Source: Actinomycetota bacterium (GTDB taxonomy: Bacteria > Actinomycetota > Geothermincolia > Geothermincolales > RBG-13-55-18). From it: a stretch of 64,000 bases of DNA. The first letter of the stretch is position 1, and each line of letters starts with the position of its first letter. Both the position numbers and the translations under genes were made by a program. The DNA lies in contig JACIXD010000002.1 in the NCBI GenBank assembly GCA_014360645.1, positions 248,001 through 312,000 of the forward strand, in the 5' to 3' direction. The notes under the pieces are model-generated. The model was not told where the DNA came from. It saw only the letters and a program-made list of their open reading frames with translations, and did no database searches. Positions 1-64,000 of this stretch are shown here, piece by piece.

Positions 1-2003
1 AGCCCCAGGTCGTCTCCTTCCTCGAGGAGCACGCCGGCGATGCGCGGGTGGCCATGGCCAAGGAGCCGGGGGTGGACCGCGGGGAGTTCCCCCTCTGCTC
101 CAACCAGCTTCTTCCCTACGGGCTCGAGGACGCCTTCGGATTCTCCACCATACCTCCCGCGCGCCTCGACCGCTTCCTGGCTCTGGCGAACAACCGGCCC
201 GAGACCTCCGCCTTCGCGCTCCTCGGCGTGCGCCTGCTCTTCTCCAGCCTTTCCAGGGTGGGGGATACCGCCTACGATCTCTCCGACCCCTATCCCATAC
301 CCGGAGGCCTCGGCTCCGTGAGCTACGCCTTCCCGCAGGACACCTCGGGAAGGGAGCTCCGTCTCCTCCTGGACGGCAAGATCCTCGAATCCAGCGCCTC
401 GGGACGCCTGTGCGTGAAGCTGAACTCCATAATCAACGGCCGCGTGACCAGGCAACCCGTGCTTCTTCTACATAAGGACACGGGTCGCGACGCCTTCTTC
501 CTCGAGCTCATCGACACCGAGCAGGCCGCTTCCTTCGAGCGCACGCGGTTCAAGTCTCCCGGTTACGGCCGGGGGCGCGACGCCCTGGAGATCAGGGTCC
601 CTCTCCCCCGGCTCGGCGAGGCGGACGAGATCGTCCTGACCACCCTCTGCGACCCGTCCCTCGCGGGGACCCGCCTGGCGGCCCTCACGGCCATCGACGA
701 GGACGGAAGGCGCGTGCCCCTCACCGCCTGGCCGTCCGTCTTCAGTGACGGCAGGTTCGCCGTTTACGAGCTGCCGGGCGACCGCTTCCCAGCCTACCCG
801 GCCAACGAGGTCTCCTGGAGCCAGGACTGGAAGGAGGCTGTGGACCGCGCCTTCCGCGAGAGGAAGGGTCCCGGCGAGGTCATCCTGGTGGAGAACGAGG
901 TGGACGCCGAGACGCGGGAGGCCGTCACGAGGCTCCCGTCGGCACGGGAGGAGCCTTCCGTGGAGATGGTGGAGCGCGGGGGGAGCGGCATGTCCCTGCG
1001 CGTCAACAGCGATTCAGGCTTCATCCTGGTCATACCCTTGAACTATCTCCCCGGCTGGAGGGCGACGGTGGACGGGACGGGGACGAGGCTCTTCTCCGCC
1101 AACGGTTTCATGACCGCCCTCTACCTCCCGGCAGGAGACCACGAGGTGCGCCTCGCTTACCGCCCGCCCGGCCTCGTGGGAGGCGCGGCGCTATCGGCGT
1201 TCTCCCTGCTCCTCCTCTCGCTCCTCTTCGTCCTCGCGAGGAGGCGCGAGGCGGGAGAGACGGCGGCCCCTGGGGGCGAGAAGCCCGCGGCCGGGCCGGC
1301 GGGGGGGAGCATCAGCGCCTTCTTCCCGTGCTACAACGACTCCGCCACCCTCAAGGGGCTCATAGAGAAGGCCCTCTCCGTGCTCGCGGAGCTCACCGAC
1401 GATTACGAGGTGATCGTGGTAGACGACGGGAGCGCGGACTCCTCCAGCGAGGTGATAGACACCCTCGCCGCATCCTACCGGAAGGTCCGCGTGGTCAGGC
1501 ACGACCGCAACCGAGGCTACGGCGCGGCCCTGCGCAGCGGTATAAAGACCTCCAGCAAGGACTGGGTCTTCTACACCGACAGCGACGGACAGTACGATGT
1601 CGAGGACCTCCGTCGGCTGTATGCCTTGAGCGGCACCGCCGACGTGGTCAACGGCTACAAGGTGGGGCGCAGCGACGCCTGGTACCGCAGGCTCCTGGGG
1701 TCTGCCTATAACCGGCTGGTGCATTTCGCCTTCGCCATCCCCATCCGCGACGTGGACTGCGACTTCAGGCTCATGCGCGGAGACCTGGTGCGCGGACTCC
1801 ACCTGCGCTCCGAAGGGGGGGCCATCTGCGTGGAGCTGGTCAAGGAGCTGCAGGCGGCAGGGGCCGTCTTCGCGGAGACGCCGGTGGGACATTACCCGCG
1901 CGCCGAGGGCAGGAGTCAGTTCTTCCGCCTGAAAAACCTGCTTGTCATGGTAAGGGAGATTACGGCACTATGGTGGAGGATGCAGAAGAAGGGAGTGGTT
2001 TGA
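1..2003 (+). CDS. YfhO-type membrane protein C-terminus fused to GT2 glycosyltransferase (5' partial)
   Basis: The frame is open at the window's left edge; a GTG at 48 is only an internal candidate. Numbering from that GTG, residues 1-370 look like the soluble periplasmic part and last domain of YfhO-like membrane glycosylation proteins (PGWRATVDG, then LYLPAGDHEVRLAYRPPG). A single membrane helix follows near 374-396, then an Ala/Gly/Pro linker. From about 420 there is a complete GT2 domain of the DPM1/polyprenol-phosphate glycosyltransferase type, with VVDDGSAD near 458, TDSDGQYD near 511 (metal/nucleotide-sugar binding) and CDFRLMRG near 575. Inference: it transfers sugar to a lipid carrier or surface polymer. 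The stop overlaps the next start (TGATG), so translation is probably coupled. The membrane-rich N-terminal half lies outside the window. Confidence 0.8.
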   Translation, partial: PQVVSFLEEHAGDARVAMAKEPGVDRGEFPLCSNQLLPYGLEDAFGFSTIPPARLDRFLALANNRPETSAFALLGVRLLFSSLSRVGDTAYDLSDPYPIPGGLGSVSYAFPQDTSGRELRLLLDGKILESSASGRLCVKLNSIINGRVTRQPVLLLHKDTGRDAFFLELIDTEQAASFERTRFKSPGYGRGRDALEIRVPLPRLGEADEIVLTTLCDPSLAGTRLAALTAIDEDGRRVPLTAWPSVFSDGRFAVYELPGDRFPAYPANEVSWSQDWKEAVDRAFRERKGPGEVILVENEVDAETREAVTRLPSAREEPSVEMVERGGSGMSLRVNSDSGFILVIPLNYLPGWRATVDGTGTRLFSANGFMTALYLPAGDHEVRLAYRPPGLVGGAALSAFSLLLLSLLFVLARRREAGETAAPGGEKPAAGPAGGSISAFFPCYNDSATLKGLIEKALSVLAELTDDYEVIVVDDGSADSSSEVIDTLAASYRKVRVVRHDRNRGYGAALRSGIKTSSKDWVFYTDSDGQYDVEDLRRLYALSGTADVVNGYKVGRSDAWYRRLLGSAYNRLVHFAFAIPIRDVDCDFRLMRGDLVRGLHLRSEGGAICVELVKELQAAGAVFAETPVGHYPRAEGRSQFFRLKNLLVMVREITALWWRMQKKGVV

Positions 2004-3049
2004 TGGGCGAACCCGCCCCGCTTCAGGAAAGGTATGCCGGCAAGAGCGTCCTGGTCACGGGCGGATTGGGGTTCATCGGCAGCGGCCTGGTGCGCCGGTT
2101 ACTGCGCATGGAGGCTTGCGTCACCGTCATCGACGCCTGCTTCCCCGACCAGGGCGCCAACCTCTTCAACCTCAAGGAGGTGCTCGACGAGGTCGTCCTG
2201 GTGGTCGCGGACATCGGACGCGTGGAGGACATCTCGGCGTACCTTGTGGACCAGGACTACGTCTTCAACCTGGCCGCCTGCATAAGCCACGTGGGGTCGA
2301 TGCGCGACCCCATGCGGGACCTGGAGCGCAACTGCGTGAGCCAGCTGCGTTTCCTGGGCGCGCTCACGGAGCTGAGTCCGGGAACCCGCGTCCTGTACAC
2401 GGGCTCGCGCAGCCAGTACGGAAGCCCACTATACCTCCCCGTGGACGAGGACCACCCCCTCAAGCCCGTGGATTTCAACGGGGTGCACAAGACGGCGGTG
2501 GAGGAATACCACCGCATACTCCACGAGCTGGGCAAGCTGCGCTACACCTCGCTGCGCCTCACCAACATCTACGGTCCCCGGCACCAGATGCACAACGACG
2601 GTCAGGGCTTCCTGAACTGGTTCATACGCCAAGCCCTGGCGGGCCAGGAGATATGCGTTTACGGCGACGGCGCTCAGAAGCGGGATTTCCTATACGTCGA
2701 CGACGCGGTGGATGCCATCCTCGCCGCCGCCTCCGACCCCCGGTGCGAGGGCCGCGTCTTCAACCTCGCCTCCGGGGTCGCGGTGAGCGTGCTGGAGGCG
2801 GCGTCCATCATCTGCGAGCTCGCCGGCAACGGCTACCGCTGCGCCCCCTACCCCCCCGATGCGGGAGCGGTGGAGCCCGGGGATATCCGTCTCGACGGCT
2901 CGCGGCTGCAGGCACTGCTGGGGTGGCGGCCCCGTACAGACCTCAAGGAAGGCATCTCCAGGACCCTGTCCTTCTACCGCCGCCACGGGCTGCGCTATTT
3001 CCGGGAGGGAAAGGCGCGCGTGGCGCTCAAGGGGGGTGCCCCGGGATGA
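2003..3049 (+). CDS. NAD-dependent epimerase/dehydratase (extended SDR)
   Basis: A 348-residue nucleotide-sugar-type SDR. The ATG at 2003 overlaps the upstream TGA; an in-frame start at 1970 would lie inside the upstream gene and is rejected. GGLGFIGSG near the N-terminus is the Rossmann NAD(P)-binding glycine motif. YTGSRSQYG carries the usual Ser/Thr region, and LRLTNIYGPRHQ and YGDGAQKRDFLYVDDAV are typical of UDP/GDP-sugar epimerases. At the expected YxxxK site the sequence reads NGVHK, so the catalytic Tyr position is Asn while Lys is kept. Together with the flanking glycosyltransferase and aminotransferase it suggests synthesis of a modified sugar. The exact substrate cannot be read from the sequence. 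Confidence 0.85.
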   Translation: MGEPAPLQERYAGKSVLVTGGLGFIGSGLVRRLLRMEACVTVIDACFPDQGANLFNLKEVLDEVVLVVADIGRVEDISAYLVDQDYVFNLAACISHVGSMRDPMRDLERNCVSQLRFLGALTELSPGTRVLYTGSRSQYGSPLYLPVDEDHPLKPVDFNGVHKTAVEEYHRILHELGKLRYTSLRLTNIYGPRHQMHNDGQGFLNWFIRQALAGQEICVYGDGAQKRDFLYVDDAVDAILAAASDPRCEGRVFNLASGVAVSVLEAASIICELAGNGYRCAPYPPDAGAVEPGDIRLDGSRLQALLGWRPRTDLKEGISRTLSFYRRHGLRYFREGKARVALKGGAPG

Positions 3050-3120
3050 GGTGCGTTTCCGGCAGGACGCCCGCATACGCGCCCCGTCCGGGATATCGCG
3101 GCGGATCGGGCTAGTATCCC

Positions 3121-4248
3121 ATGGGCGACATCCGCGTCCCCTTCCTGGACCTCTCGCGCCATGACCGGGCTCTGCTCCCGGAGCTCTCCGCGGCATTCTC
3201 GCGCGTTCTGCAGGGAGGGAGGTTCGTGCTCGGCCCCGAGGTATCCGCGTTCGAGGAGGAGTTCGCCTCCTTCTGCGGCGCGAGGCACGCGGTAGGGGTG
3301 GCCTCGGGGACGGACGCCATCGTCCTCGTCCTCAGGGCGCTGGGGATAGCTCCGGGAGATGAGGTGGTGACTCCCGCCCTCTCCGCTCCCCCCACCGCCG
3401 TAGCCGTCTCCCTGGCCGGAGGACGGCCTCTCTTCGTGGATATCGACCCCGCAACCCGCTGTATCGACCCCTCGCAGGTCGAGAGGTCCATCGGCCCCCG
3501 CACCCGCTTCCTCCTGGCGGTGCATCTCTACGGCCGCCTCGCGGAGACGGAGGAGCTGTCACGGATCGCGGACGGTCACGGCCTGGTGCTGGTGGAGGAC
3601 TGCGCGCAGGCCCACGGCGCCCGCCGCAACGGCCGCTCCGCGGGCACCTGGGGACGGGCGGGCTGCTACAGTTTCTACCCCACCAAGAACCTGGGGGCGT
3701 ACGGGGACGGCGGCGCGGTGATCACCGATGATGCGCAGCTCGCGCGCCGCCTGCGCGAGCTGCGGGATTACGGCCGCGTGGATCGAGACCGCATCGCGGA
3801 GGTGGGGACGAACAGCCGCCTGGACGAGCTGCAGGCGGCCTTCCTGCGCGTCAAACTGGGAAGACTGGAGGAATGGAACCGCCGCCGCAGGGATCTGGCG
3901 CGCCGCTACTGGGAGGAGCTGGAAGGCCTGCCCCTCGACCTCCCGGAATGGGACGGAATGGAGGACCACTGTTTTCACCTCTGGGTGGCGGCCTGCGAGG
4001 AACGCGATGCCCTGCGCGCCTGGCTGGCGGAAGAGGGCATCGAGACCGCCGTCCACTATCCCGTGCCCCTGCACCTCCAGGCGCCTTACCTCGAGGGGGG
4101 GAAGCCGGCCTTCTCATGCCCGGAGGCGGAGCGTTTCTGCGCCAGGGCCATCTCCCTCCCCCTGCATCCCTCGCTCTCGGAGGACGAGCAGGATGCGGTG
4201 ATCTCCGCGGTGAAGGGCTTTTTCCGCCGGCGTCGGAAGACGGCATGA
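3121..4248 (+). CDS. DegT/DnrJ/EryC1/StrS-family sugar aminotransferase
   Basis: A 375-residue PLP-dependent aminotransferase of the kind that aminates keto-sugars for surface polysaccharides. Visible features are the cofactor-pocket stretch GVASGTDAIVLVLRALG, VEDCAQAHGA, and SFYPTKNLGAYGDGGA, in which Lys189 should form the Schiff base. NSRLDELQAAFLRVKL and the C-terminal AVHYPVPLHLQ are also family signatures. It begins 71 nt after the epimerase and lies in the same direction, so it probably shares its transcript. The length matches the family. Which amino-sugar it makes is not determined. Confidence 0.92.
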   Translation: MGDIRVPFLDLSRHDRALLPELSAAFSRVLQGGRFVLGPEVSAFEEEFASFCGARHAVGVASGTDAIVLVLRALGIAPGDEVVTPALSAPPTAVAVSLAGGRPLFVDIDPATRCIDPSQVERSIGPRTRFLLAVHLYGRLAETEELSRIADGHGLVLVEDCAQAHGARRNGRSAGTWGRAGCYSFYPTKNLGAYGDGGAVITDDAQLARRLRELRDYGRVDRDRIAEVGTNSRLDELQAAFLRVKLGRLEEWNRRRRDLARRYWEELEGLPLDLPEWDGMEDHCFHLWVAACEERDALRAWLAEEGIETAVHYPVPLHLQAPYLEGGKPAFSCPEAERFCARAISLPLHPSLSEDEQDAVISAVKGFFRRRRKTA

Positions 4249-4380
4249 CCTCCGCATCCGCAAGCACTTCCGGTATCCTTACATTTATTACCAAGTGCCA
4301 CGCAGGTACGGTATCCGTGTTTCGTGCCGCCCCCCGTGCTCGGATCCGCGTCTTGCATCGACATCCGGCGGCACCGCGCA

Positions 4381-4551
4381 GGTCAGAGACAGGTGATCAG
4401 GCGCATGCAGTCCATCTTCCGCGGCTGCGCCTCCTCGCGCGCCGCACAACCCGTGAGGAAGATCCGCTTCGCAGTGCCCGGTCAGAGATAGGTGGTCAGG
4501 CGCATGCAGTCCATCTTCCGCGGCTGCGCCTCCTCGCGCGCCGCATATCCC
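4381..4551 (-). repeat. Direct duplication of the nitroreductase 3' end (about 72 bp, 99-bp offset)
   Basis: The stretch 4480-4551 (last codons and stop of the nitroreductase gene) recurs at 4381-4452 with about four mismatches. Both copies contain GCATGCAGTCCATCTTCC. Read on the minus strand, the downstream copy would encode a near-identical tail ending RKMDCMRLITCL-stop, versus RKMDCMRLTTYL-stop in the gene. The sequence between the copies is not duplicated, so this is a dispersed rather than perfect tandem repeat. Confidence 0.85.
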
Positions 4552-5000
4552 ACCGGTACCAGGGCCAGGGGCCTTATGTCCCGCGCCAGGCGGAGTTCGC
4601 GCGCCACCTCCTCCTCCCGGAATGCCCCCACCCAGCAGGCCCCAAGACCGAGGGCGGTGGCGCAGAGCAGCATATTCTGGGTGGCCGCCGCGGTGTCCTG
4701 CACGGCGTAGAGCTCCACCCCGCGCCTGCCGTAGGCGGCGGCGTGGGCGGCGAGGTCGGCGCACACCACGATGACCACGGGAGCCTCGGCCACGAAGGAC
4801 TGGCCCAGGGCCGCCTTTGCCAGGCGCTCCTTCAATCCCGCGTCGCGCACCACCACGAAGCGCCACGGCTGCACGTTCCCGGCCGAGGGCGCCTGGCAGG
4901 CGCAGCGCAGGAGCTCCTCCACGAGCTCGTCCGCCACCTCCCTGTCCGCACGGAAGGAACGCACGCTGCGCCTCTTCTCCATGGCCTCGAACACGTCCAT
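4482..5000 (-). CDS. Nitroreductase-family protein
   Basis: A 172-residue FMN-dependent nitroreductase-like protein, a typical length for the short group. The N-terminal motif EKRRSVRSF gives the conserved Arg residues that hold the FMN phosphate. APSAGNVQPWRFVVV is the second flavin-binding stretch, and LGLGACWVGAF with LALVPVGYA completes the C-terminal part of the fold. The substrate is unknown; members reduce nitro groups, quinones or enones with NAD(P)H. It ends within a 72-bp block that is duplicated just downstream. It lies 13 nt after the P1-peptidase gene on the same strand and is probably cotranscribed with it. Confidence 0.88.
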   Translation of the reverse strand: MDVFEAMEKRRSVRSFRADREVADELVEELLRCACQAPSAGNVQPWRFVVVRDAGLKERLAKAALGQSFVAEAPVVIVVCADLAAHAAAYGRRGVELYAVQDTAAATQNMLLCATALGLGACWVGAFREEEVARELRLARDIRPLALVPVGYAAREEAQPRKMDCMRLTTYL

Positions 5001-5013
5001 GTCGCGCCCCTCC

Positions 5014-5961
5014 TCACACCAGGTCGGCGTGGGCGGGAATGCCCGCCACTCCCTTCGCGTGCAGTACCGCGTTGCGCACCGCGCGCGCCATCAGCTCCGC
5101 GGCCATGATCCCCACCACATCCGCGGAAGCCTCCACCTCCCCCGTGGCCGCCGCGAAGACCAGATCTCCGTCCACCTTGGTGTGGCTGGGGGAGATGGCC
5201 CGGGCGAAACCGTTGTGGGCTCTCTGGGCCACCCAGTTCACGTCGGTCTTGCCGAGGCGCGCGTTGCTCACGACCACCCCCAGGGTGGTGTTGGTGAAGG
5301 GCATGACATAACCGCCGCCCAGGGAGGACTCGATGAGCGATTGCGTGCCCGCGAACCCCCCCTCGGGGAGGCGCGCCCCCGCCAGCACCCGCCCCTCTTC
5401 GTCCACCACGTCCCCGAAGGCGTTGACCACCGCCAGGGCGAGCATCTTCAAGCCCTCTCCCTCGAAGAACGCCGTGCCCAGGCCGCTCTTGGTGGCGTTG
5501 GCGGGGCCCAGCATCATCCCCACCGTGGCGCCCATCCCCGCGCCCACGTTCCCCTGGCGCGTGGGGTCATCGCTCGCGTCCAGGCAGGCGCGGTAGCCCA
5601 TCTCCGCGTCCGGCCGGGCACCAGGATCTCCCACCGCCAGGTCGAAGATCACCGCCGCGGGCACGATGGGAACGCGCGCCACCCCGGTGTCGAAGCCGAT
5701 GCCCCTTTCCTCGAGGTAACGGACCACTCCGGTGGCGGCGGCGAGCCCGAAGGCGCTGCCGCCGGAAAGCACGAAGGCGTGTATCTCCTCCACCAGGTTC
5801 ACGGGATGGAGCAGGTCCGTCTCCCGCGTCCCCGGAGCACCTCCCCGCACATCCACGCCGCCCTTGGTGCCCGGGGGAAGCAGCACTACCGTGCACCCCG
5901 TGAGCCCGTTCTCGTCATGCGCATGCCCCACCCTCACGCCGTCTATCGCCCACTCTGCCAT
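5014..5961 (-). CDS. P1-family (DmpA/NylC-like) peptidase or amidohydrolase
   Basis: A 315-residue member of the N-terminal-nucleophile P1/S58 family, which self-cleaves to expose a Thr or Ser nucleophile. Visible hallmarks are VRVGHA near the start, VLSGGSAFGLAAATGVVRYLEE, and FTNTTLGVVVSNA, whose Thr pair sits at the autoprocessing and nucleophile site. The start at 5961 is chosen because AAGGAGGG precedes the ATG; a longer frame up to 6027 lacks such a site. Known relatives are aminopeptidases or nylon-oligomer hydrolases, so the natural substrate is open. It sits upstream of the nitroreductase gene. Confidence 0.85.
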   Translation of the reverse strand: MAEWAIDGVRVGHAHDENGLTGCTVVLLPPGTKGGVDVRGGAPGTRETDLLHPVNLVEEIHAFVLSGGSAFGLAAATGVVRYLEERGIGFDTGVARVPIVPAAVIFDLAVGDPGARPDAEMGYRACLDASDDPTRQGNVGAGMGATVGMMLGPANATKSGLGTAFFEGEGLKMLALAVVNAFGDVVDEEGRVLAGARLPEGGFAGTQSLIESSLGGGYVMPFTNTTLGVVVSNARLGKTDVNWVAQRAHNGFARAISPSHTKVDGDLVFAAATGEVEASADVVGIMAAELMARAVRNAVLHAKGVAGIPAHADLV

Positions 5962-6098
5962 GGATCCCTCCTTGCCCGCACATAACGTGGGTACCCACCG
6001 GAAAACGCCTGCCCCTACACGGTCCATTGCGGCTTCCGCGGCGGGCCCCAGCTCCGGCGTCCGCCCTCACCGCCGCCCTCGGCCGCGCCGCGTGCGCC

Positions 6099-7577
6099 TC
6101 AATCGGCGCGGTGGATCAGGTCCCGGGCGAACCGCAGGGCGTCCTCCCTGCTCTTGAGCACCCCCTCCATCTGCGCCGCGCGCACTTCCCTCAGTATCTC
6201 CCCCACGAAAGGGCCCTCCGGTAGGTGGAACTCGCGGACGAGGTCTCTCCCCATGATCAGGGGAGGGGTCTCCCTCTCGCGACCGTGCTCCTCCAGGAGA
6301 GCGGCGCAGAAAGCCACGTAGCGCTCCAGTTTGTCCGGGGTGGAGAGGGGTCCCCGGGTCGCGCGGCGGTCGGCCACCGAGAGGAGGACCACGTCCACCA
6401 GCTCTTCCCCCAGGCGCGAGAGGAGGTGGCGCAGCCGCCTGCGGGTGGGTCGGTCCACCACCGCCAGCCCGATATCCATGTGCTTCGCCACCACGTCGAC
6501 CACGTAGTCTCCCGCCCGGCGAGAAAGCCGCAGTCTTTCCGTCAGCTCCCGCGCCGCCCCGCGGCTGTGCTCCTGGTGGGAATAGAAATGGATGCGTCCC
6601 GAGGCGTCTCGCGACACCGTCTCAGCCTTGCCGGCGTCGTGATAGAGAGCCGCGAGGCGCAGGAAGGCCTTGCGGGGATAGAGGTCCTGGAGCGGCTCCT
6701 CCATGCGCTCCCGGATATGGTCCTCGTGGCCCGGGAACATCCCCCCGGGATCGGCGATCAGGCGGTCGAGTTCCTCCAGGGTGAGCAGGGTGTGCGACCA
6801 TACGTCCAGGTGGTGGTAGGCGTTCTGCTCCAGGCCCACCAGGGGCACGAGGTGCGGGAACACGTACTGCATGAGGCCCGTGGACTCGAGGTCCGCGAAG
6901 ATGGGGGCGGTGTCCGGGATGAGCAGCGTCTCCAGCAGCTCCACCGCCACGCGCTCCCCCGGCGTCCTGGTGACCAGGGGGGCGTATTTCTTCATGTGGT
7001 TCAAAGTGCGCTCCTCGTATTCCAGGCCCAGGACGTGCCGAAAGCGCAGGGCACGCACCAGCCGCACCGGGTCCATGAGAAAGGACTCGTTGGAGCACTC
7101 GCGCAGGATGCCCCGGGAGAGGTCCCGCCATCCGTAATGCTTGTCCACCAGGTCGCGCGGCAGCCACAGCCCTCCCGCCGCCAGCCTCTCCACCTCGAGG
7201 GCCATGGCGTTGACGGTGAAGTCGCGGTAGGAGAGGTCCTCCTCGACGCTCATGCCCCTGATGGGAGAGAAATCCAGGGTGCGCCTGCCGTCCCCGCCGC
7301 TCGCGACCACCACGCGGTGCGCCCTCTCCTCCTCGTGCAGCACGAAGGCCTTGCCTCCGAAGCGTGCGGCGACCTCCGCGGCCACCGCCGCGGGGTCGGC
7401 GGAGGTGATGAAATCGATATCCGCGGGCACGGCGCCCAGGAAGTAATCCCTTAGATAACCTCCCACGAGATAGAGCTCCCCCCGGCGCCGGGAGGCGAGA
7501 AAGGAGAGCAGCGAGCCCATGAAGGGGTCCGCCCTCTTCAGTTCATCCAGGTCCATGGTCTTGGGGAGGGACCGCAA
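6099..7577 (-). CDS. cca: CCA tRNA nucleotidyltransferase (class II, with HD domain)
   Basis: A 492-residue class II nucleotidyltransferase that adds or repairs the 3' CCA of tRNA. YLVGGYLRDYFLG and DIDFITSA give the glycine-rich motif and the two catalytic carboxylates. DFTVNAMAL and the RLVRALRF motif follow as in CCA enzymes and poly(A) polymerases. The C-terminal half carries an HD phosphohydrolase domain (LAALYHDAGKAE, then HSRGAARELTERLRLS). A TTG start at 7577 preceded by GGAGGAGA is preferred over the ATG at 7556, which has no ribosome binding site. All tRNA genes found here already encode CCA, so the role may be mainly repair. Confidence 0.92.
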   Translation of the reverse strand: MRSLPKTMDLDELKRADPFMGSLLSFLASRRRGELYLVGGYLRDYFLGAVPADIDFITSADPAAVAAEVAARFGGKAFVLHEEERAHRVVVASGGDGRRTLDFSPIRGMSVEEDLSYRDFTVNAMALEVERLAAGGLWLPRDLVDKHYGWRDLSRGILRECSNESFLMDPVRLVRALRFRHVLGLEYEERTLNHMKKYAPLVTRTPGERVAVELLETLLIPDTAPIFADLESTGLMQYVFPHLVPLVGLEQNAYHHLDVWSHTLLTLEELDRLIADPGGMFPGHEDHIRERMEEPLQDLYPRKAFLRLAALYHDAGKAETVSRDASGRIHFYSHQEHSRGAARELTERLRLSRRAGDYVVDVVAKHMDIGLAVVDRPTRRRLRHLLSRLGEELVDVVLLSVADRRATRGPLSTPDKLERYVAFCAALLEEHGRERETPPLIMGRDLVREFHLPEGPFVGEILREVRAAQMEGVLKSREDALRFARDLIHRAD

Positions 7578-7669
7578 TTCTCTCCTCCGCTAGGCAAGCC
7601 GCTTTCCCGACCCCACATTATAACCCAGTGACGGCGTCCCGGCGGCCATGCCGCGCCTCCGCGGGGTCC

Positions 7670-8089
7670 TCAGTCCCGGGTCCAGTAGACGCGGGCGAAG
7701 TCGGAATGGTGCTGCCACTGGATGTCCAGGTGGCCGGAATACGCCTTCTCGAACTCCTTGCCCAGCCTTTCCGCCAGGGTGCGGTCGGTGGTCTCTATGA
7801 CGATCTCGTCCTTTTTCTCCTCTATATGGTAGATGCGCGCCGCGATGTTCTTGCGCAGCTTTTTCTGGGCCACGCTGCGTATGAGGTTCTTTACCTCCTC
7901 GCGGTGTCTGGCCACGAAGTCCCCCCTGAGATAGACCACGCCGTCCACCTGTCCGCGCGCCACCCGCTCGCACCCCGGGCAGAGGTGCTTCTCCCATCCG
8001 TTGCCCTTCATGGCCTTCTCGCGGACGGGTTCGTTGAAATCCCACTTCTGGTCGACGCAAACGGCGTAGCAGGACGGACATATCTTCAT
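7670..8089 (-). CDS. Small zinc-ribbon protein (BCAM0308-like)
   Basis: A 139-residue protein starting MKICPSCYAV, with CPSC near the N-terminus and CPGC around residue 50. This gives a four-Cys zinc-binding arrangement reminiscent of BCAM0308-type proteins and loosely of the NMD3/archaeal zinc-ribbon family. The middle (EEVKNLIRSVAQKKLRKNIAARIY) is basic and helical and ends in an acidic/aromatic tail. The ATG at 8089 overlaps the TGA of the upstream NTPase gene (ATGA) and has GGAGG in front. Function is unknown; coupling to the NTPase gene suggests a shared nucleic-acid role, which is inference. Confidence 0.75.
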   Translation of the reverse strand: MKICPSCYAVCVDQKWDFNEPVREKAMKGNGWEKHLCPGCERVARGQVDGVVYLRGDFVARHREEVKNLIRSVAQKKLRKNIAARIYHIEEKKDEIVIETTDRTLAERLGKEFEKAYSGHLDIQWQHHSDFARVYWTRD

Positions 8090-8697
8090 GGCTCCGTACC
8101 TCCTTCGGGATCCGCGCAAACACCATCTTCAGCCAGCAGGTTCAACAACTCCTCATATATCACCCCCGCAATCTCGTCGCGGTTGGAAACGGACAGCCCG
8201 TGCACCCGCACGTCCTCACGCTCCAGCAGGCGGCGCGTGAGGGGATTATCCCCCGCTTGCACGGTGGCAAGCAGGGGCAGGGGGGAATCGAAGAGGCCGG
8301 GTAGCAGGGAGCGGAAGGAATCCGAGCACAGCTCCATGCGTCCTATCTCGTCCACGACCAGGAGGTCGAAATCTTCGTCGCCGGTGTCCAGTGCTCTCAA
8401 GGCCACCCTCTCGAAGGCCAGCGTATCGACGCCGTATTTTCCCACCCGGGGGCCTACGCGGCGCGCCGCGTGCGCGAGGACCGCCGTCTCCCCTGCCAGG
8501 TCCCGTACCATGAAACCGACCCGGGAGGATCCCTCTCTCATCTCCTCGGTCACGAAGCCCCTCGCCTTGAACCCGGCCGCGGCGAGCTCCCGGACCACCT
8601 TGAGCACCAGGGTGGTCTTGCCGCAACCAGGCCGCCCGGTCACCAGGATGTTGCGGAGCGTCCTCCCTTCCCGGCTAACGCTCACGCCCTCCGCCAC
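8086..8697 (-). CDS. THEP1-type nucleoside-triphosphatase
   Basis: A 203-residue P-loop NTPase of the THEP1/NTPase_1 family. The Walker A motif GRPGCGKTT is at residues 21-29 and Walker B is LLVVDEIGRMEL. FKARGFVTEEMREG and SDSFRSLLPGLFDSP are characteristic of this family, whose archaeal and bacterial members hydrolyse NTPs and have been linked to RNA modification. It uses a GTG start with GGGGAGG upstream. The stop overlaps the start of the zinc-ribbon gene by 4 nt. The biological substrate is not known. Confidence 0.88.
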   Translation of the reverse strand: MAEGVSVSREGRTLRNILVTGRPGCGKTTLVLKVVRELAAAGFKARGFVTEEMREGSSRVGFMVRDLAGETAVLAHAARRVGPRVGKYGVDTLAFERVALRALDTGDEDFDLLVVDEIGRMELCSDSFRSLLPGLFDSPLPLLATVQAGDNPLTRRLLEREDVRVHGLSVSNRDEIAGVIYEELLNLLAEDGVCADPEGGTEP

Positions 8698-8908
8698 ACG
8701 AGCCTCCCCGCCGCTTCGGCCATGCCCTGCCCCCGCAAGATGCTCCGTGCCTCACGCGCCCCCCGGTACCGGCGTCCTCCATGGCGCCGGAACGCCGCGC
8801 CTACGGCGCCTTTCCCCCGCGGGAGCGCCACACCCCGGCCACCGCATCCCGTGTACCCGCTTACATATCGTGCATATTAATCCTACCCCGCCCCTCCAGC
8901 GTTAAACC

Positions 8909-8936
8909 GCCGCCGTCCCGGGGCGGGAACGGCGGC
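8909..8936 (-). terminator. Strong hairpin downstream of alr, weak U-tract
   Basis: On the minus strand GCCGCCGT plus TCCCG pairs with CGGGA plus ACGGCGGC, with one bulge. It is followed by GGTTTAACG. It lies 34 nt beyond the alr stop. The stem is very stable but the U-tract is poor, so it may be a terminator or only a 3'-end stabiliser. The rest of 8698-8969 holds no recognisable gene; there is only a short AT-rich patch near 8865-8885. Confidence 0.45.
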
Positions 8937-8969
8937 CATCAGGCCTCTGCTCCCCGCCTGCGCGCGACC

Positions 8970-10103
8970 CTAGAGGCGGTGGAGATAGCATCTCGGCACC
9001 CGCTTACCGATGGCGCATACCACCTCGTAGTTGATGGTCCCGAGCTCCGCCGCCATGCGCTCCACGCCCACCGACTCCTCCCCGTAGCCGCCTATGACCG
9101 TCACCTCCTGGCCGGGCTCGTAGCGGTCTTCCCCGAGGTCTACCATGCAGAGGTCCATGCAGATGGTGCCCACCTGGGGGTAGCTCCTCCCGTCGATGAG
9201 CACCTCCCAGCATCCCGAGAGGGCGCGGTTCAGCCCGTCGGCGTAGCCCAGCGGCAGGACGGCTATCCAGGTATCCCGGGCACAGCGATACCTCAGTCCG
9301 TAGCTCACCCCCTCTCCGCCGCGCGCCCTCAGCAGGTGGCTGATGCGCGTGCGCAGGGAGAGCGCCGGCCTCAAGTCCAGCTTCTCCCGGAAGGCCTCGC
9401 CGGGAAGGAGGCCGTACATGGCTATCCCCAGCCTGATCATGTCCAGGCGCAGGTGGGGCAGGGCGGCGGCCGCCCCGGAGGCCGCAACGTGGCGCATGGG
9501 CACGCGCAGGCCCTTCCTTTCCAGGTCCCGGAGGACGCCCGCGAAGGCCTCGCCCTGACGGAGATTGAAAGGGTGTTCGGGATCCGAACCCATGGCCAGG
9601 TGGGTGCAGACCCCTTCGAGGAGGAGCCCCGGGTCGGCGGATATCTCCTCCGCAAGGGAGGGGACCTCCTCAGGGGCGGCGCCCACGCGGTGCATCCCGG
9701 TATCCACCTCCAGGTGCACCGGCACCCTCTTACCCGCCGCTGCTGCGGCACGAGACAGCTCGCGTAAGAACCCGCGCGTGTAGACGGTGGGGGTCAAGGA
9801 GAGCTCGATCACCCTTGCCGCCGCCTCCGGGGGAGGCTCGAAGAGAAGGTGCACCGGCGCTTCGAGGCCCGCCTCTCGGAGCTCCTCCCCCTCCTCCACC
9901 AGGGCCACACCCAGCCGTGTCGCCCCCGCCTGCAGGGCGGCCCGCGCCGTCTCCACCGCGCCGTGGCCGTAGCCGTCGGCCTTGACCACCGCCATGACCT
10001 CGCATCCGGGTCCGGCCATCTCCACGAAGAGGCCCACGTTGTGGCGGATGCACTCCAGGTCCACCACCGCGCGCGTGGGCCTCCAGCCCTCTCTCCCCTT
10101 CAA
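8970..10103 (-). CDS. alr: Alanine racemase
   Basis: A 377-residue fold-type III PLP enzyme that interconverts L- and D-alanine for peptidoglycan. AVVKADGYGHG carries the PLP Lys41. GVSYGLRYRC has the second catalytic Tyr region, followed by VLPLGYADG, and VGTICMDLCMVDLG is the C-terminal signature near the active site of the partner subunit. The length is typical. The start is a TTG at 10103 with a G-rich binding site upstream. It lies 30 nt after the CBS gene in the order acpS-nnr-CBS-alr, so a shared transcript is likely. Confidence 0.95.
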   Translation of the reverse strand: MKGREGWRPTRAVVDLECIRHNVGLFVEMAGPGCEVMAVVKADGYGHGAVETARAALQAGATRLGVALVEEGEELREAGLEAPVHLLFEPPPEAAARVIELSLTPTVYTRGFLRELSRAAAAAGKRVPVHLEVDTGMHRVGAAPEEVPSLAEEISADPGLLLEGVCTHLAMGSDPEHPFNLRQGEAFAGVLRDLERKGLRVPMRHVAASGAAAALPHLRLDMIRLGIAMYGLLPGEAFREKLDLRPALSLRTRISHLLRARGGEGVSYGLRYRCARDTWIAVLPLGYADGLNRALSGCWEVLIDGRSYPQVGTICMDLCMVDLGEDRYEPGQEVTVIGGYGEESVGVERMAAELGTINYEVVCAIGKRVPRCYLHRL

Positions 10104-10133
10104 CCCCGTCCGCCCCCTCGGAAGACTCCGACC

Positions 10134-10589
10134 TCAAGCCCCGCTCAGGGTCCTGAGGATGTCCTGGCGTGTGACCACGCCCTCCAGGCGCCCTTCCTCC
10201 AGAACCAGAACGTACTCCAGGTCCTTTTCCACCATGAGGGTGGCGACCTCCTCCACGCTGACCAGGGGACCCACGGCGGGAAAATCGCTCTCCATGACCT
10301 CGCCCGCGGTGGCGCCCACCGCCTGGCGCAGCTCCTTTTCGAAGCGCTTGAGGGACCCGGGCAGCATGATATAGCTTTCCAGAAAATGGATAAAAGTGGG
10401 GAAATGGACCTTGGCGTCCTGGTGCACCAGGTCCTCCTCGTCCACCACCCCCAGCACCCGACCGTCCTCGCCCACCACGGGGAGGAGGCGGATACGGTTC
10501 TCCACCATGATCTGCGCCATCTCCTTCACCGTGGCTTCCGGACCCACGGTGATGACCTCCCGGCTCATGATGTCACGCGCCGCTTTCAC
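10134..10589 (-). CDS. Two-CBS-domain protein
   Basis: A 151-residue protein made of two CBS modules. The first is residues 5-57 (ARDIMSREVITV, then RIRLLPVVGEDGRVLGVVDEEDL) and the second about 92-148 (AGEVMESDFPAV, then YVLVLEEGRLEGVVTRQDIL). They are separated by a 35-residue aromatic helix-rich insertion. CBS pairs bind adenosyl ligands and regulate partners. A GTG start at 10589 overlaps the nnr stop (GTGA), so expression is coupled to the metabolite-repair gene. A ligand-sensing role beside nnr and alr is inference. Confidence 0.88.
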   Translation of the reverse strand: MKAARDIMSREVITVGPEATVKEMAQIMVENRIRLLPVVGEDGRVLGVVDEEDLVHQDAKVHFPTFIHFLESYIMLPGSLKRFEKELRQAVGATAGEVMESDFPAVGPLVSVEEVATLMVEKDLEYVLVLEEGRLEGVVTRQDILRTLSGA

Positions 10590-12145
10590 CTTTTCGCACC
10601 CCTTTCGCCTTCCTTCATCAGGGCCGTGAGCGCCAGGGGGAGGTGGGCGACGATGTCTCCCGCCAGCATCCCCACCGCTCCCGTCAACTGCGCGGCGATC
10701 CCCGCCGCCCTGGCGTGTACGTAGACCCCGCATATCCCCGCCTGTACGGGATCCAGGCCTTGGGCCAGGAATGCCGCCGCGCAGCCGGTGAGGACGTCGC
10801 CGCTTCCCGCCGTGGCCAGGGCGGGCAGGGCTACGGGGTTGATGTGCAGCCGGCCCCGGGGCGAGGCCACTATGGTGTAGGCTCCCTTGAGCGCCACTGC
10901 GCATCCGAAATCTCCCGCGGCCCGCGCCGCGCATTCCAGGCGCGAGCGCTGCACCTCCCGCGCGCCCGACCCGAGCAGGCGTCCCAGCTCGCCGGGGTGG
11001 GGGGTGATGAGGGTCGGCCATGCCCTGTCCCGCAGCGCTCCCGGAAAGGCGGCGGCGCAGTTGATGCCGTCCGCGTCCAGCACCAGCGGTCTGCGAGCCC
11101 GCCGCAGCAGCCCCTCCACCACCCTCGCCGTGGAGGGAGCGGTCCCCAGCCCGGGACCCAGCGCCAGGGCGTCGTAGCCCTCCAGCGCCTCCAGCACCGT
11201 ATCCAATGCCTCCTCCGCCAGGTGCCCGCGTTCGTCCGGGAGGGGAAGGGTCATGACCTCGGTGAGCTTGACCTCCATGATGGCGTTGAGGGAACGCGGG
11301 ATGCCCAGGGTCACCACCCCGGCCCCCGCCCGCATGGCGGAACGCGCGCAGAGCGCCGCCGCACCCGTGAGCCCCTCGCTTCCCGCCACCACCAGCACGC
11401 GACCGCATTCACCCTTGTGGGCATCGAGTCTCCGGCGGGGGAGCAGCGCCGCCACCTCCGCCTCTTCGACGGTCTCGATGTCGCTCTCCACCACCTCTCC
11501 CAGCAGACTCCCGGGGATGCCGATATCCACCACCACCAGTTCCCCCACCAGCTCCGCGCCGGGAAACAGGTACTGGCCCACCTTAGGCCAGGCGAAGGTC
11601 ACCGTACGCGCCGCCCTCACCGCCGGCCCCTCCACGCCTCCCGTCGCAGCGTCCATCCCCGAGGGCACGTCCACGGCCAGCACGGGGGCGCCGCTCGCGT
11701 TCACGGCCTCGATGGCCCGGGCATGCACTCCCTCCGCCGCGCCGCGGAAACCGGTTCCGAAGACCGCGTCGATCACCAAGTCATGGCCCTCTCCCTCAAG
11801 CCTCTTCAGGCCCTCCTCGGCCCCCACCACCTCTCCTCCCGCCTCCAGGAGGCGTTCGTGGTTGGCGGCCGCGTCCCGGCTGAGCTCCGACGCTTCCCCG
11901 AGGAGCACCACCAGCGTCTCCGCCCCCCAGCCCGAGAGGTACCGCGCGGCCACCAGTCCGTCGCCCCCGTTGTTGCCCCTTCCCGCCACCACCGCGATCC
12001 TCTTGCCCGCGCAGAGCCCCAGCATGTCCCGCGCCTGCTCGGCCACGTGCCTTCCAGCCCTTTCCATGAGCTCGAGCGACGGCGTGCCCGCCTCTATCGC
12101 CGCGCGGTCCAGGGCGGCCATCTCGGCCGGGTATACCACCCTCAT
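10586..12145 (-). CDS. nnr: Bifunctional NAD(P)H-hydrate epimerase/dehydratase
   Basis: A 519-residue fusion of two metabolite-repair enzymes. Residues 1-210 are the YjeF_N/NAXE epimerase (GRGNNGGDGLVAARYL at 55-70, then DAVFGTGFRG). The remainder is the NAD(P)HX dehydratase with the kinase-like fold (LALGPGLG, VLDADGINC, LITPHPGELGRLLG, ATAGSGDVLTG). It restores NAD(P)H from damaged hydrates. The ATG at 12145 overlaps the acpS stop (ATGA). Readable sequence further upstream belongs to acpS in another frame and is rejected. It is part of the acpS-nnr-CBS-alr run. Confidence 0.95.
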   Translation of the reverse strand: MRVVYPAEMAALDRAAIEAGTPSLELMERAGRHVAEQARDMLGLCAGKRIAVVAGRGNNGGDGLVAARYLSGWGAETLVVLLGEASELSRDAAANHERLLEAGGEVVGAEEGLKRLEGEGHDLVIDAVFGTGFRGAAEGVHARAIEAVNASGAPVLAVDVPSGMDAATGGVEGPAVRAARTVTFAWPKVGQYLFPGAELVGELVVVDIGIPGSLLGEVVESDIETVEEAEVAALLPRRRLDAHKGECGRVLVVAGSEGLTGAAALCARSAMRAGAGVVTLGIPRSLNAIMEVKLTEVMTLPLPDERGHLAEEALDTVLEALEGYDALALGPGLGTAPSTARVVEGLLRRARRPLVLDADGINCAAAFPGALRDRAWPTLITPHPGELGRLLGSGAREVQRSRLECAARAAGDFGCAVALKGAYTIVASPRGRLHINPVALPALATAGSGDVLTGCAAAFLAQGLDPVQAGICGVYVHARAAGIAAQLTGAVGMLAGDIVAHLPLALTALMKEGERGAKR

Positions 12146-12525
12146 GGTCCCTCCCCCACGGCCTGCGCCACCGCCACCACCATGTCGCGGGTGTGCGAGA
12201 CGCTCACCAGCACATCGCTTATCCCCAGGCTGGCGGCCAACTCCTTCGCCTTCCCGGAGAGGACCAGGCGGGGCCGCCCGTCCTCCTCCGCCAGCAGCTC
12301 GACCTCGCGCCACGAGAAACCCCGCATCCCGGTGCCCAGGGCCTTCGCCGTCGCCTCCTTGGCGGCGAAACAGGCGGCGTAGCGCACGGCGGGGCGCGAG
12401 CAGTCCCGGCACCTCTCCGCCTCACGGGGCGAAAAGAGGCGCGGCACGAAGCCCTCGTGCCGCGCCACGGCCCTCTCGATCCTCTCCACCTCTACCAGGT
12501 CCACCCCTATCCCCAGGACACGCAT
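12142..12525 (-). CDS. acpS: Holo-[acyl-carrier-protein] synthase
   Basis: A 127-residue phosphopantetheinyl transferase that moves 4'-phosphopantetheine from CoA to a Ser on acyl carrier protein. GIGVDLVEVERIERAV contains the metal-binding Asp, and FAAKEATAKALGTGM holds the conserved Glu and Lys of the family. SWREVELL and VSVSHTRDMVVAVA follow as in AcpS. The start at 12525 gives the usual length and has AGGGGAG a few bases upstream; a frame running to 12609 has an atypical charged N-terminus and is rejected. It lies 80 nt after glmS. Confidence 0.94.
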   Translation of the reverse strand: MRVLGIGVDLVEVERIERAVARHEGFVPRLFSPREAERCRDCSRPAVRYAACFAAKEATAKALGTGMRGFSWREVELLAEEDGRPRLVLSGKAKELAASLGISDVLVSVSHTRDMVVAVAQAVGEGP

Positions 12526-12605
12526 ATACTCCCCTACGTCCCTTCCTCTCGGAAAGGAGACGCGGTCACGGCATTCTTCTTCCTTGCGCCCCGCCTTCCC
12601 TTTCC

Positions 12606-14432
12606 TCACTCCACGGTGACCGTCTTTGCCAGGTTGCGGGGCTGGTCAACGTTGCAGCCCCGCATCTTGGCGATATGGTAGGCGAAGAGCTGCAGGGCCG
12701 GGGCCAGCACCACGGGGTTGAAATGCGGCCTGACCTCGGGGACCCAGATGACCTCGTCGCAGAAGCCTTCCACTTCCGCGTCTCCCCTGGTGGCCAGGGC
12801 GATCACCGGCGCCTGCCTCGCCCGCACCTCCTCGATGTTGTTGCGTACCTTGTCGTAGATGGGGTCGCGGGGGATGAGGGCCACCACCGGGAAACCGGGA
12901 TGAAGGAGGGCTATGGGGCCGTGTTTCATCTCTCCCGCCGGGTAGCCCTCGGCGTGGATGTAGGATATCTCCTTCAGCTTCAGGGCCGCCTCCATGGCCA
13001 TGGGATAGTTGATGTTGCGCCCCAGGAAGAGGAAGTCCTCGCAGCGGCAGTACTTGTCCGCGCAGGCCTCGACGGCCTCGGTGTCCTGGAGCACCTCCTC
13101 TATGGAAGCGGTGAGGCCCTCGAGGTAGGAGAACACCTTGCGCACGAACCCCTCCTCCAGCAGCCCTCTCTCCTGTCCCAGGTAGAGGCCGAGGAGGTAG
13201 ACCGCCGCCATCTGCGACATGAAGGTCTTGGTGGCCGCCACGCCGATCTCCAGGCCGGCATGGGTATAGAGCACCCCGTCGGATTCCCGCGCCATCATGC
13301 TTCCCACCACGTTCACGATGGAGAGGGAGGGGGCCCCGCAGCGCGCCGCCCAGCGCACCGCCCCCATGGTGTCCAGGGTCTCCCCCGACTGACTCACCGC
13401 CACCACCAGGCAGGAGGGGTCCAGGCGCGGCTCGCGGTAATAGAACTCCGAGGCTATGTCCACCTCCACGGGGATGTCCATCCAGGTCTCGATGATGTAG
13501 CGGCCCAGCAGGGAGGCATGGTAGGAGGTGCCGCAGGCCACGAAGATGATGCGGCGGATGGAGCCGAAGTCGATGCCGTGGCCTTCCAGCTCCTCGATGC
13601 GCAGCCTTCCCGTCCTGCCCACACGCCCGCGCAGGGTATCCCGCCATGCCTGGGGCTGCTCGTATATCTCCTTGAGCATGAAGTCGGCGTAACCGCCCTT
13701 CTCCACCGCCGAGACGTCGTAGGGGACCTCGAAGGGTTGGCGCTCCACCGGCCTTCCCTCCATGTCCGTGAGCTTCCAGGTTTCCCTGGTAATCCTTGCC
13801 AGCTCACCGTTCTCCAGCGCTAGGGCGCGGCGTGTGCAGTCCAGCAGCGCCGGGGTGGCGGAGGCCAGGAGGTTCTCGTTCTCGCCCAGCCCCAGGACCA
13901 GCGGGCTGTCCTTGCGCGCCCCCACCAGCACCCCGGGCTCGCGGGAGGACATCACCACCAGAGCGTAGGCGCCCTCCAGTTTCCGCAGGGCCTTTCTCAC
14001 CGCCTCCAGGAGGTCCCCCTCGAACTCCTCCTCCACCAGGTGGGCCACCACCTCGGAGTCGGTCTGGGAACGGAAGCGGTGCCCGCGCGCGGACAGTTCC
14101 TCGCGCAGCTCCTGGAAGTTCTCGATGATGCCGTTGTGCACCACCGCTATCTCCTCCCCGCAGTCGAGATGGGGGTGGGCGTTCTCGGTGGTGGGGTGCC
14201 CGTGGGTGGCCCAGCGGGTGTGGGCGATGCCCGTGGATACGCCGTCGGGAAGCCGGCCCAGGTGAGGTTCCAGGCTGTCCAGGTTCCCCCTGCGCTTGAG
14301 CAACGCGATCCCGCCGCCGTCGAGCAGCGCTATCCCCGCGGAGTCGTATCCGCGGTACTCCAGGCGGCGCAGCCCGCGGAAGAGGACCTCCTTCACGGGG
14401 CGCTCACCGACATAACCGATGATGCCGCACAT
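12606..14432 (-). CDS. glmS: Glutamine-fructose-6-phosphate aminotransferase
   Basis: A 608-residue enzyme that makes glucosamine-6-phosphate, the entry step to UDP-GlcNAc. The mature N-terminus would be CGIIGYVG with Cys2 as the glutaminase nucleophile. RRLEYRGYDSAG and TRWATHGHPTTENAHPH are the amidotransferase motifs. Two SIS domains follow (CGTSYHASLLGRY and SQSGETLDT; FLGRNINYPMA and EGYPAGEMKHGP). It ends in the conserved NLAKTVTVE. The start lies 1 nt beyond the glmM stop, so the two genes act together and are probably cotranscribed. No glmS-ribozyme-like leader was seen. Confidence 0.97.
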   Translation of the reverse strand: MCGIIGYVGERPVKEVLFRGLRRLEYRGYDSAGIALLDGGGIALLKRRGNLDSLEPHLGRLPDGVSTGIAHTRWATHGHPTTENAHPHLDCGEEIAVVHNGIIENFQELREELSARGHRFRSQTDSEVVAHLVEEEFEGDLLEAVRKALRKLEGAYALVVMSSREPGVLVGARKDSPLVLGLGENENLLASATPALLDCTRRALALENGELARITRETWKLTDMEGRPVERQPFEVPYDVSAVEKGGYADFMLKEIYEQPQAWRDTLRGRVGRTGRLRIEELEGHGIDFGSIRRIIFVACGTSYHASLLGRYIIETWMDIPVEVDIASEFYYREPRLDPSCLVVAVSQSGETLDTMGAVRWAARCGAPSLSIVNVVGSMMARESDGVLYTHAGLEIGVAATKTFMSQMAAVYLLGLYLGQERGLLEEGFVRKVFSYLEGLTASIEEVLQDTEAVEACADKYCRCEDFLFLGRNINYPMAMEAALKLKEISYIHAEGYPAGEMKHGPIALLHPGFPVVALIPRDPIYDKVRNNIEEVRARQAPVIALATRGDAEVEGFCDEVIWVPEVRPHFNPVVLAPALQLFAYHIAKMRGCNVDQPRNLAKTVTVE

Positions 14433-14433
14433 C

Positions 14434-15789
14434 TCAGCCCAGCTCCCGCTCCACTAACGCCGCCAGCTCCCGCGCGGCCTCCTCCGCCAGCGCGGCGTCG
14501 AGCGCCTCCACCATCACCCGCACCAGGGGCTCGGTGCCCGAAGGGCGCAGGAGCACGCGGCCCCGCTCTCCCAGGCGCTCCTCCCATTCCCGGACCGCCT
14601 CAGAGACCCCGCGCGCACCCTCCAGCGCGGACCTGTCCCGCACCCTCACGTTGACCAGCACCTGGGGGACGCGCTCCACCAGTCCTCCCAGGACGGAGAG
14701 CCTCTCCCCGCTCTCCACCAGCACCTCCATCAGTTTCAGGGCCGTCACCAGGCCGTCGCCGGTGGTGGCGTGGTCGCCGAAGATGATGTGACCCGACTGC
14801 TCGCCTCCCAGGTTCAGCCCTTCCTCGAGCATCTTCTCCAGCACGAAACGGTCACCCACCGCGGTCACGTGCACCTCTATGCCCTCCCTGCGCATGGCGC
14901 GGTGGAAGCCGAGGTTGGACATCACCGTGGCCACCAGGGCGTTCTTCCTCAGGCGCCCCGCCGCCTTCATGTGCACCGCGCACAGCGCCATGATGGCGTC
15001 TCCGTCCACCAGCTCACCCGACTCGTCCACCGCCAGCAGGCGGTCGGCGTCTCCGTCGAAGGCGAGGCCGAGATCGGCCCCTTTCTCCACCACCGCGCGC
15101 TGCAGCCTTTCCGGTCGGGTGGAACCGCAGGCGTGATTGATGTTCCTGCCGTCCGGGTCCACCCCCAGGGCATCCACCTCCGCCCCCAGCCTGCGCAGCA
15201 CCTCGGGGGCCAGGCGGTAGACGGCGCCGTTGGCGCAGTCCACCACCACCCTCTTCCCCGTGAGGTCGGGGCTGGCCACGGAGAGCAGGTGTTCGAGGTA
15301 GAGGTCCTCGGCGTCGCCCCCGTGCACCACGCTTCCCACTTTATCCCCGTCCGGCCTCCCGTCCTCAACCTCGCCGCGCACCAGGGATTCCATGGCCAGC
15401 TCCAGCTCGTCCGGCAGCTTGTATCCGGTGCGGTAGAAGAACTTGATGCCGTTGTCGCGCGCCGGGTTGTGCGAGGCGGAGATCACCGCCCCCGCGTCGG
15501 CGCCCTTGGCTCGCGTGAGATAGGCCACCGCCGGGGTGGGGATGACCCCCAGGCACTCCACCCGCCCACCGCAGGAGCATATCCCCGCCGCCAACGCGGA
15601 CTCCAGCATGGTCCCGGAGATGCGCGTATCCCGGCCGATGACCAGGAAGGGGTGGGCGTTCCCCGAGGCCAGCACCTTCACCGCCGCGTATCCCACGCGC
15701 ATGGCCAGTTCCGGCGTGAGCTCCAGGTTCGCGATACCCCTTATGCCGTCGGTGCCGAAAAGCCGAAGCCCCCCAACGCTATCCCGCAT
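14434..15789 (-). CDS. glmM: Phosphoglucosamine mutase
   Basis: A 451-residue alpha-D-phosphohexomutase converting GlcN-6-P to GlcN-1-P. FGTDGIRGIAN opens the protein, and VISASHNPARDNGIKFF contains the phosphoserine (Ser106). AFDGDADRLLAVD is the Mg-binding loop, GEQSGHIIFGDH the sugar loop, and RPSGTEPLVRVMVE the phosphate-binding tail. The ATG at 15789 has GGGGAG seven bases upstream; an earlier ATG at 15810 overlaps that site. It precedes glmS on the same transcript and has its own promoter at 15817-15846. Confidence 0.96.
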   Translation of the reverse strand: MRDSVGGLRLFGTDGIRGIANLELTPELAMRVGYAAVKVLASGNAHPFLVIGRDTRISGTMLESALAAGICSCGGRVECLGVIPTPAVAYLTRAKGADAGAVISASHNPARDNGIKFFYRTGYKLPDELELAMESLVRGEVEDGRPDGDKVGSVVHGGDAEDLYLEHLLSVASPDLTGKRVVVDCANGAVYRLAPEVLRRLGAEVDALGVDPDGRNINHACGSTRPERLQRAVVEKGADLGLAFDGDADRLLAVDESGELVDGDAIMALCAVHMKAAGRLRKNALVATVMSNLGFHRAMRREGIEVHVTAVGDRFVLEKMLEEGLNLGGEQSGHIIFGDHATTGDGLVTALKLMEVLVESGERLSVLGGLVERVPQVLVNVRVRDRSALEGARGVSEAVREWEERLGERGRVLLRPSGTEPLVRVMVEALDAALAEEAARELAALVERELG

Positions 15790-15816
15790 GGCATTCTCCC
15801 CTTTTTTCATACCAGG

Positions 15817-15846
15817 ACTATAGCACCCGCTCTTTCGGCCCTTCAA
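15817..15846 (-). promoter_or_regulatory. Sigma70-type promoter for glmM-glmS
   Basis: Minus-strand TTGAAG (15841-15846), 18-bp spacer, TATAGT (15817-15822). It sits about 28 nt upstream of the glmM start, so the leader would be short. Confidence 0.65.
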
Positions 15847-15971
15847 GAAACGCCCCGCCGAGAAAGAAAGGAACGCCGCTCCGCTCCGGGCCGGCTCCGC
15901 CGGACACGAGAATCTCCCCATGGAAGAGCTTGGCGGCGTGCCCTTTCAGCGCGTAGTGAGGACGTGGGGGA

Positions 15972-16364
15972 TCAGCGCTTGGAGAACTGCGGGCGCTTGC
16001 GTGCCTTCTTGAGGCCGTACTTCTTGCGCTCCTTCATGCGCGGGTCGCGCCTCAGCAGCCCCGCCTTCTTGAGATCGGTGCGGAGGGTCTCGTCGCAATC
16101 CACCAACGCACGTGCGATGCCGTGGCTCAGCGCGCCCGCCTGCCCCGAGATGCCTCCACCCTTGATGGTGGCCTTGACGCAGTAACGCCCCTTGCTCGCC
16201 GCCACCTCCAGGGGCTGCATGATCTGGTAGCGCAGGGTCGGGCGGGGGAAATATTCCTCCAGGCTCTTCCCGTTGATGGAGAACTCCCCCTCCCCGGGGT
16301 ACAGCCATACCCTGGCCACCGCCTCTTTCCGCCTTCCCGTGCCGTATCCCAGATGCTGAGGCAA
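15972..16364 (-). CDS. rpsI: Small ribosomal subunit protein S9
   Basis: A 130-residue S9. [14 protein letters not shown] near the start, [19 protein letters not shown] in the middle and the basic tail ending [10 protein letters not shown] are the family pattern; the C-terminal Arg reaches the P-site tRNA. It follows rplM by 21 nt, forming the standard L13-S9 pair. Confidence 0.97.
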
Positions 16365-16385
16365 AGGGGTTCACCCGCCCTTTCT

Positions 16386-16826
16386 TCAAGCTCTCGAGGC
16401 CAACTCGATCTGCTCGGGCTTCTGCGCCTGGTGGGGATGGTCGGGGCCCGCGTAGACGTGCAGTTTCTTGAGCATGGCCCTTCCGAGGCGGTTCTTGGGC
16501 AGCATGCCCTTCACCGCCTTTTCCACCACCATCTCCGGCTTTTCCCTCAGGAGCACCTCGTAGGAGGTCTCCTTGAGCCCGCCGGGATAGCCCGAATGCC
16601 GGTAATGTACCTTGTCCCGCAGCTTGTTGCCGGTGAGCACGACCTTGTCCGCGTTGACCACCACCACGTGATCGCCCACGTCCAGGTGGGTGGTGAAGAT
16701 GGGCTTGTTCTTTCCCCTGAGGATCCTGGCGACCTCCGCCGCCAGCCTCCCCAGGACCATGCCCTCGGCGTCCACCAGGTACCATGACCTGGTTATATCG
16801 GCCTTTTTCACGCTGTAGGTCTTCAT
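16386..16826 (-). CDS. rplM: Large ribosomal subunit protein L13
   Basis: A 146-residue L13 with the expected [36 protein letters not shown] and [20 protein letters not shown] stretches. The start at 16826 gives the usual length; an upstream in-frame extension to 16868 has no family similarity. It opens the rplM-rpsI transcript under the promoter at 16875-16903. Confidence 0.97.
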
Positions 16827-16874
16827 GCTCCTCGCGCGTTCCGTCCCGTCCCGTTCATTGCACGACAAGCAATA

Positions 16875-16903
16875 ATGATAGAGGGGTGCCCCATCCCTGT
16901 CAA
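16875..16903 (-). promoter_or_regulatory. Sigma70-type promoter for rplM-rpsI
   Basis: Minus-strand TTGACA (16898-16903), 17-bp spacer, TATCAT (16875-16880). This is a near-consensus promoter 48 nt upstream of the rplM start. The remaining gene-free stretch 16904-17175 is GC-rich and holds no recognisable gene. Confidence 0.8.
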
Positions 16904-17175
16904 GCGACCCTCGCCCTCGTTTCCCTCACCCCGAGCTCGCGCTCCCGAAGGCCGGGCTGCATCCCGGGGACGGACCGCTCGGGCAGGTGAAAACCCGTCT
17001 CGTAACTTCTCCCCGGCTTCTCCCACGCGCCTTTGCATTCCCGCGGCCGTGCGGCCGAGAGCCGCAGGGACGCGGCTGCGCCCGGAGGCGGTCGTTCACG
17101 GCCCCCGGCGGCCATGCGTTCCCCCCATCGGCTCCGATAAGGGACGGTAGCCTCCCAAGACCTCCGGGGTACCCT

Positions 17176-18252
17176 TCAGCCCTCGGCGGCCATGCGCTCC
17201 TTGAGCAGGGTTATGACCTCCACGGGAGTGGGGTCCACGCCGTTGAGCACCGCGAGGTAGGCGCTCACGAAATCCCCCAGGTGGATGGCGCTGAAAAGAC
17301 GCTCGGTGCGCGTGCCTCCCCCCACCCGCAGCACCGTCACGCCCCCCACCTTTTCCCGCAGCAGGTCCGCGGTTATCTCCACCCTCTTGGCCACCCTGGA
17401 GGCATCGTCCTCCTCCGCCAGGAAGATCGCCTCCACTCTCCTGGCATGATCATCCAGGGCGTGCCACCCCACGATCTCGTTATGGTTCATCTCCGGAAGG
17501 GCGTGGCAGAAGGCGGGCACCTTGGAGTTCTCGTTGAACTGGCACTTCCAGCGGTATGCCGCCACCGAGAGGATCCCCTCCACGCCGTAGATGACCGGGA
17601 CCTTGCCACGCAGCCGCACCGCGAGCTGCTTGGCGAAGTTCCTCTCCAGGGGGGAGAGGCGCCCCCACTGCTCCCCTTTGCCGCGCAGGGCCTCCGCCGT
17701 CTCGTGGGCCACCCTGGTGAAACCCTGGATAAGCCCCATCCTCTCCATGGCCGCGGCGGCGGTGAGTGACAGGTAGCCGAGGGCCGCCCTGGGCTGCAGC
17801 CCCCCGGGCACCAGCAGGGCGGGAAAGCGGTTTGCGCGCGCCCTCTCGAGCAGTTTCCCCCCCGTGGTCAGCACCAGCACCTTGCAGCCCAGGTACACCG
17901 CGTCGTCCAGGGCGGAGAGGGTCTCCTCCGTGTTGCCCGAGTAGCTCACGAAGACGGCGAGGGTGTCCGGACCCAGCAGGCTGGGAAGGCGGTAGGAGCG
18001 GTGCACGCTCATGGGCATCCCCACCACGTCCTCGAGCAGCGCCCTCAGGATGTCCCCGCCGATGGCGGAACCGCCCATGCCCACGAAGGCCACCCGGGAT
18101 ATCCCCTCCGCCGCCGGGAGCTCCGGCGCATCCCTCCCTATGCCCAGCGCCTCCGCGCACTGGCGGGGGAAGTCCTCGATGGCCGCGAGCATCCCTCCGG
18201 GATCCATTTCGCCCAGGGCCATAACGTCGTCAAGGTTCACCGGCTCATGCAT
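17176..18252 (-). CDS. Bifunctional phosphoglucose/phosphomannose isomerase (SIS family)
   Basis: A 358-residue SIS-domain isomerase. VAFVGMGGSAIGGDILRALL and VFVSYSGNTEETLSAL in the first half are the sugar-phosphate-binding SIS signatures. CQFNENSKVPAF and LPEMNHNEIVGW, with the conserved Glu and His, are typical of the bifunctional PGI/PMI group known from archaea and actinobacteria. It would convert fructose-6-P to glucose-6-P and mannose-6-P. The start at 18252 is preceded by GAGGGGG. It is divergent from the phosphomannomutase gene, which uses its product. Confidence 0.9.
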   Translation of the reverse strand: MHEPVNLDDVMALGEMDPGGMLAAIEDFPRQCAEALGIGRDAPELPAAEGISRVAFVGMGGSAIGGDILRALLEDVVGMPMSVHRSYRLPSLLGPDTLAVFVSYSGNTEETLSALDDAVYLGCKVLVLTTGGKLLERARANRFPALLVPGGLQPRAALGYLSLTAAAAMERMGLIQGFTRVAHETAEALRGKGEQWGRLSPLERNFAKQLAVRLRGKVPVIYGVEGILSVAAYRWKCQFNENSKVPAFCHALPEMNHNEIVGWHALDDHARRVEAIFLAEEDDASRVAKRVEITADLLREKVGGVTVLRVGGGTRTERLFSAIHLGDFVSAYLAVLNGVDPTPVEVITLLKERMAAEG

Positions 18253-18389
18253 GAATACCCCCTCACAAGACCATCGCTCCCGATACCCGGGCCTCCGCGT
18301 CCCGGCCCCCCGAGGGGGACCGGCGACGGAGCCTCGAAAAGACGCCGCCGGCCTCCGCCGCACCGCCGTGGCGCGCCATCCGGCTATGG

Positions 18390-18399
18390 TAGAATTCTA
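18390..18399. promoter_or_regulatory. Palindromic TAGAATTCTA between divergent genes
   Basis: A perfect 10-bp palindrome 22 nt upstream of the phosphomannomutase GTG. It supplies a TAGAAT -10-like hexamer on either strand, so it could be a -10 element or an operator. No convincing -35 was found in either direction. Confidence 0.35.
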
Positions 18400-18421
18400 G
18401 CATGCATGAAAGGAGGCCGGC

Positions 18422-19765
18422 GTGAAAGAAGTGCATCCCGGGATCTTCAAGGCCTATGACGTGAGAGGGGTGTATCCAGAGGAGATCGACGAGGAGGTGG
18501 CCTACCGCATCGGCAGGGCTTTCGTCACCTTCCTGGGGGAGCGGAGTATCGTCACCGGCAGGGACATGCGGCTCTCCTCCCCTTCCCTCTCCCGGGCCTT
18601 CATCGAGGGCGCCACGGACCAGGGCGCGGACGTCACCGATATCGGACTCTGCTCCACGGACATGCTCTACTTCGCCTCCGGGGCCCTGGACATGCCCGGC
18701 GCCATGTTCACCGCCTCCCACAACCCCAAGGAGTACAACGGCCTCAAGCTCTGCCGCCGCAGGGCGGCGCCCATCAGCATGGACACCGGCATCGCCGAGA
18801 TAAGGGACCTGGTGCTGTCGGGGGAGTTCCCGCCGGCCTCCGCCAGAGGCGCAGTCACCGAGACGGACATGCTGGAGCGCTACGTGGAACACGTCCTCGG
18901 CTTCATCTCCGTGTCCTCGCTCCGCCCCCTGAAGGTGGTGGCCGACGCGGGCAACGGCATGGCGGGCATGATCCTACCGGCTCTATTCGAGCGCCTTCCC
19001 TGCGAGCTGGTGCCCCATTGTTTCGAGCTCGACGGTTCCTTCCCCCACCACCAGCCGGACCCCATAAATCCCGAGAACATCCGCCTCCTCTCGGCGTGGG
19101 TCCTGGAGGCACGGGGGGACCTGGGCATGGCCTTCGACGGCGACGCCGACCGCGTCTTCCTGGTCGACGACCGGGGAGATCCCGTCAGCGGCTCGCTCAC
19201 CACCGCCATGGTAGCCAGGCGCATACTGGAGACCAATCCGGGGGAGAAGATCATCTACAACTGCATCAACAGCTGGGTGGTGCCGGAGACCATACGCGCT
19301 CACGGGGGCATCCCCATCCGCGAGCGGGTGGGACACTCGTTCATCAAGCAGACCATGGCGGAGACGGGGGCGGTCTTCGCCGGGGAGCATTCCGGGCATT
19401 ACTACTTCCGCGACAACTACCGCGCTGACTCGGGGCTCATCGCCGCCATGTTCATCCTGGAGATCGTGAGCCTTGAGGGCAAGCCGCTCTCCGAGATCCT
19501 TGCGCCCTTCCGGAAATATCACGCCTCGGGAGAGATCAACAGCCGCGTGGAGGACATCCCGGCCAAGCTCGAGGATATAGCGCGGACCTATTCCCATGGC
19601 AGGGTGGACAGGCTGGACGGCGTCACGGTGGAGTTCGAGGACTGGTGGTTCAACGTGCGTCCCTCCAACACCGAGCCCCTCCTGCGCCTCAACCTGGAGG
19701 CGAAGAGCCGGGAGCTCATGGAGGAGAAACGAGACGAGGTGCTGGCGGTGATCCGCTCGCGATGA
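18422..19765 (+). CDS. Phosphomannomutase/phosphoglucomutase
   Basis: A 447-residue alpha-D-phosphohexomutase of the ManB/AlgC type. FKAYDVRGVYPEEID opens domain 1, and FTASHNPKEYNGLKLC carries the phosphoserine Ser99. AFDGDADRVFLVD is the Mg loop, GEHSGHYYFRD the sugar-specificity loop, and RPSNTEPLLRLNLE binds phosphate. It makes mannose-1-P or glucose-1-P, a precursor of GDP-mannose and surface glycans. A GTG start has a textbook AAAGGAGG site. It is divergent from the isomerase and coupled (ATGA) to the lipoprotein gene downstream. Confidence 0.93.
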   Translation: MKEVHPGIFKAYDVRGVYPEEIDEEVAYRIGRAFVTFLGERSIVTGRDMRLSSPSLSRAFIEGATDQGADVTDIGLCSTDMLYFASGALDMPGAMFTASHNPKEYNGLKLCRRRAAPISMDTGIAEIRDLVLSGEFPPASARGAVTETDMLERYVEHVLGFISVSSLRPLKVVADAGNGMAGMILPALFERLPCELVPHCFELDGSFPHHQPDPINPENIRLLSAWVLEARGDLGMAFDGDADRVFLVDDRGDPVSGSLTTAMVARRILETNPGEKIIYNCINSWVVPETIRAHGGIPIRERVGHSFIKQTMAETGAVFAGEHSGHYYFRDNYRADSGLIAAMFILEIVSLEGKPLSEILAPFRKYHASGEINSRVEDIPAKLEDIARTYSHGRVDRLDGVTVEFEDWWFNVRPSNTEPLLRLNLEAKSRELMEEKRDEVLAVIRSR

Positions 19766-20484
19766 TCCGCTTCCGCTCCATCTCTGCCGCATGCCTCGTC
19801 CTTCTCGCCGCCCTCGTATTCCCTGCAGGCTGCGGCACGCCCCGCGACGGCGAAGAGGCGGCCCTGCGCGGAGAGGCCCTCTCCTCGCTGCAAAGGCTGG
19901 CGGAAACCCCGGCTTTCCGCTACCGCCTGCGCCTGGAGAGCATGGTGGGGGTCTCCGGCCAGACCGTCTCGGGAGAGGAGAGATGCGAGGGCTCGCGCAC
20001 CCCAGCGGGGTTCACCCTCTCCCTCGCCCGCTCCACGCCCGTGGGCGAGGAGGGATCCGTTCTGCTGGAGACCGGCGGACGCCGCTTCAGGCAGGAGGGC
20101 GAGACCTGGAAGGAGTCTGAGGACGCGGCATGGAACCCGCTCTACGACCCCCTTTCCTTCACCGGCGTGGCGAGACATGTGCAGTCGGCGGTCCTGGAGG
20201 GAGAGGAGGAAAGGGGCGGCGTATGGTACAGGCGCCTCCTGCTGCGCCTGGATCCCTCCGCGGCCGGGGACCTCCTCACCGCGGGTACCTGGTCCTATTT
20301 CTCCCACCTGCGCTACGAGCTCTTCCTGCGGCTCTGGGCAGGGGACGCCGCCTCCCCTCCCCTCTCGCTGCAGCTGGAGGTGCTGGCATACGACCCCGCC
20401 GAGAACCTCCTGCGCTACCGCATGCTCGCCACCCTCGAGCCCTACGACCTGGGGGCAGCGGACATCTCGCTCCCACAGCCGTGA
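19762..20484 (+). CDS. Probable lipoprotein, function unknown
   Basis: A 240-residue protein with an N-terminal export signal (MIRFRSISAACLVLLAALVFPAGC) whose Cys near residue 24 could be lipidated, although the -3 residue (Pro) is unusual for a lipobox. The body has alternating beta-type strands (FRYRLRLESMVGV, RFRQEGETWKE, WYRRLLLRLDPSAAG), reminiscent of LolA/LppX-like lipid-carrier barrels. That resemblance is only by pattern. The ATG overlaps the mutase stop, so the two are translated together. A link to cell-envelope glycolipids is inference. Confidence 0.7.
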   Translation: MIRFRSISAACLVLLAALVFPAGCGTPRDGEEAALRGEALSSLQRLAETPAFRYRLRLESMVGVSGQTVSGEERCEGSRTPAGFTLSLARSTPVGEEGSVLLETGGRRFRQEGETWKESEDAAWNPLYDPLSFTGVARHVQSAVLEGEEERGGVWYRRLLLRLDPSAAGDLLTAGTWSYFSHLRYELFLRLWAGDAASPPLSLQLEVLAYDPAENLLRYRMLATLEPYDLGAADISLPQP

Positions 20485-20531
20485 GCCGGGATCCCGAGAC
20501 GGTCGCGTTCCAGGAAGCCCTTTCCGGCTCA
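20482..20531. repeat. Inverted repeat TGAGCCGG ... CCGGCTCA after the lipoprotein gene
   Basis: An 8-bp perfect inverted repeat, 20482-20489 and 20524-20531, starting at the lipoprotein stop codon. There is no T-run behind it, so terminator function is doubtful. The rest of 20532-20685, between convergent genes, shows nothing recognisable. Confidence 0.4.
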
Positions 20532-20685
20532 TGGAGCCGCATATAGAATGCGGCGGTCAGGACCGGGAAACCGTGCCTGTGTCCGGGGCATCCTGATGAA
20601 GAGACGCTGCATCATCGATGTCGCTGGAAATAATATGCAGCGAATACCTGCGAACAGCGAGGGGCTCCCTTCTCCGTCCCACGGT

Positions 20686-21507
20686 TCAGGATGATCCCGG
20701 CGGGCCATTCTCCGCCGATGCGGATGGGCTGCGCGACATCCTCGACCCCAGGCCGGCGGAAGGGAATACCCACCCCGGGTAATACACCTTCTCCAGGAAA
20801 AGGCCATGGGGCGGCAGGGCGGGGGCGCCGTGGTCACACTCCCCGCTCTCCAGCACCTCGCGGAAGCGGGCCGGAGCCCACCTTCCCCTCCCTACCTCCA
20901 GGAGCGCGCCGCAGATCATGCGCATCATCATCCAGGCGAAGGCGTTGGCCTTCACCCTGATGCACATCAGTCCTCCCGCCGCCTCCAGGCAGGCCTCATA
21001 TACCTCCCGCACCGTCGACTTCCCCTCCTCCCGCCGGCAGAAGGGCGCGAAGTCGTGCACCCCGGCCAGGGCCTGCAGGGCCTCCCGCATGCGCCCCTCG
21101 TCGAGGACTCCGCGGTGATGGTGCACATACCTCCGCGTGAAGGGAGAGGGGTGGCCGCCCGCCTGGATATAGTAGGCGTATTCCCTGGCCAGGGCGCTCC
21201 TGCGCGCGTGGAAATCACCGGGCGCCTCCGCAGCCTCAAGCACCGCGATGTCCGGCGGCAGCAGCGAGTTCAAAGCGAGGGGCAGCCGCTCCACCCCCAC
21301 CTTCAAGGCCGCGCGGAAGCTCACCACCTGCCCCCTGGCATGCACGCCGGCATCGGTGCGGCCCGCCGCGTACAGGGGGCCCTCCAGCACCGCCACCTTG
21401 CCCAGGGCCTCCTCGAGGGCGCCCTGGATGGTGGACAGTCCCGGCTGCCTCTGAAAGCCGTGATAGCCGGTCCCGTCGTATTCCAGCACCAGCAGATGGT
21501 TGGCCAT
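20686..21507 (-). CDS. truA: tRNA pseudouridine(38-40) synthase
   Basis: A 273-residue TruA that isomerises uridines 38-40 in the tRNA anticodon stem. LEYDGTGYHGFQRQPG begins the fold, and AAGRTDAGVHARGQVVSF contains the catalytic Asp. ALNSLLPPDIAV and FHARRSALAREYAYYI are also standard. The tail after GLFLEKVYYP is about 28 residues longer than usual and Ser/Gly rich. It is the last gene of the alpha-operon run (rpoA-rplQ-truA), separated from rplQ by 630 bp holding a decayed gene. Confidence 0.95.
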   Translation of the reverse strand: MANHLLVLEYDGTGYHGFQRQPGLSTIQGALEEALGKVAVLEGPLYAAGRTDAGVHARGQVVSFRAALKVGVERLPLALNSLLPPDIAVLEAAEAPGDFHARRSALAREYAYYIQAGGHPSPFTRRYVHHHRGVLDEGRMREALQALAGVHDFAPFCRREEGKSTVREVYEACLEAAGGLMCIRVKANAFAWMMMRMICGALLEVGRGRWAPARFREVLESGECDHGAPALPPHGLFLEKVYYPGWVFPSAGLGSRMSRSPSASAENGPPGSS

Positions 21508-21569
21508 GCAAAGATTCTACCACCGCGCCTTCCGCACACGGCCCCGTCGCCGAAAACCGCGGTGCCGCG

Positions 21570-22053
21570 ACAGGTCCAACGCCGTCTCCAACCGCATCCT
21601 GGAGATCGCCGGGAACCTCTTTGACATCTCCCTTCCCACCCCGGAGGCGGAGCTTGACTCGAGCGAGGAGGGAAATTCCGGTTCCGCCTCGGAGACCGGC
21701 CCTCCGACCTGGAGACTCCGACCTGGAGACGATCATCGGCACCGTGGCGATGTCCCTTCCCGCGAAGCACTCTCACCGCCTGCCGCGCAAGAGCAAAAAG
21801 GAGGATCTGCTCATGCTCTTCGACCGCCACTGCGGAAGGGTGCGCTGCGACTTCTACCTGCGCCTGCAGAAAAGCGTCAACGCCCTCATCTGCGCCGTGG
21901 ACGAGGCGATCGGGAGACCCTGGACATCGTCGAGGCAGGGATCGCGAGGGCGGTGGAGCAGTTGAGCACACGGAGGACAGGGATATCGAGGCCGCCCTGC
22001 AGGACCTGCGGGAACGCAAGAAACGGCTGCGCTCCGCCCGTGTACGGCTGTAA
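21570..22053 (+). pseudogene. Dynamin-like GTPase C-terminal remnant
   Basis: Three reading frames on the plus strand together spell a bacterial dynamin-like C-terminus. The first has SNAVSNRILEIAGNLFDISLPTPEAE (about 21573-21655). The second has LLMLFDRHCGRVRCDFYLRLQKSVNALI (to about 21910). The third and fourth segments carry ETLDIVEAGIARAVEQL and DIEAALQDLRERKKRLR, ending at TAA 22051. At least three frameshifts separate them and no GTPase domain is present, so it is a dead fragment. It fills the gap between truA and rplQ on the strand opposite to the ribosomal cluster. Family assignment is by recalled sequence pattern. Confidence 0.55.
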
Positions 22054-22141
22054 CGGCTGCTGCGCCGACCTCCTCGTCCCGATCAGCCCCGCGGGAAGGC
22101 GCCTCGGGCCCGCGAAGCGGTCGTCATGGGGTGGGGGGGTA

Positions 22142-22492
22142 TCAGACGAACTCTATGACCGCCATGGGTGCCGCGTCTCCCTGCCGGTAGCCGGTCTTCA
22201 CCACCCGGCAGTATCCTCCTTCGCGGTCCTCGTAGCGGGGCCCGATCTCGTCGAAGAGCTTGTGCACGATGTCGCGGTCGGGGATGATGGCCAGGGCCTG
22301 GCGCCTGGCGTGCAGGTCGCCGCGCTTGGCCAGCCCCACCAGCTTCTCCACCAGGGGCTGGACTTCCTTGGCCTTCGCCTGCGTGGTCTCTATCTTCTCG
22401 TGCTCGATCACCGCCCTGGCCAGGTTGGCCAGGATGGCCCTCTGGTGGGATGCGCTCCCGCCCAGCCTTCTTCCTTTCTTGGGTTGCGGCAT
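22142..22492 (-). CDS. rplQ: Large ribosomal subunit protein L17
   Basis: A 116-residue L17. It begins [20 protein letters not shown], where most bacteria have MRH-type starts, then [22 protein letters not shown] and a C-terminal [24 protein letters not shown]. It follows rpoA by 37 nt as in most bacteria. Confidence 0.97.
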
Positions 22493-22529
22493 GTCTGTTA
22501 CCTCTCGTATCCCTGCTCGCCGGCGCCGC

Positions 22530-23480
22530 TCACTCCTTGGAGCGCAGGGAAAGCCCCCTCTTGGCGAGCTTCTCCTTCACGTCCTCGATGGAACGCGCCC
22601 CGAAGCTGCGCAGCGCCAGGAGGTCGTCTTCCGTCTTCTCTATCAGCTGGCCCAGGGTGCTTATGCCCCCGCGGTGGAGGCAGTTGAGCACGCGCACCGG
22701 CAGCTCCAGCTCCTCTATGGAGACCTGGAGCTCTTTCCCGGAACCCGCCGGCACGGGAGGTCCGAAGATCCCCCCCTCGTCCGCGACCTCCTCCCCTTCC
22801 GCGAGGGAGGAGAAGATGGCGATGTGTCCCGACAGCACCTGCGCCGCCTTCACCAGGGCTTCCTGTGCGTTTATGCTGCCGTCGGTATACACCTCCAGGA
22901 TGAGGCGGTCGTAGTCGGTGCGCTGACCCACGCGGGTGTTCTCCACCTGGTAGGAAACGCGCACCACGGGCGAGAACATGGCGTCCAGGGGGATGGTGCC
23001 CGCCACCTCGCGATATCCTCCCAGATGCTCCGCGGCCACGTATCCGCGGCCCTTGCGCGCCGCCATCTCCGCCTTCAGCCGTCCCTTGCCGTTCAGGGTG
23101 CAGATCTTGAGGTCCGGGTTTATTATCTCCACCCCCGCGGGGACCTGGATGTCTCCCGCCGTGACCGTCTTCGGTCCCGTGACGTCGAGGGACAGCGCGT
23201 AGGCCCCCTCCCCATCGATCTTCAGGATCACGCTCTTGAGGTTGAGGATGATGTCCATGACGTCCTCTTTGACCCCCTCGATGGCGGTGAACTCGTGCAC
23301 CACCCCCTCGATGCGTACCGAGGTTATCGCCGCTCCCGGGATGGAGGAGAGAAGCACGCGACGCATGGAGTTCCCAAGGGTGTGCCCCAGCCCCCTCTCC
23401 AGGGGCTCCACGATGAACCTGCCGTAGGAGTCCTCGAGTTTGTCCACCACGACATGGGGTTTCTGCATCTCAAGAACCAA
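22530..23480 (-). CDS. rpoA: DNA-directed RNA polymerase subunit alpha
   Basis: A 316-residue alpha subunit. The N-terminal dimerisation domain is clear ([28 protein letters not shown]). The C-terminal domain that contacts UP elements and activators is present ([43 protein letters not shown]). TTG at 23480 is eight bases after AAGGAGGG; an ATG at 23468 is the alternative. It lies between rpsD and rplQ in the alpha operon. Confidence 0.97.
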
Positions 23481-23548
23481 GACCAGTTCCCTCCTTGTGT
23501 GGGCCCGTCTCCGCGGACCCGCCTCTACCTGAGACTCTCACCTTATAT

Positions 23549-24175
23549 TTACTTTGAATAGAGCTCCACGATGAGGTGTTCCTTGATCGGAAGCTCTATG
23601 TCCTCGCGCCTGGGCTGGGCCGTGACCTCCACCCGCCGCTTGTCGTGATCCACCTTCAGCCAGGGAATCACGGGCCGCCCCTCCGCGTATTTCACCGCCT
23701 GCAACACCCGCGCGGCGTCTCTGCTCTTCTCCTTGAGCTCCACCACGTCCCCCACCCTGAGCTGGTAGGAGGGGATGTTGACCTTGCGCCCGTTCACGGT
23801 GACGTGCCCGTGGCGGACCAGCTGCCGGGCATCCTTGCGCGACGTCGCCAGCCCCCCGCGGTAGACCACGTTGTCGAGCCTGGTCTCCAGGAGGAAGAGC
23901 AGGTTCTCGCCGGTGATGCCTTTCTGGCGCGAGGCCTTTCCGTAATAGCGGCGGAACTGCCTCTCCAGCACCCCGTATATGCGCTTCGCCTTCTGCTTCT
24001 CGCGCAGCTGCAGCAGGTATTCCGTCTCCTTCACCCTTCCCCGCCCGTGCTCGCCGGGCGGATAGGGCCGCCTCTCCATGGCGCACTTATCGCTCTCGCA
24101 ACGCGGCCCCTTGAGGAAGAGCTTCTCGCCCTCCCTGCGGCACTGCTTGCACGACGGATCGGTGTTCCTCGCCAT
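23549..24175 (-). CDS. rpsD: Small ribosomal subunit protein S4 (zinc-binding form)
   Basis: A 208-residue S4 that nucleates 30S assembly. The N-terminal segment [12 protein letters not shown]...CESDKC supplies four cysteines, the zinc-binding C+ form. The S4 RNA-binding domain follows ([33 protein letters not shown]). It lies in rpsM-rpsK-rpsD-rpoA order. Confidence 0.97.
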
Positions 24176-24187
24176 CTCCTCGCCCCT

Positions 24188-24589
24188 CTACACTCTTCTT
24201 CTCTTCTTGGGACGGCAGCCGTTGTGCGGCTGCGGCGTCTCATCGGTGATGCTCGCTACCTCCAGTCCGTTGGCCTGCAGCGTCCTGATGGCGGTCTCGC
24301 GCCCCGACCCCGGACCCTTCACGAAGACGTCGACTCTCTTCATGCCGAACTCTTGCGCCGCCCTCCTGGCCACGTTCTCCGCCGCCTGCTGCGCGGCGAA
24401 GGGGGTGCTCTTGCGCGAACCCTTGAACCCCACCGTTCCCGAGCTGCTCCAGGTCAGGGTGTCTCCGTTCTTATCGGTGATGGTGATGATGGTGTTGTTG
24501 AAGGTCGACTTGATGTGCGCCTCGCCATGCAGCACCGTCTTCTTCTCTTTCCTCTTGCCTCTTCCTCTTCCCCTCGCAGGCCTGGCCAA
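24188..24589 (-). CDS. rpsK: Small ribosomal subunit protein S11
   Basis: A 133-residue S11 with a basic N-terminus, then [43 protein letters not shown] and the C-terminal [18 protein letters not shown], all typical. It is part of the 30S platform. Confidence 0.97.
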
Positions 24590-24629
24590 ATCTCAACCTC
24601 CTGTCAGGTCGCGCCGCCCTCTCCGGCGC

Positions 24630-25004
24630 CTACTTCTTCTTCCTCTTCACGCCCACCGTCTTGCGCGGCCCCTTGCGGGTTCGGGCGTTGGTGTGGGTAC
24701 GCTGGCCGCGCACCGGCAACCCCATGCGGTGGCGCAGCCCCTGATAGCACCCGATCTCCATCTTGCGCTTGATGTTCTGGGCCACCTCACGCCTCAGGTC
24801 TCCCTCCACCTTGAGGTTCTGGTCTATGTAGCTGCGCAGGCGCACCACCTCCTCGTCGGTGAGGTTGCGCACCTTGGTGTCGGGGTCTATGCGGCAGTTC
24901 TGCAGGATGGCCTTGGAGGTGGACCTGCCCACCCCGTAGATATAGGTGAGGGCGATCTCCACCCTCTTGTCCCTCGGTAGATCAACGCCTGCTATACGCG
25001 CCAA
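24630..25004 (-). CDS. rpsM: Small ribosomal subunit protein S13
   Basis: A 124-residue S13: [56 protein letters not shown] and a lysine tail that reaches tRNA. It starts the rpsM-rpsK-rpsD block after rpmJ. Confidence 0.97.
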
Positions 25005-25025
25005 TTCGACATACCTCCCCCGGGC

Positions 25026-25139
25026 TCATCCCTGCCGCTGCTTGTGGCGCGGGTTCTGACATATAACCAGCACCTTGCCGTGGCGGCGGATGATCTTGCA
25101 TTTATCGCACATCTTCTTGACCGACGCTCTGACCTTCAT
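25026..25139 (-). CDS. rpmJ: Large ribosomal subunit protein L36 (zinc form)
   Basis: A 37-residue L36, read directly from the sequence: [19 protein letters not shown] ... [11 protein letters not shown]. Cys11, Cys14, Cys27 and His32 form the zinc site, so this is the C+ paralogue. It sits between infA and rpsM as in the conserved bacterial order. Confidence 0.95.
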
Positions 25140-25170
25140 CTGCGCTGCGACCTTTCCCAATCCCGCCGTA

Positions 25171-25392
25171 TCACTTGTACCTGTACACGATGCGCCCCCG
25201 GGTCAGGTCGTAGGGAGATATCTCCACCACCACCTTGTCGCCGGGCAGGATGCGGATGTAGTGCATCCTCATCTTGCCGGAAATGTGCGCCAGTATCTTG
25301 TGCCCGTTCGCCAGCTCCACCTTGAACATGGCGTTGGGAAGCGGCTCCAGCACCGTCCCCTCGACCTCTACGGCGCCTTCTTTCCTGGCCAA
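25171..25392 (-). CDS. infA: Translation initiation factor IF-1
   Basis: A 73-residue OB-fold protein: [33 protein letters not shown] and [26 protein letters not shown]. It occupies the 30S A site during initiation. A TTG start has AGGAG upstream. It has its own candidate promoter at 25461-25490. Confidence 0.96.
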
Positions 25393-25460
25393 TCCTCACT
25401 CTCCTCGCGCCGCCCTCACCTCACGGGAGGAGCGCATATGTTTTTCGCACCAGAATTTAT

Positions 25461-25490
25461 ATACTAACAAAACATCATCTTTTCGTCCAA
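25461..25490 (-). promoter_or_regulatory. Candidate promoter for infA-rpmJ-alpha operon
   Basis: Minus-strand TTGGAC (25485-25490), 18-bp spacer, TAGTAT (25461-25466). It lies in an AT-rich island between map and infA, 70 nt before the infA start. Confidence 0.5.
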
Positions 25491-25497
25491 TCGCCCT

Positions 25498-26247
25498 TCA
25501 GGGCAGGGTCAGCACCACCGGGCCCTCCTCGGTGACCGCTACGGTGTGCTCAAAATGCGCGGAGAGAGTGCCGTCCACGGTGCGTACCGTCCAGCCGTCC
25601 TCTCCGTCCACCTCCACCTCGTAGCTTCCCTCGTTGACCATGGGCTCCAGCGCGAAGGTCATCCCCGCCTCCAGGAGCGGCCCCCTCCCGGCGGGCCCGA
25701 AGTTGGGTATCTGCGGCTCCTCGTGCATCTCCCGGCCGATGCCGTGGCCCACGAACTGCACCACCACCGAAAACCCCCCCGCCTCCACCGTGCGCTGGAT
25801 GGCGTTGGAAACGTCTCCCAGGCGGTTGCCGCGCCGGCAGGCGCGGATCCCCGCCCGCAGGGCCTCCTCAGTGACCTCCATGAGCTTCCTGGCCACCTCG
25901 CCAACCTCGCCCACCGCGTAGGTGCGCGCCGCGTCGGCGTGGTATCCTTCCAGGATCACCCCCACGTCCACCCCGATGATGTCCCCTTCCCTGAGGCGCT
26001 CGCGCCCGGGTATGCCGTGCACCACCACGTCGTTGATGGAGGTGCATATGGAGGCGGGGAATCCCCGGTACCCTAGGAAGGACGGCGTACCGCCCCGTCC
26101 GCGGATGTACTCGTCCGCCAGCTCGTTCAGGGTCTCCGTCCTCGTGCCCGGCCTGATATGCTTTTCCAGCATCTCGAGCACGCCCGCCACCACGCGACCC
26201 GCCTCTCTCATCCTCGCTATCTCGTCATGGGATTTCCTGATGATCAT
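25498..26247 (-). CDS. map: Methionine aminopeptidase type I
   Basis: A 249-residue enzyme removing the initiator Met. SINDVVVHGIPG, GDIIGVDVGVILEGYHADAARTYAVG, QFVGHGIGREMHEEPQIPNFG and a C-terminal MTFALEPMVNEG / FEHTVAVTEEGP supply the two Asp, His and two Glu metal ligands. It follows adk by 22 nt in the secY-adk-map-infA order. Confidence 0.96.
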   Translation of the reverse strand: MIIRKSHDEIARMREAGRVVAGVLEMLEKHIRPGTRTETLNELADEYIRGRGGTPSFLGYRGFPASICTSINDVVVHGIPGRERLREGDIIGVDVGVILEGYHADAARTYAVGEVGEVARKLMEVTEEALRAGIRACRRGNRLGDVSNAIQRTVEAGGFSVVVQFVGHGIGREMHEEPQIPNFGPAGRGPLLEAGMTFALEPMVNEGSYEVEVDGEDGWTVRTVDGTLSAHFEHTVAVTEEGPVVLTLP

Positions 26248-26269
26248 GGGCCCTTCCGCCCGCCCGGCC

Positions 26270-26914
26270 TCATGCTTCCACCACCGCGCGTATCTCCCGC
26301 AGCACCCCCTCCATGGAGGCGGCGCCGTCGATGTCCCTCAAAAGCCCCTCGCGACGGTAGTAATCGACGAGGGGACTTGTCTTGGCCTCGTACTCGCGCA
26401 GGCGGGCGCGCACCGTCTCCTCCCGGTCGTCGTCCCGGCAGTAGAGCTCGCCCCCGCAGGCGTCGCAGGTATCCTCCTTCACGGGGGGGTCGAAGAGGAG
26501 ATGGAAGACCTTTCCGCAGGAACGGCAGGTGCGGCGCGCCGTCAGCCTCTCCACCACCACCTCCTCCGGCACCTGCACGTTGAGCACGTGGTCGATGGCC
26601 CTGCCCGTCTCCGCCAGCATGTCCTTGAGGGCGTCGGCCTGGGCCACGGTGCGGGGGAAACCGTCCAGGATGAACCCCTTCTCGCAGTCGGGCTGCGCCA
26701 GGCGGTCCCTCACGATCCCGATGACCACCTCGTCGGGGACCAGCTCCCCGCGGTCCATGTATTCCTTTGCTCTGCGCCCCAGCTCCGTGCCCCGCTTGAG
26801 GTTGTCCCGGAAGATATCCCCGGTGGAGATGTGGGGCACCCCATAGAGGGCGCTTATCCTCTCCGCCTGGGTCCCCTTCCCGGCCCCCGGCGGCCCCAGC
26901 AGCACAAGGTTCAT
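26270..26914 (-). CDS. adk: Adenylate kinase (zinc LID form)
   Basis: A 214-residue enzyme interconverting ATP+AMP and 2 ADP. The P-loop GPPGAGKGT is at residues 7-15, and ILDGFPRTVAQA is in the NMP/core region. The long LID carries Cys130, Cys133, Cys150 and Cys153, the structural zinc site of Gram-positive-type kinases. The ATG at 26914 is chosen by P-loop position; sequence further upstream in this frame is the shadow of secY. It lies downstream of secY. Confidence 0.96.
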   Translation of the reverse strand: MNLVLLGPPGAGKGTQAERISALYGVPHISTGDIFRDNLKRGTELGRRAKEYMDRGELVPDEVVIGIVRDRLAQPDCEKGFILDGFPRTVAQADALKDMLAETGRAIDHVLNVQVPEEVVVERLTARRTCRSCGKVFHLLFDPPVKEDTCDACGGELYCRDDDREETVRARLREYEAKTSPLVDYYRREGLLRDIDGAASMEGVLREIRAVVEA

Positions 26915-26943
26915 CGCCGTCCTACCTCCCCTTCTCGCGTCCC

Positions 26944-28212
26944 TTACCTCAAGAAGCCCTCGTAGTGGCGCATCTGGAGCTGCGCCTCGATCTGCTTCAT
27001 GGTCTCCAGAGCGACGCCGACGATGATCATGATCGCGGCCCCCCCGAAGGGTATCTGCCTGGTGCCGAAGAAGTAGAACATCACCGCCGGGAGCATGGCG
27101 ATGCACGCCAGGGCGATGGAGCCCGGCAGGGTGATGCGGTTGATGACCTTGCCGAAATACACCGCCGTGGGGGTGCCCGGCCTGATGCCGGGGACGAAGG
27201 CGCCGTATTTCTTGAGGTGCTCCGCCTGGGTATAGGGATCGAAGACGATATAGGTGTAGAAGTAGGCGAAGAAGATGATCATGCCGGTGTAGAGGACGAA
27301 GTACAGCCAACCCTGCGAGAGGCTCTCCGCGAAGCCCTTGAGGCCGGGGATGAACTGCGCCAGCATGGTGGGGAAGAAGATCACCGAGGAGGCGAAGATG
27401 ATGGGGATGACCCCGGAGGTGTTTATCTTCAGCGGGATATAGGTGGTGCCTCCCATGGTCATGCGCCTGCCCCGTATCTGCTTGGCGTACTGCACGGGTA
27501 TGCGCCTCTCCCCCTGGTCGAGGTAGATCACCGCCACGATCACTCCCAGGGACATGGCCGCGGAGATGATGATGCCGTAGACGATGCTGCCGTAGCGCAG
27601 CTCCGTCTGGGTGATGAGGGTCTTGAACTCCATGGGGACGCGGGCGATGATGGATGTGAAGATGAGGATGGACATGCCGTTGCCGATGCCCCGTTCCGTG
27701 ATCAGCTCCCCGAACCACATCAGCAGGGCCATGCCCGCCGTGAGGGTCACGATGATCACGATGCCCTTGAGCCAGGTGAACTGGACTATGGGGACGCCGT
27801 CCACGTCCTGGCGCGAGAAGGTATAGACCAGCCCGATGGACTGCATGAGGGCCAGCGCCAGGGTGAGATAGCGCGTGACCTGGGTAATCTTCCGGCGCCC
27901 GGACTCGCCCTCCTCCTGCCATTCCTTGAGCTTGGGGATTACCGCCACCAGCATCTCCATGATGATGGCGGAGGTGATGTAGGGCATGATGCCCAGGCCG
28001 AAGATGGCCAGTTGGGCCAGGGCGCCCCCGGAGAAAAAGTTGAGGAAGCCGAGGATGCCGCCCTCCTCCACCAGCTTGGAGAGGGCCTGGGTGTTCACGC
28101 CGGGGGAGGGGATGGCGCTCCCCAGGCGATAGAGGAGGATGATGAAGAGGGTGAAGAGGATTTTGCGGCGCAGGTCCGCTACCTTGAAGATGTTGCGGAA
28201 GGTGCGCAGCAA
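26944..28212 (-). CDS. secY: Protein translocase subunit SecY
   Basis: A 422-residue, ten-helix channel protein. The N-terminus LRRKILFTLFIILLYRLGSAIPSPGV, FFSGGALAQLAIFGLGIMPYITSAIIMEML (plug/TM2 region) and the cytoplasmic loop QYAKQIRGRRMTMGGTTYIPLKINTSGVIPIIFASS are diagnostic. It forms SecYEG with SecE encoded at 53.2-53.5 kb. It begins 1 nt beyond the rplO stop. Confidence 0.97.
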   Translation of the reverse strand: MLRTFRNIFKVADLRRKILFTLFIILLYRLGSAIPSPGVNTQALSKLVEEGGILGFLNFFSGGALAQLAIFGLGIMPYITSAIIMEMLVAVIPKLKEWQEEGESGRRKITQVTRYLTLALALMQSIGLVYTFSRQDVDGVPIVQFTWLKGIVIIVTLTAGMALLMWFGELITERGIGNGMSILIFTSIIARVPMEFKTLITQTELRYGSIVYGIIISAAMSLGVIVAVIYLDQGERRIPVQYAKQIRGRRMTMGGTTYIPLKINTSGVIPIIFASSVIFFPTMLAQFIPGLKGFAESLSQGWLYFVLYTGMIIFFAYFYTYIVFDPYTQAEHLKKYGAFVPGIRPGTPTAVYFGKVINRITLPGSIALACIAMLPAVMFYFFGTRQIPFGGAAIMIIVGVALETMKQIEAQLQMRHYEGFLR

Positions 28213-28213
28213 G

Positions 28214-28657
28214 CTATACCACCTCTACGCTTCCCCCGGAGGCCTCGATCTTCGCCGCGGCCCCGCGGGTGAAGGCGTGCGCCCTCACCGTGAGCCTGCG
28301 CTCGAGCTCCCCCCTTCCCAGGATCTTCACGTCCCTGTCCAGCTTGCGGATCATCCCCTTCTCCACCAGGGACTCGGGGGTGACCACCTCCCCGTCCGCG
28401 AAGACGTTCAGCGCCTCCACGTTGACCAGGTGGAACTCCTTCTTCGCCCGCGGCTTGAATCCGCGCAGCTTCGGCACCCGGCGCTGCAGGGGCATCTGGC
28501 CGCCCTCGAACCCCACGCGGGTCTTGCCCCGGGCCTTCTGCCCCTTCATGCCCCGGCCGCTGGTCTTGCCGTGCCCGGAGGACCTGCCCCTGCCCACGCG
28601 CTTCGGGGCGTGGGCGGACCCCTCCGCCGGCTTCAGGTCGTTTATCTTGAAGGTCAT
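28214..28657 (-). CDS. rplO: Large ribosomal subunit protein L15
   Basis: A 147-residue L15: KRVGRGRSSGHGKTSGRGMKGQKAR, the glycine/basic N-terminal extension, then FEGGQMPLQRRVPKLRGF. The ATG at 28657 has GAGAGG upstream; a longer frame to 28705 lacks similarity. Confidence 0.96.
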   Translation of the reverse strand: MTFKINDLKPAEGSAHAPKRVGRGRSSGHGKTSGRGMKGQKARGKTRVGFEGGQMPLQRRVPKLRGFKPRAKKEFHLVNVEALNVFADGEVVTPESLVEKGMIRKLDRDVKILGRGELERRLTVRAHAFTRGAAAKIEASGGSVEVV

Positions 28658-28701
28658 GACATCCTCTCCCGTTCCGTCTCCAAACCCGTGCCCCCGGCGC
28701 C

Positions 28702-28899
28702 TCAATCCTCCAGCCGTTCCACCTTAACCAGGTGGCGCACCCTCTCGATCATCCCCATTATCTCGGGGGTCTCCCTCTGCTCCACGGAGTGGTTCAGTCT
28801 CTTCAGACCCAGGGCGCGCACGGTGCGTTTCTGTTTGAGCTGCCTCCCGATGGGGCTGCGGACCAGGGTTATGCGGATCCTGCTCTCCTCCGCGCTCAT
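28702..28899 (-). CDS. rpmD: Large ribosomal subunit protein L30
   Basis: A 65-residue L30: [35 protein letters not shown] and [15 protein letters not shown]. The start overlaps the rpsE stop by 4 nt (ATGA). Confidence 0.96.
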
Positions 28900-29408
28900 T
28901 CCGCCACCGCCTTCTCGGCCTTGCGTGCCTCCGCTATCCTCATCCTCGCCACGTCCCGCGTGCGGCTTATGGCCTTGAGGCCCTGCACCGTCGCCTTGAC
29001 CACGTTCACGGGGTTGCGCGATCCGTAGGCCTTGGTGAGCACGTCCTGGATGCCCGAGAGCTCCATCACCGCCCGCACCGGCCCGCCGGCGATGACCCCC
29101 GTGCCCTCGCTGGCCGGCTTGAGCAGCACGCGGGAGGACTCGTACTTGCCAACCACCTGGTAGGGTATGGTGGTCCCCCGAGTGGGGACCTTGAATAGGT
29201 TCCGCTTCGCCCGCTCCACGCCCTTCTGGATGGCCAGCGGCACCTCCCGCGCCTTGCCGTACCCGTAGCCCACCACGCCTGCCTTGTCCCCGACCACCAC
29301 CAGGGCGGTGAAGCTGAACCTGCGGCCTCCCTTCACCACCTTGGCGACGCGGTTTATGTCTATGACTCTCTCCTCCAGCTCAAGGACGGTCGGGTCTATC
29401 TTGGGCAT
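28896..29408 (-). CDS. rpsE: Small ribosomal subunit protein S5
   Basis: A 170-residue S5: [87 protein letters not shown]. The ATG at 29408 follows GGAGGT by seven bases. It matters for decoding accuracy and the mRNA entrance. Confidence 0.96.
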
Positions 29409-29448
29409 CTGCAACCTCCGCGCCTCATCTCGCACTCTTCATCTCATC

Positions 29449-29811
29449 TCAGAACTCCAGGCCGCCTTCGCGCGCCCCCTCGGCCAGGGCCTTCACCCGC
29501 CCGTGGTAGAGGTTGCCTCCGCGGTCGAAGACCACCTTCTGCACTCCCTTCTCGCGGGCGCGGGCCGCCACCAGGCGTCCCATCTCCCTGGCCACATCCG
29601 TCTTGCTCTTGCCGTCCAGCTCCAGGCCCTTCTCCAGCGAGCAGGCGCTCGCCAGGGTGTGCCCCGCGAGGTCGTCGATGACCTGCGCGTAGATATGACG
29701 GTTGCTGCGGAACACGCACAGCCTGGGTCGATCCGGGGTCCCGCTCACCTTCTTGCGCACCCGCCGTTGCCGGCGCGCCCTTCCCGCCTGTCGAGTGTTC
29801 TCCTTCTTCAT
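29449..29811 (-). CDS. rplR: Large ribosomal subunit protein L18
   Basis: A 120-residue L18 (5S rRNA-binding): [35 protein letters not shown] and [26 protein letters not shown]. Confidence 0.96.
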
Positions 29812-29846
29812 CTTCTCTTCACTCTCTCCGATCTCCGCCAGCGGTC

Positions 29847-30389
29847 CTACACGGAGGTCTTTCCTGCCTTGCGCCTGATCTGCTCACCCGCGTAACGCAC
29901 TCCCTTGCCCTTGTAGGGGTCGGGCTTGCGCAGGGCCCTGATCTTGGCCGCCATCTGTCCCACCTGCTGCTTGTCGATACCCTTGATGCGCAGCTTGGTG
30001 GGGGTGACCACCTCGAACTCAATGCCCTCCGGGGCCTTCACCAGCACCGGGTGCGAGAAGCCGAGGCTCAACTCTATGTCGCGGTCGCGGGCCACGGCGC
30101 GGTAACCCACGCCGTGTATCTCCAGGTTCTTCTCGAAGCCGCTGGTCACCCCCTCCACCATGTTGGCGAGGAGGGAACGCGTGAGGCCGTGCAGGGAGCG
30201 GTGGAACCCCACATCCGAGGGCCGCTTCACGAGCAGCCTGTCCTCCTCCATCTCGATGATCATCTCGGGATGGAACTCGCGCGTGAGCTCCCCCTTGGGG
30301 CCCTTGACCGTCACCCTGTTGCCCTCTATCCTGACCTCCGTCCCCGGGGGGACGGTTATGGGCGCTCTTCCGATCCTTGACAACTCCAA
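29847..30389 (-). CDS. rplF: Large ribosomal subunit protein L6
   Basis: A 180-residue L6: [56 protein letters not shown] and the signature [16 protein letters not shown]. Two tandem L6 folds near the factor-binding site. Confidence 0.96.
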
Positions 30390-30405
30390 CCTCCGCTTCT
30401 CCCGC

Positions 30406-30804
30406 CTACCATACGTAGGCCAAGACCTCTCCCCCCACGTTCAGCTCGCGCGCCTCGCGGTCGGTGATCACTCCCCGCGAGGTGGAGATGATGGCGATCC
30501 CCAGGCCCCCCAGTACGCGGGGCAGTTCCGCCCGCTTGCTGTACACGCGCAGACCCGGCTTGCTTATGCGCTTGATGCCGTTGATGAACTGCTCGCGGTT
30601 GGGGCCGTATTTCAGGGTCAGCCTCAAGATGTCGTAGCTCTCGCCCTTGACCACCTCGAAATCCGCGATGAACCCCTCTCTCTTCAATATCTCCGCGATG
30701 GAACGCTTGATGCCGGAATAGGGCATCTCCACCGCCTCGTGGCGGGCGGCGCTGGCGTTTCTTATGCGGGTCAGCATGTCCGCGATGGGATCGGTCATGG
30801 TCAT
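30406..30804 (-). CDS. rpsH: Small ribosomal subunit protein S8
   Basis: A 132-residue S8: [67 protein letters not shown] and a terminal [10 protein letters not shown]8 is the usual autoregulator of the spc operon; no regulatory site was identified here. Confidence 0.96.
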
Positions 30805-30819
30805 CTTCTGTCTGCCTCC

Positions 30820-31005
30820 TTACCAGCTGGACTTGGTTATGCCCGGCACCTCGCCCTCGTGCACCAGCTCACGCAGGCAGACGCGGCACAGCTCGAATTT
30901 GCGGAAATACCCGCGCGGACGCCCGCATCGCTTGCACCGGTTATAGGCCCGGGTGCTGAACTTGGGAGGTCTCTTCTGCTTGGCGATGAGCGATTTCTTT
31001 GCCAT
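30820..31005 (-). CDS. rpsN: Small ribosomal subunit protein S14 type Z
   Basis: A 61-residue zinc form: [25 protein letters not shown] at 24-27 and CRVC at about 40-43, ending [11 protein letters not shown]. The ATG at 31005 is fixed by the conserved N-terminus. It lies between rplE and rpsH. Confidence 0.96.
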
Positions 31006-31016
31006 GCGGCCTCTCC

Positions 31017-31583
31017 TTATTTCCTGGCGCGGAAGGGCATGCCCAGAGCCTCCAGGAGGGCCAGCCCTTCCTCGTCCGTCTCCGCCGTGGTGACGATGGT
31101 GATGTCCATGCCCCGCACGCGGTCTATGTCGTCGTAGTCTATCTCTGGGAACACCAGCTGCTCGTCCAGGCCCATGTTGTAATTGCCCCTGCCGTCGAAG
31201 GACTTGGGGTTCAGCCCGCGGAAATCCCTCACCCGCGGTATGGCCAGGGACACCAGGCGGTCCAGGAACTCGTACATGCGATCCCCGCGCAGGGTCACCT
31301 TGCATCCCACGGACATGCCGGTGCGCAGCTTGAAGCCCGCCACTGACCTGCGGGCGCGGTTCAGCTTCGCCTTCTGGCCGGTGATCACCGCCAGGTCCTT
31401 CATGGCCCCGTCGATGGCCTTGGGGTCGTGGGCGCCTTCCCCCACCCCCATGTTGACCACGATCTTCTCCAGCCGGGGCACCTGCATGTCGTTGCGGTAT
31501 CCGAATCTCTCCCTGAGCGCCGGGAGCACCTCCCGACGGTATCTCTCCTTCAGCCTGGGCACGGTTCTTCCTTCCTTGGCCAC
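31017..31583 (-). CDS. rplE: Large ribosomal subunit protein L5
   Basis: A 188-residue L5 (5S rRNA and P-site tRNA contact): [52 protein letters not shown] and the C-terminal [27 protein letters not shown]. Confidence 0.97.
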
Positions 31584-31593
31584 GGTCTCTCTC

Positions 31594-31917
31594 CTAATCG
31601 AGGTCAGCGCCGCACTTGCGACAGATCCGCCTCTTCACTCCCTCGCCGTCGAAGCGGTAACCCACCCGCACGGCGCGTCCGCAGGAATCGCACACCAGGG
31701 CGACGTTGGACACGTGAATGGGCGCCTCCTTGGTGGCTATGCCGCCCTGGGGGTTCTCCTGGCTCGGACGCGCATGCTTCTTGACCAGGTTCACCCCCTC
31801 CACGATGACCCTGCGCTCCCCGGGGATGCTCCTCAGGACCTTTCCCTGCTTGCCGCGGTACTTGCCCGTGAGCACCTCCACCTTGTCGCCCTTCTTTATC
31901 TTCATTCCTCCGCCCAT
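31594..31917 (-). CDS. rplX: Large ribosomal subunit protein L24 (zinc-ribbon form)
   Basis: A 107-residue L24. The KOW-type N-terminus [21 protein letters not shown] is followed by a C-terminal CDSC ... CRKC four-cysteine ribbon. The start at 31917 is eight bases after GGAG; an inner ATG at 31905 has the site too close and one at 31935 has none. Confidence 0.94.
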
Positions 31918-31939
31918 ATCATCTTCTCCTTGCACGCCC

Positions 31940-32308
31940 CTAGAGCACTTCCGGGGCCAGGGAGATTATCTTCATGAACTTCTTCTCCCGCAGCTCCCTG
32001 GCCACCGGCCCGAAGATGCGCGTCCCGCGCGGGTCCCTGGCCTCGTTGATGAGCACCACCGCGTTCTCGTCGAACTTGATGTACGAGCCGTCCTGCCTGC
32101 GGCGCTCCTTCTTGGTACGCACCACCACCGCCTTGACCACGTCGCCCTTCTTCACCGCCCCGCCCGGGGTGGCGGCCTTCACCGTGCCCACCACGATGTC
32201 TCCCACATAGGCGTAGCGGCGCTTGCTCCCTCCGAGCACCTTGATCACCAGCAGCTCCCTCGCTCCGGTGTTGTCGGCGATCTTCACTCGCGATTCCGCC
32301 TGTATCAT
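31940..32308 (-). CDS. rplN: Large ribosomal subunit protein L14
   Basis: A 122-residue L14: [37 protein letters not shown] and [44 protein letters not shown]. Forms intersubunit bridges with 16S rRNA. Confidence 0.97.
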
Positions 32309-32338
32309 CTTCTTCCTCCGAATCGCGGCCCGGGACCG

Positions 32339-32599
32339 CTACTCCGCCTTCTCCACTATCTCCACCAGGCGCCAACGCTTGGTGCGCGAGAGAGGCCTGG
32401 TCTCCATGATGCGCACCAGGTCTCCCACCCGGCACCGGTTCTCCTCGTCGTGCGCGACGTACTTCTTGCTGCGCCGCACGATCTTGCCGTAAAGCGGGTG
32501 GGGCATGCGGGTCTCCACCTTGACCACGATGGTCTTGTCCATCTTGTCCGAGACCACCGTGCCCACCCGCACCTTTCTCCGGCTCGTCCTCTCCGCCAT
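32339..32599 (-). CDS. rpsQ: Small ribosomal subunit protein S17
   Basis: An 86-residue OB-fold S17: [70 protein letters not shown]. Confidence 0.96.
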
Positions 32600-32626
32600 A
32601 TGCTCGGTTTCCCTTCTACCTCAGTC

Positions 32627-32842
32627 TCAGGACGCTTCCCCGCTCAGCTCGCGCTCCCTGATAACCGTGCAGATGCGCGCGATGTCCTTCCTGGTCTCAA
32701 GGATCCTGCTGGTGTTGTCGAGCTGCCCCGTGGCGGCCTGGAAGCGCAGGTTAAAGAGCTCCTCCTTGGCCTCCTTCAGTCTCTGGAGCAGTTCCTCGTA
32801 GGAATAGTCCCTCAGTTCCCTGGCCTTCACCTCACTCACCAC
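32627..32842 (-). CDS. rpmC: Large ribosomal subunit protein L29
   Basis: A 71-residue L29: [43 protein letters not shown]. The GTG start overlaps the end of rplP by 11 nt, implying tight translational coupling. Confidence 0.95.
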
Positions 32843-33254
32843 CCAGCGTCTCCCGTTTCACGAAACGGCACTTCATGGGCATCTTGTGGGCCGCCCTGCG
32901 CATGGCCTCCGCCGCCACGTGCTCCGGGACGCCCGAGAGCTCGAACATCACCCGTCCCGGCTTCACCACCGCCACCCAGTGGTCGGGGTTGCCCTTGCCG
33001 CTCCCCATGCGCGTCTCCGCGGGTTTCTTGGAGACCGGCTTGTCGGGGAAGACATTTATCCACACCTTCCCGCTCCTCTTCACGTGTCGGGTGATGGCCA
33101 CCCTGGCGGCTTCGATCTGCCTTGCCGTCACCCACGACGGCTCCAGGGCCTGCAGTCCGTACTCTCCGAAGTGCACCTGGGTGCCGCCCTTGGAGCGTCC
33201 CTTGAGGCGGCCCCGCTGCACCTTTCTGTGTTTGAACTTGCGCGGCATCAACAT
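32832..33254 (-). CDS. rplP: Large ribosomal subunit protein L16
   Basis: A 140-residue L16: [54 protein letters not shown], then [26 protein letters not shown]. It sits near the A-site and peptidyl-transferase centre. Confidence 0.97.
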
Positions 33255-33260
33255 GGGTCC

Positions 33261-34085
33261 TCAGACCTCCTCGTCCTCTCGCGCTTCATGCGAGGCGGCC
33301 GCCGCGGGCACGGCCGTCTCCATCTCCTCTCCTGCATCCGCTGCCGCCGCCGCTTCGCCGGCGGCCTCCGTCCCGGCACCGGCCTCCCCCGCCTCGCCGG
33401 CGGGCCGGCTGTCGGGCCTCGTCTCTTCCGCGGCCGCCTTCTCCCTGGACCTGCGGTCAGGCCCCGCGATATCTCCCTTGTAGATCCACACCTTGACCCC
33501 GATGACCCCCATGGTGGTACGGGCCTCGTAGTAGCCGTAATCTATGTCCGCGCGCAGGGTCTGCAGGGGAACGCGGCCCTCGCGGTACCACTCCGTCCGC
33601 GCCATCTCCGCTCCCCCCAGCCTTCCGGCACAGGAGACCTTGATGCCCTTAGCCCCCGCCCGCATGGCGTTCTGCACCGCCCTCTTCATGGCGCGTCGGA
33701 AGGAGACCCTGCCCTCGAGCTGCTCCGCGATGTTCTGGGCCACCAGGTAGGCGTCCAGCTCGGGATAGTTGATCTCCTGGATGTTCACCTGCACTTCCTT
33801 GTCGGTCATGCGCGCGAGGTCTCGCTTGATGCGGTCGACCTCCGCCCCTTTTCTCCCGATGACGATGCCAGGCCTGGCGGTGAAGATGTCCACCTTTACC
33901 CTCTTGCTGGTCCTCTCTATCTCCACGCGCGAGATGGCCGCCCTGCGCATGTGCTGCCTGATGTGGCGCCTGATGGCCAGGTCTTCCTGGAGAAGCTCCG
34001 CGTAGCCGCGATTGGCGAACCAGCGCGACTTCCAGTCGTATATCACTCCCAGGCGAAAACCGTAGGGATGGACCTTCTGACCCAC
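33261..34085 (-). CDS. rpsC: Small ribosomal subunit protein S3 with acidic C-terminal extension
   Basis: A 274-residue S3. Residues 1-210 are the normal protein ([23 protein letters not shown], the KH domain with [16 protein letters not shown], and [18 protein letters not shown]). About 60 further residues are rich in Ala, Glu and Gly and end HEAREDEEV. Tails of this kind occur in some actinobacterial and thermophile S3 proteins but vary greatly. GTG start. The gene sits between rplV and rplP. Confidence 0.95.
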
Positions 34086-34089
34086 GCTC

Positions 34090-34506
34090 TCATCCTTTCC
34101 TTCGCTGCGCCGGACGCCTGCGCGCGCGGCGTCCGCCCTTTTCGCCCGACTCGCGCTCGCCCACGATCACCGTGATGTGGCTGGTACGCTTGCGGATGCG
34201 GTTGGCCATGCCCCTGGCTCTTGGCCGCCAGCGCTTCAAGGTCGGGCCCTCGTCCACGTAACAGTTGACCACCACCAGGTCCTCGGCGCGCAGGCCGTTG
34301 TTGTTCTCGGCGTTGGCCACCGCCGACTCCAGGACCTTGCCCACCAGGCGGGCGGCGGCCCGGTTGGAAAAACTTGTTATATAACGGGCTTCCTCCAGGT
34401 CCTTGCCGCGGATGAGGTCCGCGATCTGCCTGGCCTTGTAAGGGGACACTCGCACGTAGCGCGCTACGGCGCGCACCCTTACGCCCTCTCCTCCTGCTTC
34501 CGCCAT
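34090..34506 (-). CDS. rplV: Large ribosomal subunit protein L22
   Basis: A 138-residue L22 that lines the exit tunnel: [75 protein letters not shown]. An extra, very basic tail ([15 protein letters not shown]) follows. Confidence 0.96.
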
Positions 34507-34540
34507 GTTTCTCTCCTGCCTGCTCCTCGAACCCCGACGC

Positions 34541-34825
34541 TCACTTCAGACGGGTGGTGCGCTCGTGGGCGTGGCCGTGCTTGGTGCGCCGGCGCGTGGG
34601 AGCGAACTCCCCCAGCTTGTGCCCCACCATGTTCTCGGTGACATAGACCGGGACGTGCCTCTTGCCGTCGTGCACGGCGATGGTGTGTCCCACCATCTCC
34701 GGGAAGATGGTGGAGCGGCGCGACCAGGTCTTCACCACCCGCTTCTCGTTGCGCCGGTTCAGCTCCTCTATCTTGAAGTAGAGCTTCTCGTCGATATAGG
34801 GGCCTTTCTTCAACGACCTGCCCAA
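34541..34825 (-). CDS. rpsS: Small ribosomal subunit protein S19
   Basis: A 94-residue S19: [71 protein letters not shown]. Confidence 0.97.
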
Positions 34826-34842
34826 GGCTACCTCCCTGTCCC

Positions 34843-35670
34843 TCAGCTCTTACGGCGACGCACGATATACTTGCTGGACGGCTTGTTCTTCTTGCGCGTG
34901 CGGTATCCCAGCGTGGGCTTGCCCCAGGGCGTCACCGGGTGCCGGCCTGCCGAGCTCTTGCCCTCGCCGCCTCCGTGGGGATGGTCCACGGGGTTCATGA
35001 CCGTTCCGCGCACCGTGGGCCGCCTGCCCTTCCAGCGCCCGCGACCCGCCTTGCCCTCCGAGAGCAGCTCGTGCTCCACGTTGCCCACCTGGCCGATGGT
35101 GGCGCGGCAGTTGATGTCCACCAGCCGCACCTCGCTGGAGGGCAGGCGCACGTGGGCGAAACCTCCCTCTTTGGCCATGAGCTGTGCGGCTCCCCCCGCC
35201 GAGCGCACCATCTTTCCGCCCGCGCCCGGCTTCAATTCGATGTTGTGGATGGTGGTGCCGGTGGGAATGGCGTAGAGCGGCAGGGCGTTGCCCGGCTTGA
35301 TGTCGGCCTCGGGGCCGGACATCACCCTGTCCCCCACCTTTAGCTTGAGGGGAGCGAGGATGTAGCGCTTCTCGCCGTCCTCGTAGTGCAGCAGCGCTAT
35401 GCGCGCGCTGCGGTTGGGGTCGTACTCGATGGCCGCCACCTTGGCCGGGATGTTGTCCTTGTCCCGCCTGAAATCGATGATGCGGTACTTGCGCTTGTTC
35501 CTGCCCCCCTTGTGGCGGGTGGTTATCCTGCCCTTGTTGTTGCGCCCCGCCTTGTAGTTCATGGGAGCGAGGAGGGTCTTCTCGGGCTCCTTCTTGGTTA
35601 TCTCCGAGAAGTCGGACACGGAGGCGAAGCGCCTTCCCGGCGAGGTCGGTTTATATCTCTTGATGCTCAT
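34843..35670 (-). CDS. rplB: Large ribosomal subunit protein L2
   Basis: A 275-residue L2, required for peptidyl transfer: [29 protein letters not shown], the central [14 protein letters not shown], and [50 protein letters not shown] containing the conserved His of HPHGGGEG. Confidence 0.97.
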
Positions 35671-35691
35671 CTCCTACCATCCTCTTCCTCG

Positions 35692-35985
35692 TCAACCCAG
35701 CGGGCCCTCGAAGAACTCTATGCTGTAACCGGGAGCCAGGGTCACCACGGCCTTCTTCCGCGCCGCCGTCTTTCCGGCCGTCCATCCCTGCCGCTTGGGC
35801 TTGGGGGGCACCTTGATGGTGTTGACCCCGGTGACCTTGACGTTGAAGATCTCCTCCACCGCCTTGCGCACCTCGGTCTTGTGCGCCTTTGGGTGCACCT
35901 CGAAGGTATATTTGTTCTGGTCGATGAGCGTGTAGCTCTTCTCCGAGATGATCGGCCGGATGATCACGTCATGCGGGTCTTTCAT
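35692..35985 (-). CDS. rplW: Large ribosomal subunit protein L23
   Basis: A 97-residue L23: DPHDVIIRPIISEKSYTLIDQNKYTFEVHPKAHKTEVRKAVEEIFNVKVTGVNTIK. It lies at the tunnel exit and docks SRP and trigger factor. Its start overlaps the end of rplD by 17 nt. Confidence 0.96.
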   Translation of the reverse strand: MKDPHDVIIRPIISEKSYTLIDQNKYTFEVHPKAHKTEVRKAVEEIFNVKVTGVNTIKVPPKPKRQGWTAGKTAARKKAVVTLAPGYSIEFFEGPLG

Positions 35986-36607
35986 CTTCCACCCCTTCCT
36001 GTAGCCTCTCCAGGGACGTGCGGGTGAAGATGACGCGGTCGTTGGCGAGCACGTCGTAGGTGTTGAGGTGCTCCAGCCGTATCACCTCCACGCTCGGAAG
36101 GTTCCGCATGGACTTGATCACGTTCTCGTCCTCCTCCGCGAGCACCAGCAGCACGTGATCGTCCACTCCCAGCGCCTTGAAGATAGAGGCCGCCGCTTTG
36201 GTCCTGGGCTCGGTGAAGCTGAAGTCCTCGAGCACCATGACCCGGTCCTCGCTCGCGCGCACGCTCAAGGCCGACCGCAGCGCCAGCCTGCGCACCTTGC
36301 GGTTCACCTTGAAACCGTGGTCGCGAGGCTGCGGCCCGTGCACCGTACCGCCTCCCCTCCAGAGGGGAGAGCGTATGGAGCCGGCCCTGGCCCTTCCCGT
36401 GCCCTTCTGCCGCCAGGGTTTGCGCCCGCCGCCCCGCACCTTGCTGCGCGGCCTGGTGGCGGCCGTGCCCCTGCGGGCACAGGCGAGCTGGCGCCGCACC
36501 ACCATGTGCATGACGGGGACGTTGACCTCGCAGCCGAAATAGTAGTCCTTGAGCTGCGCTTCGCCCTTCCTGTTTCCCTCTATGTCGTAGACCGGTACCG
36601 TCTTCAT
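35969..36607 (-). CDS. rplD: Large ribosomal subunit protein L4
   Basis: A 212-residue L4: KTVPVYDIEGNRKGEAQL, the tunnel loop RGGGRKPWRQKGTGRARAGSIRSPLWRGGGTVHGPQPRDHGFKVNRKVRRLALRSALS, and VLEDFSFTEPRTKA. ATG 36607 is used; GTG 36613 is an alternative. Confidence 0.95.
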   Translation of the reverse strand: MKTVPVYDIEGNRKGEAQLKDYYFGCEVNVPVMHMVVRRQLACARRGTAATRPRSKVRGGGRKPWRQKGTGRARAGSIRSPLWRGGGTVHGPQPRDHGFKVNRKVRRLALRSALSVRASEDRVMVLEDFSFTEPRTKAAASIFKALGVDDHVLLVLAEEDENVIKSMRNLPSVEVIRLEHLNTYDVLANDRVIFTRTSLERLQEGVEDERPA

Positions 36608-36623
36608 CTCCACCTACCACCCA

Positions 36624-37295
36624 TCAGGTCAGCACGTGCGCCTTTTTCCCGGCCTTCTTGCGCGTCTTCACGGATTCCCTGATGACCAGGATGCCGCCGT
36701 CGGGGCCGGGAACGCTGCCCTTGACCAGGAGCAGGTTGCGCTCCGGCTTGACGTCCACCACCTCCAGGTTCAGGGCGGTCACGCGCTCCCCGCCCATGCG
36801 CCCGGGCATGCGCGAGCCCTTGAACACCCGCGAGGGGGTGGCGCAGGCCCCGATGGCCCCCGGGGCGCGGTGGAAGTGGGCTCCGTGCGAGCCCGGCCCG
36901 CCGCCGAAGTTGTGACGCTTGATGACGCCCGCGTATCCCTTGCCGCGCGAGCGCCCGGTTATGTCCACGCGGTCGCCCTTGGAAAATATATCCACCTTTA
37001 TCTCCTGGCCCAGGCGGTAGGAGGAGGGGTCGTCGATGCGGACCTCCGCCAGATGGCGTCGCGGCTCCAGGTCCTTGCTCTGGAAGTGGCCGCGTCGGGG
37101 GCGGTTGAGCTTCTTCTCCTTGACCTCCCCGAACCCCAGCTGCAGAGCGTCGTAACCCTCCTTCTCCACCGTCTTTATCTGCGTGACCAGGCAGGGACCC
37201 GCCTCCACCAGGGTCACGGGGATGACCTTCCCGTCCTCGGAGAAGACCTGGGTCATGGCTATCTTCCTACCGATGATTCCCTTCAATTCCTCCAC
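36624..37295 (-). CDS. rplC: Large ribosomal subunit protein L3
   Basis: A 223-residue L3: [88 protein letters not shown]. Early 50S assembly protein. Confidence 0.97.
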
Positions 37296-37338
37296 CTCTC
37301 CACGGCGCGGCCTTCGCTTCCTCCGCGGCCCTCAGCGG

Positions 37339-37653
37339 TCACAGCTTTATCTCGATGTCCACTCCCGCCGGCAGATCCATGCGCATGAGGGAATCCACCG
37401 TCTTCGGCGTCGGCTCCATGATGTCTATGAGCCTCTTGTGCACGCGCATCTCGAAATGCTCCCGCGAATCCTTGTTCACGTGCGGGGAGCGGATGACGCA
37501 GTAGACGTGCTTCTCCGTGGGCAGGGGCACCGGCCCGGAGATGGACGCCCCCGTTCGCCTCACCGTCTCCACGATCTGCCTGGCCGAACGGTCGACCACC
37601 TCGTGGTCGTAAGCCTTAAGCCTTATCCTTATCTTCTGTCTCTGCTTGGCCAC
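37339..37653 (-). CDS. rpsJ: Small ribosomal subunit protein S10 (NusE)
   Basis: A 104-residue S10: [67 protein letters not shown] 37653 with GGAGG upstream gives MAKQRQK-type termini. First gene of the S10 block; no promoter was seen between it and tuf, so it is likely cotranscribed with the str genes. Confidence 0.96.
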
Positions 37654-37697
37654 TCCAGCCTCCAATCTCGCTGCTCATCCCCGCCGCCCCCTCCCCA

Positions 37698-38972
<1,275 letters not shown>

Positions 38973-39013
38973 TGCATCAACTTCCGGTGTCGCGCTTTGG
39001 ACACAACTCCCCT

Positions 39014-39042
39014 ATTCTAATAGCCTTCCATACCTCGCTCAA
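39014..39042 (-). promoter_or_regulatory. Promoter for tuf copy A
   Basis: Minus-strand TTGAGC (39037-39042), 17-bp spacer, TAGAAT (39014-39019), in the 92-bp fusA-tuf gap. It allows tuf and possibly the S10 operon to be transcribed apart from the str promoter. Confidence 0.65.
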
Positions 39043-39050
39043 GACCTTTT

Positions 39051-41180
39051 TCATTCCCCCCTTATGCGCCGCACGATCTCCAACGCGATGTTCTGCGGCA
39101 CCTCCCCGTAATGGGAGAACTGCATGTGGTGGGTGGCCCTTCCCTGGCTCAGGGAACGGATATCGGTGGCATATCCGAAGGTCTCCGCCAGAGGGATGAA
39201 GGCGGTCACCACCTGCTGCCTGCCGCGGGTCTCCAGACCTTCGACCTTTCCCCGGCGCGAGTTGACGTCGGCGATGATGTCCCCCAGGTTCTCCTCGGCC
39301 ACGGTGATCACCACCTTCATCACCGGCTCCAGGAGGATGGGCTGGGAACGGCGCAACGCCTCCTGGAAGGCGGCCGAACCCGCCGCCTTGAAGGCCAGGT
39401 CCGAGGAGTCCACCTCGTGGTAGGACCCTCCCCTGAGCGTGACCCTCACGTCCACCACCGGGTATCCCGCCAGCACCCCGAACTCCAAGGCCCCGGCCAC
39501 CCCCTGTTCCACCGCGGGGATGAACTCCCTGGGTATGGCGTTTCCGGTCACCCTGTTCACGAACTCGAACCCGCCTCCCCTGGGCAGGGGCTCGAGGTCG
39601 ATGATCACGTGCCCGTACTGGCCGCGCCCGCCCGTCTGGCGGATGAACCTGCCCTCCACCCCTCTGGCGCTTCCCGCCACCGTCTCGCGGTAGGACACCT
39701 GGGGCTTTCCCACGTTGGCGCCAACCCCGAACTCCCGCAGCAGCCGGTCCACGATTATCTCCAGGTGCAGCTCCCCCATGCCCGAGATGATGGTCTGCCC
39801 GGTCTCGGGATCCAGCTTGACCCGGAAAGTGGGGTCCTCCTCGGCGATGCGCTCCATGGCCTCGCTCAGCCTGTCCTGGTCCGCCTTGGTCCTGGGCTCG
39901 ATGGCGATGGAGATCACCGGCTCGGGAAAGACCATGGATTCCAGGAGTATGGGCCGGTGCGCGGAACACAGGGTGTCCCCGGTATAGGTCTCCTTGAGCC
40001 CCACCGCGGCCACGATATCCCCGGCATAGACCGCCTCCAGCTCCTCGCGGTGGTTGGCGTGCATCTGTAGGAAGCGCCCGATGCGCTCCTTCTTCCTGCG
40101 CGCGCTGTTGAAGACCGTAGCCCCCGCCTTGAGGGTCCCGGAATACACGCGCAGGTAGATGAGCTTCCCCACGTAAGGGTCCGAGACCACCTTGAAGGCC
40201 AGGGCGGAGAAAGGCTCGTCGTCGGAGGCGTGCCGTATCTCCTTCTTGTCCTCCTTGCCCACCTGCACTCCCTCGATGGGGGGCACATCCAGGGGCGAGG
40301 GCAGGTAGTAGACCACTCCGTCCAGGAGGGGCTGTACCCCTTTGTTGCGGAAAGAGGCCCCGCAAAACACGGGCACCACCTCACAGGCGAGCACGCCTTT
40401 GCGCAGGGCTGCGCGTATCTCATCCGGGGTTATCGCACCCTCGTCGGTGAGGTATTTCTCCGTCAGCACGTCGTCGTAGTTGGCGCACGCCTCGAGCAGG
40501 ACATGGCGGTAGAGCTCGGCGGTGACCCTCAGGTCCTCCGGGATGTCGATGGTCTCCCACCGTGTGCCCATCTCGTCGGTATATACGACGGCTTTCATCT
40601 CCACCAGGTCCACGCAGCCGCGGAAATCGCTCTCCGCTCCCAGGGGGATCTGCACCGCCACCGGCCGAGCCTCGAAACGCTGCTCCAGCATCTCCAGGCA
40701 GGCGAAGAAGTCGGCTCCCGGGCGGTCCATCTTGTTCACGTAGCAGATGCGCGGCACGCCGTAATGGTCGGCCTGCCTCCACACCGTCTCCGTCTGGGGC
40801 TCCACCCCGGCCACCCCGTCCAGGATGGCGATGGCTCCGTCCAGGACCCTGAGGGAGCGTTCTACCTCCACCGTGAAGTCCACGTGGCCGGGAGTGTCTA
40901 TTATATTTATACGGTGGTCTTTCCAGAAGCAGGTGGTGGCGGCGCTGGTGATGGTGATGCCGCGCTCCTGCTCCTGCACCATCCAGTCCATGACCGCGGA
41001 GCCCTCGTGCACCTCGCCCATCTTGTAGGTCTTTCCGGTGTAGTAGAGGATGCGCTCGGTGGTGGTGGTCTTTCCGGCATCGATATGGGAGATGATGCCG
41101 ATGTTCCGCACGCGGGAAAGGGGGAACCTCCCCTCCGCCGCCTGGGCTTTCTCCACCCTTCCCGTCGTGGTCACCTTCAT
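39051..41180 (-). CDS. fusA: Elongation factor G
   Basis: A 709-residue translocation GTPase: [21 protein letters not shown] (P-loop), [35 protein letters not shown]. It continues through domains II-V, including [20 protein letters not shown] and the C-terminal [31 protein letters not shown] 41180 has GGTG six bases upstream; 41186 is possible. It follows rpsG by 7 nt. Confidence 0.96.
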
Positions 41181-41187
41181 AACCATA

Positions 41188-41658
41188 TCACCAGCGGTAA
41201 TGCGCGAAGGCCTTGTTGGCCTCCGCCATCTTGTGCAGGTCCTCCTTTTTCTTGATGGACGTGCCGATGCCGTTGGAGGCGTCCAGGAGCTCCATGGCCA
41301 GGCGCTCCATCATGCTCTTCTCCTTGCGCTGCCGCGCGAAGTTGACTATCCACCGTATGGCCAGGGTGGTGCTGCGGCGCGGCCGCACCTCCACAGGCAC
41401 CTGGTAGCTGGCGCCGCCAACGCGCCGCGACCTCACCTCGAGCACGGGCCTGACGTTGTCGGTGGCCTTCCTCAACACCGCGAGGGGATCGTTCCCCGTC
41501 TTCTGGTGCAGGATATCCAGTGCCCCGTAGACGATCTTTTCCGCCTTGCTCTTCTTGCCGTCCAGCATAACCTTGCGGATGTACTGCTCCACCAGCACGC
41601 TGTGGTACCTGGTGTCCGGGGGTATCTCCCTTTTCGGCGCCGGTCCTTTCCTGGGCAT
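41188..41658 (-). CDS. rpsG: Small ribosomal subunit protein S7
   Basis: A 156-residue S7: [105 protein letters not shown]. The start at 41658 is eight bases after AAGGAG; the upstream in-frame extension to 41754 is rejected. Confidence 0.97.
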
Positions 41659-41683
41659 GCTGTCTCTCCTTCCGCCCCGACCC

Positions 41684-42061
41684 CTAGAGGCCGGCCGTCT
41701 TCTTCGTCCCGTAGCGGGAACGGGCCTGCTTGCGATTGGAAACCCCCGCGGCATCCAGGGTGCCGCGGATTATCTTGTAGCGCACGCCGGGCAGGTCCTT
41801 GACCCTTCCTCCCCTTACCAGGACGATGGAGTGCTCCTGCAGGTTGTGGCCGATCCCGGGGATGTAGGAGGTAACCTCGATGCCGTTGGTCAACCTCACC
41901 CTGGCGATCTTGCGCAACGCCGAGTTGGGCTTCTTGGGCGTGGTCGTCTTGACCTGCGTGCATACCCCCCGCCGCTGCGGGCAGCCCTGCAAGGCCGGGG
42001 TCTTGGTCTTCTTGTGCTTCTCGGCGCGGCCCTTACGAACCAACTGGTTGATGGTGGGCAA
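41684..42061 (-). CDS. rpsL: Small ribosomal subunit protein S12
   Basis: A 125-residue S12: [91 protein letters not shown]. The loop Lys residues (PKKPNS and GRVKDLP) are the unmutated, streptomycin-sensitive type. First gene of rpsL-rpsG-fusA(-tuf). Confidence 0.97.
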
Positions 42062-42126
42062 ACCTACCTCCTCAGTGCCTTATATCCTGTTCTACCTGCT
42101 GTTTTTCCTCCGGCGCACAAAACGCA

Positions 42127-42155
42127 AGTTTACCATCGGGTCCGCGGGGTGTCAA
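42127..42155 (-). promoter_or_regulatory. Promoter of the str operon (rpsL-rpsG-fusA)
   Basis: Minus-strand TTGACA (42150-42155), 17-bp spacer, TAAACT (42127-42132), 66 nt upstream of rpsL and 50 nt beyond the rpoC stop. No clear terminator separates it from rpoC. Confidence 0.75.
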
Positions 42156-42204
42156 TCGCGACGGCGGAGCGACGGCGGCACGTTCCTGCCCTTTTGCTTC
42201 CCGT

Positions 42205-46317
<4,113 letters not shown>

Positions 46318-46363
46318 GGGATTACCTCCTTAACCCATATTCACGCGACGTCTCCAGGCGGAC

Positions 46364-49696
<3,333 letters not shown>

Positions 49697-49757
49697 CGTT
49701 TACCTCACTCCTTTACCGTGACAAGGCGCAAAAATCCCTCCTGATACGCAAAACACT

Positions 49758-49787
49758 ATATTATGACGATTATAGTCTTGATGTCAA
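49758..49787 (-). promoter_or_regulatory. Promoter of rpoBC
   Basis: Minus-strand TTGACA (49782-49787), 18-bp spacer, TAATAT (49758-49763), in an AT-rich patch 62 nt upstream of rpoB. The remaining gene-free stretch to 50055 is GC-rich with minor inverted repeats and shows no gene or convincing terminator. Confidence 0.75.
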
Positions 49788-50055
49788 GGAAGGGTCTTGC
49801 ACAGTCGCGCGCTCCCGGACCACTCCGCATTCGGGCCGCTCGGTCCTCGGCCCGGTTGCCTGTTTCCTCTTCTCCGCCCCGCGTACGGGAATACCTCCCG
49901 CGCCCTGCCGGTGGTGCATGGAAAGAGGGGTTCGGTCCGCATCCGCCGCCGGAGCGCCCTTCCCCGCCGGTACGGCGGATAAGGACTGCCCTCCGCGGGG
50001 GAGCGGCCACCGCTCACGCGATGCGGTCCGGGCTCCGCGCTCTCGTCTGAGGGGA

Positions 50056-50457
50056 TTATTTTATCTCGACCTGGGCGCCGGCATCGCGCAGCTGCTCGGC
50101 GATGCGCTCCGCCTCGTCCCTGGATACTTTTTCCTTCACGGGCTTCGGGGACTCGTCCACCAGCGCCTTGGCCTCCTTCAGGCCCAGTCCGGTGATCGTC
50201 TTGACCTCCTTGATCACCTGGACCTTGCGATCCCCGGCCGCGAGGAGGATGACGTCGAACTCCGTCTTCTCGCCCTCCTCCGCAGCGGCCTCCGCGCCCT
50301 CGGGTGCCGGCCCGCCGGCCACCGCCACCGCCATGGGGGCCGCGGCGCTCACGCCGTACTTCTCCTCCAGGGCCTTCACCAGCTCGTTGAGCTCCAGCAC
50401 GGTCATGGAATCGATGGCCTCGAGGATCTCCTCCATGCTCAGTTTCTTCTCCGCCAA
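50056..50457 (-). CDS. rplL: Large ribosomal subunit protein L7/L12
   Basis: A 133-residue stalk protein: [35 protein letters not shown] (dimerisation), an Ala/Gly/Glu hinge, then [69 protein letters not shown], the factor-recruiting domain. Confidence 0.97.
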
Positions 50458-50558
50458 CTCTCACACCTCCGTAGATTCCACCATCTCTTTCATCGTCATC
50501 TTTCTCGTCGGGCCTGTCCGCCCTCGCGCCCCCCGTAGCGGACCCGGGGGCTGCGCCC

Positions 50559-51083
50559 TCACGCGGCCTCGGAGCGGGCCTCCGCCACCGCCCGCAGCGC
50601 GTACACCAGCTTGCGATACGGGCCGGAGAGCACGCCGCACAGCCCATATAGCGGCGCCTTGAACGAGCCCGCGACCTTGGCCAGGAGCACCTCGCGCGAG
50701 GGGAGGGTCGCCAGGCTCCTCACCTCGGCGTCCCCCAGCGCCCTGCCCTCCATAAACCCTCCTTTGAGGACGAATCTGGGGTTGGCCCGCGAGTACGCCA
50801 CCAGCTCCTTGGCCACCGCCATGGGGTCGCCGGCCACGAAGGCCGCCGCCACGGGGCCCACCAGGAGCTCTCCCATAGCCTCGTATTCGGTGTCCTTGAT
50901 GGCCAGCAGGGTGAGGGTGTTCTTGAGCACCCGCAGCTCCGCGCCCATATCCCGCAGCTTGAAGCGCAGCTCGTTTATCTCCTGCGCCGTCAGCCCGGTG
51001 AAATCGGCGAGGAAGACCACCCCGTGCGAGAGGAACCTCTCCCGGATGGACTCTACCTTCGCCACCTTATCCGGCCTTGCCAT
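50559..51083 (-). CDS. rplJ: Large ribosomal subunit protein L10
   Basis: A 174-residue stalk base: KVAKVESIRERFLSHGVVFLADFTGLTAQEINELRFKLRDMGAELRVLKNTL, AFVAGDPMAVAKEL, and a C-terminal helix that would hold L12 dimers. ATG 51083 follows AAAGGAGGG. It is preceded by an attenuated leader (see 51090-51229). Confidence 0.96.
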   Translation of the reverse strand: MARPDKVAKVESIRERFLSHGVVFLADFTGLTAQEINELRFKLRDMGAELRVLKNTLTLLAIKDTEYEAMGELLVGPVAAAFVAGDPMAVAKELVAYSRANPRFVLKGGFMEGRALGDAEVRSLATLPSREVLLAKVAGSFKAPLYGLCGVLSGPYRKLVYALRAVAEARSEAA

Positions 51084-51089
51084 GCTTCC

Positions 51090-51229
51090 CTCCTTTCCTC
51101 GCCTCACGGGCTCCGACCCGTGGCAGGAAAACGCCCCCCGCGAAGCGCGAGGGGCGGCAAATAACAGCTGCTCCTGCCTCCGCGGGCATACATTAAGTCC
51201 TTGCCGGACACCCGCTTCTCGGGCTCAAC
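51090..51229 (-). promoter_or_regulatory. rplJL 5' leader (L10-leader-like autoregulatory RNA)
   Basis: A transcript from the promoter at 51236-51264 would carry a structured leader of about 140 nt. It contains GACTTAATG, GCGGAGGCAGGAGCAGCTG and then the terminator hairpin at 51128-51156. Position and internal loop-like segments fit the L10 leader, where L10(L12) binding promotes termination. Assignment to that family is by pattern, not by a covariance search. Confidence 0.6.
51128..51156 (-). terminator. rplJL attenuator hairpin
   Basis: On the minus strand an 11-bp stem (CGCCCCTCGCG with CGCGGGGGGCG, one G-U pair), a three-base loop, then TTTT. It lies 45 nt upstream of the rplJ start and inside the leader, so it is an intrinsic terminator placed to control rplJL expression. 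Confidence 0.75.
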
Positions 51230-51235
51230 GGCGAA

Positions 51236-51264
51236 AAGTTACCACGCTTGAAGGCGGGTGTCAA
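51236..51264 (-). promoter_or_regulatory. Promoter of rplJL
   Basis: Minus-strand TTGACA (51259-51264), 17-bp spacer, TAACTT (51236-51241), in the rplA-rplJ gap. It is almost the same layout as the rpmG promoter. Confidence 0.7.
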
Positions 51265-51337
51265 ACGCGCCCGCCTTCCGGGTCCCCGTCTCAGGCCACC
51301 ACCGTTTGCCGCCGGCGCGCCGTGGCCTCACGCGGGA

Positions 51338-52066
51338 TCACGCGGATTGCGCGGCCTTCTCCTCGCCCAGCACGTCGCGCACCACCATGGGATCCACCCT
51401 GATGCCGGGCCCCATGGAGGTGGTCATGGTGATGTTCTTGATATACTTTCCCTTCGCCGCCGCGGGCTTGGCGCGGATGACCTCCTCGAGCACGGCGGCG
51501 TAGTTCTCCAGCAGTTTGCGGTCGTCGAAGCTCTTTTTGCCGATGACGAAATGCATGTTGCCCTGGCGGTCGACGCGGTATTCGATCTTTCCCGCCTTGA
51601 TGTCCCGGACCGCCTTCTCCACCTCGAAGGTGACCGTGCCGGCCTTGGGGTTGGGCATCAGCCCCCGCGGGCCCAACAGCTTGCCCATCTTGCCCACCTG
51701 GGACATCATGTCCGGCGTGGCCACCATGGCGTCGAACTCGAACCATCCCCCCTGGATCTTGTCCAGGAGCTCCTGCCCTCCCACGTGATCGGCGCCCGCC
51801 GCCTCCGCCTCGCGGGCCTTGTCGCCCTGGGCTATGACCAGGACGCGCACCTCCTTGCCGGTGCCGTGCGGCAGGTTCACCGTCCCCCTGATCATCTGAT
51901 CCGCCTTGCGGGGGTCGACCCCCAGCCGGAAGGCCACCTCAACCGTCTCGTCGAAACGGCTCGACGGCATCTTCTTTATGAGCTCGACCGCCTCGCGGGG
52001 ATGGTACAGCTTCTGGCGGTCGATGAGCTCCAGGGCTTCCCGGTAACGCTTGCTCCTCTTTTTCAT
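51338..52066 (-). CDS. rplA: Large ribosomal subunit protein L1
   Basis: A 242-residue L1: [68 protein letters not shown] and [22 protein letters not shown]. It moves the E-site tRNA and usually represses its own operon. 138 bp separate it from rplK. Confidence 0.97.
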
Positions 52067-52204
52067 CTCTCTACCTCCGTGGTGATCCCGGGCTTACGCC
52101 CTCCCACACTCTGCGGCTCGACCTCCTCCCCGGCCGGTACCCGGACACGATGCCTTCATCGGGTGGCAAACGGCGTTTTCAGGTCACGGAAAGACCGGCG
52201 CGGA

Positions 52205-52630
52205 TCAATCGGCCACCACGACGCCCATGCTGCGGGCCGTGCCCTCGATGATGCGGCCCGCCGCCTCGAGGTCCTTGGTGTTGAGGTCGGCCATCTTCTG
52301 CTGCGCTATCTCCAGCACGTCCTTGCGGGTCAGACGCGCCACCTTCTGCACGTTGGGCTCCTTCGAGCCTTTCTCGATCCCCGCCTTCTGCTTGATCAGC
52401 ACCGCCGCCGGGGGAGTCTTGGTGACGAAGGAGAAACTGCGGTCCTCGTAGACGGTTATCTCCACCGGGATGATGGTCCCGATCTGGGACTGCGTCTGGG
52501 CGTTGTAGGCCTTGCAGAACTCCATGATGTTCACGCCGTGCTGGCCGAGGGCCGGCCCCACAGGGGGAGCGGGGTTGGCCTGTCCCGCCGCTACCTGCAA
52601 CTTGATCTTGGCAATGACCTTCTTGGCCAT
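52205..52630 (-). CDS. rplK: Large ribosomal subunit protein L11
   Basis: A 141-residue L11: [71 protein letters not shown], and [20 protein letters not shown]. GTPase-centre protein and thiostrepton target. Confidence 0.97.
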
Positions 52631-52652
52631 CTCTCTCCACTTCCTCCCTCGT

Positions 52653-53177
52653 TCACAATTTGGTCACCTGGTCGAAGGTGAGCTCCACGGGGGTCTCCCT
52701 GCCGAAGATGGAGACCATCACCTTCAGCTTGCTCTGGTCTATGTTTATCTCCGCGATGGTCCCGGTCATGTCCGCGAAGGGGCCGGAGGAGACCCTCACG
52801 CTCATGCCCTCCTCGAACTCGGTCTTGGGGCGGGGCTTCTCGGTAGCCACCGGCTTGAGCAGCTTCCTCGCCTCCTGCTCCGTGAGGGGGGTGGGCTTGG
52901 CGCTGGAGCCCACGAACCCGGTCACCCCGGGGGTGTTTCGCACCACGTACCAACTGTCGTCATCCAGCTCCATCTGCACCAGGATATACCCCGGCAGCAT
53001 CTTCTTCTGTACCACTTCCTTCTTGCCGCCCTTGATCTCCATGACCTCCTCGGTGGGGACCACCACCTTGAAGATCATGTCCCCCATGTCCATGGACGCG
53101 ATGCGGTGCTCGAGGTTGCTCTTCACTTTGTTCTCATATCCCGCGTAGGTATGTATCACGTACCATTTCGGATCCAT
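52653..53177 (-). CDS. nusG: Transcription termination/antitermination protein NusG
   Basis: A 174-residue Nus[59 protein letters not shown] (NGN domain), and the KOW domain [53 protein letters not shown] 53177 is used; GTG 53195, overlapping the secE stop (GTGA), is equally possible. It lies between secE and rplK. Confidence 0.96.
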
Positions 53178-53191
53178 GTACCGACCCCCGC

Positions 53192-53485
53192 TCACAGTAT
53201 TATCAGGTCCACCAGCTTGGTGAACAGGATATCGGCGAAATACACCAGGCCGCCCATGATCACCACCGTCACCAGCACCACGATGGTGTAGGAGACCACC
53301 TCGTCCCGGGTGGGCCAGGTGACCTTCTTCATCTCCGCGCGCACCTCGGTGAGGAACTGGGAGACGGTCACCCGCTGCTTCTTCGGCCCGCCTTTCCTGC
53401 GCGCGCCTGCGCTCTTCTTCAGCTGGGCACGCTTCTTCTCCATGCCCAACTTCTGCTGCATGCGGCGCATCTCTCTGCTCGGCAA
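53192..53485 (-). CDS. secE: Protein translocase subunit SecE
   Basis: A 97-residue SecE with a basic N-terminal region, then [53 protein letters not shown], the amphipathic helix plus the single essential membrane helix. TTG start with AGGAGG upstream. It stabilises SecY and precedes nusG. Confidence 0.94.
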
Positions 53486-53513
53486 AGCGTCCTCCTTATG
53501 GCCACAAAAAATA

Positions 53514-53590
53514 TGGCAGGCCTGGAGGGACTCGAACCCCCAACTTCCGGTTTTGGAGACCGGCGCTCTACCAGTTGGAGCTACAGGCCT
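53514..53590 (-). tRNA. tRNA-Trp (CCA)
   Basis: Folds as a complete cloverleaf: 7-bp acceptor AGGCCTG/CAGGCCT, anticodon loop CTCCAAA with anticodon CCA, T-loop TTCGAGT, discriminator G and encoded 3' CCA. It lies between rpmG and secE, the usual place in this cluster. Confidence 0.95.
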
Positions 53591-53656
53591 ACGCTTATCC
53601 CTTAAGCCGGGTGCTCACTCATCGGGCAGTTGGAAGCACCCTCCTTGCACTATAAT

Positions 53657-53685
53657 ATATTAGCCTAGCGCGTCTCGCGGTGCAA
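53657..53685 (-). promoter_or_regulatory. Promoter for tRNA-Trp-secE-nusG
   Basis: Minus-strand TTGCAC (53680-53685), 17-bp spacer, TAATAT (53657-53662). It overlaps the 3' end of rpmG and lies 67 nt before the tRNA. Confidence 0.6.
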
Positions 53686-53814
53686 AGTGTGCGTCCTGCA
53701 CCACGGACAGTACTTCTTCAACTCGATGCGGTCGGGATCGTTGCTCTTGTTCTTTTTGGTACTGTAATTGCGCCTCTTGCACTCCGTGCAGGCCAGCGTC
53801 ACCAGTATTCTCAT
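53665..53814 (-). CDS. rpmG: Large ribosomal subunit protein L33 (zinc form)
   Basis: A 49-residue L33, read directly: [19 protein letters not shown] ... [18 protein letters not shown]. Cys9, Cys12, Cys36 and Cys39 make the zinc site. GGGAG seven bases before ATG. It sits between tuf copy B and tRNA-Trp. Confidence 0.95.
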
Positions 53815-53852
53815 CTTCTTTCTCCCGCTTGAAAAAGGAACCGAAAAGTTAA

Positions 53853-53881
53853 GCTACCACGAGCGGCATCGGGTGTCAATG
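53853..53881 (-). promoter_or_regulatory. Promoter for rpmG
   Basis: Minus-strand TTGACA (53876-53881), 17-bp spacer, TAGCTT (53853-53858), 39 nt upstream of the rpmG start, in the tuf-rpmG gap. Confidence 0.7.
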
Positions 53882-53949
53882 CGGGGGCGGGCGTCTCCGG
53901 GGCACCTCGCGGGCGCCATCCCCGGCCTCGCGTCCGCACCTCCTCCCCG

Positions 53950-55224
<1,275 letters not shown>

Positions 55225-55432
55225 ATCCCTCATCCGACTCATCCCGGCCTTACGCCGGCCGGGAACACCCCGCAACATGCCTTTTCGATGGGCGGGCCGC
55301 AGGCGCACACGCGCGGTCCACGAAACGACCCCGCCCGATCTCCGGTCCTCGGGCGGGGATGTCGTCTCTTCCGGCACGAGCCTGCCGCTCCTGCCCCCTT
55401 TTCTATAGCGACGGGAGTCTCCCGTTCTCGGC

Positions 55433-55509
55433 TGGTAGCGGTGAGAGGACTTGAACCTCTGACCTCGCGGGTATGAACCGCGCGCTCTTACCAGCTGAGC
55501 TACACCGCC
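55433..55509 (-). tRNA. tRNA-Met (CAU), elongator type
   Basis: Cloverleaf with acceptor GGCGGTG/CACCGCT, anticodon loop TTCATAC (CAT), T-arm AGAGG-TTCAAGT-CCTCT, discriminator A and encoded CCA. It lacks the three G-C pairs of initiator tRNA. The first acceptor pair is G1-U72. An Ile2-type (lysidine) tRNA is the alternative reading of a CAT anticodon. Confidence 0.9.
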
Positions 55510-55524
55510 ACGACATTGAATCAA

Positions 55525-55600
55525 TGGAGCCCGCTAGCAGACTCGAACTGCTGACCCCATCCTTACCATGGATGTGCTCTACCAACTGAGCTAAGCGGGC
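55525..55600 (-). tRNA. tRNA-Thr (GGU)
   Basis: Cloverleaf with acceptor GCCCGCT/AGCGGGC, anticodon loop ATGGTAA (GGT), T-loop TTCGAGT, discriminator T and encoded CCA. First gene of the tRNA-Thr-tRNA-Met-tuf unit. Confidence 0.95.
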
Positions 55601-55625
55601 TCGTACACTCACAAGCGCGTAAAAT

Positions 55626-55654
55626 ATATTACAACAACCTCTTCCCCGATACAA
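55626..55654 (-). promoter_or_regulatory. Promoter of tRNA-Thr-tRNA-Met-tuf
   Basis: Minus-strand TTGTAT (55649-55654), 17-bp spacer, TAATAT (55626-55631), 26 nt before the tRNA-Thr 5' end, in an AT-rich patch. Confidence 0.6.
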
Positions 55655-55763
55655 CGCGCCGCCCGTACTTTGCCCGTCATTCTCGGGGGGCGTCCCCCTT
55701 CCGCCCTCGCCCCCGCAGATGCCGCCTTCCACTACGGCGGGGCGCCGATCTCCCGGCCCGTTC

Positions 55764-56435
55764 TCACTGCAGGAACATGGCAAGGGTGGTCTCCTCGCCG
55801 GGCTCGACCACCACGAACTCGGAGTTCCACTCGCCGTCCAGCATCATGCGCAGGAGGCGCGTGGAGCCCGGTATCTCCTCGTACCGCAGTCCCAGGGTCT
55901 CCGCCATGGCCATGGCGGTGGCGCGGAATTCCTCAAGACGATAGTTGCCGGTGTTGATGAGCACCAGGCGCCTGTAGTTCGCCAGCATGGCCCTGGCCAC
56001 GCGACGGGCCTTTTCCTCTCCGTACCTCTCCACCAGCCTCCCGTACTCGGCGACGGGCAGCTCCGCGGCCTTGATCCACCCCTTGGTGAGGAAATAGGTG
56101 CCCGGCTCCTCGCGCAGGCGGCGCAGGTGCTCGCTCCGCGAGCCCAGGAACAGGGCAATGCAGTCGTCGACCCGCGGGATGACCAGGCGGTGCGTAGACG
56201 AAGAGAGCCCCACCGCGGCATTGGAACACAGGCCGTATCCCAGGATGATGTCCTCCTCCCCGGGCATGGCGTCTATCCTCTCCTGGAGCGCCCGGTGGAG
56301 TGCCCCGGGGTCGTTGTGCAGTCCGAACTCCAGCTCCACCAGGTCGTCCTCGCTCACCCCCATGAGCCTGAGCTCCTCCGCCACCGTGGCGCAGGAGATG
56401 ATCTTCTTCTTTCTCTCGCTCCGAAATATACCCAA
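55764..56435 (-). CDS. DUF1638-family protein
   Basis: A 223-residue protein. ILGYGLCSNAAVGLSSSTHRLVIPRVDDCIALFLGS and PGTYFLTKGWIKAAELP match the DUF1638 pattern as recalled. Members occur in methanogens, clostridia and anaerobic actinobacteria, often near corrinoid methyltransferases; the biochemical role is not established. Here no methyltransferase is adjacent. TTG start at 56435 with AGGAGG seven bases upstream and a promoter at 56526-56554. It is the first intact gene after the ribosomal cluster. Confidence 0.8.
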   Translation of the reverse strand: MGIFRSERKKKIISCATVAEELRLMGVSEDDLVELEFGLHNDPGALHRALQERIDAMPGEEDIILGYGLCSNAAVGLSSSTHRLVIPRVDDCIALFLGSRSEHLRRLREEPGTYFLTKGWIKAAELPVAEYGRLVERYGEEKARRVARAMLANYRRLVLINTGNYRLEEFRATAMAMAETLGLRYEEIPGSTRLLRMMLDGEWNSEFVVVEPGEETTLAMFLQ

Positions 56436-56525
56436 GGGCGGACCTCCTGTCTCAGGGCAGGCACCGACGGCCTCTCGACTCCATCACGGCGCCCCTTCGC
56501 CCTCCGCGATCGCGGTCGCCTGCAC

Positions 56526-56554
56526 ATGATACAACCCCCTGCCTCGATCGTAAA
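56526..56554 (-). promoter_or_regulatory. Candidate promoter for the DUF1638 gene
   Basis: Minus-strand TTTACG (56549-56554), 17-bp spacer, TATCAT (56526-56531), 91 nt upstream of the start codon. The rest of 56555-56734 shows no gene. Confidence 0.45.
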
Positions 56555-56734
56555 ACGGGACGCTCGCATCCTTCCGGCACTCGCGGCGACCGACTTTCAT
56601 GCACGGTCATGCTCCACACCGGCGCCCGAAAAGCCCCGGCTCCGTTCTTATCCCTCAAGGACGAGGAGCGTCCGCCCTCGCCCGGTTACGGATCGGGCAT
56701 CATGACGTAGCTCTCGGGCATGCCCGTTGATCCG

Positions 56735-57214
56735 CTACGTCCCGCCCGGAACATCAGGGCGCGGCGCCCGGTCGGACCCCGCGTCGCACGAGAGGCCCGA
56801 GTTCAGCCTGCGGCAAGCTCCCGCCAGCCCGGCATAGAGGTCGCGGAAGACCCCGTAAAGGCGGTCATAGGTCTCGCGCACGCCGCCTCGCGCATGGAAG
56901 ACCTTCCTCACGCGCACCACGTCCCTTATGGCCCTGAAGGAGGGTATGGCCCCCGTGGCCACCGCCATCTCCCTGGCAAACCATTCCAGGCAGGCGCCCG
57001 CCGTCTCCGATTCCCCGATGAGCAGGAACATCTCCGGGTCGGGGGATACCACGGCTGCAATACCATTCCTTCCCAGGTTGGTCCGCCTGCGCACCGACAG
57101 GCAGAGCCAGCTAGAGGTCCCGATGCTCATATGGGCATCCCCATTTCTCAACTCGGGGCTTTGCCATATCCCCGCGCCGTCAAGGCCACCGACAAAGCCG
57201 AGGCCATATGGCAT
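56735..57214 (-). pseudogene. FGGY-family carbohydrate kinase remnant with internal deletion
   Basis: A 159-codon open frame containing two pieces of an FGGY sugar kinase (xylulokinase type). The central nucleotide-binding region NGDAHMSIGTSSWLCLSV ... MFLLIGESETAGACLEWFA runs straight into the extreme C-terminus, VRVRKVFHARGGVRETYDRLYGVFRDLYAGLAGACRRLN. Complete members have about 500 residues, so the N-terminal domain and more than 100 residues between the two pieces are missing. It is not expected to be active. The frame stayed open across the deletion, so a short protein could still be made. Confidence 0.65.
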
Positions 57215-57348
57215 GAACGGAGGTCCTCCCCCTGCGCCGGCATTTTCTCCCCCACATGGCGACCGGGACGGGACCTCCGAGTCCCGCCCCGGCTGGGTTC
57301 GCCCTTGCGAGGTCGCCCTTGTAGGGTCTTTCGCCCCGCTCAGGAGGG

Positions 57349-57924
57349 TTACATCATCAGGTTGCCCAGGGACATGGCGAAGGGCATGTCGCCCTCGATC
57401 TTGAGCTTGCCGGTCATGAAGGCGGTGGGGCCGGCGAGCTCTCCCTTCTGCATCAGCGCCCAGTCCTCGAGCCCGATCTTGAAGGTGACCTCCGGCGAGG
57501 ACGCCCCGTTGAACACCACCTTCAGGGGCACCGTGGAACCGTCGGGCATGCCCAGCTCAACGTTCATGGTGCCCTTGGTGGAGTTGAGGGTGTCGTAACG
57601 CTTGCGGTTGGCGTTCTGGCCCATGTCCGTGAACATGTCCATGGCGCCCTCCATCTTGCCGGTGACCGCCTTGCGCCAGGTGTCCTCGTCTATCTCCACC
57701 TTTATCATGGGGTTGTCGAGGGCGCCCTCCTTGACCTCGAGGTCCTTGGCGTCCTTGACGGTGATGCCGTAAACGTAGGTCTGGTCTCCCTTGATGTCGA
57801 ACTCCACCGTGAAGACCGTGCCCTCCATGCCCGTGATGCTGGCCCCGGAGAGCTGCTCCTCGACCATCTTGGGCACCACTTCCTCGAAATACTCCTTCAC
57901 GCTGATGTTCTCCGGTACGTCCAT
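57349..57924 (-). CDS. SCP2 sterol-binding-domain protein
   Basis: A 191-residue protein. An N-terminal helical segment (SVKEYFEEVVPKMVEEQ) is followed by an SCP2-type lipid-binding fold (FTVEFDIKGDQTYVYGITVKDAKDLEVKEG, IKVEIDEDTWRKAVTGKM, and the C-terminal TAFMTGKLKIEGDMPFAMSLGNLM). SCP2 domains hold hydrophobic ligands such as acyl-CoA or sterols. ATG 57924 follows AGGAGGT and is chosen over 57942. It has a near-consensus promoter and a palindromic operator-like site upstream, and faces an acyl-CoA synthetase-like gene 1 kb away, which suggests fatty-acid handling (inference). Confidence 0.85.
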   Translation of the reverse strand: MDVPENISVKEYFEEVVPKMVEEQLSGASITGMEGTVFTVEFDIKGDQTYVYGITVKDAKDLEVKEGALDNPMIKVEIDEDTWRKAVTGKMEGAMDMFTDMGQNANRKRYDTLNSTKGTMNVELGMPDGSTVPLKVVFNGASSPEVTFKIGLEDWALMQKGELAGPTAFMTGKLKIEGDMPFAMSLGNLMM

Positions 57925-57972
57925 GCTTACCTCCTTCTCCACGTGCTTTTGACCGTCCGGGCTTTTTTCACC

Positions 57973-57996
57973 CCACCTCCCGCCGCCAGGAGGTGG
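57973..57996 (-). promoter_or_regulatory. 5'-UTR hairpin before the SCP2 gene
   Basis: Perfect 8-bp stem CCACCTCC/GGAGGTGG with an 8-nt loop, between the predicted transcription start and the start codon. It is followed by GGTGAAAAAAG on the minus strand, not a U-tract, so it is not a terminator. Confidence 0.4.
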
Positions 57997-58012
57997 CCGA
58001 AGCCGTTAATTG

Positions 58013-58057
58013 GTACTGACATGTCATTACTATAACCATGTGCTACCATAAAGTCAA
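58013..58057 (-). promoter_or_regulatory. Promoter and palindromic operator of the SCP2 gene
   Basis: Minus-strand TTGACT (58052-58057), 17-bp spacer, TATAGT (58029-58034). Overlapping the -10 and start point is an 18-bp near-palindrome GTAcTGACATGTCAtTAC (58013-58030) with a perfect TGACATGTCA core, a layout typical of repressor operators such as those of the TetR family. No regulator gene is visible nearby. Confidence 0.7.
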
Positions 58058-58157
58058 CATTTTGGGGGAGATCTATACGGAAATGCCGCGACGCGTGGCC
58101 TGAAGGGCATGAGCGGCCGGCCCGGGTTGCCGGCCAAAAAAGAGAAAGGGGCCGGTC

Positions 58158-58710
58158 TTGGAGATGACCTCATCCGCCATCAAGGAGGCCCTGCACTCAG
58201 AGGGCATAGACCTGGTGGGGATCGCGGACGCGACGACGATCCTGCTCGCCCCCCCCCACGGCCGGCGACGGACCTCATGCCTGCGGCGCGCAGCGTCGTC
58301 GTCATGGCCGTGGCCCACAGCCTCGGGGCGGTGTACGCGCCCGACATCAGGATGTGGACCCGCAACAAGATGCAGACCTCGCGCTTGCTGGACCAGGCGG
58401 CGGAGCGGCTGGCGCGGGAGCTGGAAAAAGAAGGGTTCCTCTCCCTTCCCGTCTCCGCCGACAAGCCGGTGGAGATACACAAGGTCGATGGTCCCTGGGG
58501 TTCGAGCGCGCGCGGCCGCGCCGGCTCTCGCAGTGGCCGGCTTTCCTGGCCATGCTCCTCCGGCATTCCCGGCGCAGGGACATCCTGGTCGAGTGGGGGC
58601 AGATCTTCATCACCGACGTGGACTTCTGCATGGAGTGCATGAAGGCCTGCCCGGTGGGAGAGCGCTGGGAGAGGATAAGGCCCGGCGGGCCCGGAGAGAG
58701 CGGGGCATAG
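58158..58710 (+). pseudogene. Decayed 4Fe-4S oxidoreductase (epoxyqueuosine-reductase-like)
   Basis: Three frames together read as one iron-sulfur protein. The first is IKEALHSEGIDLVGIADATTILLAPPHG. The second is ARSVVVMAVAHSLGAVYAPDIRMWTRNKMQTSRLLDQAAERLARELEKEGFLSLPVSADKP. The third ends IFITDVDFCMECMKACPVGERW with CxxCxxxCP. Frameshifts occur near 58255 and 58500, and the expected AAxxAGLGxIGxN region is missing. The pattern resembles the QueG-like/reductase family in which a CxxCxxCxxxCP cluster follows. It is broken and probably not functional. Confidence 0.6.
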
Positions 58711-58890
58711 TGGAGGGGCCCGTGTACGGACGGCGCGTCTGTTGTTAAAGAGGCGCGTTCGAGGTTTAATAATGACTTGACGTGGGAACACGGCGGTGTT
58801 TTTCGGCCGCCCGCAGCAAGGATAACGGCAGCGACAAAACAAGAGGCCGGCAGCGCAACAGGAAAGCGGCACGCAAGGAGTACGCAGCAC

Positions 58891-60393
58891 ATGGACCAGA
58901 GGCTGAAGAACCTCGATTACGTGTTCAACCCCCGCTCCATCGCCTTCATCGGCGCCACGGAGAGCATGCGCAAATGGGGCTTTCTCATACTCAACAACCT
59001 GCTCACGGGGGGATACGAGGGCGAAGTGTACCCGGTGAACCCCAACCGCGATACCATTCTCGGGCTGCCCTCCTATCCCTCCGTGCGAGAGATACCCGGA
59101 GAGATCGACCTCGCGGTGTTCACCGTCCCCGCCCGCCAGGTCCTGAGCTCACTGGACGAGTGCATCGCCAGGGGAGTCAAGGCCGGCCTGGTGATAACCG
59201 CGGGCTTCAAGGAGCTGGGCGAGGAGGGCGCGGCGGCGGAGGCGGAGATGGTGAGGAGGGCACGCGAGGCGGGCATGGTGCTGGTGGGTCCCAACTGCCA
59301 GGGTATCTGCTGCCCCAAAAACAGGCTCTATTCCTGGATGCCCATCCTCTTCCACCCCCATCCCGGAAAGATCGGTTACGTGGCCCAGAGCGGAAACATC
59401 CTCAACATGCTCATCGGCCACGCCGTCAACGCGGGCCTGGGTGTATCCAAGGCCGTCTCCAGCGGGAACGAGGCCGATATATCCACCGAGGAATACTATT
59501 CCTATCTCGCCGAGGACCCCGACACCGAGGTCATCGTCTCCTATATCGAGGGCGTTCCCGACGGGCGGCGTTTCCTGGAATATTCCCGGGCGGTGACGGC
59601 ACGCAAGCCGGTGGTGGTGCTCAAGGGCGGCCGCACCAGCGCGGGGGTGTCGGCGGCCAGGTCCCATACCGGGGCCATGGCGGTGAGCGAGAGGCTCTTC
59701 GAGGCAGCGTGCCGTCAGGCGGGGATAACCCTCACCTACTCCATCGTGGAAGCGGGAGTGACCGCCGCGGCTTTCGTCAACCGTCCCCTGCCGCGCGGCA
59801 GGCGGGTGGGCATCATCACCGGAGGCGGGGGATTGGGGGTCATCGCCTCGGACTTCTGCACCGAGATCGGCCTTGAGGTGGCCACGCTCTCCGGGGATAC
59901 CCTGAAAAAACTCGAGGAGCTGCTCCCCGACTGGTGGGTCCCCGGGAACCCGGTGGACCTGGTGGCCGGGCTGGACTTCACCGTGCTCAAGCCGGTGATC
60001 GAGATACTGATGAAGAGCGGAGAGGTGGACGCGGTGATGTTCCTGTGGATCGGGGCTCCCCGCAGGCGGGGGGAGGCCGCCACGTTGAAGGGAGACCGAG
60101 GGATGGACATCTCCGGCATCTGGAGAATGATGGACCAGCATTTCGTCAGCTTCTCCCGGGAGCTCTACGGCTTGATGCACGAGCTGCAGGTGCCTCTGTA
60201 CATCGCCACCACCATAGAGATGAGCGAGGACGGGGACGGGGAAGGAGAAGATGGCGACTGCCTACCCCTGGTCTTCCGCGACGTGGAGTCCACATGCCGC
60301 GCGGTCAGCGCCATGGCCGACTACCGCTCCTATCTCGATGGGGTCAGCCCCGGACATGGGACAAAACCCAGTGCAAGTAGCAGGGCGCGATGA
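58891..60393 (+). CDS. Acyl-CoA synthetase, NDP-forming (CoA-binding/alpha-type)
   Basis: A 500-residue protein of the ADP-forming acetyl-CoA synthetase/succinyl-CoA ligase-like superfamily. Residues 1-130 are the CoA-binding domain (YVFNPRSIAFIGATESMRKWGFLILNNLL, YPVNPNRDTILGLPSYPSV). VGPNCQGICCPKNRL and IGYVAQSGNILNML follow, then ARSHTGAMA with the expected phosphohistidine. The ligase flavodoxin-like domain is GRRVGIITGGGGLGVIASD ... PGNPVDLVAG. It has no ATP-grasp domain, so it needs a separate beta subunit, which is not in the window. The start at 58891 is preceded by AAGGAG. The 3' end adjoins mobile-element debris. Confidence 0.85.
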   Translation: MDQRLKNLDYVFNPRSIAFIGATESMRKWGFLILNNLLTGGYEGEVYPVNPNRDTILGLPSYPSVREIPGEIDLAVFTVPARQVLSSLDECIARGVKAGLVITAGFKELGEEGAAAEAEMVRRAREAGMVLVGPNCQGICCPKNRLYSWMPILFHPHPGKIGYVAQSGNILNMLIGHAVNAGLGVSKAVSSGNEADISTEEYYSYLAEDPDTEVIVSYIEGVPDGRRFLEYSRAVTARKPVVVLKGGRTSAGVSAARSHTGAMAVSERLFEAACRQAGITLTYSIVEAGVTAAAFVNRPLPRGRRVGIITGGGGLGVIASDFCTEIGLEVATLSGDTLKKLEELLPDWWVPGNPVDLVAGLDFTVLKPVIEILMKSGEVDAVMFLWIGAPRRRGEAATLKGDRGMDISGIWRMMDQHFVSFSRELYGLMHELQVPLYIATTIEMSEDGDGEGEDGDCLPLVFRDVESTCRAVSAMADYRSYLDGVSPGHGTKPSASSRAR

Positions 60394-60399
60394 GGAGGC

Positions 60400-60803
60400 G
60401 CCGGGGAAACCATCGAGAAAAGACCCTCCACGGTCAAGATCGAGATAGACAGGGAAGCGCACTTCGCGGTCTTATCGGAGAACTCGTCCGCTGCGAGCAA
60501 CTTGGCCGGGGTATCCGAGGGATGCGGCAGCTCCCGCTCCAGCGCCCGCTTGTCGATCTCCTTTACCGTCTTCCGATCCAGGCCGTATTGCTCCGCTATG
60601 GCCTTGAGGGAGCGGGTCTTGCGGCAGGACAGCGCCACCTCCGCCGCCAGCCTCTTGGCGTAGGTGGCCCAGAGATCGCAGAAGGGGAGTTCCTCCCTCA
60701 CCACCCCGCAGCGCGGGCAGTCCACCCTCACCTTGGGGAAGGCAAGCCAAGAGTGTCGGTAGGAGCCGAAGGGCAGGTCTCTTACTATGCGCCAGGAGTA
60801 GTC
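60400..60803 (-). mobile_element. ISL3-family transposase remnant
   Basis: The minus strand encodes the N-terminal zinc-ribbon/HTH part of an ISL3-type transposase: SWRIVRDLPFGSYRHSWLAFPKVRVDCPRCGVVREELPF, then AEQYGLDRKTVKEIDKRALERELP and AADEFSD (first DDE Asp region). A frameshift then moves to a second frame with FPVYLDLDRGGSFLDG, the next catalytic-Asp stretch. The C-terminal half is absent. No terminal inverted repeats were recognised. It abuts the restriction/helicase fragment at about 60805. Confidence 0.65.
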
Positions 60804-60806
60804 ATA

Positions 60807-61235
60807 ATGGGGTCGCTGGCGGGAAAAGAGATCTTCCTTCTGCGCAACTTAAGCCGGGGAAAAGGCGTGAGTTTCTTTGAGGGGTGCCGCTTCTACCCCG
60901 ATTTTATCCTGTGGATTGTGGATGGAAAAAAACAACGCATCGTGTTCATTGAACCGCACGGCATGTTGCACGCCAAAGCCTACCGCGAAGACGAGAAGGC
61001 GCAACTTTGGGAACATCTGCCCGAGCTGGGAAAAGAAATAGGGCAAAGAAGCGACCGACAGGACATTGAGCTCGATTCATTCATCATCTCGGCTACGCCC
61101 TACGAGGACCTGTACAAACGTTACGATGATGGTAATTGGGACCGGGAGAGATTTGCTAAACATCATATCTTGTTCCCGGAACGGAACCAGGGCTACGACT
61201 ATCTCTGTAATATTTTTCAAGAACATGAGCAATAA
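60807..61235 (+). pseudogene. C-terminal fragment of a type III-like restriction/helicase (Res) protein
   Basis: About 143 codons matching the nuclease end of DEAD/DEAH helicase-restriction proteins: EIFLLRNLSRGKGVSFFEGCRFYPDFILWIVDG, then RIVFIEPHGMLHAKAY, ISATPYEDLYKRYDDG and HILFPERN. FYPDF and IEPHG occupy the PD-(D/E)xK positions, with His where Lys is expected. The helicase and N-terminal portions are missing; the fragment begins at the ISL3 remnant junction. Base composition is clearly more AT-rich than the ribosomal region, suggesting transfer. Confidence 0.6.
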
Positions 61236-61319
61236 ACATGAAATCCGGTATGCAAAGGAGCACTTTCAGGGATAGCTTCAATAAATCTGTGCCCGTATAT
61301 CCGGCCATCCTATCCCCGC

Positions 61320-61565
61320 ACCGAATTATTGCTGAGGCCTCGAAGTCTCCTCTGCTGCAGCTTCTCCTTCTCGAACCTGATTATGAGATAGAGCACGGAG
61401 ATGAGGCTATCCTCCGAGGAGAGCGCCTAGATGACCTTGCATCTCCTCTTCACTTCCTCGTTGGTCCTCTTAAGCTGGTCGGCGGCGTAGATGTAGGGAA
61501 GCACCTTTTATGGTATTTCATGAACACGGTCAGGGGAGAGAGGTTCTCCCGCCAATGCTTGACCA
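61320..61565 (-). mobile_element. IS256-family transposase C-terminal remnant
   Basis: Two minus-strand frames give KHWRENLSPLTVFMKYHKR, then after a frameshift near 61497 LPYIYAADQLKRTNEEVKRRCKVI, an in-frame TAG, and ALSSEDSLISVLYLIIRFEKEKLQQRRLRGL. This is the YTTNxIERxNxExKRR end of IS256/Mutator transposases. It has a frameshift, a nonsense codon and no N-terminal part. The surrounding 61236-61661 shows no other gene. Confidence 0.65.
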
Positions 61566-61661
61566 GGCCTGGGCAGCGCCTTTTCCTTGCCGGGCTAACC
61601 CACGGAGCCGGGCGTCGTGAAGCAAATGGCCGCCCCCGAACCCGGGGGCGGCACCGGTCTT

Positions 61662-63233
61662 TTACAGCCCCATACAAGTAAAAGCTACTCCTGTAGATGT
61701 ATGCATGCCTGTCCAACCGGGGCCATAGGAGAAAGCCATAACCCTTTCTGAACAGTTCGCGGCGGCGATGGCGATGTCGGTATGGGGGAACTGGTTATTG
61801 ACTCGCCACACGCATGCCTCCCACCTACGTTCTCCTTCTCGCGCCTCCCAATACACAGGGATGAGTTGCTCAGCCCCGGGCAAGTAACAATCGTAGACGA
61901 CGATGGTTCTTTCAGAAGAAGTTTTATTAGAATCCAAAGTAGTACAGACCATCCACATGGTAAAGCCGTCCCCAGTGTGCCCTTCAGCGTACTTGGCTGC
62001 AGAATATGTCCTTCCCACCACTCTACCCGCATATATATCGTCTTCAGCGCGCTGACCGAAGCTCACCGAGCCCCCGCTGATAGTCTCGGGGTTGGAAGGC
62101 TCGCGGAACTCAAACTCCATATAGACGGGCCGTTCCACGAGAATAGGGAGGCTTGCGTCCTTGGCGCGCACCCAGAAGCAGGAGGGCTCGCGGCTTGGCC
62201 CAGGAAGCAGGTGGGGGTAATAGATGGTGGTCCTCTGCAGGGGCGGCAGGACACGCTCCTGTGCCACCAACCCCTCCTTAGTGCATACGGAGATGGTCAC
62301 CGGAGCAGGGGCGGGGTTGGGGTTCTGCAAACACACCCAGGTGTCCCCCCACCCCATGCCGGGCACGAACTTTACCGGGGCAAAGGCGAACCCCACCTCG
62401 TTCGCGGTGGCTCCCCTGGCCCCCACCATCACGTGCCCTCCGGCCCATACTCTGCCGGGACGAGCGGGGTTCACGCTGCGGTAGGCGAAGTACATTGGGC
62501 GCTCGGCCGCCACCGGCACGTCGGAGACCAGCTCCAGAGAGACATCCTTCCCCTTCCCCACGTGGTCGGGGACGTAAAAGGTCGCCCGATGTTTCGGCGA
62601 CACGCTTTCCCGCACCGTCTTGAGCCCTTCTCCCTCCACCATGTAATTAAAGGTGAGAGAGGCGGTCTTTTGGTTGGGGTTAAACACGCATATCCACTCA
62701 TCAAACCCGTCGCGGGTAGTGCCCTCGGCGAAGTAGAGCTTGTGCGGGAGGGGGTCTGCCATGGGCGAGGCCACGTGCCCGCCTTCCCAAGGCTCGTGGC
62801 CTCCCGTCCCGGTATAGGAGAAATACATGGGACGCTCGGCAGAGAACTTTCGCGCAAGAGCGCGCAGCTAAACATCCGGCGCTTCTTCGGCAAGTTCCCG
62901 ACAGCTCACCCCTACACGGAAAGACACGTCCTTTTCAGGCCCCACCACGCCGTTCACGTTCACAGTAGCGCGGTTGAAGCCGGGGACTACATATTTCTCC
63001 GTGAGCAACACCCCGTGGTTGGATACATAGTCTACCCTCACATCACAAGCGCATCCGGTGACGTTGACAAAAGTAAGCCACGTGTGGAAACCCTCCCGTG
63101 TACAGCCCTCCGCGAAGTAAATGAACGCCTCCTCCGGAGCGGGCGTGGCTCCCGGAGCGGGCGTGGCTCCTACTACCATCAACGCCGCCAACAGCAACGC
63201 CGCAACAGTCCTCACAAACACCCCCGCCGTCAT
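61662..63233 (-). pseudogene. Secreted YFAEG-repeat surface protein interrupted by an amber codon
   Basis: One frame runs from a signal peptide at 63233 (MTAGVFVRTVAALLLAALMVV) to the stop at 61662, broken only by TAG at 62868-62870. About 523 codons hold four related domains of roughly 110 residues each. They are marked FIYFAEGCTREGFHTWLTFVN, LYFAEGTTRDGFDEWICVFNPN, GMGWGDTWVCLQNPN and KYAEGHTGDGFTMWMV, most ending in (A/V)ERPxYxxY. Such repeats are found in secreted or surface proteins of deep actinobacteria; function unknown. Sequence on both sides of the TAG aligns with the domain pattern (SCRELAEEAPDV-stop-LRALARKFSAERPMYFSY), so the stop is secondary, a sequencing error, or read through. 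Confidence 0.75.
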
Positions 63234-63253
63234 GTCTCCTACACCTCCCTTGT

Positions 63254-63643
63254 TCAGTTCTCCTGTGGAGAAAAGAACCGGAACACCGCAGTGTCTCTCT
63301 CCTCCCCACAGTCCTCCTTGCCCTCATCCGATACCTGGTCGAGAAAGTCTTTGAATGCATCCAAGGCCTTGGAAATGCTCTCCTCAGGCACTCCACGTTC
63401 AGCGAGCATATCTCGAAGCATTTCTTCCACCACCAACTCGGTAAGCACAGCCTGTTCTACCGCCTCCCGCAACCGCGCGGAGAACACGGCGCTGCCATCA
63501 TCAGCGCTTTCCCAGATGTTGAACACAACATCCGAAGCGCAACCCTCAAACGGGGGCACCCCCACCACAAGCACTCGGGACAAACCTAAACGCTCTCGCA
63601 GGTGACGAACCGCCTTATGCGCATCGCGTCGGCCAAAGGCCAT
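63254..63643 (-). CDS. Hypothetical protein
   Basis: A 129-residue protein starting MAFGRRDAHKAVRHLRERLGLSRVLVVGVPPFEGCASDVVF, with an acidic, helical C-terminal half (LTELVVEEMLRDMLAERGVPEESISKALDAFKDFLDQV). I do not recognise a family and no membrane segment is evident. AGAGG lies seven bases before ATG 63643. The readable frame extends upstream through the CRISPR-like repeats, but that stretch has no protein-like character. It ends 20 nt before the surface-protein gene and could be its operon partner. Confidence 0.6.
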   Translation of the reverse strand: MAFGRRDAHKAVRHLRERLGLSRVLVVGVPPFEGCASDVVFNIWESADDGSAVFSARLREAVEQAVLTELVVEEMLRDMLAERGVPEESISKALDAFKDFLDQVSDEGKEDCGEERDTAVFRFFSPQEN

Positions 63644-63657
63644 GCCTCCACCTCTTC

Positions 63658-63772
63658 GTTTCAATCTCTTTATCGGAGATCTTTCTTTTTTTCTTAGAGG
63701 TGAATCATGGACGCCATAGTGATGAAAATAGCCTTGTTTCAATCTCCTGATCGGAGATTTTTCTTTTTCTAC
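63658..63772 (+). CRISPR. CRISPR-like relic: two 37-nt repeats, one 41-nt spacer
   Basis: Repeat 1 (63658-63694) and repeat 2 (63736-63772) both start GTTTCAATCTC, contain ATCGGAGAT and end in a T-rich run. They differ at about four to six positions. Repeat 2 contains the inverted pair AATCTCC/GGAGATT. The period is 78 nt (37 + 41). GTTTCAATC starts and such palindromes are common in CRISPR repeats. No third repeat and no cas gene lie in the window. Confidence 0.55.
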
Positions 63773-63789
63773 GCTTCACGGATTTTACC

Positions 63790-64000
63790 TCATTTTAAAA
63801 GGTATTTTGAGCGAAATCGCGACGATCCAAGGTCAATGCCCATGATCGCATCTCTATTTTTCCGCTGTAATCTGGTCCTCTTGAGGCGGCGGGCGTACAG
63901 GCGGTCCCTGCGTACACAAAGCTCGTCTTCTATGAGCAACTCCAGAAACTCGCGGCAGGAAAGATCGGCCCGCTCCGCCTCGAGCAGCCGCGCGGAGAGG
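63790..64000 (-). mobile_element. IS21 helper ATPase IstB remnant (window edge)
   Basis: The minus strand from the right edge reads LSARLLEAERADLSCREFLELLIEDELCVRRDRLYARRLKRTRLQRKN, resembling the N-terminal domain of IstB. It then degenerates and stops at TGA 63790-63792 instead of continuing to the AAA+ ATPase domain (about 250 residues in complete proteins). It may start beyond the window. Read as a truncated element. Confidence 0.5.

Follow-up and report, generated by a model that had tools for sequence, protein, structure and literature searches.

The window analyzed here is a 64,000-nucleotide stretch of contig C2 (G000:C2:248001-312000) in a genome of 3.38 Mb and 34 contigs. Close to its right end are two 37-nt repeats, set 78 nt apart from start to start and separated by one 41-nt spacer; this arrangement, its boundaries included, is as described in an earlier note on the same DNA. 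The repeats and spacer are bordered on one side by a copy of a CRISPR leader, which adjoins a truncated istB gene of an IS21 element, and on the other by a 129-aa ORFan (Table 1).

Table 1. Features at and around the two-repeat locus (positions are those of the window unless a contig is given)
Feature	Position	Strand	Remarks
Truncated IS21 istB, N-terminal part only	63872..64000, on to about C2:312059	-	Boundary good to a few bases
Leader copy	63773..63871	-	91/99 positions identical to the leader of the main array on contig C12
Leader-proximal repeat	63736..63772	-	37 nt; matches the main-array repeat at 36/37 positions; hairpin retained; minus-strand end ATTGAAAC
Single spacer	63695..63735	-	41 nt; between the two repeats
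Leader-distal (terminal) repeat	63658..63694	-	Degenerate; 30/37 identical to the main-array repeat
129-aa ORFan	63254..63643	-	Start codon ATG lies 14 nt beyond the terminal repeat, with AGGTGGAGG shortly ahead of it

The two repeats agree with each other at 31 of 37 positions, a divergence that had been pointed out before, and the internal palindrome reported at the same time folds as a hairpin in each of them. The hairpin of the right repeat has 7 bp and a folding energy of -9.4 kcal/mol, identical to that of the canonical repeat from the main array of this genome, while the left repeat forms a weaker hairpin of 6 bp (-4.3 kcal/mol). Folding of the whole 115-nt element was no better than that of shuffled sequences (z = -0.90), and an Rfam scan of window positions 60000-64000 returned no matches. 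When the canonical repeat was compared without gaps with both strands of the window, the two repeats scored 36/37 and 30/37 and no place elsewhere scored above 21/37; thus, the repeat pair is not due to chance. As the locus holds one spacer and not several different ones, it was filed as an array remnant rather than a full array.

The main array lies on contig C12 (C12:252-2475); its 30 repeats are identical, and its 29 spacers measure 36 to 42 nt, a range that includes the length of the window spacer. To the right of it are cas2, cas1, cas6, and a CARF-HEPN csx1, followed by cas10/csm1, csm2, csm3, csm4, csm5, and the gene for a CARF_DUF2103 protein. Most of these genes match their family profile over nearly the whole length, and the Cas10 frame holds one GGDD motif; the locus (G000:C12:1-20000) is a type III-A system. 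Within the genome, at E values up to 0.001, the repeat was matched only at the window locus and in the C12 array, and a genome search with the repeat and leader of the window gave 93% identity to C12 over 136 nt (E = 9.2e-54). The earlier note had proposed a search of this kind for the repeat and for cas genes, and had held that a dispersed motif without spacers, in a genome with no CRISPR locus, would speak against an array; instead, the repeat recurs in an array of 30 units that adjoins cas genes of type III-A. Judged by its sequence, the element in the window is a true CRISPR remnant.

A second CRISPR system is located on contig C7 (G000:C7:34000-53000), where a Cas4-Cas1 fusion, Cas3g, Cas5/6g, and Cas7g match type I-G models and the array has at least 40 repeats. 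The repeat of this array differs in sequence from that in the window. A Cas1 family search of the genome identified two genes, one on C12 and one on C7, with none on C2, and Pfam searches revealed no cas families among eight ORFs near the window array, in agreement with the remark in the earlier note that cas genes were not visible. Contig C2 continues for 4.0 kb beyond the right side of the window array before it ends, and C12 for 251 bases beyond the left side of the main array. As both contigs end near the arrays, the true distance between the two is not fixed, and although on different contigs they could even be neighbors.

The leader homology lies to the right of the repeats, which sets the minus strand as the reading direction of the array. 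On this strand the repeats end in ATTGAAAC, and ATTGAAA(N) at the 3' end of a repeat is named in PMC4869251 as an indicator of direction. The array itself had been recognized in the earlier note, but the homologous leader, which fixes the direction, had been missed. The leader homology is shortened, stopping at position 63871, and the leaders of the related genomes G006 and G013 resemble that in the window only in parts (alignment assessed by eye). A scan for sigma-70 promoters found none in the leader of the window array and none in that of the main array, where the one hit starts inside the array; leader-driven transcription thus receives no support from the scan.

Beyond the istB fragment lies istA, of which the C-terminal part alone was seen as one long open frame. 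The IstB fragment and the Mu-transposase C-terminal domain (the IstA part) both exceed the Pfam cut-offs, so that an IS21 remnant does adjoin the array, as had been noted from the sequence. A second IS21 copy, on contig C5, is 69% identical, and its istB extends approximately 80 codons past the end point of the window copy before its own frame breaks (40 of 124 candidates were scored in the search for copies, and further ones may exist). Since the C5 copy carries istB past that point, the junction in the window lies inside istB, a position that suggests a deletion or rearrangement and not an insertion that ends cleanly. Such an event at position 63871 probably removed the rest.

Relative to the canonical repeat, 1 of 37 positions is changed in the right repeat and 7 of 37 are changed in the left. 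Both repeats have a T at repeat position 16, where each of the 30 main-array repeats has an A; as this shared substitution does not occur in the main array, both window repeats descend from one local repeat that had already diverged. Mutations accumulate at the leader-distal end of arrays (PMC4869251), and the greater divergence of the left repeat is this usual terminal decay. Most likely, a once longer array lost internal units via recombination between repeats. Shrinkage of this kind is not distinguishable from duplication of the leader-end part alone, and one local spacer acquisition followed by decay is another possible history.

Very probably, the locus is a CRISPR array that belongs to the resident type III-A system, has shrunk, and lies apart from the cas genes. 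The first option in the earlier note, a dead or dying array end belonging to a system elsewhere, is supported by the repeat, the cas genes, and the leader match on C12. Under this reading, positions 63658-63871 would hold a diverged copy of the leader end of the main array, read on the minus strand, from which a leader-proximal repeat, one spacer, and a degenerate terminal repeat remain. Repeat recombination would have taken the internal units, and deletion or rearrangement at the istB junction the rest. If the array is transcribed, cleavage in both repeats by the C12-encoded Cas6 could supply the Csm complex with one crRNA. The window array is either a relic or a working memory of minimal size, and not a new kind of element.

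In repeat, leader, spacer length, and orientation to the leader, the window array is like the type III-A (Csm) array on C12. However, the latter has 30 repeats and adjacent cas genes, whereas the former has two repeats, one spacer, and a leader homology that is cut short, and no nearby cas genes were identified. Isolated arrays (PMC5294841) and remote arrays (PMC12814883) are likewise described with cas genes elsewhere in the genome, and compared with these the window array is at the minimal size. A substantial number of type III-A arrays are placed more than 2500 bp from the cas locus in PMC12814883, where the term "orphan" is reserved for genomes without any cas locus; as the present genome has cas loci, the window array is not an orphan in that sense. 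According to PMC5294841, isolated cas loci or isolated CRISPRs occur in a significant number of genomes, 28% of the cas loci of type III are isolated, and an isolated CRISPR may either be nonfunctional or operate together with a cas locus far away. Biologically, the window array is an ordinary and familiar sort of relic that fits these known isolated and remote arrays. Its value lies in the fact that a two-repeat candidate could be proved genuine once its leader and repeat had been matched to those of an array that is linked to cas genes within the same genome.

It is rather unlikely that the locus is a secondary array that still works fully, keeping its leader and gaining spacers via the Cas1-Cas2 encoded on C12, a reading that overlaps with that of a shrunken array. 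The 99-nt leader copy and nearly canonical leader-proximal repeat would be consistent with continued activity, as would the presence of cas1, cas2, and cas6 on C12, but the array has a single spacer and a decayed terminal repeat, and the leader homology gives way to the IS21 remnant at 63871.

With up to three mismatches allowed, the spacer was found only at its own position, both in its own genome and across 15 family genomes (its own included), and each half of the spacer also matched only itself in its own genome. A local blastn search of the spacer against stretches of its own genome gave nothing longer than 11 nt beyond the spacer itself. Three exact spacer patterns (30, 20, and 20 nt) had no matches in viral contigs. 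A search against phages and plasmids, which the earlier note had recommended, yielded no protospacer in 7 phage and 18 plasmid records, with pieces of 19 to 23 nt only (E values of 3 to 9). As a control, the whole main array was compared with four phage records and gave one 26-nt match (E = 0.7). This single weak match indicates that the phage collection is uninformative for this host, and the absence of a spacer match therefore says little.

In base pattern the downstream ORFan resembles coding sequence, with GC contents of 0.68, 0.40, and 0.62 at the three codon positions. Its Pfam matches were all below the curated cut-off. No relatives were identified in 58 related genomes (its own left out) or in phage, plasmid, viral, and GTDB searches, and among 395 genomes of the phylum (its own left out, and partly the same genomes as the 58) there was one marginal match, covering 65 residues of a 422-aa frame (E = 3.2e-4). 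That the leader and array act as a regulatory element, forming the 5' leader of this ORF with a Cas6 cut in the terminal repeat controlling the mRNA, is improbable. The ORF lies on the same strand, starts 14 nt past the array, and looks coding, and PMC5294841 refers to orphan arrays whose spacers lie antisense to self genes and for which a link to regulation has been suggested. Against this, the lack of relatives in the 58 genomes and the one marginal match in the 395 leave no conserved link demonstrable, the sigma-70 scan found no promoter in the leader, and the spacer has no self-match within three mismatches. Apart from where the ORF lies, no positive evidence speaks for the suggestion in the earlier note of a hairpin regulatory element before a hypothetical gene. 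Slightly more doubtful again is a specific form of this idea, in which the leader and last repeat have been co-opted as a Cas6-cleaved 5' untranslated region, so that a transcript from the leader would run through the mini-array into the ORFan and the Cas6 cut in the degenerate repeat would leave the mRNA with an 8-nt crRNA handle; if true, a host gene would be coupled to CRISPR activity.

CreTA is a self-regulating mini-array, with a short array and a degenerate repeat beside a small ORF, and mini-arrays of this type have been described with type I systems. The window array is similarly short, has a degenerate repeat, and adjoins a small ORF. Unlike CreTA, it belongs with a resident system of type III-A, and its spacer has no self-match within three mismatches. 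A CreTA-like spacer would partly match a promoter or gene of its own genome, and no such match was found at that tolerance for the full spacer or its halves, although weaker pairing is possible.

Off-target integration of a spacer into a site resembling the repeat, creating an ectopic array, would account for a single spacer between two repeats, which is the least that one integration produces, but such an event would not bring a leader copy along, and a leader copy adjoins this array; this origin is very improbable. A chance or dispersed hairpin repeat that is not CRISPR at all deserves next to no credence: the element is short, with two repeats only, and on the plus strand its repeat looks like a terminator, having a hairpin with a T-run, yet the main-array repeat looks alike on that strand and the same repeat forms the 30-unit array beside the cas genes, occurring nowhere else in the genome at E values up to 0.001.

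To place the array among relatives, 59 genomes (its own included) were searched with the leader-proximal repeat and leader. Matches were obtained in three genomes, namely, its own, G006, and G013; the two other members of the genus had none, and no comparable mini-array was seen in the other members of the set by this search. A degenerate pattern of the repeat had no matches in GTDB contigs, even though the G006 repeat fits the pattern, indicating that, by its make-up or its omissions, the collection fails to cover this clade. A two-repeat locus in G006 (G006:C3:80206-80317) was considered as an independent parallel and was rejected, as its spacer and flank also occur at the trailer end of the G006 main array. 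The trailer end of the type III-like array in G006 is present on two contigs, C3 and C25, with the same last spacer and flank, and only two repeats are kept on C3. The C3 locus may be a duplication, a strain variant, or an assembly artifact.

Other repeated sequences were observed in the surroundings of the window array. A stretch of approximately 30 nt at window positions 60337-60367 matches at least 33 other places in the genome among the candidates scored (40 of 174). Twelve of these matches form six opposite-strand pairs about 180 to 415 nt apart, an arrangement like that of the two ends of a small element of mobile or REP type. A fragment with the helix-turn-helix of an ISL3-type transposase occurs at window positions 60330-60731 on the minus strand, and contig C2 ends inside a frame (L010 7497-7813) that appears ISL3-like by eye. 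The array and IS21 remnant are flanked by two similar minus-strand genes, at window positions 61662-62828 and L010 5481-7172. Short stretches of DNA in these two genes are 70 to 88% identical, perhaps reflecting an old local duplication.
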